From Halorubrum californiense DSM 19288 (GTDB lineage Archaea; Halobacteriota; Halobacteria; Halobacteriales; Haloferacaceae): a DNA stretch of 37,693 nt. Position numbers and translations under genes: made by a program. Under the pieces are notes generated by a model. That model was given only the letters and a program-made list of their open reading frames with translations, did not search any database and was not told where the DNA came from. This document shows positions 1-37,693 of the stretch, in pieces (within the stretch, counting starts at the first letter, position 1; the number at the start of each line of letters is the position of its first letter). The stretch is taken from NCBI RefSeq assembly GCF_000336875.1, contig NZ_AOJK01000078.1, forward strand, positions 1-37,693, read 5' to 3'.

Positions 1-2
1 GG

Positions 3-311
3 CAGACGGACGCGCGGGAACGCCGCGAGCGGATCGGCGACCGGGTCGAACTGCTCACCGACCGCCTCTCGGAGGACCACGACGACCTCGAAGACGCCGG
101 CGAACGCACCAACGAGGAGACGCCCGCCGCGGACGCGGACGCGTACGACAGAGCGGGCGAAGCGGCGGACGAGCAGTACCGACGCAACGTCGAGAACTGG
201 CGGCTCGACAGCATCCTCAGGCGGTCGGTGGAGGCCTCGACCGTCGAGGAGGAGGCGCCGGAGATCGCGGACCAGGCCCACAGGCGCGTCGAGGCGGGTG
301 AGCGGTCGTGA
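3..311 (+). CDS. Hypothetical charged helical protein, C-terminal part (gene cut by window edge)
   Basis: An open frame enters from the left edge and ends at the TGA at 309-311; no start lies in the window. The visible 102 residues are almost all charged or helix-forming (runs of Arg, Glu, Asp, Ala) with one Trp near NVENWRLDSIL, and no motif I recognise. The stop overlaps the GTG start of the next gene (GTGA at 308-311), so the two are probably translationally coupled. It is the first visible member of a four-gene co-directional set ending in an AAA+ ATPase. Function unknown; a coiled-coil or adaptor subunit of that set is inference only. Confidence 0.7.
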   Translation, partial: QTDARERRERIGDRVELLTDRLSEDHDDLEDAGERTNEETPAADADAYDRAGEAADEQYRRNVENWRLDSILRRSVEASTVEEEAPEIADQAHRRVEAGERS

Positions 312-916
312 AACGCCGACAGAGCGTCGTCGGCGACGCCGAGGACAACGTCTCCCGGTGGAAGTCGCTGTTGAGCGACGTGAAGGGCCTGTTCTCGGAG
401 GCCGACCGCCTCGAAGGTGACGTCGAGCGCACGAGCGAGGAGATCGACGGCGCTTGGGACGACACGTCCGGGGAGGTCTCTCGGGTCGATCGCGAGGTCG
501 CGAAGAGCGTCGACCGACAGGCGAGCGACCGACGGGCGGACTCGGAGTTCGACCGGAGCGACGCCGCCGACCCGCCGAAGGCGGTCCCAGACGTCGAACC
601 GGTCCACGGCGACCCGGACCTCCCGGGCGACGCAGACTACGAGATCCCCGACCCCGTCAGCGAGGCGGAGATACGCGACGAACTCGGCGGCATCGAGGAG
701 TCCGAGCCGGTCGCCCGCGAACGCGCCACGCCGTTCACCGAACTGGAGTGGTTCGAACTGCACTCCGCCCAGTACCCGATCGGCGAGGAGCTGTTCGAAC
801 CCGACCCCGAGCGCAGCCTCGCCGACGAGGCCGAAGACGCGGGCGACGCTCGGGTCGGCGAGCGAGACACCGAGCGGGACCGCGACCGGGAGACCGGTCG
901 CGAGGAGGGATCATGA
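308..916 (+). CDS. Hypothetical acidic protein of the AAA+ operon
   Basis: A 202-aa protein starting at a GTG that overlaps the upstream stop; a purine-rich GGGTGAG lies just upstream. Residues 1-75 are predicted helical and charged (two heptad-like stretches, around 10-35 and 36-70). Residues 80-130 are Pro/Asp/Glu-rich and probably disordered. A short hydrophobic-aromatic block, FTELEWFELHSAQYPIGEEL (about 142-161), is the only part that looks folded or protein-binding. The tail is again Asp/Glu/Arg-rich. No signal peptide or membrane segment. It overlaps the next gene by ATGA (913-916). I do not recognise the family. Its position between two helical proteins and an ATPase suggests a small structural or linker subunit (inference). 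Confidence 0.75.
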   Translation: MKRRQSVVGDAEDNVSRWKSLLSDVKGLFSEADRLEGDVERTSEEIDGAWDDTSGEVSRVDREVAKSVDRQASDRRADSEFDRSDAADPPKAVPDVEPVHGDPDLPGDADYEIPDPVSEAEIRDELGGIEESEPVARERATPFTELEWFELHSAQYPIGEELFEPDPERSLADEAEDAGDARVGERDTERDRDRETGREEGS

Positions 917-3570
917 GCCTCGACGACCGTGGTTCCGGAGTCGACCACGCCGCCCTCCGGCGGCTGACCGCGGGCCGCGGCGACCCCGACCAACGGGCCG
1001 CGGATGCGACGGCCCTCGGCGAGGACGGAGACGGCTCCAGACGCGTCGTGCGCGCGCTGGTCCAAGCGCTGTGGGACGACGAGACGGTCGTCCGCGCCGC
1101 CGCCGAGTCGGCGCTCGAACGACAGTTCCGGTCGACGGACGAAGCGGGCCGTCGGATGCTGGTGAACGTCCTGTTCGTCACGCTGGCCGGCGACGCGGAC
1201 CCGCCCCGGGCTGTCACCTCGTTCCTCTTCCGGTTGGTCGGCTGGGTCAGGAGCAACCGGACGACCGAGCCGGACCTCTTCGCGACGGTGCTGACGGAGG
1301 CGGAGCGCGCCCGCGAGGGGGGAAGCTACTCCCAGCCGGTCAGCCGCGCGCTCAAACAGCTGTACAACGCGGGGACGAACGACGAGACTCGGTCGACGGA
1401 ACTCCTCGGGTCGTTCAACCGGCGACGGGCGCTGGACCAGCTCCGTTCCGAGACCGCACCGCCCGGCGAGGTCGAGTACGCCCTCCGCCTCCTCGGCGAC
1501 AGACCGGTCGGGGACGCGAGCCTGGAGGTGTTGCTGTATCCCCTCCTCCCGCTTCGGATCGCCCACGACTATCAGGTGATGAACAAGGCCGTCGGGAACC
1601 TCAAGCAGTGGTCCGACGAACTCCCCCAGTCCGACCGGTTCGAACTGGCGAACGCGGTCGAGGAGGTCCGCGCGTTCCGACGCGGCGACCGCGAGGCGCT
1701 ACCGGGACGGCTCCGCAACGAAATCGCGTTGAGCGAGGTCGGCGTCGACGTCCTCGTTTCGGAGCTCGACCGACTGCGTGACCTCGCGCAGTACGAGCGG
1801 GTGGTCCCGTCGGTCCTCGACACGCTGTCCGGCGTTCACGGCGTCCGCGAACACGTCGACGCGATCACGACCGTCGCCGCGGAGAACGACGGCCGCCAAC
1901 GGAGCCGCGCGGTCGACGTCCTCTCTGGGGTTCTCACGGGGCTGGACGCCGAAATCGATCACAACCGAGACCGCATCCGCGCCAGCTACGACGACGACGT
2001 CGCCGAGACGGACGACCGGGTCCGAGAGCTGTTCGCCGAGCTCGCTGCGGCCTCGCCGCTTCCGGAGGCGGACCTGCGTCGCGTCGTGCGCGAGCTCGTC
2101 CGCTCTCGACCGCAGGACGCGACCGATCGCATCGCAGAGCTGATCGCCGACCGCCCGGCGGACGACTCCGTCGTCGAGACCGTTCTCGACACGGTGGCCT
2201 CCGAGTCGATACTCGACGGGACGGCGCCGATCGTGCGCCTGTTCGAGCGGCTCGCGGACGAGGACCCGGAGGGGGCGCTCCGGGCCGCCGAGACCCTCAA
2301 AGCCCTCGGCCACGACGAGGCCCGACGAGCGCTCGAAGACGCGATGTCGGGGCAGGCGGGTCGCGTCGCCGACGGGGCCCGCGAGGCGCTCGTCACGGGC
2401 GGCTTCTACGAGCGCGTCCGAGCCGTCGAGACGCGCTCGCGCTCGACGGAGCTGGCCGCGCGAAGCGAATCCGCGGAGGCCGATCGCATCGACGCGGAGG
2501 CGGACCGGCGTGCGGCGCGTTCGGAGTACAAGCGACTCGAAGGGCAGCTTCGCGAGGAGGTGTTCGAGGCCGACCAAGCGCTCCGTCGCGGCTTGGCGGA
2601 GGTGATCGAAGCGCGGATCGACTCGCTCGACACGCTCGTCGAGCTTCACCTCGCCGACCGGCGCGTCGAACGGCTCCTCGAGGCGGCGCGCTCGCGACAC
2701 GGGGAACTGGGACAGTACGTCGACCGGGTCGTCTTAGGCGAGGACGTCCGGGCGGGGATCCGCGAGGAGTTCGAGACGATCGAACACGACCTGACCTATC
2801 TGGAACGGCTCTCCGCCGGCGACGGCGACCGAGCGGCCGAACTCGACGACCGACTGGCTGATCTCGACGCCGGGAGCCGAGTGGAGTCCGACGTCGATTC
2901 CCCCGACGACGAACACAGAGCGGCGTTGCTCGAGCGCGAGCGCGAGTCGCTGCGCGAGCTCCGGGACCGGTACCGGGCGGCCGCCGACGAGCGGTCCGCT
3001 CGCGTCTCCGAGCTCCGGTCGGCGTTCGAGCGGGAACGGCGGCGGTTCGACGCCGCGAGCGTCGACGGCGTCGCGACGGTCACGAACGTCCAAGACGCGA
3101 TCGACGCCGTCGAGCGGCGGTCCGCCGAGGTGGAATCGCTGGTCCAGCGCCGCGAGCGCGATTGGGAGCGCGTCACGGCCGCGGCCGATCGGCGTGACGA
3201 GTCCGTCGCAGAGGCGTTGGCATCGCTCGAGGACACGGCCGGGGAGCTGGCCCGGACCCAACGCCGGATCGACGATCTCACCCGAGAGATATCCGACAAG
3301 CGACTCGACCAGCAGCACAGCTCCCAGCGGAGCAGAGACGAGAAGGAGACGTACGGAGAGATCGAACCGCGCGCCCGCGGCGACGCCAGACACCGCCACG
3401 AGGTGGCCACCGACCGCGCGTCGTTTTACGAACACCGACAGGTGTACGAGGCGTTCATCCGTCGGTACTACGAGACGCAGTTGGACGTGGTCCGCGACCG
3501 CGACTTCCGGGACCGGCACGCGGACCAGTTGGCACGGATACAAGATGAGCTAACGGACCACATGGAGTGA
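913..3570 (+). CDS. HEAT-like repeat plus coiled-coil protein (885 aa) of the AAA+ operon
   Basis: The start is the ATG at 913, preceded by a strong Shine-Dalgarno (GGAGG at 904-908) and overlapping the upstream stop; the frame stays open upstream to 454, but that part is shadow of the previous gene. Residues ~10-500 form successive antiparallel helix pairs typical of HEAT/ARM-like solenoids (for example RRVVRALVQALWDDETVVRAA at 43-63). Residues ~505-600 and ~620-800 are heptad-rich, Arg/Glu-rich coiled coil. The C-terminal ~60 residues (RASFYEHRQVYEAFIRRYYE region, 835-854) are aromatic and may be a small docking element. No membrane segment, nuclease or NTPase motif is visible. It ends 6 nt before the AAA+ ATPase gene. 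A long scaffold or adaptor remodelled by the ATPase is the most natural reading, but it is inference; no family is recognised. Confidence 0.8.
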   Translation: MSLDDRGSGVDHAALRRLTAGRGDPDQRAADATALGEDGDGSRRVVRALVQALWDDETVVRAAAESALERQFRSTDEAGRRMLVNVLFVTLAGDADPPRAVTSFLFRLVGWVRSNRTTEPDLFATVLTEAERAREGGSYSQPVSRALKQLYNAGTNDETRSTELLGSFNRRRALDQLRSETAPPGEVEYALRLLGDRPVGDASLEVLLYPLLPLRIAHDYQVMNKAVGNLKQWSDELPQSDRFELANAVEEVRAFRRGDREALPGRLRNEIALSEVGVDVLVSELDRLRDLAQYERVVPSVLDTLSGVHGVREHVDAITTVAAENDGRQRSRAVDVLSGVLTGLDAEIDHNRDRIRASYDDDVAETDDRVRELFAELAAASPLPEADLRRVVRELVRSRPQDATDRIAELIADRPADDSVVETVLDTVASESILDGTAPIVRLFERLADEDPEGALRAAETLKALGHDEARRALEDAMSGQAGRVADGAREALVTGGFYERVRAVETRSRSTELAARSESAEADRIDAEADRRAARSEYKRLEGQLREEVFEADQALRRGLAEVIEARIDSLDTLVELHLADRRVERLLEAARSRHGELGQYVDRVVLGEDVRAGIREEFETIEHDLTYLERLSAGDGDRAAELDDRLADLDAGSRVESDVDSPDDEHRAALLERERESLRELRDRYRAAADERSARVSELRSAFERERRRFDAASVDGVATVTNVQDAIDAVERRSAEVESLVQRRERDWERVTAAADRRDESVAEALASLEDTAGELARTQRRIDDLTREISDKRLDQQHSSQRSRDEKETYGEIEPRARGDARHRHEVATDRASFYEHRQVYEAFIRRYYETQLDVVRDRDFRDRHADQLARIQDELTDHME

Positions 3571-3576
3571 CCACAG

Positions 3577-5616
3577 ATGGGTAACGACACCGACGCGGTC
3601 GATCTCGGCGCGCTCCCGCGCTGGAGCGAGCGCCTCATCGACCGCCTCGACGACGAGTACGGCATCAGAACGGGCGAACTCGCCGATCGGAACTTCCCGG
3701 ACGACCGGCCGCCTCGGTGGCTTCAGGGGACCGCGACGGGCGGCGGCGACGCCCCCGACTGGATTCAGAGCTTCTGTCTCGACGCGGACCCGGCGGTTCG
3801 GCGCCTCTGGGTCGAAGAGGGGTTCCTCTCGGCGGACCCCGCGTGGCTCGAGACGCTCGTCACCGGCGACGAGGCCGACGTCGCCCGGGTGTTCCTGCTC
3901 ACCGGCAACGTCGACGACTACGCGTTTTCGCCGGACTCCGGGTATCTCCCCGCGATCGATCGGATCGAGGAGAACGCCGCGAAGCGGAAGGACTGGGTGA
4001 TCCGCTACTCGCTGTCGAACGGGTTCGAGCGTCCCGTCAGGGGAGTGGCGACGCCGGACGACGACCCGTCACCGTTCGACGACCTGGAGATCGACCCGAA
4101 CGGAGACGGCGCGGCGGACCGGACGAGGAGCCCGCAAGAAGCGCTCGACGGTGACGTCCGCGTGATGGAGGAGCTGCTGGAACGGTCCTACGACGGGGGG
4201 ATCGCGCTGATCGTCGACAACCTCCACCTGCTCTCACCGCCCGACTCCGCGAACGTGAACCAGAACGTCGTGACCGACGCGATACAGCGGTGGGCGCGGT
4301 CGCCGTCGATGTTCCAGAGCGAGAATCAGGTCGTCCTCCTGGCGGGCTCCTCGGAGGGACTGACACGCGACCTCCGGTCCGCCTCCAGTCACATCGAGAC
4401 GATCGACGTCCCGCGCCCGGAGGACCGCGGCGACCGGCTGAAGTTCCTCGCGGCGCTGTACGCCGGGGGCCGGGTGGCGCCGATGAGCGGGATCCGCCTC
4501 GACGGCGCCACGAGACCGCGGTTCGACGACCGGTTCGGCTCCGGCATCACGGAGCAACTCCGGACGCTCGCCGAGCGGACGTCGGGACTGAACCTCGTCG
4601 GGCTGGAGAACCTCGTCCTCCGGGTCAACGCGGGCGACGAGCGGCAGTTCACGACGGAGTACGTCAAGCGGGCCAAGCGCGACCAACTGGCCCAAGAGAG
4701 CGGCGGCATTCTCGAGGTGTCCGAACCCGACCCCGGGGTCGACCCGGAGTCCGCCTTCGAGGGGGTCGGCGGGCTTGACGCGGTCAAAGAGCGGCTGATC
4801 CGGATCAGCGATCTGATGGAACGGGCCGGGACCTCCGAGACGGTCCGCCGCTCGCTGCCGAGCGGCCTCCTCTTCCTCGGGCCCCCCGGAACGGGGAAGA
4901 CCCTCGTCGCCCGCGCGTTCGCGAACGCCTGCGGCGTCAACTTCGCGGAGCTGGGCAACATCCGGTCGATGTACGTCGGCGAGTCGGAGCGAAACCTCTC
5001 TCAAGCGCTCGATCTGATCCGATCGCTGACGCCGGTGGTCGTGTTCATGGACGAGATCGACCAGACCATGGGTCGTCGGGGGAGCGGCGACGAGAGCGGC
5101 GTGGATCGGCGGCTGTTCGCGCGGATCCTCCAGTTCATGTCCGACCCCGAGCTGGACGGACAGGTGATCTGGATCGCCGCGAGCAACGAACCGACGCGAA
5201 TCGATCCGGCGCTCAAGCGGGCCGGGCGGTTCGACCTCACGGTGCCGTTCGTGCGCCCCGACGCCGAGGCGCGCCGTTCGATCCTGCGCGTCCACCTCCG
5301 CGACCGCGACGCGGCCGTCGACCTCTCCGCGGCCGACTGGGACTGGCTCCTCGACCGGACCGCGGGATACACGGGGGCCGAACTCGAACGCGTCGCGAAG
5401 GAAGCCATCTGGACGGAGCTGTCCGCCAGCGGCGGGCCGGCCGACGTCACCGTCGACGGCGACTCGGTTCGGGCGGCGCTGGCGGCGTACAGCCCCCCGG
5501 CGAACCGCCGCGAGTTCCGGCGGATGGAAGACGACGCGCTCGTCGAGGTGACGTCCGTCGACATGCTCACCGAGTCGCAGCGAGAGCGCCGCGAACAGCT
5601 GGTGAACGGAGAGTAG
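3577..5616 (+). CDS. AAA+ ATPase with degenerate first and intact second AAA module (Ycf46/Cdc48-like architecture)
   Basis: A 679-aa AAA+ ATPase. The C-terminal module is complete: Walker A GPPGTGKT (435-442), Walker B VVFMDEID (488-495), sensor-1 Asn in AASNEP (537), arginine finger in KRAGRFD (548/551) and sensor-2 region GYTGAELERVAKEA (597-610). The N-terminal half (about 100-350) reads as a second, eroded AAA fold: a first strand FLLTGNVDDYAF with no P-loop, a Walker-B-like LIVDNLHLL (211-219, DN instead of DE) and a helical lid up to ~365. This two-module layout with a dead first domain is seen in the Ycf46 family and relatives; substrates there are poorly known. The start ATG follows GGAG (3564-3567), 6 nt after the upstream gene, so it is the last gene of the operon. 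It probably remodels or unfolds a protein assembly using the upstream gene products (inference). Confidence 0.9.
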   Translation: MGNDTDAVDLGALPRWSERLIDRLDDEYGIRTGELADRNFPDDRPPRWLQGTATGGGDAPDWIQSFCLDADPAVRRLWVEEGFLSADPAWLETLVTGDEADVARVFLLTGNVDDYAFSPDSGYLPAIDRIEENAAKRKDWVIRYSLSNGFERPVRGVATPDDDPSPFDDLEIDPNGDGAADRTRSPQEALDGDVRVMEELLERSYDGGIALIVDNLHLLSPPDSANVNQNVVTDAIQRWARSPSMFQSENQVVLLAGSSEGLTRDLRSASSHIETIDVPRPEDRGDRLKFLAALYAGGRVAPMSGIRLDGATRPRFDDRFGSGITEQLRTLAERTSGLNLVGLENLVLRVNAGDERQFTTEYVKRAKRDQLAQESGGILEVSEPDPGVDPESAFEGVGGLDAVKERLIRISDLMERAGTSETVRRSLPSGLLFLGPPGTGKTLVARAFANACGVNFAELGNIRSMYVGESERNLSQALDLIRSLTPVVVFMDEIDQTMGRRGSGDESGVDRRLFARILQFMSDPELDGQVIWIAASNEPTRIDPALKRAGRFDLTVPFVRPDAEARRSILRVHLRDRDAAVDLSAADWDWLLDRTAGYTGAELERVAKEAIWTELSASGGPADVTVDGDSVRAALAAYSPPANRREFRRMEDDALVEVTSVDMLTESQRERREQLVNGE

Positions 5617-5696
5617 CCGCCGCCGCTCGACGGAGGCTCTCCACCGCGGGGGATCCGCGGACGGGCGCCGCGGGCGTGTGACCTGCTCACCCTCGA

Positions 5697-8141
5697 TCAG
5701 TCGGCGGCGGCGGGCGTCTTCGCCGGCTCGGAGTGCGCCTCGGCGTCCTTCGGCGCCGGGGTCCACTCTAACTCCTCCTCGTAGCGGAAGGCGCGGTGGT
5801 CGCGCGTCGGGTCGACGACGGTCAGTGAGAGCCAATCGTTGTCCAGCAGTCCGGCCACGGCCTCGTTGTCGGCGAGGATCTCGGTGACGCGGTCGACCGG
5901 CGCGTGGACGACCGTCGAGAGCCGGAGCGGTTGGTGGTACGGCTCGTCGGCGGCGGCCTTGACCGACTGGAGCGGCAGGCCCGTCATCAGGTCGCCGCCG
6001 TTGCCCTGATACACGCCGACGTTACCGACGGGGTTGTGGGTCACCTTCGAGCCGCTCCCGTACGCCGCGTTGTCGACCGTCGAGAAGTAGTACTGCGCGT
6101 TGATCCACTGCGTGACGACCATCGGACCGGCGAGGATCGCTTCGAGCGCGTCGCCGTCCGGGTCGGTCGCCCAGTCGTACGAGTGGAGGAAGGCGCGCCC
6201 GTCGAGGTCGAGGTCGCTCGTCAGTTCGCGGGGGCCGACGACGAAGCCGGCGTTGCCGGCGAGCCCCCACTCGGGGCGCGTCTCGGCCCAGTCGGCGGCG
6301 CGGCGCTCGGTCTCGCGAACGGCCGCGTTCCCGGCGTCCGGCCCCGTGCGCTCGGCGGCGGCGCGCTCGCGGGCGTCGGCGAGGTCCGAACGCAGCCGTT
6401 CGAGGTCCGCTGCGTGCGAGTCGGGAACGCCGCCGTCGTACAGTTCGATCTCGTCGGTCGTCGTGTTGTGTTCCGCGGCGAGGAAGACGGTGTCGTCGGG
6501 CACGTCGATCCCGCGCTCGCGGAGCCCCGCCTTCACCGCGGGGTCGTTACAGATCGCCGCGAGGACGCGGGCGCTCGGCCCGCCCGGGTTGCCGGCGCAG
6601 GCGCCGCAGTCGAGGCTGGAGTCGTAGGGGTTGTTCGCCGTCTCGGCGGCGTGACCGGTGAAGACGACGAGGCGACCGAACGCCTCCCAGCCCATCAGAT
6701 CGAACGCGGTCGCGGCGTACTCGACCTTCTCGTCGGGGGACAGCCCCGTCGGGAGACCCTCCCCGGTGTCGTCGTGTTCGTGGACGCCCGGCTCGCAGAA
6801 CTCGTGGTCGTCGGGCACCGCGTCGTCGGCGCCGTCGAGCAGGTCGTACACCCGACCCGGGACGAGCGTGCGCGCCGCGAGCGCGAGGCCGTACCCGCTC
6901 CCGGCGCCCTCGACGAAGCTGAACGCGGTGCCGGGGTTCGACCGCAGCGTCTCGATCGCCTCGCTCGCGGCCTCCCGCAGGCCCGTCCAGCGGTCGCGGC
7001 TCGCCCGCGCGTCGCCGTCGGTCGGGACCTCGGTGACGCGGTGTTGCGGGTCGAGTATCGGCGGACAGGCGTCGATCGACACGTCCGAGTCGTAGCCGCG
7101 GTACTCCATCGGGACGCCGAAGAAGCCGGCGTAGCCGTGCGTCTCGTAGTCGCCGGTCGCCTCGACGTGCCGGCGGATCACCTCCGAGCGCGTGTCGATA
7201 CAGAAGACCAGCTGGGCGTCCGGGCGACCCGACGCGCCGCCGTCGGCGCGGGCCCCGCTCGCCTCGTCGCGCGCCTCGCTCTCGGCGGCGACCCGCTCGA
7301 CGAGTTCGTCGCGGTACGTGGCCTCCCACGCGGTCAGGAACGCGTCGGCGATCTCGTGGCTCGCGTCGACCGCCGGACCGTCGGACTCCGGCGGCGGCGC
7401 GAGGTCGACGCCGAACCCGTCAGCCAGCGCGAGCCGCGCCGCGAGGTACCCCTCCGGCGTGATCGGGTACGCGGACTGCCACGCGCCGTCGTCGTCCGCG
7501 CGCTGCTTGAGCAGGCCGGTCCACCCGGGGAGCGCGGCGAACTGCGCCTCGAAGACCGACTCCCACTGCTCTCTCGGATATGACTCCAGCGCGGACTCGA
7601 TCGCCTCGGTCGGCGACGCCGGCAGGTCGGCGACGACGCCGGCGTCGGGGACCGCGTCGTCGTACGCGGCCACCGACCGGAATGCGTCGTAAAACCCCGC
7701 CTCGCGGTTCGGCATCGCCCACTCCGCCCGCCCCTCGTCGAGGAAGGCCGCCAGCCACTTCGTCAGCACGCGGTCGACCCGCTCGGCGGCGGGGTCCGCC
7801 TCCTCCGTACCGTCCGAACCGCCCGCCTCGTCCGTCTCCTCGGCGGCCGCCAGCCGCTCCAGCAGGGCGTCGGGGTCGGCGTCGTAGCCCCGGTCGGACA
7901 GTTCCGCGTCGAGGCGTTCCCGATCGATCCGCTCCTCGTCGAGGGCCGCGCGGAACGTCTCTGCGCGGGGGTAGCCCCTCCCGCCGAGGAGGTCCGCCGC
8001 CCGGCTCACCGCCTCGTCGAACGGCAGGTCCTCGAAGCCGGAGAGCGGGTTCGCGGTCACGAACGAGTGGACCGGCCAGACCGAGCCGACGGCGGTCGCC
8101 GCCGCGTCGATCTCTTCCTCGACCGCGCGCTCAGTACTCAT
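5697..8141 (-). CDS. dabA: DabA, zinc-containing subunit of the inorganic-carbon uptake complex (DUF2309)
   Basis: An 814-aa member of the DabA/DUF2309 family, the cytoplasmic beta-carbonic-anhydrase-like half of the DAB complex, which converts CO2 to bicarbonate in an energy-coupled, one-way manner at the membrane. The expected zinc site is visible: CIDTR (C314, D316, R318), H497 in VVFTGHAAET and C512 in DCGACAGN. The His-Cys spacing of 15 equals that of the characterised Halothiobacillus protein (H524/C539). The N-terminal family signature SFVTANPLSGFEDLPF is at 26-41. A low-complexity Ala/Glu/Asp insert lies at ~100-120. The start ATG (8139-8141) overlaps the end of dabB by 11 nt, so the two are one operon. 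Function rests on the family and on partner adjacency; activity in a haloarchaeon is inference. Confidence 0.93.
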   Translation of the reverse strand: MSTERAVEEEIDAAATAVGSVWPVHSFVTANPLSGFEDLPFDEAVSRAADLLGGRGYPRAETFRAALDEERIDRERLDAELSDRGYDADPDALLERLAAAEETDEAGGSDGTEEADPAAERVDRVLTKWLAAFLDEGRAEWAMPNREAGFYDAFRSVAAYDDAVPDAGVVADLPASPTEAIESALESYPREQWESVFEAQFAALPGWTGLLKQRADDDGAWQSAYPITPEGYLAARLALADGFGVDLAPPPESDGPAVDASHEIADAFLTAWEATYRDELVERVAAESEARDEASGARADGGASGRPDAQLVFCIDTRSEVIRRHVEATGDYETHGYAGFFGVPMEYRGYDSDVSIDACPPILDPQHRVTEVPTDGDARASRDRWTGLREAASEAIETLRSNPGTAFSFVEGAGSGYGLALAARTLVPGRVYDLLDGADDAVPDDHEFCEPGVHEHDDTGEGLPTGLSPDEKVEYAATAFDLMGWEAFGRLVVFTGHAAETANNPYDSSLDCGACAGNPGGPSARVLAAICNDPAVKAGLRERGIDVPDDTVFLAAEHNTTTDEIELYDGGVPDSHAADLERLRSDLADARERAAAERTGPDAGNAAVRETERRAADWAETRPEWGLAGNAGFVVGPRELTSDLDLDGRAFLHSYDWATDPDGDALEAILAGPMVVTQWINAQYYFSTVDNAAYGSGSKVTHNPVGNVGVYQGNGGDLMTGLPLQSVKAAADEPYHQPLRLSTVVHAPVDRVTEILADNEAVAGLLDNDWLSLTVVDPTRDHRAFRYEEELEWTPAPKDAEAHSEPAKTPAAAD

Positions 8142-9618
8142 CGTACTCCTCCGTGGCGGTCAAGACGGTGTTCGGAGCGGGCTGTCCCGCGTTCAGGAGG
8201 GCGACGTAGAGCCGCTCGCTGCGCTCGTAGACGCCGGTCTCGATCGCGACGTACGCCGCGAGGAAGGCGACCGCGACGAGCCCGTGGAGCGCGGTCAGTT
8301 CGGTCGGGGCCGAGACGAGCGGTAGCCCGGAGAGCAGCCCCGAGACGGCCCTGTACGCGAGCGCGTACACGGCGATGGCGGGGAGCGCGACCAGCGGGAC
8401 CGCCCCGTAGCGGGCCGCCGTCGAGAGGGTCGTCCGGCGCACGGCGCTCCGGGCCGCGTGGAGCGTCGTGAGCGTCACGAACCCCGCGAGCAGCAGCCCG
8501 CTGTCGACGCTCGTCCCCTTCCCCGTCAGGAGCGCGAACGTCGCGCCGCCCGCGAGCCCGGTCACCAGCACGACGACCGCGCCGGCGACGCCCGCTCCGC
8601 CGGGTTCGTGGTCGTCCTCGCCCGGGGCCCCGTTCTCGACCTCGTCGCCCGCGCTCAGGAAGTGGTACGCCTTGTAGAAGCCGTGTAAGATGAGGTGCGT
8701 GACGGCGGCACCGAAGAAGCCGAGCCCGGCTTGGACGGTCATGAACCCCATCTGTCCGATCGTCGAGCAGCCCAGTTCGCCCTTGACGTCCGACCGGACG
8801 GTCTTGAGTAGCTTTCCGGCCAAGGCGCTCGCGGCGCCGACGACCACGACGGCGAGCATGAGCCACGTCTCGACGGTCACGACCGGCGCGAAACGGGTCA
8901 ACAGGATGCCGCCGGCGTTGACGAAGCCGGCGTGCATCAGCGCCGAGGCCGGCGTGGGGGCGGTCATCGAAGAAAGCAGCCAGTCGTGGAACGGGACGAG
9001 CGCCGACTGGATCATCGCCGCGAGGACGAGCGCGGCGCCGGCGACGAGCCACGCGGACCCGCCGAGGGTGTCGGCGCTCGCGGCGATCCCGGAGATCGTC
9101 GTCGCGCCGGTGTTCCACCACAGCGCCGTCAGCGCGACGCCGAGCAGCGCGCTGCTGGCGAGGAAGGACCGCCGCGCGACGCTCGCGGCGGCGCGCGCCT
9201 GCGGCCAGCCGTCGACGGTGCCGACGAGCCGCGCCATCAGGAGCCCCATCGCCAGCCAGCAGCCCCAGAACAGCGCGAGGTGGTCGGCCGCGACGAGCGC
9301 CATCACGGTGAGCGTGAATCCGATGATCCCGAGGAAGAAGTCGGTTTCGTGGGCGCTCCCCGCCATGTAGCGGCGCGAGTAGCTGTGAACGATCCCGCTG
9401 AAGAACGTCACGACGACCCACAGCAGGACGGTCAGCCCGTCGACCGCGACGGCGCCGAGGATCTCCCACGGCCCGCCGAGTCGGACGTGGGCGACGAGCG
9501 CGACGACGCTCGCGACGAACAGCGTCCACGCGAGCCGCGTTAGTGCGACGGGGACGAACGACGACTCGTCCGTCTCCCGGAGCGCTCCGACCGTCGGTTT
9601 CGAGGTGCGTCCTGACAT
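8131..9618 (-). CDS. dabB: DabB, NuoL-like membrane subunit of the inorganic-carbon uptake complex
   Basis: A polytopic membrane protein of the proton-conducting NuoL/MrpA family (roughly 13-14 hydrophobic segments), about 495 aa, the usual size of DabB. The characteristic antiporter signature is present at about 211-231 (HDWLLSSMTAPTPASALMHA), followed by KGELGCSTIGQMGFM (~279-293) with a Lys/Glu pair and HLILHGFYKAYHFL (~308-321). In known DAB complexes this subunit couples cation flux to DabA. I chose the ATG at 9618; an in-frame GTG five codons upstream (9633) is also possible, and neither has a clear Shine-Dalgarno. Its 3' end overlaps dabA by 11 nt. The adjacency to dabA separates it from complex I or Mrp subunits. 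Confidence 0.92.
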   Translation of the reverse strand: MSGRTSKPTVGALRETDESSFVPVALTRLAWTLFVASVVALVAHVRLGGPWEILGAVAVDGLTVLLWVVVTFFSGIVHSYSRRYMAGSAHETDFFLGIIGFTLTVMALVAADHLALFWGCWLAMGLLMARLVGTVDGWPQARAAASVARRSFLASSALLGVALTALWWNTGATTISGIAASADTLGGSAWLVAGAALVLAAMIQSALVPFHDWLLSSMTAPTPASALMHAGFVNAGGILLTRFAPVVTVETWLMLAVVVVGAASALAGKLLKTVRSDVKGELGCSTIGQMGFMTVQAGLGFFGAAVTHLILHGFYKAYHFLSAGDEVENGAPGEDDHEPGGAGVAGAVVVLVTGLAGGATFALLTGKGTSVDSGLLLAGFVTLTTLHAARSAVRRTTLSTAARYGAVPLVALPAIAVYALAYRAVSGLLSGLPLVSAPTELTALHGLVAVAFLAAYVAIETGVYERSERLYVALLNAGQPAPNTVLTATEEYDEY

Positions 9619-9689
9619 CGTTCGACTCGTCACGCGACCGCGTCCGGCACTCGGAACGGTCCCGAATCCGGATCTGGTCGCATCTACTG

Positions 9690-9770
9690 CTATTTGAGAA
9701 CACTATGACTATTAAAGCTGTCTCTATTCACAAAACGTTCGATCAAACCAGATTATAGAACATTATGTTT
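9690..9770. promoter_or_regulatory. AT-rich upstream region of dabBA with an 11-bp near-repeat
   Basis: About 80 bases of strikingly low GC in a very GC-rich window. It holds TATA-like elements on the minus strand (CTTTAATAG near 9710-9718 and CAAATAG near 9691-9697) that could drive dabBA with a leader of roughly 45-65 nt. An 11-base element, AGAACACTATG (9697-9707), recurs as AGAACATTATG (9757-9767), 60 bases apart on the same strand, a possible regulator-binding pair. Binding is inference. Confidence 0.45.
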
Positions 9771-9864
9771 GCCGGGGGCAACGGCGACCGGCGTGCGCGT
9801 CGGTCGCGAGGCGGCGCCGGAGCGACGTCGATTCCCGATCCGTTCGTCGTCGCCACTCAAGAAA

Positions 9865-9872
9865 CCATATTG
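9865..9872 (+). promoter_or_regulatory. TATA-like element of the amidohydrolase gene
   Basis: CCATATTG lies 23-30 nt upstream of the ATG at 9895, the spacing of a leaderless haloarchaeal promoter. It also argues against the longer open frame beginning at 9769. Confidence 0.45.
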
Positions 9873-9894
9873 TTCCCGAGTTCGCAGGGGCGGT

Positions 9895-10911
9895 ATGGAG
9901 GAACTCTCTGGGACCGTCCTCGTCGGCGAGTCGTTCGACCCCGTCCGGGGACGCGTCGTCGTCGAGGACGGGCGTATCGAGGCCGTCGAGGAGACGGACA
10001 CCGAGTCGACGGACGTGGTGATCCCGGCGTTCGTCAACGCGCACACCCACCTCGGCGACTCCGTCGCCAAGGAGGCGGCGGTCGGCCTCTCGCTCGACGA
10101 GGCGGTGGCGCCGCCCGACAGCCTGAAACACCGCCGGCTGGCGGCGGCCGACCGCGACGAGCTCGTGTCGGCGATGCGCCGGACGCTCCGATTCGCGCGC
10201 CGGACCGGCACGGTCGCGTGTCTCGACTTCCGCGAGTCCGGGCCCGCCGGCGCGCGCGCGCTCCGCGAGGCGGCCGCCGAGACGGGCGTCGACCCGTTCA
10301 TCTTCGGGAGCGGCGACCCGTCCGTCCTCGACGTCGCCGACGGCTACGGCGCCTCCGGCGCGAACGACGACGGCTTCGCCGCGGAGCGCGCCGCCTGTGC
10401 GGAACGGGGCCGCCCCTTCGCGATCCACGCGGGCGAACCGGACGCGACCGACATCCACCCGGCGCTCGATTTGGACCCGGATCTGCTCGTTCACATGGTC
10501 CACGCCGAGCGGGAGCACCTACAGCGGGTCGCGGACCAGTCCGTCCCGGTCGCGGTCTGTCCGCGCGCGAACGAGGTCCTCGACGTCGGCAAACCCCCGA
10601 TCCGGGAACTGCTCGACCACACGACGGTCGCGCTCGGGACGGACAACGTCATGTTGAACCCGCCGTCGATGTTCCGCGAGATGGCCGTCGCGGCGAAGCG
10701 GTTCGACGTGACCGCGCGGGAGGTGCTGCGGATGGCGACCGCGGCGGGCGCCGAGGTCGCCGGCCTCGACTGCGGGGTGATCGAACCGGGTCGACGGGCC
10801 GCGCTCGTCGTCCTCGACGGCGACTCGGACAATCTCGCGGGCACCGAGGACCCGGTGCGCGCGGTCGTCCGACGGGCGACCGGGCTGGACGTCGAGCGCG
10901 TCCTCGGCTGA
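9895..10911 (+). CDS. Amidohydrolase-superfamily metal-dependent hydrolase (cytosine/nucleoside deaminase-like)
   Basis: A 338-aa enzyme of the amidohydrolase superfamily. The metal-site residues appear in the expected order: NAHTHLGDS (H50, H52), FAIHAGE (H178), LLVHMVHAE (H200/H203) and LGTDN (D250), the HxH-H-H-D pattern of deaminases and related hydrolases (MTA/SAH deaminase, chlorohydrolase group). An N-terminal beta-sandwich strand set (1-45) and the matching C-terminal strand (VIEPGRRAALVVLDGD) complete the composite domain. Substrate cannot be read from sequence. Start: the frame is open from 9769, but the family begins at MEELSGTVLVG and a TATA-like box sits 23-30 nt before this ATG. 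It is divergent from dabBA and convergent with the Lrp gene. Confidence 0.85.
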   Translation: MEELSGTVLVGESFDPVRGRVVVEDGRIEAVEETDTESTDVVIPAFVNAHTHLGDSVAKEAAVGLSLDEAVAPPDSLKHRRLAAADRDELVSAMRRTLRFARRTGTVACLDFRESGPAGARALREAAAETGVDPFIFGSGDPSVLDVADGYGASGANDDGFAAERAACAERGRPFAIHAGEPDATDIHPALDLDPDLLVHMVHAEREHLQRVADQSVPVAVCPRANEVLDVGKPPIRELLDHTTVALGTDNVMLNPPSMFREMAVAAKRFDVTAREVLRMATAAGAEVAGLDCGVIEPGRRAALVVLDGDSDNLAGTEDPVRAVVRRATGLDVERVLG

Positions 10912-10952
10912 CCGTCGCCCGTCCAACTCGGCCCGTCCTCCCGTTCCGTCCG

Positions 10953-11432
10953 CTACTCCTCGCCGTTCCGCTCCGAGTCGAACTCCCCGAAGGGGGTCGT
11001 CTCGTGGGTCCGCACGAGGACCTCGTCGGCGACGGTGACGCCCATGTCGAGGAGCGACTGCGCCACCGGCGTGATGTCGTCGTCCGACTCGCCGACGACG
11101 GTCACGAGGAGGTTCTGTTCGCCGGTCACCAGCTCTTGGACCGACACGACGCCGTCGATGTCGAGGATGTCCGGGATGAGGTCGCCTCGCTCGGGTATCG
11201 ACGCGGTACAGTAGAGCAGCATCCGGAGCGGGTACCCCGACCGCTGGTAGTCGACGCTGGCGCTGTACCCCTTGATCACGCCGTCGGATTCGAGCCGCTG
11301 GATGCGCTTGCGGACGGTGCTGTCCGAGGTGCCGGTCCGCTCCGCGATGTCCCCGGACGACGTGTTCCGCGCGTCTCCCTGTAGCGCGTACAGGATCGCC
11401 CTGTCGACGTCGTCGATCGCGCCGTTGTCCAT
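10953..11432 (-). CDS. Lrp/AsnC-family transcriptional regulator
   Basis: A 159-aa protein of standard Lrp/AsnC size: N-terminal HTH (about 5-55, IDDVDRAILYALQGDARNTS then the recognition-helix region TSDSTVRKRIQRLESDGVIKGY) and a C-terminal RAM-type ligand domain (about 65-145). It probably binds DNA as a dimer/octamer and senses a small metabolite, classically an amino acid; the ligand is unknown. The start MDNGAIDD was chosen because it matches the family N-terminus and has TATAAAA 25 nt upstream; the longer frame to 11564 would lie upstream of that promoter. Its target may be itself or neighbours such as the amidohydrolase (inference). Confidence 0.92.
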   Translation of the reverse strand: MDNGAIDDVDRAILYALQGDARNTSSGDIAERTGTSDSTVRKRIQRLESDGVIKGYSASVDYQRSGYPLRMLLYCTASIPERGDLIPDILDIDGVVSVQELVTGEQNLLVTVVGESDDDITPVAQSLLDMGVTVADEVLVRTHETTPFGEFDSERNGEE

Positions 11433-11456
11433 GCCTCGCCGATACGCGCGTGTAGT

Positions 11457-11463
11457 TTTTATA
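11457..11463 (-). promoter_or_regulatory. TATA box of the Lrp/AsnC gene
   Basis: TATAAAA on the minus strand, 25 nt upstream of the ATG at 11432, giving a leaderless transcript. Confidence 0.65.
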
Positions 11464-11478
11464 CGTTGCCGGCTCGCT

Positions 11479-11577
11479 GCTCCGACCTCGACGCCTCCGC
11501 TGGCGCCGACCCCGGCACGTCCTCGACGTCGCTCCCGCTCCGACCTCGACGCTTCCGCCGGCACGTCCTCGGCGTCG
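11479..11577. repeat. Imperfect direct repeat (two copies) between the Lrp and thioesterase genes
   Basis: A 22-base block at 11479-11500 recurs at 11537-11558 with one mismatch, and a 20-base block at 11512-11531 recurs at 11558-11577 with one mismatch. The second copy therefore looks like a tandem duplicate of the first with about 12 bases lost between the blocks. It fills most of the 185-bp intergenic region and lies outside any convincing gene. Confidence 0.75.
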
Positions 11578-11617
11578 ATCCCGACGCCTACATACGACGC
11601 CCGCCAGTGGGTCGGAT

Positions 11618-12016
11618 ATGGGAACGTACACCGCGGACATCGACGTGCGGTTCCGCGACATCGACGCGATGGGCCACGTCAACAACGCCGTCTACGCGAC
11701 GTACATCGAGCAGGCGCGGACGCGGTATTTCGGCGAGGTCCTCGGCGCGGACCTCTCGGGGACGTCGACGGTGTTGGCGTCGATCTCGATCGACTTCCGT
11801 CGCCCGGTCGAGCTCGGCGACGGCGAGGTCACCGTCACCGTCGACGTGGCCGACCTCGGGCGGTCGAGCGCGACGATGGCCCACGAGGTCCGGGTCGGCG
11901 ACGCGGTCGCCGCGACGGCCGAGGCGACGCTCGTCTCGCTGGACCCCGACACCGGCGAGCCCGTGCCGATCCCCGAAGACCACCGGGCGGCGATGGAGTC
12001 GTACCACGACCTCTGA
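11618..12016 (+). CDS. Acyl-CoA thioesterase, 4HBT/YbgC hotdog family
   Basis: A 132-aa single hotdog domain. The N-terminal signature RFRDIDAMGHVNNAVYATY (11-29) contains the Asp and HVNN motif of the 4-hydroxybenzoyl-CoA/YbgC thioesterases, followed by the long central helix (YIEQARTRYFGE) and the beta-sheet (ISIDFRRPVELGD, TMAHEVRVGDAVAATAEATLV). It hydrolyses an acyl-CoA thioester; chain length or aryl specificity is not readable. It stands alone between an intergenic repeat and glutaredoxin, on the same strand as the following genes but with an 82-nt gap. Confidence 0.9.
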   Translation: MGTYTADIDVRFRDIDAMGHVNNAVYATYIEQARTRYFGEVLGADLSGTSTVLASISIDFRRPVELGDGEVTVTVDVADLGRSSATMAHEVRVGDAVAATAEATLVSLDPDTGEPVPIPEDHRAAMESYHDL

Positions 12017-12098
12017 GCCTCCGGAGGGACGCCCTCGGAGCGACCGGTCGGACCGCCCGGACGCACACCTTCTTGACGCCGCGGACGGATCGATCGGT

Positions 12099-12338
12099 AT
12101 GACCGTTCGACTGTACGCCCTCGACGGCTGTCCGTGGTGCGAGAAGGCCGCCGAGGCGTTGGACGACGCGGACGTCGAGTACGAGACGGAGTGGGTCGAG
12201 GCGCTCCACTCCGAGCGCAACGAGGTCAAGCGTGTGAGCGGTCAGCGCGGCGTCCCCGTCCTCGTCGACGAGGCGCACGGCGTGACGATGGCGGAGAGCG
12301 CGAACATCGTCGAGTACGTCGAGAGGACCCTCGCATGA
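12099..12338 (+). CDS. Glutaredoxin-like protein (CPWC active site)
   Basis: A 79-aa thioredoxin-fold protein with the dithiol motif DGCPWCEKA (C11, C14), the cis-Pro segment QRGVPVLVDE (~49-58) and a C-terminal ESANIVEYVE helix, matching the glutaredoxin/GST-N fold in order and length. Haloarchaea use gamma-glutamylcysteine rather than glutathione as main thiol, so the physiological partner may differ (known of the group). The ATG at 12099 was chosen; the longer frame upstream overlaps the thioesterase and lacks family similarity. The stop overlaps the next start (ATGA at 12335-12338), so it is coupled to the cobalamin adenosyltransferase. Confidence 0.9.
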   Translation: MTVRLYALDGCPWCEKAAEALDDADVEYETEWVEALHSERNEVKRVSGQRGVPVLVDEAHGVTMAESANIVEYVERTLA

Positions 12339-12868
12339 GCATCTACACCGGCCGCGGCGACGAGGGCGAGACCGACCTCCGGGACATGAGCCGGGTGTCG
12401 AAGTCGAGCCACCGCATCGAGGCGTACGGCTCCGTCGACGAGGCCAACGCGCTGATCGGCACGGTTCGCCCGACGGGCCACGACGACGTCGACGACCTGC
12501 TGGAGACGATACAGAACCACCTCCACGTCGTTCAGGCCGACCTCGCGAACCCCGATCCCGACCCGGACGATCCGCAAGTAGAGAGCGACCACACCGAGGA
12601 GTTGGAGGGCAACATCGACGCGTTCGACGAGGAGCTGGAGCCGCTCAAGGCGTTCATCCTCCCGGGCGGCAGCGAAGCGGGCGCGGCGCTCCACCACGCG
12701 CGCACCGTGGCCCGACGGGCGGAGCGCCGCGTCGTCGACCTCGCGCGCTCGGAGCAGATAAACGAGGCGGTTGTCACCTACCTCAACCGCCTCTCCGACC
12801 TCCTCTTCACCCTCGGTCGCGTCGTCAACGCGCGCGACGGCGAGCCCGAGGAGTCGCCGACGTACTGA
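12335..12868 (+). CDS. pduO: PduO-type ATP:cob(I)alamin adenosyltransferase
   Basis: A 177-aa four-helix-bundle enzyme that makes adenosylcobalamin from cob(I)alamin and ATP. The family N-terminus is clear: IYTGRGDEGETDL followed by SRVSKSSHRIEAYGSVDEANALIG (~20-42), which forms the ATP site. The C-terminal part has ARTVARRAERRVVDL (~129-143) and YLNRLSDLLFTLGRVVN, containing the conserved Arg/Asn-Arg-Leu-Ser-Asp-Leu-Leu-Phe block. An Asp/Pro-rich acidic loop at ~70-85 is a halophilic insertion. It starts by ATGA overlap with glutaredoxin. Reduction of cobalamin precedes adenosylation, so a redox partner next door is plausible but unproved. Confidence 0.93.
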   Translation: MSIYTGRGDEGETDLRDMSRVSKSSHRIEAYGSVDEANALIGTVRPTGHDDVDDLLETIQNHLHVVQADLANPDPDPDDPQVESDHTEELEGNIDAFDEELEPLKAFILPGGSEAGAALHHARTVARRAERRVVDLARSEQINEAVVTYLNRLSDLLFTLGRVVNARDGEPEESPTY

Positions 12869-12907
12869 GTCCCGAGCGCGTCCTCGGCCCGTGTCCCGAG
12901 CGCGCGA

Positions 12908-12912
12908 TTTTT
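12908..12912 (+). terminator. Oligo-T stretch after the cobalamin adenosyltransferase gene
   Basis: Five Ts 40 nt past the stop codon; archaeal termination usually needs only an oligo-T tract. A 12-base direct repeat (GTCCCGAGCGCG at 12869-12880 and 12893-12904) lies just before it. The same T-rich stretch could serve as an A/T promoter element for the cupin gene at 12937. Confidence 0.35.
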
Positions 12913-12936
12913 CCCCGTGCCGCGCGAGGTGCGGAT

Positions 12937-13263
12937 ATGACGCTCGACAGCTACGCGGCGGCGGTCTCCGGCCTCGACCCGGAACCCGGCGAGGTCGAGA
13001 CCACTGAACTCGTCGTCACCGACGACGTGCTCGTGAAGGCGTTCGTCCTCGGCCCGGACGCGGCCGTTGACCCCCACGAGCACGCCGACGCCACGAACGT
13101 GTTCCACGTGGTGGAGGGCGAACCAACCGTGGTCCGCGACGGCGAGGAGGAGGCGCTCGCGGCCCCGGCCGTGGTGGAGAACGCGCGCGGCGCGGTCCAC
13201 GGCGCACGCAACGACACCGACGACCGAGCCGTCCTGACGGCCAGCATCGCGCCGCTCAACTGA
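12937..13263 (+). CDS. Small cupin-domain protein
   Basis: A 108-aa single cupin barrel. Motif 1 is DPHEHADATNVFHVVEGEPTV (about 45-65, with the two His and Glu typical of the metal site) and motif 2 is the less conserved ENARGAVHGARNDT (~80-93, one His). Small cupins of this kind are often sensors or isomerases; no substrate can be assigned. The TGA at 13261-13263 overlaps the ATG of the rhodanese gene by one base, so the two are co-translated. Confidence 0.85.
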   Translation: MTLDSYAAAVSGLDPEPGEVETTELVVTDDVLVKAFVLGPDAAVDPHEHADATNVFHVVEGEPTVVRDGEEEALAAPAVVENARGAVHGARNDTDDRAVLTASIAPLN

Positions 13264-13652
13264 TGGACGGCGAAATCGATCCCGAGGAGCTGTCGGCGCT
13301 GTTGGACGAGCGCGACGGCTCCGCCGACGAGTCGCTCCGCATCGTCGACATCCGCGACCAGCGCGCGTTCGACCGAGGCCACCTCCCCGACAGCGAGTGT
13401 ATACCGTTCCCGGAGCTGACGAGCCGGGTCGCCGAACTCGAAGACAGCGACCGCATCGTCACCGTCTGCCCCCACGGCGTCGCCAGCCAGCAGGCGGCCC
13501 AGCTCATCGGCAGCTACGAGGGGACCCAGGAGGCGCGCGTCGAGAGCCTCCGCGGCGGCATCGAGGCGTGGGAGCAGGAGATCGGCGACCTGCCCGCGTC
13601 GGACGAGCCGGCCGCCGGCGACCCCGACGAGGGGCCCGAGAGCCCGTTCTGA
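13263..13652 (+). CDS. Rhodanese-domain sulfurtransferase
   Basis: A 129-aa single rhodanese domain: LRIVDIRDQRAFDRGHLPDSECIPF (CH2A-like start, ~25-49), catalytic Cys in VCPHGVAS (C69) and the closing LRGGIEAWEQ (~96-104). The Cys carries a persulfide in the family; acceptors are unknown here. A Pro/Asp/Glu tail of 20 residues follows the fold. It overlaps the cupin by one base. Confidence 0.92.
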   Translation: MDGEIDPEELSALLDERDGSADESLRIVDIRDQRAFDRGHLPDSECIPFPELTSRVAELEDSDRIVTVCPHGVASQQAAQLIGSYEGTQEARVESLRGGIEAWEQEIGDLPASDEPAAGDPDEGPESPF

Positions 13653-13673
13653 CGCGAGGCGGTCGCCTCCGGG

Positions 13674-14582
13674 TCAGATCGCGCGGATCCGGACCCGCCA
13701 GAAGTCGCGGAAGGCGTCGTCGAGCGCCGCTTCCGGCTTCCCGGTGGCGTCCGACACGTCGGTGACGGCGGCGCGGTCGCGCACGCGGCCCAACACGCTG
13801 CGCTCGCCGACGACGATCACGCGGTCGAGGTCGCCCTCCGCCGCGACCTCGGCGAGCGCCTCGTCCGCCCGGTCGAGGTGGTCGTCGATCTGCCCCTCCC
13901 GGCGGCGCTCGAAGCGCCCCTGCGAGAAGCCGCCCTTCGAGTGCGCCTCCTTCACGTCGCTCGTGAATCCCTCGAAGGCGACCCGCTCGCCGCCCTCGTA
14001 GGTGCCGACCGCGAAGGTGTCCGAGCGGACGAGGGCGAACGCGAACTGGCCGGTCGGCCGGAACCACGCGTCGTCGAGCCGGAATCGGTCGCTCCACCGG
14101 TCGAACGGCGCCGGTTCGATCGGCGGGGTCAGCGCCGCGCTCACCGCGCCGGTGTCGTCGGCGAGGACGACCGCGGGCGCGGCCCGCCGGACGAGCGCCG
14201 TGCGGTCGCCGAACCAGTCCGACACGGTCGTCGGCACCGAGTCCGCGTCCGGCACGTACGCCGTGAGCAGTCCCTCGGGGTCGTCGCTCTCGACGCTCCG
14301 AAAGCGGTCAAGCGCGTCCGCAAGCTTCGGGCCGCTGTAATCGCTCACGCGCCGGTACTCGACCGATTCCTCGGTGCCCTCGGCGCGTTCCAGCCGCTCC
14401 TCCAGCGACTCGATCCGGTGTTCCAGCTCGTTGACGCGCTCCTCGGCGCGCTGGCGGTCCGCCACGGCGTCGGAGCGCCGCTCCTCCTCGGCCTCGGCGC
14501 GGCGTTCGAGGTGGCGCTTCTCCTCCTCCAGCTCCTCGATGCGTTCCTTCAGCTCGGCCCGCCCGAGCAGCCTGTCGATCAT
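13674..14582 (-). CDS. Vms1/VLRF1-type peptidyl-tRNA hydrolase (ribosome rescue), with N-terminal coiled coil
   Basis: A 302-aa protein. Residues 1-70 form a long charged coiled coil. The rest is an eRF1-like VLRF1 domain: beta strands around 100-200 (LLTAYV, AVVLADD, FAFALVRSDTFAVGTYEG), then the diagnostic HSKGGFSQGRFERRREGQ (214-231), whose Gln (Q221) corresponds to the GGQ-like catalytic residue of Vms1/ANKZF1. The C-terminal RVIVVGERSVLGRV block matches the RNase-H-like fold end. Eukaryotic Vms1 releases nascent chains from tRNA on stalled 60S subunits; archaeal relatives have release-factor activity. The coiled coil replaces the eukaryotic zinc-finger/ankyrin parts. A TATA-like CCTTTTAGG sits 24 nt before the start. 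Confidence 0.85.
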   Translation of the reverse strand: MIDRLLGRAELKERIEELEEEKRHLERRAEAEEERRSDAVADRQRAEERVNELEHRIESLEERLERAEGTEESVEYRRVSDYSGPKLADALDRFRSVESDDPEGLLTAYVPDADSVPTTVSDWFGDRTALVRRAAPAVVLADDTGAVSAALTPPIEPAPFDRWSDRFRLDDAWFRPTGQFAFALVRSDTFAVGTYEGGERVAFEGFTSDVKEAHSKGGFSQGRFERRREGQIDDHLDRADEALAEVAAEGDLDRVIVVGERSVLGRVRDRAAVTDVSDATGKPEAALDDAFRDFWRVRIRAI

Positions 14583-14605
14583 ACCGAATCCGCGACCCCC
14601 TGCGA

Positions 14606-14614
14606 CCTAAAAGG
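14606..14614 (-). promoter_or_regulatory. TATA box of the Vms1-like gene
   Basis: CCTTTTAGG on the minus strand, 24 nt upstream of the ATG at 14582; leaderless spacing. Confidence 0.55.
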
Positions 14615-14756
14615 TGTGTCTGTGGCGGAGACGGACGCCGCTCTGCGGGCCGTCCGCGCGTCGCGCCGCCGTCCGACGCTGTCTCCCGCGCGGCCGTTCG
14701 TCGCCGCGTTCACGTCGTCCGCTTCGCGCGTGATCCGATCGGTGCGTCTCCGCCAC

Positions 14757-14764
14757 CGTTTTAG
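14757..14764 (+). promoter_or_regulatory. TATA box of the PH-domain pair
   Basis: CGTTTTAG 24-31 nt upstream of the ATG at 14788. The remaining ~140 bases to the divergent Vms1 promoter show no repeat or gene that I can support. Confidence 0.5.
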
Positions 14765-14787
14765 CGTCTCCCGACGCTTCGGGGGAT

Positions 14788-15441
14788 ATGTCGTCTCCGT
14801 CCCTCCAGGAGGAACCGAAGACGGGCACCGGCGTCACCGCCGACCTCGACCTCGACTGGCTGTCGCTCGAGGACGACGAGGAGATCCGCTGGGCGAGCAC
14901 GCCGCACAAGTACAGCCTCGTCCCGGCGCTCCTCGTCGGCGTTCCCCTGTCGCTCGTCCTCGTCGGGATCCCGATCGTCGCCGCGAGCTACCTCCAGTAC
15001 AAGAACACGAACTACGTCGTCACGAACAAGGGGCTGTACAGCAAGCGGGGCATCCTCTCGCGGGACGTGAAACAGATCGGGTTCGAGAAGGTACAGAACA
15101 TCTCCTACTCGCAGTCGGCCATCGGTTCGTCGCTCGGGTACGGGTCGGTCGAGGTCAGCACCGCCGGCGGCTCCGGCGTCGAGCTCCGGTTCCGGAGCAT
15201 TCCGGACCCGGCGTCGGTCCAGGAGCTGATCGCCAGGGAGATCGACGCCCGAAAGCGGGACAGCGCCGACGGCGACGGCGACGCCGACGACGTGCTCGCC
15301 GAGACCCTCGTCGAACTCCGCGCGATCCGCTCCGCGGTCACCGACGACGGTGCCGGCGGCGACGCCGAGACGCCGACCGCGACCGGCGAGGACGTCGGCG
15401 CCGAGCGGACCGCGTCGGAGACGGCGCGCGAGGACCGATGA
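14788..15441 (+). CDS. Membrane PH-domain protein 1 (bPH2/YdbS-like)
   Basis: A 217-aa protein: acidic N-terminus (1-38), a hydrophobic hairpin at 43-68 (two short membrane segments), a bacterial-type PH domain at ~72-150 (TNYVVTNKGLYSKRGILSRDV, then QNISYSQSAIGSSLGYGSVEV) and a long acidic, probably disordered tail with a short helix at ~168-185. The family includes YdbS/YdbT-type membrane proteins whose roles are poorly known; stress at the cell envelope is suggested for some. The last bases overlap the start of a paralogous PH gene (ATGA at 15438-15441), so they probably act together. Confidence 0.88.
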   Translation: MSSPSLQEEPKTGTGVTADLDLDWLSLEDDEEIRWASTPHKYSLVPALLVGVPLSLVLVGIPIVAASYLQYKNTNYVVTNKGLYSKRGILSRDVKQIGFEKVQNISYSQSAIGSSLGYGSVEVSTAGGSGVELRFRSIPDPASVQELIAREIDARKRDSADGDGDADDVLAETLVELRAIRSAVTDDGAGGDAETPTATGEDVGAERTASETAREDR

Positions 15442-15953
15442 CCGGCGACTGGTGGTTTCGGCACGACGACGAGACCGTCGTGTGGACGGGTCGCCCGCGG
15501 CTATCGGCGGCGCTCGGCGGGGGCGTCGTCGGCGTCGCGCTCCTCGCGGCGGCCGCGGTCGACCCGCGTATCGCCGCGGCGAGCCTGCTCGGCGTCGGCG
15601 TCGTCGGCTGGGCACTGCTCCGCATCACACGGACCGACTACGTGGTCACGACTCGAGCGACCTGGTCGAAACGGGGTGTGCTCGGTCGAACGGTCCGTCG
15701 CGTCGGGCTGGCACAGGTACAGAACACGGCGTACAGCCAGTCGGTGACCGGTTCGGCGTTCGGGTACGGCACGGTCACGGTCGAAGTCGCCGGCGGGCCG
15801 GACCTCGAACTCCGCCGGATCGACGATCCGCAGGCGGTTCGACGAGAGATCACCGACCGGACCGGGACCGCCGACCGCGAGCGGCCCGGGACGACCGAGC
15901 AGTGGCGGGCGGTGCTGTCCGTCGTCCGCGACATCGAGGCCGCAGTCGACTGA
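15438..15953 (+). CDS. Membrane PH-domain protein 2 (bPH2/YdbS-like), paralogue of the upstream gene
   Basis: A 171-aa protein with two membrane segments (~22-41 and 44-62) and a PH domain (~66-140). The core motif QNTAYSQSVTGSAFGYGTV aligns residue by residue with the same region of the preceding protein, so the two arose by duplication. It lacks the long acidic tail of the first copy and ends in a short helix (~155-170). Start by ATGA overlap. A heteromeric membrane complex is likely but not shown. Confidence 0.87.
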   Translation: MTGDWWFRHDDETVVWTGRPRLSAALGGGVVGVALLAAAAVDPRIAAASLLGVGVVGWALLRITRTDYVVTTRATWSKRGVLGRTVRRVGLAQVQNTAYSQSVTGSAFGYGTVTVEVAGGPDLELRRIDDPQAVRREITDRTGTADRERPGTTEQWRAVLSVVRDIEAAVD

Positions 15954-15989
15954 CCGGCGGCGGCTCCGGCGGAGCGGTGGCGACACCGG

Positions 15990-16775
15990 TCAGGCGACGC
16001 CCGCGCCGCCGAGGATCAGCCGGAGCCCGATGACCGTGAGGAGGCCGAGGACGACGCCGCGCCGGAGCCGCTCACTCACGCGGTCTCGGAGGCGACTCCC
16101 GACGGCGACGCCGGCGACCGCGGGGACCGCGGCGGCGGCCGACGCGAGCGCGAACGCGCCGTCCGGGTAGAGTCCGAGCGCGCCCGCGGCCCCGACGCGA
16201 AGGCCGTTGATCCCGACGAACACCAGCGCCACGACCCCGACGAACACCCCGTGCGAGAGGTCGAAGCTCCGGACGAACGCGACCAGTTGGACGCCGACGT
16301 TCGTCGCGCCGAACAGGACGCCGGAGACGACGCCCACGACCCCCATGACGATCGGCCCGTCGGCGCGCCCGCGGTCGGCCGAGGTCGGTAGCGACGGGAG
16401 CGGGACCGCGCGCTGCGCGGTCGCTACGAACCCGAGCGAGACGACGCCGAGCAGGACGCGCAGGGGAGCCGCCGGGAGGCGATCGAGCAGCGCCATCCCC
16501 GCGAGGGTGCCGACGAGCGCGGCCACGAGCAGCGGTGCGAACCGGGCCCCGCAGGTCCGGAGTTCCTCGCGCGTGAGCTCCCCGACGAGGGCGACGTTCA
16601 CGGCGAACATCGGGACGATCATAAACGCGACGGCGGCCGCCGGGTCGAGCGTCGACGCGAGCACCGTCGTCCCCACGACCGCGAAGCCGAACCCCGCGAC
16701 CCCGTTGACGGCGCCCGCGACCGCGACGACGACCGCGACGGTCGCCACCACTTCGGCCGAGAGCGCGAGCGCCAT
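15990..16775 (-). CDS. TauE/SafE (TSUP) family membrane permease
   Basis: A 261-aa polytopic protein with about 7-8 hydrophobic segments in two halves. Each half starts with a Gly-rich family motif: GAVNGVAGFGFAVVGTTVL (21-39) and GVVSGVLFGATNVGVQLVAF (148-167). TSUP proteins export or import sulfite, sulfoacetate or other small organosulfur/organic anions; the substrate cannot be told here. The ATG at 16775 fits the first membrane segment and has a TATA-like box 24 nt upstream; the frame stays open to 16922 but that part is not hydrophobic. It faces the PH pair tail to tail. Confidence 0.9.
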   Translation of the reverse strand: MALALSAEVVATVAVVVAVAGAVNGVAGFGFAVVGTTVLASTLDPAAAVAFMIVPMFAVNVALVGELTREELRTCGARFAPLLVAALVGTLAGMALLDRLPAAPLRVLLGVVSLGFVATAQRAVPLPSLPTSADRGRADGPIVMGVVGVVSGVLFGATNVGVQLVAFVRSFDLSHGVFVGVVALVFVGINGLRVGAAGALGLYPDGAFALASAAAAVPAVAGVAVGSRLRDRVSERLRRGVVLGLLTVIGLRLILGGAGVA

Positions 16776-16798
16776 ACGTTCGACACGAGCCGGACCGG

Positions 16799-16807
16799 CA
16801 TAATAAC
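16799..16807 (-). promoter_or_regulatory. TATA-like element of the TSUP permease gene
   Basis: GTTATTATG on the minus strand, 24-32 nt upstream of the ATG at 16775. The remainder of the 225-base gap up to 17000 holds nothing I can support. Confidence 0.5.
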
Positions 16808-17000
16808 ACGAGTGCCCGATCGGGCCGCTCCGGAGGGGTCCGCGACCCGATGATCGAACTATTCCCCTGCCGACGCGGTCGCTAGGGTGATCGGTCCCGC
16901 GCGCAATTCGACCACGACACATGGACCGCCCTTCTCGGAGTCCGAGCGCTGCCGCCGCGGTCCTCGCCGTTCGCGACTCCCCCAGAAACGCGTCGTCGTC

Positions 17001-17345
17001 CTACGCGTTCACGTGTGGCTCCCACCCCTCCCAGCGCAGCAGCGTCTCGGCGCGGTCCGCGTCGGCGAGCAGCACGTTCCGCCGGTCCGGGAGCCGCTCG
17101 TCGGCGAGTTCCTGAGGAATCGCGAGCGTGCCGCTCGGGACGTCGTCGTCGCCGCCGACCGGGATGTGGCCGCCGTCGACCTTCATGACGAGCGGGGCGT
17201 CGAGTCGCTCGACGCCCTCGCCGTCCGCGTACAGCTGTTCGTTGACGCGTTCGTGGTCCGCCCGCTGGATGACGGCGCGCTCGCCGTCGCGGGGTTCCAC
17301 GTACAGTTCCCCCAGGTAGTAGCCGCTTGAGAATCGCTCGAACAT
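17001..17345 (-). CDS. Small conserved haloarchaeal protein (DUF5802-like)
   Basis: A 114-aa soluble protein beginning MFERFSSGYYLGELYVEP and ending LRWEGWEPHVNA, a pattern I recall from small haloarchaeal proteins of unknown function (DUF5802; assignment from memory). It is predicted mostly beta with no signal, metal site or catalytic motif visible. The start was fixed by TTATATA 30 nt upstream and by the family N-terminus; a longer frame to 17558 is shadow of the next gene. No operon partner: it is downstream of, and separated by its own promoter from, the FilR1-like regulator. Confidence 0.78.
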   Translation of the reverse strand: MFERFSSGYYLGELYVEPRDGERAVIQRADHERVNEQLYADGEGVERLDAPLVMKVDGGHIPVGGDDDVPSGTLAIPQELADERLPDRRNVLLADADRAETLLRWEGWEPHVNA

Positions 17346-17374
17346 TCTATGCGTGTTAATCTCTGCCACAGCAG

Positions 17375-17382
17375 TATATAAG
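17375..17382 (-). promoter_or_regulatory. TATA box of the DUF5802-like gene
   Basis: CTTATATA on the minus strand, 30 nt before the ATG at 17345; one of the best TATA matches in the window. Confidence 0.65.
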
Positions 17383-17427
17383 CGTTTCCCGTGGCTCACG
17401 CGCGCTGAGATCCGGCTCGGACGCCCG

Positions 17428-18216
17428 TCACCCCCCGAGCGCGTCGCCGTCGCCCGACTGGTAGTACGCCGCCAGCGGCGTCCCGCGTTCGTGTTGGGCG
17501 TCGAACAGGCCGGCGAGCCAGCCGACCGCGTCCGGGTCGTCGTTGGCCGCGTACCCAAGGAAGTTGCCCCTGTCGCCGTGGATCGCGAGGTATGCCGTCG
17601 TGCGGTCCTCGACGGTACTCAGGTACCACGCGAACGGGAGGTCGGTGACGACGCTCATTTCCACCCCGGCGTCGACGACGGAGCGCGCTCGCTCGGGGCT
17701 CTCGGCGGCCAGGTAGTCCGCGACCCGCTCCGTCAGGACGAAGGACAGTTCGAGCGACTCCTCAGCGACGGTGCGCCGGTACAGCGTCGAGACGAACGCC
17801 TCGTCGTTGACGGCGACCGACGCCCCTCGGAACCGGTCGGCCGCCTCGGCGACGCGGCGAAGCCGGGTCAGCACCGTCGCCGGCGAGGTGTCGGCTATCG
17901 TCACCAGCTCGGCGTCCGCGAAGAACCGGTGGTTGCGCGGCGCCGACGGGAGCTCGTTGAGGACGCCGTCGGACGCCTCGACCACCTCCGCGATCGCGGA
18001 CGCCTCGTCGACGGTGTCGAGGAGGATCCGGCCGGCGTACGTCGCCTCGTAGCCGTCCGTCCCGCGCTCGATGAGGCCGCCCTCTTCGAGGGCCCGGACC
18101 GCGCGATTGACCGTCGACCTGGAGTGCTCGAACTCCTCGACGAGGTCCCGGATCTGTGCGGGACCGTCTGAGAGGCGGACGAGGTACCGTCGACGCGCGA
18201 AGGCGAGGTCGAGCAC
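17428..18216 (-). CDS. Winged-helix transcriptional regulator, FilR1-like (DUF1724)
   Basis: A 262-aa protein. Residues 1-75 form a winged helix (IRDLVEEFEHSRSTVNRAVRALEEGGLIERGTDGYEATYAGR). The remaining ~180 residues match the layout of the FilR1/DUF1724 middle-domain family common among haloarchaeal regulators, including LPFAWYLSTVEDRTTAYLAI and a C-terminal LAGLFDAQHERGTPLAAYY helix. The ligand is unknown. The start codon is GTG (18214-18216), matching the usual N-terminus close to the first helix; a TATA-like box lies 26-33 nt upstream. Targets may include gnd or the small gene downstream (inference from position only). Confidence 0.85.
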   Translation of the reverse strand: MLDLAFARRRYLVRLSDGPAQIRDLVEEFEHSRSTVNRAVRALEEGGLIERGTDGYEATYAGRILLDTVDEASAIAEVVEASDGVLNELPSAPRNHRFFADAELVTIADTSPATVLTRLRRVAEAADRFRGASVAVNDEAFVSTLYRRTVAEESLELSFVLTERVADYLAAESPERARSVVDAGVEMSVVTDLPFAWYLSTVEDRTTAYLAIHGDRGNFLGYAANDDPDAVGWLAGLFDAQHERGTPLAAYYQSGDGDALGG

Positions 18217-18241
18217 GATTTAAAACGTCGGACAGCTATCA

Positions 18242-18249
18242 GTAATACG
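18242..18249 (-). promoter_or_regulatory. TATA-like element of the FilR1-like regulator
   Basis: CGTATTAC on the minus strand, 26-33 nt upstream of the GTG at 18216. A second AT-rich stretch (TTTTAAAT) abuts the start codon and is too close to act as its TATA box. Confidence 0.45.
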
Positions 18250-18324
18250 TGTCGCTTGAGGAAGACCTCTTGCCGCGACGGGAGTGTGACCGGGTCGGTG
18301 CCGCCGTCGCGGCCGCCGGACGGG

Positions 18325-19227
18325 CTACGCGTCGTCGCGCCGCGCGACCTCGTGGCGGCCGAACCCGTACCGGAGCCGGTTCGCGAGCCGCCGCGAGAAG
18401 CGGCCCTCGTTGCGCGAGTCGAACCGCTCCGCGAGCGCCTGGTAGATGATCGGCACCGGGACCTCCTGTTCGAGCGCCTCCTCGACCGTCCACGTGCCCG
18501 TCGACCCGCCGGCGACGCGGTCCGCCACGTCGCCGAGGTCGGACCCCTCCTCGCGGAACGCCTCCTCGCAGAGTTCGAGGAGCCACGACCGGATCACGGC
18601 GCCGTTGTTCCACGTGCGCGCGACCGACTCCATGTCGAGGTCGTAGCGGCCGTCCGCCAGCAGCTCGAACCCCTCGCCGTACGCCTGCATCAGCGCGTAC
18701 TCGACGCCGTTGTGGACCATCTTCACGTAGTGGCCCGACCCGGACTCGCCCATGCGGTCGTGGCCGTCCGGCCCGGTCGCCACCGCGTCGAAGACGGACA
18801 CGAGCGCCTCGTAGGCCCACTCCGGACCGCCGACCATCAGCGAGAAGCCGGCTTCGGCGCTCGCCGGGCCCCCCGACGTGCCGCAGTCGAGGTACGCGGC
18901 GTCCGTCTCCTCGGCGCGGCGCGTGGACGCTTCGAAGTGCGAGTTCCCGCCGTCGACGACCACGTCGTCGCTATCGAGGTGGGGTTCAAGATCCGCGAGC
19001 GTGGCGTCGACCGCGTCGCCGGCGGGCACCATCAGCCAGATGCGTTTTTCACTTCCCAGTCGGTCACAGAGGTCCGCGACCGAATCGGCCGGCTCCGCGC
19101 CGTTCTCGGCCGCCGTCGCGGTCGCCTCCGCCGAGAGGTCGAACGCGACCACGTCGTGGCCGGCGTCGAGCGACCGGTCCACGACGATCTGCCCCATCCG
19201 TCCGAGTCCGATGACCCCGAGTTCCAT
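18325..19227 (-). CDS. gnd: 6-phosphogluconate dehydrogenase, decarboxylating (short archaeal/GndA type)
   Basis: A 300-aa enzyme. Rossmann NAD(P) motif GLGRMG (7-12), substrate-binding VVDGGNSHFEAS (90-101), CGTSGGPASAEAG (115-127) and catalytic Lys in GHYVKMVHNGVEY (K169). The length of 300 instead of ~470 is that of the short YqeC/GndA class that lacks the duplicated C-terminal domain. It oxidises 6-phosphogluconate to ribulose 5-phosphate in the oxidative pentose phosphate route, the known source of pentoses and NADPH in haloarchaea. The ATG at 19227 starts the Rossmann strand directly; the longer frame to 19404 would add an unrelated extension. It stands alone, divergent from the cupin at 19334. 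Confidence 0.95.
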   Translation of the reverse strand: MELGVIGLGRMGQIVVDRSLDAGHDVVAFDLSAEATATAAENGAEPADSVADLCDRLGSEKRIWLMVPAGDAVDATLADLEPHLDSDDVVVDGGNSHFEASTRRAEETDAAYLDCGTSGGPASAEAGFSLMVGGPEWAYEALVSVFDAVATGPDGHDRMGESGSGHYVKMVHNGVEYALMQAYGEGFELLADGRYDLDMESVARTWNNGAVIRSWLLELCEEAFREEGSDLGDVADRVAGGSTGTWTVEEALEQEVPVPIIYQALAERFDSRNEGRFSRRLANRLRYGFGRHEVARRDDA

Positions 19228-19333
19228 GCGCGAGGGGTGGCGACCGCCCGCCGTAGTGGTTCCGGTTCGATCCCCCATCTCGACCCGTCGCACGCCCCGA
19301 ACTGTTTTGACCGACCGCGGAGTGGCCGCGCTC

Positions 19334-19810
19334 ATGGGACGCGTCAGCGAAACCGACCTCGACTGGACGGAGACGGACCGCGGCGAGACCACATTCCGCC
19401 GCAAACAGCTGGCCGAGGCGGCCGACGGCGAGGGGATCGGGTGTAGCCTCTACGAACTCCCCGCCGGGGCGAAGTCGTGGCCGTACCACTACCACGCCGC
19501 CAACGAGGAGGCGATCTATGTCCTCGCCGGCGAGGCTACCCTCCGTCACGGCGGCGAGACGACGCCTATCGAAGCGGGCGACTACGTCGCGTTCGCGGCC
19601 GACGAGTCCGGCGCACACCGCGTCGTCAACGAGGGCGACGAGCCCGTGCGTTACCTCGCGCTGTCGACGATGAGCGAGCCGGACGTGACGGTGTACCCCG
19701 ACTCGGAGACGTTCGGCGCCTACGTCGGGTCGCCGCCCGGCGGCCGAGACGAGCGCTCGCTGGAGGGGTATTACGAAATCGACGGCGACGTCGACTACTG
19801 GGAGATGTAG
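19334..19810 (+). CDS. Cupin-domain protein
   Basis: A 158-aa single cupin. Motif 1 WPYHYHAANEEAIYVLAGEA (~51-70) has both His, Glu and Gly; motif 2 GDYVAFAADESGAHRVVNEG (~82-101) has the third His. After the barrel the protein ends in a Tyr/Asp/Glu-rich tail (GYYEIDGDVDYWEM). This type of haloarchaeal cupin resembles sugar-binding or oxalate-decarboxylase-like single barrels; no reaction is assignable. It is divergent from gnd with ~100 bases between them. Confidence 0.88.
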   Translation: MGRVSETDLDWTETDRGETTFRRKQLAEAADGEGIGCSLYELPAGAKSWPYHYHAANEEAIYVLAGEATLRHGGETTPIEAGDYVAFAADESGAHRVVNEGDEPVRYLALSTMSEPDVTVYPDSETFGAYVGSPPGGRDERSLEGYYEIDGDVDYWEM

Positions 19811-19839
19811 GCCGACCGGAACCGACGCTGCCCGCGATC

Positions 19840-21078
19840 TCAGGCCTCGTCGCCCTCGTCCGCCTCGGCCTCGCGCTCGCCGAGATGCGCGCGCAGCGCG
19901 TCCACGTCCTTGTTGCCCGCGCCGGTGTTCAGCAGGACGACCGTGTCGTCGGGGCCGAACTCGCCCGACTCCGCGAGCGCGAACGCGCCCGAGACCGCCG
20001 CCGCGCAGGTGGCGCCGACCTCCAGCCCCTCCTCGCGGGCGACCTCGATCGCGGCGTCGAGGATCTCCCGGTCCGTCGTCGCCACCGCGCCGCCGTCGGA
20101 CTCGCGGACCGCATCCAGGATGAGGCCGCTCGCGCCGGGGTCCGGGATCGCGATCCCGTTACACGCCGTGTCGACCTCGTCGTCCGTGATCGGCTCGTGG
20201 CGGTCCGCGCCCGACTCGTAGGCGCGGACGACCGGCGCGCAGCCCGCGGCCTGCGCGACGTACATCGGGACCAGCGCGTCGGTCCACCCCAGATCCTTGG
20301 CCTCCCGAGCGGCCTTGTGCATCCCGACGAGGCCGACGCCGCCGCCGGTCGGGTAGACGACGCCGTCGGGCGCTTCCCAGTCCAGTTGCGCCAAAAGCTC
20401 CAGCGCCATCGTCTTCTTCCCCTCGTGGCGGTACGGGGTGACGAACGTCTTCGTCGAGTACCACTCCGGATGCTCGTCCATCGCCTCGGCGTAGGCCTGC
20501 CCGGCGTCGGCGATCTGCGAGTTCCCGTCGATCGGGTCGGTGACGGTCAGGTCCGCGCCGTGGACCTCCGTCATCGCCTTCTGGGTGAACCCCGCCCGCG
20601 AGGGGAGGAACACGTGCGCGTCGAGGTCTGCCCGGGCCGCGTACGCCGCGGCCGCCTGCCCCGCGTTGCCGGCGCTGTTCAGCGCGACCTCGCTCGCGCC
20701 GTGTTCGCGCGCCGCCGTCATCGCGGCCGCCTGCCCGCGGTCCTTGAACGTCCCCGTGGGATTCGCGCCCTCGTCTTTCAGGAGGACGCGGCCGACGCCC
20801 ATCGCGTCCGCCAGCGACGGGCACTCGACGAGCGGCGTGGCGCCCTCGCCGAGCGACACGGCCGTCTCGGCCGGGAACGGGAGCAGTTCGGCGTACCGCC
20901 ACATCGACCCGTCCGGGCGCGCGTCGAGCGTCTCCGGCGTCAGGTCGACCCGGTCGTAGTCGTAGTCGGGGTCGAGGATGCCGCCGCAGTCGGGACACCG
21001 GTGCGTCGCCGTCTCGGCGTCGAACGTCTCCTCGCAGTCGACGCAGGTCAGGCCGATGAACGCGTCTGTCGTCTCCAT
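19840..21078 (-). CDS. thrC: Threonine synthase
   Basis: A 412-aa PLP enzyme converting O-phosphohomoserine to threonine. An N-terminal zinc ribbon (C12, C15, C28, C31) precedes the fold-type II core. PLP Lys is K112 in NPTGTFKDRG, the phosphate loop is visible in SAGNAGQAAAAYAA, and PTGGGVGLVG forms the cofactor phosphate-binding loop. The acidic tail is a halophile feature. Archaeal threonine synthases commonly carry the ribbon. No promoter with leaderless spacing is obvious; a CCTAAGTA at 21161-21168 could give a leader of ~60 nt. It converges with the cupin gene. Confidence 0.95.
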   Translation of the reverse strand: METTDAFIGLTCVDCEETFDAETATHRCPDCGGILDPDYDYDRVDLTPETLDARPDGSMWRYAELLPFPAETAVSLGEGATPLVECPSLADAMGVGRVLLKDEGANPTGTFKDRGQAAAMTAAREHGASEVALNSAGNAGQAAAAYAARADLDAHVFLPSRAGFTQKAMTEVHGADLTVTDPIDGNSQIADAGQAYAEAMDEHPEWYSTKTFVTPYRHEGKKTMALELLAQLDWEAPDGVVYPTGGGVGLVGMHKAAREAKDLGWTDALVPMYVAQAAGCAPVVRAYESGADRHEPITDDEVDTACNGIAIPDPGASGLILDAVRESDGGAVATTDREILDAAIEVAREEGLEVGATCAAAVSGAFALAESGEFGPDDTVVLLNTGAGNKDVDALRAHLGEREAEADEGDEA

Positions 21079-21276
21079 GGGGCCTCGCTCGCGTGCCGGG
21101 GACTTCGGTGCCGTGGTCGCGACGCGCGCCGAGTGGTTCGGCGCCGCGGTCGCAGCGGGTACTTAGGTTCGAAACGTATGAAGGGGTACGCCGAGGGGGT
21201 CCGCCGTCGTACCCTCACGCGAGATGCCCGCATCAGCGACCGCGTCCGATCCGCCGGGAGAACCGAGGTGGGACCG

Positions 21277-22059
21277 ATGAGCCGAACCGACCTGCGGTTG
21301 GACCTCCCGACCGGGTCGTGGCTCGGGGACGTCTCCCGGCGCGTCCCCGCGGCGACGCTCCGGGTCGCGGAGACGATCGCGATCGACGGCGACGGCCGGC
21401 AGTCGACCGGCGCAGATCCGGAGACGGCCGCGACCGTCCGCGTCGGCGGCACCGAGCGGGACCGCGTCGAGGCGGCGCTCCGCGACCACGAGCGCGTCTC
21501 GCGCGCCACCGCGGTCGAGCCCCGCGGCGACGTCCGCACGCTCCGGGTGGTCGGCCGCGCCCCCGCGTACCTCCCCGCGGCGCGCGCGGTCGGTCTCCCG
21601 ATCGAGTCGACGGTCGAGGTCGTCGACGGCCGCGCGGCGGTGACCGTCGTCGGCGACCGGGGCCGGATCGAGGCGTTCGGCCGCCGCCTCGCGGGCGACG
21701 GGATCACGGTCGAGGTCGCCGCGACCGGGGACGCCGACGCGGACCGGACGCTCACCGAGGCGCAGCGAGAACTCGTCTTCGAGGCAGTCCGGGCGGGCTA
21801 CTACGACACCCCGCGCCGGTGTACGCTCACGGCGCTGGCCGAGGCGAACGACATCGCGAAGTCGACCTGTAGCGAGACGCTTCACCGCGCCGAGGGGCGG
21901 GTGATGCGCCGGTTCGTGGACGGCGCGGGGCCGTTCGCCTCGGCGGCGGACGCCGGAGCCGCCGCCACCGACGAGACCGGGCCCCCCGAGACGGCGACGT
22001 TCGACGGACACGAGCGCGACGGCGAGGAGCCGGTGCGGTCCGCGGCGACCGAACCCTGA
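21277..22059 (+). CDS. HTH-10 (bacterio-opsin-activator-type) DNA-binding regulator
   Basis: A 260-aa haloarchaeal regulator. The N-terminal ~145 residues form the alpha/beta sensor-like part usual in this family (VRVGGTERDRVEAALRDHERV, LRVVGRAPAYLPAARAVG). The C-terminal HTH-10 domain is at ~158-215: LTEAQRELVFEAVRAGYYDTPR then TLTALAEANDIAKSTCSETLHRAEGRVM, the family hallmark. A disordered acidic tail follows. The ATG at 21277 was chosen because GAGGTG precedes it; an in-frame ATG at 21178 would add 33 residues. Signal and targets unknown. It is divergent from thrC. Confidence 0.88.
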   Translation: MSRTDLRLDLPTGSWLGDVSRRVPAATLRVAETIAIDGDGRQSTGADPETAATVRVGGTERDRVEAALRDHERVSRATAVEPRGDVRTLRVVGRAPAYLPAARAVGLPIESTVEVVDGRAAVTVVGDRGRIEAFGRRLAGDGITVEVAATGDADADRTLTEAQRELVFEAVRAGYYDTPRRCTLTALAEANDIAKSTCSETLHRAEGRVMRRFVDGAGPFASAADAGAAATDETGPPETATFDGHERDGEEPVRSAATEP

Positions 22060-22089
22060 CGCAGTCGATCGCCTCTCGTGGCAGCGCGG

Positions 22090-23520
22090 CTACTCGCCGT
22101 CGAGCGCCTGCCACGAGAGCCGCGGGTTCCGCGCGGCGCCGACCTGATCGATCCGGCCCGCGGCGGTCCGGTTCGGGGCCGCGTCGAGCGCCTCGTCGGT
22201 GTCGGCGTACGCGAGGTTGAACGCCTCCGCGAGGTCGTCGAGCGACGACTGCCCCTCGATCTCGGTCGGCTCGGTCAACATCGCCTCCGGCACCATCTCC
22301 GGCCACTTCGTCGTCGGCGGGTGGACGCCGAAGTCGAGCATGCGCTTGGCGACGTCGGCGGCGTCGCGGTCGCCCGCGGTCGCCGCGAACTCGTGGTGGA
22401 ACGGGCCGTGCGGCACGTCCATATCGATCCGCTCGGCGAGGTAGTTCGCGTTGAGGACGGCCTTCGCGGCCGCGTCCGACAGCCCCTCGTCGCCGAGGCG
22501 GGCGATGTACGCGTACGCCTTGATCGCCACGAGCCAGTTGCCGGCGAACCCGTGGACCTTCCCGATCGTGTGGTCCGGCTCGAAGCGCTCGTACCCCGAC
22601 CCCTCCCGCGTCTCGCGCACTCGCGGCGTCGGGAGGAACGGCGCCAGTTCGTCGACGACGCCGACCGGGCCGGCCCCCGGGCCGCCCCCGCCGTGGGGGG
22701 TCGCGAACGTCTTGTGGACGTTGTAGTGCATCACGTCGAACCCCATGTCGCCGGGGCGCCCCCGGCCGAGCAGCGCGTTGAGGTTCGCGCCGTCGTAGTA
22801 GAGCAGCCCGCCGGCGTCGTGGACGATGTCGGCGATCTCGGTGATGTCGCGCTCGAAGAGTCCCACCGTGTTCGGGTTCGTCAACATCAGGGCGGCGGTA
22901 TCCTCGCCGACGGCCGCCTCCAAGGCTTCGAGGTCGACGCGGCCGTCCTCGCCGGAGGGCAGTTCGACCACGTCGTAGCCGGCGGTCGCCGCGGTCGCGA
23001 AGTTCGTCCCGTGGGCCGACGCCGGGATCACGACCTCCGAGCGGTCGTTCCCGTGGTGTTCGTGGTACGCCTTCGCGACGAGGATCCCGGTCAGCTCGCC
23101 CGCCGCGCCCGCCGGGGGCTGGAGCGTGACGGCGTCCATCCCGCCGATGTCCGCGAGGACCTCCTGGAGCCGGTACTGGAGTTCGAGGTTCCCCTGCGCC
23201 GAGCGCGCGGAGCGGTCCGGGTGGATCGCCGCGTTCGGATCCGCCGCCACGTCCTCGGTGAACTTGGGGTTGTACTTCATCGTACAGCTCCCCAGCGGGT
23301 ACGGGCCCGCGTCGATCGCCCAGTTCATCTGCGAGAGCCGGGTGTAGTGGCGCGCCGTCTCCGGCTCCGAGGGGTTCGGGAGGGTCAACTCCTCCCGAGT
23401 GAGGTCGTCGGGGAGCGGGGAGTCCTCGCGCACGTCGACGGTCTCTTGGCCCTTCTCCGAGAGCAGCGGCTCCCGGACGTCTTCCCCCTCCCGCTCGTAG
23501 TTCGCTTGGTCGTGGATCAT
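22090..23520 (-). CDS. gcvPB: Glycine dehydrogenase (decarboxylating) subunit 2
   Basis: A 476-aa PLP subunit of the split P-protein of the glycine cleavage system. It begins with a family-typical stretch (TLPNPSEPETARHYTRLSQM, 46-65) and GSCTMKYNPK (77-86). The PLP lysine is K270 in HYNVHKTFATPHGGGG. It works as a heterotetramer with subunit 1 to decarboxylate glycine and pass the methylamine to lipoyl-GcvH. Start ATG overlaps the stop of gcvPA by ATGA (23517-23520), so it is the last gene of the gcvH-gcvPA-gcvPB operon. Confidence 0.96.
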   Translation of the reverse strand: MIHDQANYEREGEDVREPLLSEKGQETVDVREDSPLPDDLTREELTLPNPSEPETARHYTRLSQMNWAIDAGPYPLGSCTMKYNPKFTEDVAADPNAAIHPDRSARSAQGNLELQYRLQEVLADIGGMDAVTLQPPAGAAGELTGILVAKAYHEHHGNDRSEVVIPASAHGTNFATAATAGYDVVELPSGEDGRVDLEALEAAVGEDTAALMLTNPNTVGLFERDITEIADIVHDAGGLLYYDGANLNALLGRGRPGDMGFDVMHYNVHKTFATPHGGGGPGAGPVGVVDELAPFLPTPRVRETREGSGYERFEPDHTIGKVHGFAGNWLVAIKAYAYIARLGDEGLSDAAAKAVLNANYLAERIDMDVPHGPFHHEFAATAGDRDAADVAKRMLDFGVHPPTTKWPEMVPEAMLTEPTEIEGQSSLDDLAEAFNLAYADTDEALDAAPNRTAAGRIDQVGAARNPRLSWQALDGE

Positions 23521-24848
23521 CAGAGCACCTCCTCGAAGGCCGCGACGAGCCCGTCCGTCCGCCCGGCGTTCAGGTCGGTGACGCACACCTGAAGCAGGTG
23601 GTCGCCGATCGCGTGGACCGCGAACCCTTCGGTCTCCAGGTCCTCGGCGACCGCCGCCGCGGGCTGGTCGACGCGGACCGCGAACTCGCGGAAGTGGTGG
23701 CGGTCGTGGACCGGCGCGGCGGCGCCGGAGCAGTCGTCGATGCGGTCGGCGAGCGCGGCCGCCTCCCGGACGCAGTCGTTCGCGAGGTCGACGAGGCCGT
23801 CTGGTCCGAGCGTCGCCGCGTGGATCGCCGCGCGGAGCGCCACCCACGCCTGATTCGTGCAGATGTTCGAGGTCGCCCGCTCCTTGCGGATGTGCTGTTC
23901 GCGGGTCTGGAGCGTCAGCGTGTACGCGCGGGCGCCGTTCGCGTCCTCGCTCGCGCCGACGAGTCGGCCGGGCACCTGCCGCAGGAACTCGTCGCTACAG
24001 GCGAAGATGCCGAGCCCCATGCCGTAGCTGGTCGGCAGGCCGAGCGAGCCGGCCTCACCGACGACGACGTCGGCGCCGACCGCCGCGGGCGATTTGAGTA
24101 CCGACAGCGCGACCACGTCGGAGCCGAGGACGAACAGCGCGTCCGTCTCGTCGGCGAGGTCGCCGATCGCCGCGAGCCGCTCCTCCAAGCAGCCGCGAAC
24201 CGTCGGGCTCTCGGCGTACACCATCACGACGTCGTCGCCCGCGCGGTCGGCGAGTACGTCGACATCGGCGGTCCCGTCGGCCATCGGGTAGTCCTCAACG
24301 GTCAGGTCGGCGCCGTCGCAGTAGTTCGCCAGCACCGCCCGCTTGCCCTCGCGGAGCTGTTCCGGGACGAGGACGGTGTCGCCCGAGGTCGACCGAACGC
24401 GGTCGGCGAGCGTCGCGGCCTCGCCCAGCGCGGTCGCGGCGTCGTACATCGAGCAGTTCGCCACGTCGAGGCCGGTGAGTTCGACGAGCATCGACTGGTA
24501 CTCGAAGAGCGCCTGCAGGAACCCCTGTGACACCTCCGGCTGGTACTGGGTGTAGCTCGTGAGGAACTCCGCGCGGTCGGCGAGGTGGTCGACGACGCTC
24601 GGCACGTAGTGGCCGTAGTGGCCCCGGCCGAGGAACTCGGTGAGGTCGTCGTTGCGCGCGAAGATCCGCGCGCACTCGTCGCGGATCTCGCGTTCCGTCC
24701 GCGCGTCGATGCCGAAGTCGCCGTCGAAGGCGACCGGGTCGGGGATGTCGAACAGCGCCTCCTCGTCGTCGGCGCCGATCGCCGCCAGCATCGCCGCGGT
24801 CTCCTCGTCGGTGTGGGGCGCGTACGGCGTGCCGTCCGCCCGGCTCAT
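23520..24848 (-). CDS. gcvPA: Glycine dehydrogenase (decarboxylating) subunit 1
   Basis: A 442-aa subunit 1 of the split P-protein. Family motifs: [19 protein letters not shown] (73-91), [20 protein letters not shown] (~100-119, part of the active-site interface) and [15 protein letters not shown] (136-150). The subunit lacks the PLP lysine, which is in subunit 2, as expected. The start overlaps the end of a 45-codon frame upstream (ATGA at 24845-24848). Coupled to gcvPB by ATGA. Length and order are standard for archaeal/thermophile split GcvP. Confidence 0.96.
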
Positions 24849-24982
24849 CGGTTCGTCTCGCCTCGTCCGCGGTCGTTCGACCGGTCGTCTGTGCTCCGTT
24901 CGGCCGCGGCTCGTCGGTCTGCGAGTGAAGCGGTGTCTCGTCGGTTCGCGGGTGAAGCGGAGTCGGAAAGTGGCGTGATCAT
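24845..24982 (-). CDS. Possible short ORF between gcvH and gcvPA (45 aa, doubtful)
   Basis: A 45-codon frame starting at ATG (24980-24982) and ending in an ATGA overlap with gcvPA, the same coupling seen elsewhere in this operon. The peptide is Arg/Asp/Ala-rich and contains a roughly nine-residue tandem repeat ([18 protein letters not shown]). This composition is typical of random frames in GC-rich DNA, and I see no Shine-Dalgarno of note. It may equally be an untranslated spacer. Confidence 0.2.
24910..24960. repeat. 27-base tandem duplication in the gcvH-gcvPA spacer
   Basis: A 24-base unit at 24910-24933 recurs at 24937-24960 with a few mismatches, a period of 27 bases. It lies in the 199-base gap between gcvH and gcvPA. 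Confidence 0.6.
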
Positions 24983-25047
24983 GGTCGTGTGTCGGGTGGG
25001 TGTGTCGTCCGGGAGTCCGCGGTCCGTCTCCGGCGTCGGTCCGGCGG

Positions 25048-25431
25048 TCACGCGATCTGGGCGTCGTACGCGTCGGCGTCGAGCAGCCCCTCGGCGTCGC
25101 CCCCCTCGGCGGGGGCGACTTCGAGCATCCAGCCGTCGCCGTACGGGTCCTCGTTGACGAGCTCCGGGCGGTCGAACAGCGCCTCGTTGACCGCGACGAC
25201 CTCGCCCGAGACGGGGGCGTACAGGTCCGAAACGGCCTTGATCGACTCGACGACGCCGAACGACTCCCCGGCGGCGATCTCGTCGCCGACCGCCGGGAGT
25301 TCGACGAACACCACGTCGCCGAGTTCGTCCTGCGCGAAGTCGGAGACGCCGATCCGGACGGCGTCGCCGCCGGTCGTCGTCCACTCGTGCGATTCCAAGT
25401 ACCGTCTGTCGTCGGGAACGTCGAAGCTCAT
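25048..25431 (-). CDS. gcvH: Glycine cleavage system H protein
   Basis: A 127-aa lipoyl-carrier protein. The lipoyl Lys is K65 in [17 protein letters not shown], and the family N-terminus [13 protein letters not shown] is present. It shuttles the aminomethyl group from GcvP to GcvT. It is the first gene here of gcvH-gcvPA-gcvPB, but gcvT is not in the window; fen lies upstream. A TATA-like box at 25502-25510 gives a leader of about 45-50 nt, unlike most genes here. The 199-base gap to gcvPA is unusually long for this operon. Confidence 0.96.
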
Positions 25432-25501
25432 TGGTCAGGGTCGCCGCGGTCCGCTCGGCGTCCGGCCGCGACACATGTGATTCACCCTTCTGACGACGAG
25501 G

Positions 25502-25510
25502 AAATAAAAG
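25502..25510 (-). promoter_or_regulatory. TATA-like element of the gcvH operon
   Basis: CTTTTATTT on the minus strand, 71 nt before the gcvH ATG, predicting a 5' leader of ~45 nt. I looked in this leader for a glycine riboswitch; it is too short and shows none of its conserved blocks. Confidence 0.5.
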
Positions 25511-25569
25511 GTGTGTTCGCGGCGGTCGCGACGGCGAACGACTCCCGGACGGCCGTTCGATGCGCCCCG

Positions 25570-26547
25570 TCAGGTCCACCGGTCGAGCCCGGTCTGGACC
25601 TGCGACTCCGCGATGCGCTCGAACCCGCGTTCGACCTCGTCGGCGTCGACGCCCCACTCGTCGACGACGTACTCGCGGGCGGCCTCGACGTCGGGGTTCA
25701 CCTCTGTGTCGACGGAAACGTCCTCGGCCGGCGGGTCCATGAACAGCTCCCGGATCGCCTCGGCGTTCGGGATGTCGGCGTCGCGCGCCTCCAGCACGCC
25801 CCACAGGTCGCCGTGTTCCCGCACCGCCTTTACCGCCGTCTTCGGCCCGACCCCGCGGACGCCCTCGTTGAAGTCGGTGCCGCAGAGCATCGCCACGTCG
25901 ACGAGCCCCTGACGGTCGAGGCCGAGGTCCCCCAAGGTCGCCGCGAGGTCCATCAGCTCCGGGTCGCCCTTGCTCGTCAGCTGGCGGAGCGTCGTCGGCG
26001 CGCCGAACAGCAGCGTGTCGTAGTCCTCGCTGCCGGCGTGGTCGACGGTCCCGGTCGCGGCCATGTGCGCGCACTGCGCTTCCCCCTCCGCGGGCGCCTC
26101 GACGATCGGCACGTCGAGCAGTTCGAGGAGTTCCCGGGTCGTCTCCTGTATCGTGTCAGTGAGTCGCTGGGTGCGGGCCTCCAACCGCGCGGCCTCGACC
26201 GCGTCGCCGCGCTCCTCGGCCGCCGCCCGTCGCTCCTCAGCCTGCTCGCGTTTCTCGCGTCGCTCCGCGACCTCGTCGGCCTTCAGGTCGGTGACGGCGC
26301 CGTCGAACACCATCACGGGGATCAGGTCGTGTTCGAAGAACTTCGGGAGTCCCTGAACCACGCCGATCAGGTTCGCGACCTCGACGCCGTCGGCGGTGGT
26401 GTACTTCTCGTCGCTCGTCCACTTCACCGTCGTCGTGAGGTACCGGTACAGCCAGTTGTGCGCGTCGACGGCGACGACGCTCCCCTCGATCTCTTCGAAG
26501 GCGACGTCGCGGATCGACGCGAGGTCGCGGAGGTCGGCGTTTCCCAT
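25570..26547 (-). CDS. fen: Flap endonuclease FEN1
   Basis: A 325-aa structure-specific nuclease that removes 5' flaps in Okazaki-fragment maturation and repair. Metal residues lie where expected: D28 (AVDAHNWLY), D82 (MVFDGAV), E154/E156 ([10 protein letters not shown]), D175/D177 ([10 protein letters not shown]) and D225 (LCGTDFN). The helix-2-turn-helix [12 protein letters not shown] follows. The extreme C-terminus VQTGLDRWT resembles a PCNA-interacting (PIP) motif. Helical arch residues 88-130 are rich in Arg/Glu. A GTTTAAC box 25 nt upstream of the ATG predicts a leaderless transcript. Single gene. Confidence 0.96.
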
Positions 26548-26571
26548 TACCCGTTACTGGGGCGCGTCGCT

Positions 26572-26578
26572 GTTAAAC
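26572..26578 (-). promoter_or_regulatory. TATA box of fen
   Basis: GTTTAAC on the minus strand, 25-31 nt before the ATG at 26547. Confidence 0.5.
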
Positions 26579-26667
26579 GCTGGCGGGTCGGGGTGGGCGA
26601 CGGGCAGCGATTCTCTGTCGACGGCCGGTCTGCCATCCGTCGCGACCCGCCTGCCGACTTCTGGGCA

Positions 26668-26676
26668 GTTTATGTG
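26668..26676 (+). promoter_or_regulatory. TATA-like element of the J-domain ferredoxin gene
   Basis: GTTTATGTG 28-37 nt upstream of the ATG at 26705. Confidence 0.45.
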
Positions 26677-26704
26677 CGTCACGCGCCTACGGTGGAGCGT
26701 CTGA

Positions 26705-27361
26705 ATGGTCTCCCCGTTCGAGGTGTTGGACGTCGGCGAGGACGCCGACGACGAGGAAGTCGAGCGGGCTTACCGCGAGCAAGTGAAGCGCGCGCACCCC
26801 GATCAGGGCGGTTCGATCGACGAGTTCCAGCTCGTCCGCCGCGCCTATCGGGAGCTGTCCGAACGCGACGAGAACGACGACGGAAGCGACGACCGAGTCG
26901 ACCCCGCGGACGTCGACCTCACCGAGGGCGACGACGCGCGCGAACCGAAGTCGACCCGCGTCGAGTTCCTCGACTACGAGGCCGTCGTCGACTACGGCTG
27001 GTCGCTCGACGATGACGAGCTGTTCCGGAAGGCCGGCCACGCCGACCTCGCCCCCGACGCCCACGGCCGCCTGCTCGTCCACCCCGACGAGAGCCTCTTG
27101 GAGGCGGCCGAGCGCAGCGGCTTCGCGTGGCCCTTCTCCTGTCGCGGCGGCGCCTGCGCGAACTGTGCGGTGTACCTCGCTGAGGGCGAACTCTCACAGC
27201 CGACCGACCACATCATGCCGGACGACCTCGCCGAGCGGGGGTTCCGACTCTCCTGTAACGGCTACCCGCTGACCGACGAGCTGTCTATCGTGTTCAACGT
27301 GAAACAGCGGCCCGAACTCGACGACCTCATCCTCCCGCCCGGACCGTTCACGCGTCGCTGA
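26705..27361 (+). CDS. J-domain/2Fe-2S ferredoxin fusion protein
   Basis: A 218-aa two-domain protein. Residues 1-52 are a J-domain with the HPD tripeptide (31-33) between helices II and III, which normally stimulates a DnaK/Hsp70 ATPase. A short acidic linker (53-80) leads to a plant-type 2Fe-2S ferredoxin of the haloarchaeal form: the extra N-domain (LDYEAVVDYGWSLDDDELF, 89-107) and four cluster Cys, C146, C151, C154 and C184 (CRGGACANC...SCNG). The ferredoxin part is close in layout to Halobacterium ferredoxin. The fusion suggests delivery of an Fe-S protein to, or by, the Hsp70 system (inference). Confidence 0.92.
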   Translation: MVSPFEVLDVGEDADDEEVERAYREQVKRAHPDQGGSIDEFQLVRRAYRELSERDENDDGSDDRVDPADVDLTEGDDAREPKSTRVEFLDYEAVVDYGWSLDDDELFRKAGHADLAPDAHGRLLVHPDESLLEAAERSGFAWPFSCRGGACANCAVYLAEGELSQPTDHIMPDDLAERGFRLSCNGYPLTDELSIVFNVKQRPELDDLILPPGPFTRR

Positions 27362-27375
27362 CCGGATCGCGGCTG

Positions 27376-27380
27376 AAAAA
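27376..27380 (-). terminator. Oligo-T terminator of the RecJ-like gene
   Basis: Five Ts on the minus strand, 17-22 nt past the stop at 27398, in the short convergent gap with the ferredoxin fusion gene. Confidence 0.45.
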
Positions 27381-27397
27381 GCGGACCCGGAAGCGCC

Positions 27398-29626
27398 TCA
27401 GAACGACTCGGCGACGGCGGCGACGACGGCGTCTTCGACGGCGTCGCGCTCGCCCGAGAGGAACTCGATCTTCCCCTCGCGGACGCCCGCGGTGGCGATG
27501 TCCGCCGTCGGGGCGAGTTCGGCCGCGCGCTCGGCGACGTCGCGGACGGAGACGTCCGCGGTCGCGCGCACGTACAGCTCGTCGGTGCCGACGCCGACCG
27601 TCGCGAACGGCTCGCCGTCCGCGCGGCGTCGGTGGAGGTCGTCGAGGAGGAGCGGCGTCGGCGGGAAGTCGTACCGGTGGGTGTAGCCGTCGGTGTCGAG
27701 CAGCGCGAACTCGACGCCGTCGGCCGCCTCGGTCACGACGTTCGCGTCGGCGGTCTCGACCTCGGTCTCCAGCTTCTCGCGGAACTGCTCGGAGACGTGC
27801 GCGGCGAGGTTACCGCCGTCCGAGAACAGCAGGTCGGCGATGAGCTCTCGCTTGTCCTGATACGACTGGTAGTACGCCTCCAGCGCGACCGCCTCGCGGA
27901 GTTCGGCGACGCGCTCGGCGTCGTAGCCCGCGTCGCGCGCGAGGTCGACGTACCGCTCGGGGGCGTCCGCCCAGTAACTCACGGCCGGCAGGTGCCGGAG
28001 GTCGTCGCGGACCTCGTCGTTGATCGCCGACGCCAGCGAGGCGACGAGCGAGCCCGTCGAGAGCGTCTTGTCGCCGCCGACGTCGGCCAGCTCCGGCGAG
28101 ACGAGCGTGTCGACCGCGTCCCGGGTCTCGGGATCGGCGACCGCGGCGTCGACGACGACCGCGTCGACCCCGTACACCGACAGCAGGTCGATGCCGTCGG
28201 CGGACTCGGTTGTCGAGCCGGCGCCGACGAGCAGGAAGAGGGGGAGCTTCTCGTCGTGTCGGTCGCGGTCCTGAAGCATCCGCGTCGCGTCGTTGGTCGC
28301 CGCGTCCATCCCGTACACCGGCTCGTCGAGCGGGCGGCGGGTGAAGTAGTGGTACTCGGCGTCGCTCTTCGCGTGTTCGTCGCGGATCAGCGGGAGGACG
28401 GCGCGCTCGACCGCGGCGCCCGCGACGTAGCCGTCGGCGGTCGCCGGGTGACGGACGACGATCGGTCGCGATTCGAGGACCGCGCGGCGGACCGCCTCGG
28501 CCGCGTCGAGCAGCCCGTCCGCGAGTTCGGCGACCGTCTCGTCGCCGGCGAGCGGCTGGAGCCCCTGGGGGCGCGCCTCGTCGGTGAGCGCGTCGGCGAT
28601 GCGGCGGCGGACCGCCTCGGCGTCCTCGCCGTCGAGGAGCACGAGCGCGTCGGACTCGACCTGAACGTCGCCGCGGTGGCTCTCCACCTCGCCGTCGACC
28701 CGCACCGCGTCGCCGACCTCGATGTCCGGGTGCGCACGCACGCCGGGCTCGACGAACGCGGCCACGTCGACGGCGCCCGTCTCGTCGCTGACCTCGAACA
28801 CCGTCGGGCCGCCGGTCTGGCGGACGCCGACGACCTCGCCTTCGATCCGGACTGCGTCGCCGACCGCGTCTTCGAGCGTCGTGATCGACACGCGCTCGGG
28901 TTCCGCGTCGGCGTCGTCTCTCTCGGCCTCCGCAGGCTCTTCCGAGCCCTCGGACGCTGCGGCCTCCTCCTCGTCGTCGGTCACAGCGGCCTCGGTCTCG
29001 GTAGTCTCCGATTCCGCGCCAGAGTCCGCTTCCTCATCGGCAGACTCCGCGTCGCTTCCGACGGTCTCGGTGGCCTCGACGGTCTCGTCGACCGACTCGT
29101 CGGACTCCTCGTTGGCAGCGACACCGTCGTCGCCCCTTTCCTCGGGCTCGGCGGTCTCTTCGTCGGCCGCCTCTTCCTCGTCGGTGGTCTCCGCCTCAGC
29201 CGTCTGTTCCTCTTCGGCCGTTTCGTCCTCGTCCCCCGGCTCCTCGTCGGGGAGGTGTTCGCCGCTGGACTCCTGGACGAGGACGCCGCGGAACTCGCGG
29301 TCGGCCTGCCGGATCGACCAACCGAGGTCGACGTTTCCGTTGTCGCGGACGCCCTTCACTTGGACGAACACGTCGTCGCCCGGCTCCCAGTCGAGGCTGT
29401 CGAGGCGGCGGTCGAGTTCGGAGCGGTGAAGCAGTCCGGTGACGCCCGGCGCGAGGTCGACGAACACGCCGAACTCGGCGTACCCGTCGACGACGCCCCG
29501 GTAGAAGCGGCTCGGAACCAGGTCGTCGGGAGCGTCGCCGCGGAAGTCGAACACGACGTCCTCTTGGTGCGAGTCGCAGACGCGACTGCCCCCGACGTCC
29601 GTGCCACAGATGATACAGGATCCCAT
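27398..29626 (-). CDS. RecJ/DHH-like protein with zinc finger, S1 and OB domains; catalytic motifs eroded
   Basis: A 742-aa archaea-type RecJ-like protein (COG1107 layout). In order: zinc-finger (C4, C7, C17, H20), S1-like RNA/DNA-binding domain (~36-105), a ~130-residue hyperacidic Glu/Asp/Ala/Thr linker (118-247), an OB domain (~255-330), then a DHH-like phosphoesterase fold. Motif I reads RHPATADGY (392-400) where active members have (H/Y)xDxDG; the later DHH position reads VVVDAAVADPE (490-500). The missing Asp/His residues suggest loss or change of nuclease activity. A C-terminal DHHA1-like part has GNLAAHVSEQF and VGVGTDELYVRA. GTTTTAGG lies 24 nt before the ATG. Function: nucleic-acid binding is likely; catalysis doubtful. 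Confidence 0.85.
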   Translation of the reverse strand: MGSCIICGTDVGGSRVCDSHQEDVVFDFRGDAPDDLVPSRFYRGVVDGYAEFGVFVDLAPGVTGLLHRSELDRRLDSLDWEPGDDVFVQVKGVRDNGNVDLGWSIRQADREFRGVLVQESSGEHLPDEEPGDEDETAEEEQTAEAETTDEEEAADEETAEPEERGDDGVAANEESDESVDETVEATETVGSDAESADEEADSGAESETTETEAAVTDDEEEAAASEGSEEPAEAERDDADAEPERVSITTLEDAVGDAVRIEGEVVGVRQTGGPTVFEVSDETGAVDVAAFVEPGVRAHPDIEVGDAVRVDGEVESHRGDVQVESDALVLLDGEDAEAVRRRIADALTDEARPQGLQPLAGDETVAELADGLLDAAEAVRRAVLESRPIVVRHPATADGYVAGAAVERAVLPLIRDEHAKSDAEYHYFTRRPLDEPVYGMDAATNDATRMLQDRDRHDEKLPLFLLVGAGSTTESADGIDLLSVYGVDAVVVDAAVADPETRDAVDTLVSPELADVGGDKTLSTGSLVASLASAINDEVRDDLRHLPAVSYWADAPERYVDLARDAGYDAERVAELREAVALEAYYQSYQDKRELIADLLFSDGGNLAAHVSEQFREKLETEVETADANVVTEAADGVEFALLDTDGYTHRYDFPPTPLLLDDLHRRRADGEPFATVGVGTDELYVRATADVSVRDVAERAAELAPTADIATAGVREGKIEFLSGERDAVEDAVVAAVAESF

Positions 29627-29649
29627 TTGAGTACACCGAGAGTCTCGGG

Positions 29650-29657
29650 CCTAAAAC
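29650..29657 (-). promoter_or_regulatory. TATA box of the RecJ-like gene
   Basis: GTTTTAGG on the minus strand, 24 nt upstream of the ATG at 29626. Confidence 0.55.
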
Positions 29658-29714
29658 GGTTGTCGAAAGCCCGCTGGTCCCTCGACGGGGAGGAGCTGAG
29701 GGGCAGCGGTCACG

Positions 29715-30323
29715 TCACGCGCCGAGCAGCGTCCGCGCCGCGGCCACGACGCGGTAGCCGACGCCGTAGCCGAGCGCGGCGGGCGGGAGCGCGGCCACGA
29801 CCGTTCGGACCGGGCCCAGCCCGTGGACCGCGCGGAGCCCGACGAACAGAAGCACCGCGGCGTACGCGCCGCAGACGACTCTGAGTTCGGGTATCGCCGG
29901 TCCGGCCAGCGCCATCGGCGAACTCGCGTACGCGACGACTTGGACCGTCTCGCTCACGCCGCCGCGGTCGCGCAGCCCCACGCCGCCGTCGAACTCGACG
30001 CTCGCGACCACGACCGAGACGGTCGCGACCGCGGCCGTCAGGTGGAGGCCGACCGGCGCCGCCAGCGCGACCACGACGAGGAACACTACGACCTCGGACA
30101 GCGCCCGCGAGGAGGGGACGACGACGGGCATCGCCGCGGGGTCCGACGCGATCCAGCCGAGCGTGAACGCCGCGGCCACCGCGACCGCGAACGTCAGCGC
30201 GGGCGCCTGATCGCCGGGCGTGATCCCGTTCGCGAACGCCCGCCGCGGCCGGACGAGGACCTCCGCCCACGTGCGCGCGATGCCGCGCGGACCGCGGGGC
30301 CGACCGCCCGCCGACTCGCTCAT
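29715..30323 (-). CDS. Yip1-family polytopic membrane protein
   Basis: A 202-aa membrane protein. A short N-terminal region, RTWAEVLVRPRRAFANGI (~17-34), is the amphipathic segment that precedes the first membrane helix in Yip1-domain proteins. About five hydrophobic segments follow (~44-60, 74-92, 98-112, 140-160, 170-190). Function of prokaryotic Yip1 proteins is unknown. The ATG at 30323 was chosen because the family begins this way and a GGTTATTTC element lies ~32 nt upstream; the longer frame to 30422 lies upstream of that element. It is divergent from the pilin-like gene. Confidence 0.85.
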   Translation of the reverse strand: MSESAGGRPRGPRGIARTWAEVLVRPRRAFANGITPGDQAPALTFAVAVAAAFTLGWIASDPAAMPVVVPSSRALSEVVVFLVVVALAAPVGLHLTAAVATVSVVVASVEFDGGVGLRDRGGVSETVQVVAYASSPMALAGPAIPELRVVCGAYAAVLLFVGLRAVHGLGPVRTVVAALPPAALGYGVGYRVVAAARTLLGA

Positions 30324-30354
30324 CCGAGATGTCACAGTCGGGGTTCGTCCGCGC

Positions 30355-30363
30355 GAAATAACC
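30355..30363 (-). promoter_or_regulatory. TATA-like element of the Yip1-family gene
   Basis: GGTTATTTC on the minus strand, 32-40 nt before the ATG at 30323. Confidence 0.4.
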
Positions 30364-30425
30364 CGTTTCCGGTTCGCTCCGGTGCGGTGGTGGTCCGAAC
30401 GCCGCGCGCCCCTCGCCTCCAAACT

Positions 30426-30439
30426 TATCAGCGCTGATA
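30426..30439. promoter_or_regulatory. Perfect 14-bp palindrome, candidate operator of the pilin-like gene
   Basis: TATCAGCGCTGATA is a perfect inverted repeat. Its 3' edge is 15 bases before the TATA box of the pilin-like gene and it sits ~60 bases before its start, a position used by archaeal activators. It is also ~100 bases from the divergent Yip1 start. Binding is inference. Confidence 0.6.
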
Positions 30440-30454
30440 CGCGGGGCGCAAACG

Positions 30455-30462
30455 CTTATATC
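30455..30462 (+). promoter_or_regulatory. TATA box of the pilin-like gene
   Basis: CTTATATC 24-31 nt upstream of the ATG at 30486; a near-ideal haloarchaeal TATA, leaderless. Confidence 0.65.
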
Positions 30463-30485
30463 GCCCCCGTCTGAGTATCGCTCGA

Positions 30486-30953
30486 ATGGTCGCGTTCCGA
30501 GACGACGAGCGCGGATTCACCCCGCTGGCGGGGACGGGACTGCTCGTCGGGGTCGTCGTGCTGCTGCTCGCCATGGTGGGCGCGGCGGTGTTCGGGCTCA
30601 TCGACAACGTCGCCCCGCCGGACGCCGAGTTCGAGGGCCAACAGGAGAACGGCTCGCTCGTCGTCGTCGCGCTCGGGCCCGAGCCGGTCCCGGCCGAAGA
30701 GCTGTACGTCCGCGGGGAGGACCCCGACGGGAACGTCCAGTTCGGCGCGTGGCCCGGAGACGGGATCGCGAGACCCGGAGACAAGGTCCCCGTCCCGAAC
30801 GCGACCGGCAACGAGGACTTCGATGTCGTCTGGGAGCCGCTGGCGTTCGACACCCGCGAGACGCTCGGCAGCTACAGCGGCGAGGACTCCGCCATCGACG
30901 AGTGGAGCGAGGAGAACGGCGGCAGCACGCCGGGCGGCGGCGTCGGCGTCTGA
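30486..30953 (+). CDS. Type IV pilin-like exported protein (DUF1628-type N-terminus)
   Basis: A 155-aa protein. The N-terminus VAFRDDERGFTPLAGTGLL is a prepilin-type signal: charged stretch ending in RG, then a hydrophobic helix (~12-38) that would be the pilus core after cleavage by prepilin peptidase. Usual haloarchaeal pilins read RGVSPVIG; here FTPLAG replaces VSPVIG, so processing is likely but not certain. The remaining ~115 residues are beta-rich and acidic with a disordered Gly/Ser/Glu tail. A pilus subunit or membrane-anchored surface protein is equally possible. Preceded by a perfect palindrome and strong TATA box. Single gene. Confidence 0.8.
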   Translation: MVAFRDDERGFTPLAGTGLLVGVVVLLLAMVGAAVFGLIDNVAPPDAEFEGQQENGSLVVVALGPEPVPAEELYVRGEDPDGNVQFGAWPGDGIARPGDKVPVPNATGNEDFDVVWEPLAFDTRETLGSYSGEDSAIDEWSEENGGSTPGGGVGV

Positions 30954-31032
30954 CGGCGGGACGGACGGGCAATCGGGGAGATATCCGGCCGAGAGTCTAA
31001 TTGACCGCGACCCCCTTAGTCGACCGCGACGC

Positions 31033-32166
31033 TCACTCGACAGCGACCCGCTCGCCGCGCTCGTCGGATCGCTCGATCGCCGCGAGGACGCGCTGGACCT
31101 CGTACCCGTCCTCGAACGACGGCTCGAACGATCCGCCCTCGGCGACCGCCGAGAGGAACTCGTAACTCTCGTGAACGAACGTGTGCTCCCACCCGATCAC
31201 GTGTCCGGGGGGCCACCAGCGGTCGACGTACGGGTCCGTCTCCTCGGTGACCAGCACCGTCTCGTAGCCGCGGTTCCCCTCGCGCAGCACCTCCAGTTCG
31301 TTGAGCCGCTCCAAGGAGAACGTCAGGCTCCCCGCCGTCCCGTGAACCGCGATCGTGTGGTCGTTCTTGTGCCCCTCGGCGACGCGGCTCGCCTCGAAGC
31401 TCCCCGTCGCGCCCGACTCGTAGGCGACCTGCGCGCTGTACGCGTCGTCGACCGTCACGTCGCGGTACTCCTCGATTACCCCTTCGTCGTCGTAGACGGG
31501 CCGTTCGTCGACGAACGTCGTCAGCCGTCCGGAGAGGCGGTCGATCCCGCCGACCGCGTCGCCGACGAGGAAGTTCGCGAGGTCGATCGTGTGCGCCCCG
31601 AGGTCGCCGAGCGCGCCCGACCCGGCCATGTCGGCGTCCATCCGCCACGCCCACGGCGCCTCGGGGTCGACGAGCCAGTCCTGGAGGTAGCGCCCGCGGA
31701 CCTGTCGGATCTCGCCCAGTTCGCCGTCCTCGATCAGCCCCTTCGCGTACCGGATCGCGGGGACGAACCGGTAGTTGAACGCGGCGCCCGCGGGCACGTC
31801 GGCCGCGGCCGCCGCGTCGCGCATCGCCGCCGCCTCCGCCATCGTCGGCGCGAGCGGCTTCTCGCAGAGAACGGGAATCCCCGCTTCGAGGGCCGCGATC
31901 GACGGCTCCGCGTGGACGTGGTTCGGCCCGAGGTTGTAGAAGACGTCCACCTCGTCGAGCGCGGCCTCCCAGTCGGTCACGGTGTGCGAGAAGCCGAACC
32001 GCTCGGCCGCGTCCGCGAGCGCCGCCTCGTCGCGCCCGACGAGCGTGTGTCGCTCGACCTCGGGCGCGTCCGGGAAGAACATCGGGAGCCGCGCCATCGC
32101 GTTCGCGTGCGCCTTGCCCATGAATCGATACCCCAGCACGCCGATCTTCAGTGGTTCGTCGGTCAT
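31033..32166 (-). CDS. Gfo/Idh/MocA-family sugar dehydrogenase
   Basis: A 377-aa NAD(P)-dependent oxidoreductase. Rossmann motif GVLGYRFMGKAH (9-20), the catalytic EKP (102-104) in LCEKPLAPTM, a second-domain LGAHTIDLANFL (189-200) with the active-site His at H192, and a beta-sheet C-domain. The family oxidises C1-C5 positions of sugars, inositols or related polyols; the substrate cannot be told. It follows a TIM-barrel isomerase by 28 nt on the same strand, forming a two-gene operon, a pairing typical of polyol or keto-glycoside metabolism (known of the families). No separate promoter. Confidence 0.92.
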   Translation of the reverse strand: MTDEPLKIGVLGYRFMGKAHANAMARLPMFFPDAPEVERHTLVGRDEAALADAAERFGFSHTVTDWEAALDEVDVFYNLGPNHVHAEPSIAALEAGIPVLCEKPLAPTMAEAAAMRDAAAAADVPAGAAFNYRFVPAIRYAKGLIEDGELGEIRQVRGRYLQDWLVDPEAPWAWRMDADMAGSGALGDLGAHTIDLANFLVGDAVGGIDRLSGRLTTFVDERPVYDDEGVIEEYRDVTVDDAYSAQVAYESGATGSFEASRVAEGHKNDHTIAVHGTAGSLTFSLERLNELEVLREGNRGYETVLVTEETDPYVDRWWPPGHVIGWEHTFVHESYEFLSAVAEGGSFEPSFEDGYEVQRVLAAIERSDERGERVAVE

Positions 32167-32194
32167 TGTCGTGGATCTCTCGGTCGTCAGCGTC

Positions 32195-33166
32195 TCATTC
32201 CGCCCAGTACGCGTCGCCCGGTTCCGTCTCGAAGACGGCCCGCTCCAGCACGTCGACGGCCTTCTCCAGCCCCTCGCGCGACGACGTGAGCGAGTCCTCG
32301 TGTTCGATCGACAGCGCGCCCTCGTAGCCGACCATCCGCAGCGTCGAGACGACATCCTTCCAGTGTCCCTCGTCGTGGCCGTAACCGATCGAGCGGAACA
32401 GCCACGAGCGGTCGGCCTCCTCGGCGTACCCCGTCGTGTCGAGGACGCCCTTCAGGCGGGCGTTCGCGTCGTACACCTTGGTGTCCTTCGCGTGGACGTG
32501 GTGGATCGCGTCGCGCTCGCCGAGGAATCGGATCGCCTCCGTCACGTCTATCCCCTGCCAGTAGAGGTGCGAGGGGTCGAAGTTGGCCCCGATCCGGTCG
32601 TTCGTCGCCTCGCGGAGGGCGAGCATGCCGGTCGGCTCGTACACCAGCATGTTCGGGTGCATCTCGATGGCCACGTCGACGCCGTGATGCTCGGCGTGCT
32701 TCGCCAGGTCCCGCCAGTACGGGATCGCGACCTCGTCCCACTGGTAGTCGAGCGCGTCGGCGTGTTCGGTCGGCCACGGCGCCGTGACCCAGTTCGGCGT
32801 CGAGTCGCCGGGCGCCCCCGCGGGGAGCCCGGAGAAGCACGTGACCGTGTCGACGCCGAGCAGGTCGGCCAGTTCGATCGCCTCGCACAGTTCGCGGTCG
32901 GCCGCTGCGGCCCGCTCCTCGTCCGGGTGGAGCGGGTTGTTGTGCGTCGCCAGCGCGGAGATCCGGAGGCCGCGGTCGTCGAGCAGCCCGAGCAGTTCGT
33001 CGCGCGCGTCCTCGTCGCCGAGGAGGCGCTCGCGGTCGACGTGGTCCTCGCCGGGCCAGCCGCCAACGCCGAGTTCGACGGCGTCGACGCCGATCCCGTC
33101 GAGGTACGCGGCCGCGTCGTCGATCGGTTCGCCGCCCAAGGGGACGGTCAGCACGCCGATGTCCAT
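32195..33166 (-). CDS. Sugar phosphate isomerase/epimerase-family TIM barrel
   Basis: A 323-aa xylose-isomerase-like TIM barrel. Putative metal ligands appear at strand ends: E168 (VAIEMHPN), D197 (GANFDPSHL), H223/H225 (HHVHAKD) and E288 (LSIEHED), the usual Glu-Asp-His-Glu set. In this family the enzymes isomerise, epimerise or dehydrate sugars or inositols. It is the first gene of a pair with the downstream dehydrogenase. A TATA-like CTTATTCC lies ~23-30 nt before the ATG. Substrate unknown. Confidence 0.92.
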   Translation of the reverse strand: MDIGVLTVPLGGEPIDDAAAYLDGIGVDAVELGVGGWPGEDHVDRERLLGDEDARDELLGLLDDRGLRISALATHNNPLHPDEERAAAADRELCEAIELADLLGVDTVTCFSGLPAGAPGDSTPNWVTAPWPTEHADALDYQWDEVAIPYWRDLAKHAEHHGVDVAIEMHPNMLVYEPTGMLALREATNDRIGANFDPSHLYWQGIDVTEAIRFLGERDAIHHVHAKDTKVYDANARLKGVLDTTGYAEEADRSWLFRSIGYGHDEGHWKDVVSTLRMVGYEGALSIEHEDSLTSSREGLEKAVDVLERAVFETEPGDAYWAE

Positions 33167-33188
33167 ATCCGGGGCTACACCGACGCCC

Positions 33189-33196
33189 GGAATAAG
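33189..33196 (-). promoter_or_regulatory. TATA-like element of the isomerase/dehydrogenase pair
   Basis: CTTATTCC on the minus strand, 23-30 nt before the ATG at 33166. Confidence 0.5.
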
Positions 33197-33261
33197 TGTT
33201 CAGGAAGGATCGGCGGGGCGGCGCCCGTCCGCCGTCAACGCCCCCCCGGACGCCGCCTCGG

Positions 33262-33336
33262 GTTCCCGCCGCGGACCCTCCTCCGGTCACCGCCTCGCAT
33301 TCCCGCCGCGAACCGAGCCGTTCCCGGCCGCGAACC
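33262..33336. repeat. Three copies of a TTCCCGCCGCGAACC-type dyad upstream of the PspA-like gene
   Basis: Copies at 33263-33277 (TTCCCGCCGCGGACC), 33300-33314 (TTCCCGCCGCGAACC) and 33321-33336 (TTCCCGGCCGCGAACC). The third with its flanking G is nearly palindromic (GTTC...GAAC). They stop 8 bases before the TATA box of the PspA-like gene and look like operator copies. Confidence 0.65.
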
Positions 33337-33344
33337 GCATGAGG

Positions 33345-33350
33345 TTTTAA
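33345..33350 (+). promoter_or_regulatory. TATA box of the PspA-like gene
   Basis: TTTTAA 25-30 nt upstream of the ATG at 33375; leaderless. Confidence 0.55.
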
Positions 33351-33374
33351 CGGGTGGAACGCATACGACGGGGT

Positions 33375-34271
33375 ATGGGAATCCTCTCTCGCGCCTCCTA
33401 CGTCATCCGCTCGAAGGTGAACACCCTCCTCAACCGGGCGGAAGACCCGACCGAATCGCTCGACTACTCGTACGAACAGATGCGCGACGAGCTTCAGGAC
33501 GTCAAACAGGGGATCGCCGACCTGACGACCCAGAAGAAGCGCCTGGAGATTCAAAAGCGCAAGCTCGAAGAGAACGTCGAGAAGCACAACCGGCAAGCCC
33601 GCGAGGCGGTCCAACAGGACCGCGACGACCTCGCGCGCAAGGCGCTCGAAAAGAAGAAGTCGAAGATGACCCAGATCGAGGAGCTGGAGGGCCAGATCGC
33701 GGAGCTCAACAACACCCAAGAGCAGCTCGTCGAGAAGAAGAACAAGCTCCAGAACCGCATCGAGGAGTTCCGCACCAAGAAGGAGACGATGAAGGCCCGC
33801 TACGAGGCGGCCGAGGCGTCCTCCCGCGTCTCCGAGGCGATGACGGGCGTCGGCGACGAGATGGAGGACGTGAGCCGCTCCATCGAGCGCGCCGAGGAGC
33901 GCACCGAGGAAATGGAGGCGCGGTCCGAGGCGATGGACGAGCTGGAGGACTCCGGCGCGTTCGAGGACGCGCTCTCCGACAAGGACAGTATCGACCGCGA
34001 GCTGGAGAGCCTCTCGACGAACAGCGAGGTCGACGCCGAGCTGGAGACGCTGAAGGGAGAGATGGGCAAGGGCGGCTCGTCGAACGGCGACGCGAGCGTC
34101 AGCGACGAGGATGTCGACGACGAACTGGCCGACATCGAGGCGGAGATCGACTCGGACGACCTCGAAGCCGACCTCGACAGCGACGGTAGCTCCGGCGACG
34201 CAAACCTCGACGAGGAGCTCGACGTCGAGCTGGAGGAGTCGGAGTCCGAGGCCGACGAACCGCAGAACTGA
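33375..34271 (+). CDS. pspA: PspA/IM30-family protein
   Basis: A 298-aa peripheral membrane protein of the PspA/Vipp1 (ESCRT-III-related) family. The N-terminal MGILSRASYVIRSKVNTLLNRAEDP (1-25) is the amphipathic membrane-binding helix and first turn of the family. Residues ~30-190 are the long coiled-coil hairpin (KKRLEIQKRKLEENVEKHNRQ). After ~225 comes a hyperacidic, disordered Asp/Glu/Ser tail (to 298) not seen in bacterial PspA, probably a halophile feature. It likely protects or remodels the cytoplasmic membrane under stress. The ATG at 33375 fits the family and the leaderless TATA; the frame is open from a GTG at 33354. Three dyad repeats upstream suggest regulated expression. Confidence 0.93.
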   Translation: MGILSRASYVIRSKVNTLLNRAEDPTESLDYSYEQMRDELQDVKQGIADLTTQKKRLEIQKRKLEENVEKHNRQAREAVQQDRDDLARKALEKKKSKMTQIEELEGQIAELNNTQEQLVEKKNKLQNRIEEFRTKKETMKARYEAAEASSRVSEAMTGVGDEMEDVSRSIERAEERTEEMEARSEAMDELEDSGAFEDALSDKDSIDRELESLSTNSEVDAELETLKGEMGKGGSSNGDASVSDEDVDDELADIEAEIDSDDLEADLDSDGSSGDANLDEELDVELEESESEADEPQN

Positions 34272-34343
34272 GGCCACCTCCGACCCGCGTTCGGCTCCCG
34301 CAGTCCCCGCGGTCCCCGCTTCCAGTCTCCGCTTCTAACCCAC

Positions 34344-35390
34344 TTACTCCGACGACGGCCGCGCGCCGGTCCCCGCGCGGTCCTGCTCGGCCAGCCGGAT
34401 CTCGCCGTCCGCGAGGTCGACGCCCTCGTACGGGTCCTCGGCGAGCAGCAGCGAGCCGTCGAGGTCCGCGTAGTCCAACAGGGGCGCGAGCTGCGCCGCC
34501 GCCGCGATGGAGGCGTTCGACTCGATCATACAGCCGCACATGACTTCGAGGCCGTGCGCCCGCGCGGCAGCTATCAGCCGTCGCGCCTCGGAGAGGCTCC
34601 CGGTCTTCATCAGCTTCAGGTTCGCGATGTCGCAGCGGTCGGCGATCGCGGGCACGTCCGCGGCCGTCACGCAGGACTCGTCGGCGGCGACCGGGAGCTC
34701 CGACCGCTCGTAGACGTACCGGAGCCCCTCGGGGTCGTCGGCCGAGACGGGCTGTTCGACGAACTCCACGTCGCGCTCGGCGAGCCACGCGCTCTTCGCG
34801 ACCGCCTCTTTCGGCGTCCACGCCTCGTTCGCGTCGACGCGCAGCCGGGCGTCGGGCGCGGCGTCGCGGACCGCGTCGATCAGCTCCCGGTCGCGGTCGG
34901 TGCCGAGCTTGATCTTCAACACGTCGTAGCCGGCCGCGACGGCGTCGGCCGCCTTCTCGCGAACGCGGTCGGTGTCGTCCAAGCCGACCGTGAACGACGT
35001 CTTCGGCGCGTCGCTCGGGTCGAGCCCCCACAGCCGGTGGAGCGGGACGCCGAGCCGCTTCGCCGCGAGGTCGTGGACCGCGATCGAGACGGCGCAGCGG
35101 GCCGCGGGATTGCCGTTCACGACCGCGCGCAGTTCGGCCTCGATCTCGCCGATTGCGTGGGGGTCGCCGACGCGCTCCACCGCGTCGAGCAGGTCCGGCA
35201 TGACCGCCGCGACGGTGTCGGCCGTCTCGCCGTAGTGGGCCGACGGCGCCGCGCCGCCGATCCCCGTCATCCCCGCGTCGTCGGTCACGCGGACGATCAC
35301 GTTCTCCGCGTCGGTTTGGGTCCCGCGCGAGATGGTGAAGGGGTTCTCCAGCGGCAGCGAGACCCGCTCGAACTCGGTTTCGAGGCTCAT
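34344..35390 (-). CDS. dgcA: DgcA-like N-acetyl-glutamate epimerase (enolase superfamily, dipeptide-epimerase-like)
   Basis: A 348-aa enolase-superfamily enzyme. Catalytic bases: K159/K161 in LKIKLG and K262 in KLMKTG. Metal ligands: D186 (RVDANEAW), E212 (VEQPV) and D237 (VAADES). The N-terminal capping domain starts RVSLPLENPFTISRGT. Such proteins are annotated as L-Ala-D/L-Glu epimerases, but next to a DUF1611/DgcN gene they are known to interconvert N-acetyl-D- and N-acetyl-L-glutamate in the D-glutamate catabolic route of marine Proteobacteria and halophilic archaea. The start overlaps the stop of dgcN (ATGA, 35387-35390). An o-succinylbenzoate-synthase-like role is a less likely alternative. 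Confidence 0.85.
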   Translation of the reverse strand: MSLETEFERVSLPLENPFTISRGTQTDAENVIVRVTDDAGMTGIGGAAPSAHYGETADTVAAVMPDLLDAVERVGDPHAIGEIEAELRAVVNGNPAARCAVSIAVHDLAAKRLGVPLHRLWGLDPSDAPKTSFTVGLDDTDRVREKAADAVAAGYDVLKIKLGTDRDRELIDAVRDAAPDARLRVDANEAWTPKEAVAKSAWLAERDVEFVEQPVSADDPEGLRYVYERSELPVAADESCVTAADVPAIADRCDIANLKLMKTGSLSEARRLIAAARAHGLEVMCGCMIESNASIAAAAQLAPLLDYADLDGSLLLAEDPYEGVDLADGEIRLAEQDRAGTGARPSSE

Positions 35391-36445
35391 TCGCCGCCGA
35401 GCCCCGCGTCGACGATCCCGTCCACGATGCGGTCCGCGCCGTCCCGGACCGGGTCTGCGGCCGGAACCCCGGTCTCGTCGCCGAATTCGGTGACCGCCTC
35501 GGCCGCGGCCCCCTCGTCGGCCACGTCCTTCGTGTTGAGCGCGCCCGCGACGACCTCGGTCTCGTGGACCGGCGTCGCCAGGTCCTCGTAGAGGTCGACG
35601 TAGTCGCCCAGCGGCGGGAGGTCGAACTCTTCGTAGCCGTGAACGACCTCGCGGTCCGCGGCGTGACAGAGGACGAGACCGTCCGCCATCGACCCGTGGA
35701 GGATGCCGCAGGTGACCGCGGAGTAGGCGGGGTGGACGATGCTCCCCTGTCCCTCGACGACGAGCAGGTCGTGGTCGTCGCCGGCCGCGACGAGCATCTC
35801 CTCGACCGCGCCCGCCGTGAAGTCGGAGACGATCCGGTCGATCGGGTTCCCCCACCCCGCGATCATGATCCCGGTCTGTCCCGTCGGGACGAACGCGGCG
35901 TCGATCCCCCGGTCGCGGGCGGCCGCGACGATCTCCAGCGACGCGGTCATCTTCCCGACCGAGCAGTCGGTGCCCACCGTGAGTACCACGTCGGCGTCGA
36001 CCTCGGCCGAGGCGCCCGACGCGACCGTGAGGTCGTCGCCCGGCCTCCGGACGTCGACGAGGTCGACGCCGTGTTCCTCGGCCAGCCCGGCAAGCTCCTC
36101 GTCCTCGTTCAGGAAGTAGTGGAGGCCGCTCACCACGTCGCAGCCCGCCTCGATCGCGGCCTCGACGTCGGAGCGCCACGACTCGTCGAAGCCGCCGCCG
36201 ATGGGCGCGATCCCGATGTAGAGTGCGTCGAGGTCGCCGTCGGCGGCCGCGTGCGCGTCGGCGAACGACTCGACGATCGGCGCGTCGGCGACGTCCGTGA
36301 CGTGGTCCGCAACGCGGTCGCCGGCGCGGTCGCGGTCGAGGACGGCCCGGACGCCTTGGTCGCCGTAGCGAATCACGCCGAGCGCGGTCTTCGCGCGGTC
36401 GGGGAACTTCTCGTGGGCGAGGACGGCGATCCGCTCGTGGTCCAT
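35387..36445 (-). CDS. dgcN: DgcN-like D-glutamate N-acetyltransferase (DUF1611)
   Basis: A 352-aa DUF1611 protein. The N-domain (~1-140) is Rossmann-like; a P-loop-like segment GTDCSVGKMT (158-167) and FVPTGQTGIMI (185-195) follow, then VVEGQGSIVHPAYSAVT (229-245), all typical of the family. DgcN acetylates D-glutamate with acetyl-CoA as the first step of the DgcN-DgcA pathway; it was earlier only a DUF or assigned as a NAD-epimerase-like protein. It starts the operon with dgcA downstream (4-nt overlap). CTTTTAAG 25-32 nt upstream of the ATG predicts a leaderless mRNA. Confidence 0.85.
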   Translation of the reverse strand: MDHERIAVLAHEKFPDRAKTALGVIRYGDQGVRAVLDRDRAGDRVADHVTDVADAPIVESFADAHAAADGDLDALYIGIAPIGGGFDESWRSDVEAAIEAGCDVVSGLHYFLNEDEELAGLAEEHGVDLVDVRRPGDDLTVASGASAEVDADVVLTVGTDCSVGKMTASLEIVAAARDRGIDAAFVPTGQTGIMIAGWGNPIDRIVSDFTAGAVEEMLVAAGDDHDLLVVEGQGSIVHPAYSAVTCGILHGSMADGLVLCHAADREVVHGYEEFDLPPLGDYVDLYEDLATPVHETEVVAGALNTKDVADEGAAAEAVTEFGDETGVPAADPVRDGADRIVDGIVDAGLGGE

Positions 36446-36469
36446 GGTGGGTCGCTCGCCCCGGTCGCT

Positions 36470-36477
36470 CTTAAAAG
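36470..36477 (-). promoter_or_regulatory. TATA box of dgcN-dgcA
   Basis: CTTTTAAG on the minus strand, 25-32 nt upstream of the ATG at 36445. Confidence 0.55.
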
Positions 36478-36583
36478 GGTCGAGGGGCGACCGAGCGTCC
36501 GCCGAGCCACCGGCCCCCGGCGGGCGAAACGCGCCCCACCGTCCGAAGAGTCAAACCGGTGTCGGCCGATCGTTCGAACCGAG

Positions 36584-37027
36584 ATGAACGACGTCTCGGT
36601 CACGCTGGAGCCGGCGGCCGGCGACGCGCTCGGGTACGTCGAGTCGCTGTTGGCGGAGAACGAACTGCCGTCGCGGGACGTCCGGTCGACGCCGGACGCG
36701 TTCTACGTCGCTCGCGACGGGGCGGAGCGGGTCGGCGTCGGCGGCGTCGAGGTCCACGGGAGCGACGGCCTCCTCCGGTCGGTCGTCGTCGAGCGCTCGG
36801 AGCGCGGCCGCGGCTACGGGACGGCGCTCTGCGACGCGCTCGAAGCGGAGGCGGCCGCCGCCGGCGTCGACACGCTGTACCTGCTCACGACGACCGCGGC
36901 CGAGTTCTTCGCGGCCCGCGGATACGCGGAGACGCCGCGGAGCGACGTCCCGAGCGGAATCCGAGGAACGACGGAGTTCGGCGAGCTGTGCCCGGCGTCC
37001 GCCGCCTGCCTCCGGCGAGAGCTGTAG
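36584..37027 (+). CDS. GNAT-family N-acetyltransferase (ArsN2-like)
   Basis: A 147-aa GNAT fold. The acetyl-CoA pyrophosphate loop is RSERGRGYGTAL (71-82) preceded by SVVVE, and LYLLTTTAAEFFAARGYAE (98-116) is the C-terminal GNAT signature that in close relatives is labelled ArsN2 (arsenic/arsinothricin resistance). The substrate is not proven; no arsenic genes are nearby, so a general small-amine acetyltransferase is as likely. Single gene; upstream element (CAAACC) is too weak to call a TATA box. Confidence 0.88.
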   Translation: MNDVSVTLEPAAGDALGYVESLLAENELPSRDVRSTPDAFYVARDGAERVGVGGVEVHGSDGLLRSVVVERSERGRGYGTALCDALEAEAAAAGVDTLYLLTTTAAEFFAARGYAETPRSDVPSGIRGTTEFGELCPASAACLRREL

Positions 37028-37099
37028 CGTCGACCCGCCGAGGTCGCGCTCCCCGTCGTCGGCGCGCGCCGCGGAGCACCGACGCCGACAGGATCCGCG

Positions 37100-37125
37100 A
37101 AAAAGCTCTCCGGCGAGCGATCGCC
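37100..37125 (-). terminator. Hairpin plus oligo-T behind the small haloarchaeal gene
   Basis: On the minus strand a short hairpin (GGCGATCGCTCGCC, 37112-37125) is followed by five Ts (37100-37104), right after the stop at 37127. In the convergent gap with the GNAT gene. Confidence 0.45.
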
Positions 37126-37126
37126 T

Positions 37127-37444
37127 TCAGGCGCTGCCGTCGACGAACTGCTCGGCGCCCTCGTAGAACCAGTGGCCCGCCTCCCGCATCGCGCGGCCGA
37201 GCTCCTGATGGAACTCGACGAAGTCAGCGAACTCCTCCTGCTCGACGTTCTCGAATATCTCCTCGACGGAGACGACCGTCTCGAAGTCGATCCGGATCGG
37301 ATGGTCGCCGTACTGCTCGACGTACTCCGCCGCCGTGAGCGGGAAGTCCTCCTCCTCGTCGATCTTCTTCGCGAGCACGGCGTGGCCGTACTGCCGCATG
37401 CCCTCGCTCCCCTGCTCGCCGTCGGGGTCGTGTGGCCAGTCCAT
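37127..37444 (-). CDS. Small conserved haloarchaeal protein (DUF5785-like)
   Basis: A 105-aa acidic protein beginning MDWPHDPDGEQGSEGMRQYG, a pattern I recall from DUF5785 of haloarchaea (from memory). Largely helical, with KKIDEEEDFPLTAAEYVEQYGDHP (25-48) and a FHQELGRAMREAGHWFYEGAEQF helix (78-100). No motif indicates an activity. ATG at 37444; a weak ACTATGCCC element lies ~25-32 nt before it. Followed by a hairpin/oligo-T terminator. Confidence 0.78.
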   Translation of the reverse strand: MDWPHDPDGEQGSEGMRQYGHAVLAKKIDEEEDFPLTAAEYVEQYGDHPIRIDFETVVSVEEIFENVEQEEFADFVEFHQELGRAMREAGHWFYEGAEQFVDGSA

Positions 37445-37506
37445 ACCCAGAAGTTCGCCGGATCGGGCATAGTGGTTTCGGATGCGGCGGTGGCGGCCGG
37501 CCGCGC

Positions 37507-37693
37507 TCAGCGACGCAGTCCGCCGTCCGACTTGATCCGCATGATGTGTCGGACGTTGAGGTAGATCTCCTCCGGCGACGTCTCCTCCTCGTCGTCGTAC
37601 AGGTCCGAGACCCGGTAGAGGATCGCCGAGAGCTGCTTGCTCTCGGAGCTGTCGCCCCGCACGTCCGCGGCCACGTCGCGAAGGAACCCCCGG
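37507..37693 (-). CDS. Conserved hypothetical protein, C-terminal part (cut by window edge)
   Basis: The minus-strand frame enters from the right edge and ends at the TGA at 37507-37509. The visible ~61 residues (ending in RVSDLYDDEEETSPEEIYL...SDGGLRR) are helical and acidic and look like the conserved end of a larger haloarchaeal protein. I do not recognise it. Confidence 0.65.
   Translation of the reverse strand, partial: RGFLRDVAADVRGDSSESKQLSAILYRVSDLYDDEEETSPEEIYLNVRHIMRIKSDGGLRR

Follow-up and report, generated by a model that had tools for sequence, protein, structure and literature searches.

Among the closest described systems, the NSF/SNAP/SNARE machinery with its tether combines a solenoid adaptor, an AAA ring, membrane-anchored coiled coils and a tether of the HEAT/ARM-coiled-coil type. 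NSF and Vps4 alike disassemble or reset their substrates, and the roles of the AAA motifs considered below (Walker A and B, sensor 1, arginine fingers and pore loop) are general knowledge. For haloarchaea, a survey published in 2024 distinguished the Main, Halo_FHA and Halo_adaptin types of ESCRT systems; the Main-type locus comprises genes for arCOG08177-like and arCOG09748-like proteins, ESCRT-III and MIT-Vps4, and a connection between ubiquitin and ESCRT is established in Asgard archaea (PMC10936438). The haloarchaeal locus described here has a core of six genes that fits no described system, with a motor of a known class, the AAA+ remodelling machines. These results support the view of a first-pass annotation of this DNA, in which an AAA+ ATPase and a helical-repeat/coiled-coil scaffold could not be assigned to a described pathway. 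Literature searches in open-licence papers, judged by titles and abstracts, brought up no account of the six-gene operon, and this silence is a weak sign of its novelty.

The window, that is, the whole stretch of DNA that was analyzed, comprises 37,693 nt of Halorubrum californiense DSM 19288 and is a whole contig (C78) whose start falls inside the first gene, A. Four co-directional open reading frames (ORFs), the first three overlapping at GTGA and ATGA and the last following after a gap of 6 nt, were confirmed, and the coordinates claimed for them in the first-pass annotation were reproduced:

3..311, + strand: C-terminal 102 codons of gene A, encoding a HEAT/coiled-coil protein of ~944 aa
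End of contig C77, L015:8121-10532: 5' part of gene A, placed by synteny with GN11
308..916, + strand: gene B, charged protein of 202 aa; conserved block at the C-terminus (WFELHS..PIGE)
913..3570, + strand: gene C, 885 aa, HEAT-like solenoid in the N-terminal and coiled coil in the C-terminal part
3577..5616, + strand: gene D, AAA+ ATPase of 679 aa, live module at about residues 380-640

The local DNA has a GC content of about 70%, at which long frames can arise by chance. Conservation was therefore used as the test of whether the frames are genes, and because orthologues are found in the same order in two other genomes, the four ORFs are genes rather than chance frames of GC-rich DNA. The first of these genomes is that of Halorubrum sp. 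GN11_10-6_MGM (G007, hereafter GN11), where the orthologues lie on NZ_SGUC01000011.1. Compared with GN11, the amino acid identities are 86% for the A fragment, 81% for B, 89% for C and 93% for D, and the dN/dS values are 0.36, 0.33, 0.17 and 0.11, respectively; purifying selection thus acts on the genes of the window. The second genome, G343, represents another genus of the same family and has the genes in the same order, with identities of 39% for B, 47% for C and 62% for D.

The operon had been suggested to run past the left edge of the window, and the rest of A as well as two further genes were indeed found upstream. The window ORFs make up the 3' portion of an operon of six translationally coupled genes, in the order alpha-solenoid (~630 aa), two-TM coiled-coil protein (348 aa), A, B, C, D. 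Thus, the four-gene unit proposed before was right as to the scaffold and ATPase genes but too short, since two of the six genes, those for a membrane-anchored coiled-coil protein and for an alpha-solenoid, were missing from it. The 348-aa protein has a TM segment at either end, present in both genera, and a coiled coil in the middle, whereas the ~630-aa helical protein matched no family and was called a solenoid solely from the look of its sequence. Between the genera, the identities amount to 69% for the two-TM protein, 51% for A and 42% for the solenoid. The order of all six genes is kept across the two genera, and adjacent core genes overlap or nearly touch in all three genomes, with overlaps at almost every junction. 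An adjacency of unrelated genes by mere chance could be argued from the genomic island in which the core lies in Halorubrum, as this island is a mosaic in which the modules other than the core come and go. However, the six genes, their order and their overlaps are alike in two genera at different sites, and their presence and absence are identical; chance adjacency is largely refuted and hardly credible. The anatomy of the core and the co-occurrence of its genes can be stated with high confidence.

The first-pass annotation had counted two small charged proteins, which is correct for B but not for A. The 102 residues encoded in the window are the C-terminus of the ~944-aa HEAT/coiled-coil protein, so that a small charged protein or adaptor is ruled out for A. 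The full-length orthologue in GN11 (L013:13450-16284(-)) ends in this 102-residue sequence, and the gap between the end of C77 and the start of the window is about 120 bp when mapped on GN11. A and C are paralogous (hhalign probability 99.3%, E 4e-20; 25% identity); B is the one small protein of the unit, and the large HEAT/coiled-coil proteins number two, A and C. For B, no Pfam or NCBIfam family scored above its cut-off. The previous description of C as an 885-aa helical-repeat/coiled-coil protein agrees with weak HEAT/alphaRep matches and with an AlphaFold model of low confidence, which is all-helical and has helices of 50-96 residues beyond residue 498. The models of D and C were built from three sequences and, with mean pLDDT values of 47 and 59, are too poor to be relied on; a PDB fold search with C retrieved HEAT/ARM solenoids of a generic kind, with no match below E 0.001. 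The HEAT, solenoid and coiled-coil assignments in the core are generic throughout.

The C-terminal module of D matches the Pfam family AAA (PF00004, E 1.6e-32). Judged by its motifs, it is an intact AAA ATPase of the classic clade with an aromatic pore loop, and all three orthologues also keep the sensor-1 Asn and the arginine fingers. The following features were located within D:

4879..4902, + strand: Walker A motif GPPGTGKT, invariant in the three orthologues
4966..4986, + strand: pore loop 1, SM(Y/W)VGES, with the aromatic residue kept in the alignment (Y, Y, W)
5035..5061, + strand: Walker B motif VVVFMDEID, invariant in the three orthologues
3577..4707, + strand: N-module, possibly a degenerate AAA fold, without P-loop

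Of the "one dead and one live module" read from this sequence before, the live one is thus well founded, whereas the similarity of the putative dead one to the live module does not exceed that of shuffled sequences: 24% of the shuffles score as high, and hhalign gives E 0.47. The N-module has no Walker A motif or P-loop, and the AAA match of D is limited to residues 380-640. When the N-module is aligned in register with the live one, its IVDNL and VVLLAGS segments fall opposite Walker B and sensor 1, and it has weak matches to Pfam ATPase_2 (E 0.041) and RFC3 (E 1.4 over residues 210-269). A dead AAA module, as in an NSF/Ycf46-like layout, is therefore plausible but unproven.

Cdc48/p97/VAT, NSF and Vps4 resemble D in the Walker A and B motifs, sensor 1, arginine fingers and aromatic pore loop of its live module, and a two-module layout of D would recall NSF and Cdc48. 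In the NCBIfam ranking CDC48 comes first, followed by FtsH and PAN, with CdvC lower. However, D reaches 144 bits over a single stretch against TIGR01243 (CDC48), far below the curated cut-off of 802.65, has only one intact AAA module and, unlike Cdc48/p97, no N-domain of the Cdc48 type recognized by Pfam. It also differs from Vps4/CdvC: the CdvC model gives 74 bits against a cut-off of 650, Pfam recognizes no MIT domain, a separate MIT-Vps4 is encoded in the island, and G343 has D without ESCRT-III. In phylogenetic trees, D forms a long, deep branch of its own and groups apart from the Vps4 of the island. A single tree joins D to the Vps4 proteins of G151 and G196, which was flagged as possible long-branch attraction and not relied on, and a tree in which D was held among the second modules was not rejected (p 0.094).

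Searches with the N-module of D gave 3 carriers among 392 sampled genomes of the order (plus one match of 20 bits), 3 among 391 sampled genomes of the class, 3 among the 170 genomes of the family and 1 among 393 sampled genomes of the phylum, sets that overlap. The 20-bit match, in G087, was discarded, as it was absent from the profile-search matches in the class sample. Full-length C, together with its paralogue A, is present in the same 3 of the 170 family genomes as D, always as part of the full set; weak C matches in nine other family genomes were mostly short coiled-coil stretches and were set aside. A search for D without its partner genes yielded no case, the full set being present in all three carriers. 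Since two of the three carriers are close relatives, this co-occurrence amounts to about two independent cases. The N-module had no match among phage and plasmid records, viral contigs contained no confirmed relative of the N-module or of the two-TM protein, and no tRNA was found at the loci checked. On these results a phage or plasmid origin was rejected; an AAA match on a Paenibacillus plasmid sits amid unrelated genes.

In both Halorubrum genomes, the core is the end of an island of about 30 kb. From left to right, the island has the following content:

First part: small membrane protein, MIT-Vps4, ESCRT-III-like protein, arCOG08177-like protein, arCOG09748-like protein, Mrr-type nuclease
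Second part: 217-aa protein, membrane protein, PQQ propeller, E1, SIMPL protein, HEAT protein
Last part: JAB, E2, 45-aa protein, zinc protein, kinase/PQQ, six-gene core

In GN11 the same arrangement extends across contigs C160 and C20, which apparently meet inside the PQQ gene. The arCOG, MIT and ESCRT-III names were assigned from published descriptions (PMC10936438), the look of the sequences and gene position, and the ESCRT-III-like protein has no match to a Pfam model. The upstream genes are not a characterized secretion or pilus locus, a possibility for which they were checked. The wider locus is an island with known kinds of genes (E1/E2/JAB, kinase and ESCRT-III/Vps4); the core itself matches no described system. 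In G343, by contrast, the core is found by itself, with other chromosomal genes on either side. When the whole G343 genome (98% complete) was searched, no E2, JAB, island-type E1, zinc protein, ESCRT-III or arCOG08177 turned up, and a distant ThiF-type match was the sole find. Because G343 has the core without any partner searched for, the core can stand alone, and it does not need the kinase, E1/E2/JAB or ESCRT-III/Vps4 neighbours.

This genome bears directly on two readings that tie the core to its neighbours in the island. D might be a Cdc48-like segregase acting on proteins modified by the island E1, E2 and JAB. The PADLOC models for these three match with E-values of 2.4e-34, 5e-20 and 6.4e-24, a JAMM-like motif was seen by eye in JAB, and the three assignments are strong; the three genes lie directly upstream in both Halorubrum genomes, and CDC48 is the best-scoring model for the live module. 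The segregase reading is nevertheless improbable: besides the missing Cdc48 N-domain, a beta-grasp modifier was not recognized, and its presumed partners are those absent from G343. Somewhat less improbable, but still doubtful, is that the core is an accessory of ESCRT-III/Vps4, with adaptor and scaffold functions in the sorting of proteins or the formation of vesicles. The two share an island in both Halorubrum genomes, together with kinase and HEAT gene types; the ESCRT locus of the island is the Main-type gene set of the survey (PMC10936438), and the ESCRT locus of G089 contains kinase and HEAT genes as well. However, the core is absent from the ESCRT loci of G089, G200, G151 and G196, and D and the Vps4 of the island are separated in the trees. 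Both readings are weakened because G343 has the core without their partners.

The island also contains defence-like genes, and the core could instead be a conflict system directed against mobile elements, which would detect or confine an intruder at the membrane, D acting as its NTPase trigger. The patchy distribution, the insertion at variable sites, the Mrr-type endonuclease, the kinase, which resembles PADLOC kinases, and the E1/E2/JAB set matching PADLOC models are all in line with such a role. The core proteins themselves, however, match generic AAA or coiled-coil types in PADLOC, no defence-like neighbours were seen beside the core in G343, and no effector (nuclease, TIR, protease or pore) is recognizable among the six core genes. 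Because of this lack of a recognizable effector the conflict reading is weakened; it is possible, though rather unlikely, and the earlier suggestion of a conflict system gains no direct support from the core. The upstream genes are clearly E1-, E2- and JAB-like, as in the Ubl modules of type II CBASS, but this set lies outside the core, and no cyclase, Cap effector or beta-grasp modifier was recognized among the locus proteins scanned. D resembles IetA of IetAS by generic AAA similarity, but the core has no subtilisin partner or protease, and the two-TM protein matches only the coiled-coil tail of ZorA of Zorya, without a MotA-like domain. The likeness to gas-vesicle assemblies mentioned in the first-pass annotation found no support, with no Pfam match to a gas vesicle protein among the proteins scanned.

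We favour, at a probability of roughly 40%, the reading that the six-gene core is an NSF/Vps4-like remodelling machine acting on a membrane-anchored coiled-coil/HEAT assembly. It is suggested by the gene order kept in two genera, the co-occurrence of D and C, the TM ends of the two-TM protein, the paralogy of A and C, the motifs of D, the purifying selection and the occurrence of the core without its island partners in G343. The six products would form a complex, in which a helical assembly would be fixed to the membrane by the two-TM coiled-coil protein and have the paralogous A and C as its scaffold or tether, and the solenoid and B might serve as adaptors. The ring of D, an ATPase of the threading type, would pull on one core subunit, its presumed substrate, via the aromatic pore loop, so that the assembly is taken apart or reset. 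In the two Halorubrum genomes, the kinase, E1/E2/JAB and ESCRT-III/Vps4 may regulate the core or add membrane scission. The likeness to NSF/SNAP/SNARE plus tether, and likewise to Vps4/ESCRT-III, lies in the layout and not in homology; no Pfam or PDB sequence match to SNARE, SNAP or Sec1-type proteins was obtained among the core proteins searched.

If this role is true, the core would be a new motor for membrane remodelling in archaea, equipped with an anchor, a scaffold and adaptors of its own, and a test case for how AAA ATPases came to be coupled to coiled-coil tethers earlier than in eukaryotes or independently of them. The island places Ubl conjugation genes beside ESCRT genes, and the literature searches, again judged by titles and abstracts of open-licence papers, brought up no mention of E1/E2/JAB beside ESCRT genes in haloarchaea. 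The whole island might even be one unit in which Ubl conjugation, kinase, ESCRT-III/Vps4 and core jointly sort membrane proteins, with a motor that also works alone. We regard this as unlikely; if true, it would extend the ubiquitin-ESCRT link beyond Asgard archaea. As Halorubrum can be cultivated and genetic methods for haloarchaea are established, the ideas of membrane remodelling and of a Ubl-ESCRT link are testable.

Irrespective of function, the ~30 kb island occupies a variable site, with the following ends:

About C77:31190: left end of the island; homology stops at C77:~31186
5617..5705 of the window, no strand: right end of the island; homology with the sister genomes G017 and G016, from which the island is missing, resumes at 5700-5708

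The core is best explained as a self-contained module that was acquired as part of the cargo carried by variable sites of the chromosome. The island is flanked by a gene for a small membrane protein at about C77:30.8-31.2 kb and by DabA at position 5697 of the window. A link of the core to DabA/DabB (inorganic carbon) was rejected, because DabAB is also present in sister genomes that lack the island. In G017 the same flanks are neighbours at a distance of about 1.1 kb; in G016 this distance is about 6.3 kb, and arsenic-type genes lie between them.

Three membrane or exported proteins encoded in the island have a common C-terminal end, (D/N/K)-x-Y-G-(E/Q)-(L/I)-(V/T)-(E/D). When the 3.68-Mb genome was scanned with the DNA pattern of this tail, only two matches were obtained, both within the island, and the reversed pattern, used as a control, gave 0 matches. 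The shared tail may represent a recognition tag.

Features discussed here (L015 and L016, stretches of the neighbouring contig C77; L014, a stretch of Halorubrum sp. GN11_10-6_MGM)
C77:31291-31644 (= L016:1292-1645), tail-bearing membrane or exported protein 1
L016:9740-10213, tail-bearing membrane or exported protein 2
L016:10255-11865, tail-bearing membrane or exported protein 3
L014:3240-3398, fourth tail-bearing frame, small
L016:2401-4978 and 5299-7907, ESCRT-III/Vps4 locus of the known Main type
L015:574-1793, E2- and JAB-like genes, with E1 close by
L015:1816-1953, conserved 45-aa ORF adjoining E2, 93% identical to its GN11_10-6_MGM counterpart

Among the same-genus genomes listed, the ESCRT-III/Vps4 locus was matched only in the window's genome and in GN11_10-6_MGM. 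A gene for PspA/IM30, a member of the ESCRT-III superfamily, lies away from the core at window positions 33354-34271 (Pfam 5.7e-33).

Beside the island E1, E2- and JAB-like genes, no beta-grasp modifier was recognisable; the 45-aa ORF could be a modifier or substrate of this set. Within the E2 gene (L015:1520-1660), a single N is flanked on either side by a duplicated stretch, apparently an assembly artefact.

Thioesterase and glutaredoxin genes adjoin each other in many Halorubrum genomes, and in the window a distance of about 6 kb separates them from the island. In G343, a genome of another genus of the family, the same two genes flank the core (around 11.7-26.0 kb of its contig G343:C78). 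Possibly, the two sites are one insertion hotspot.

The AAA 'ATP-binding protein' genes on a Paenibacillus plasmid (L027) and on the Halorubrum plasmid p117 (L028), both near DHH/DHHA1-type genes, are unrelated.
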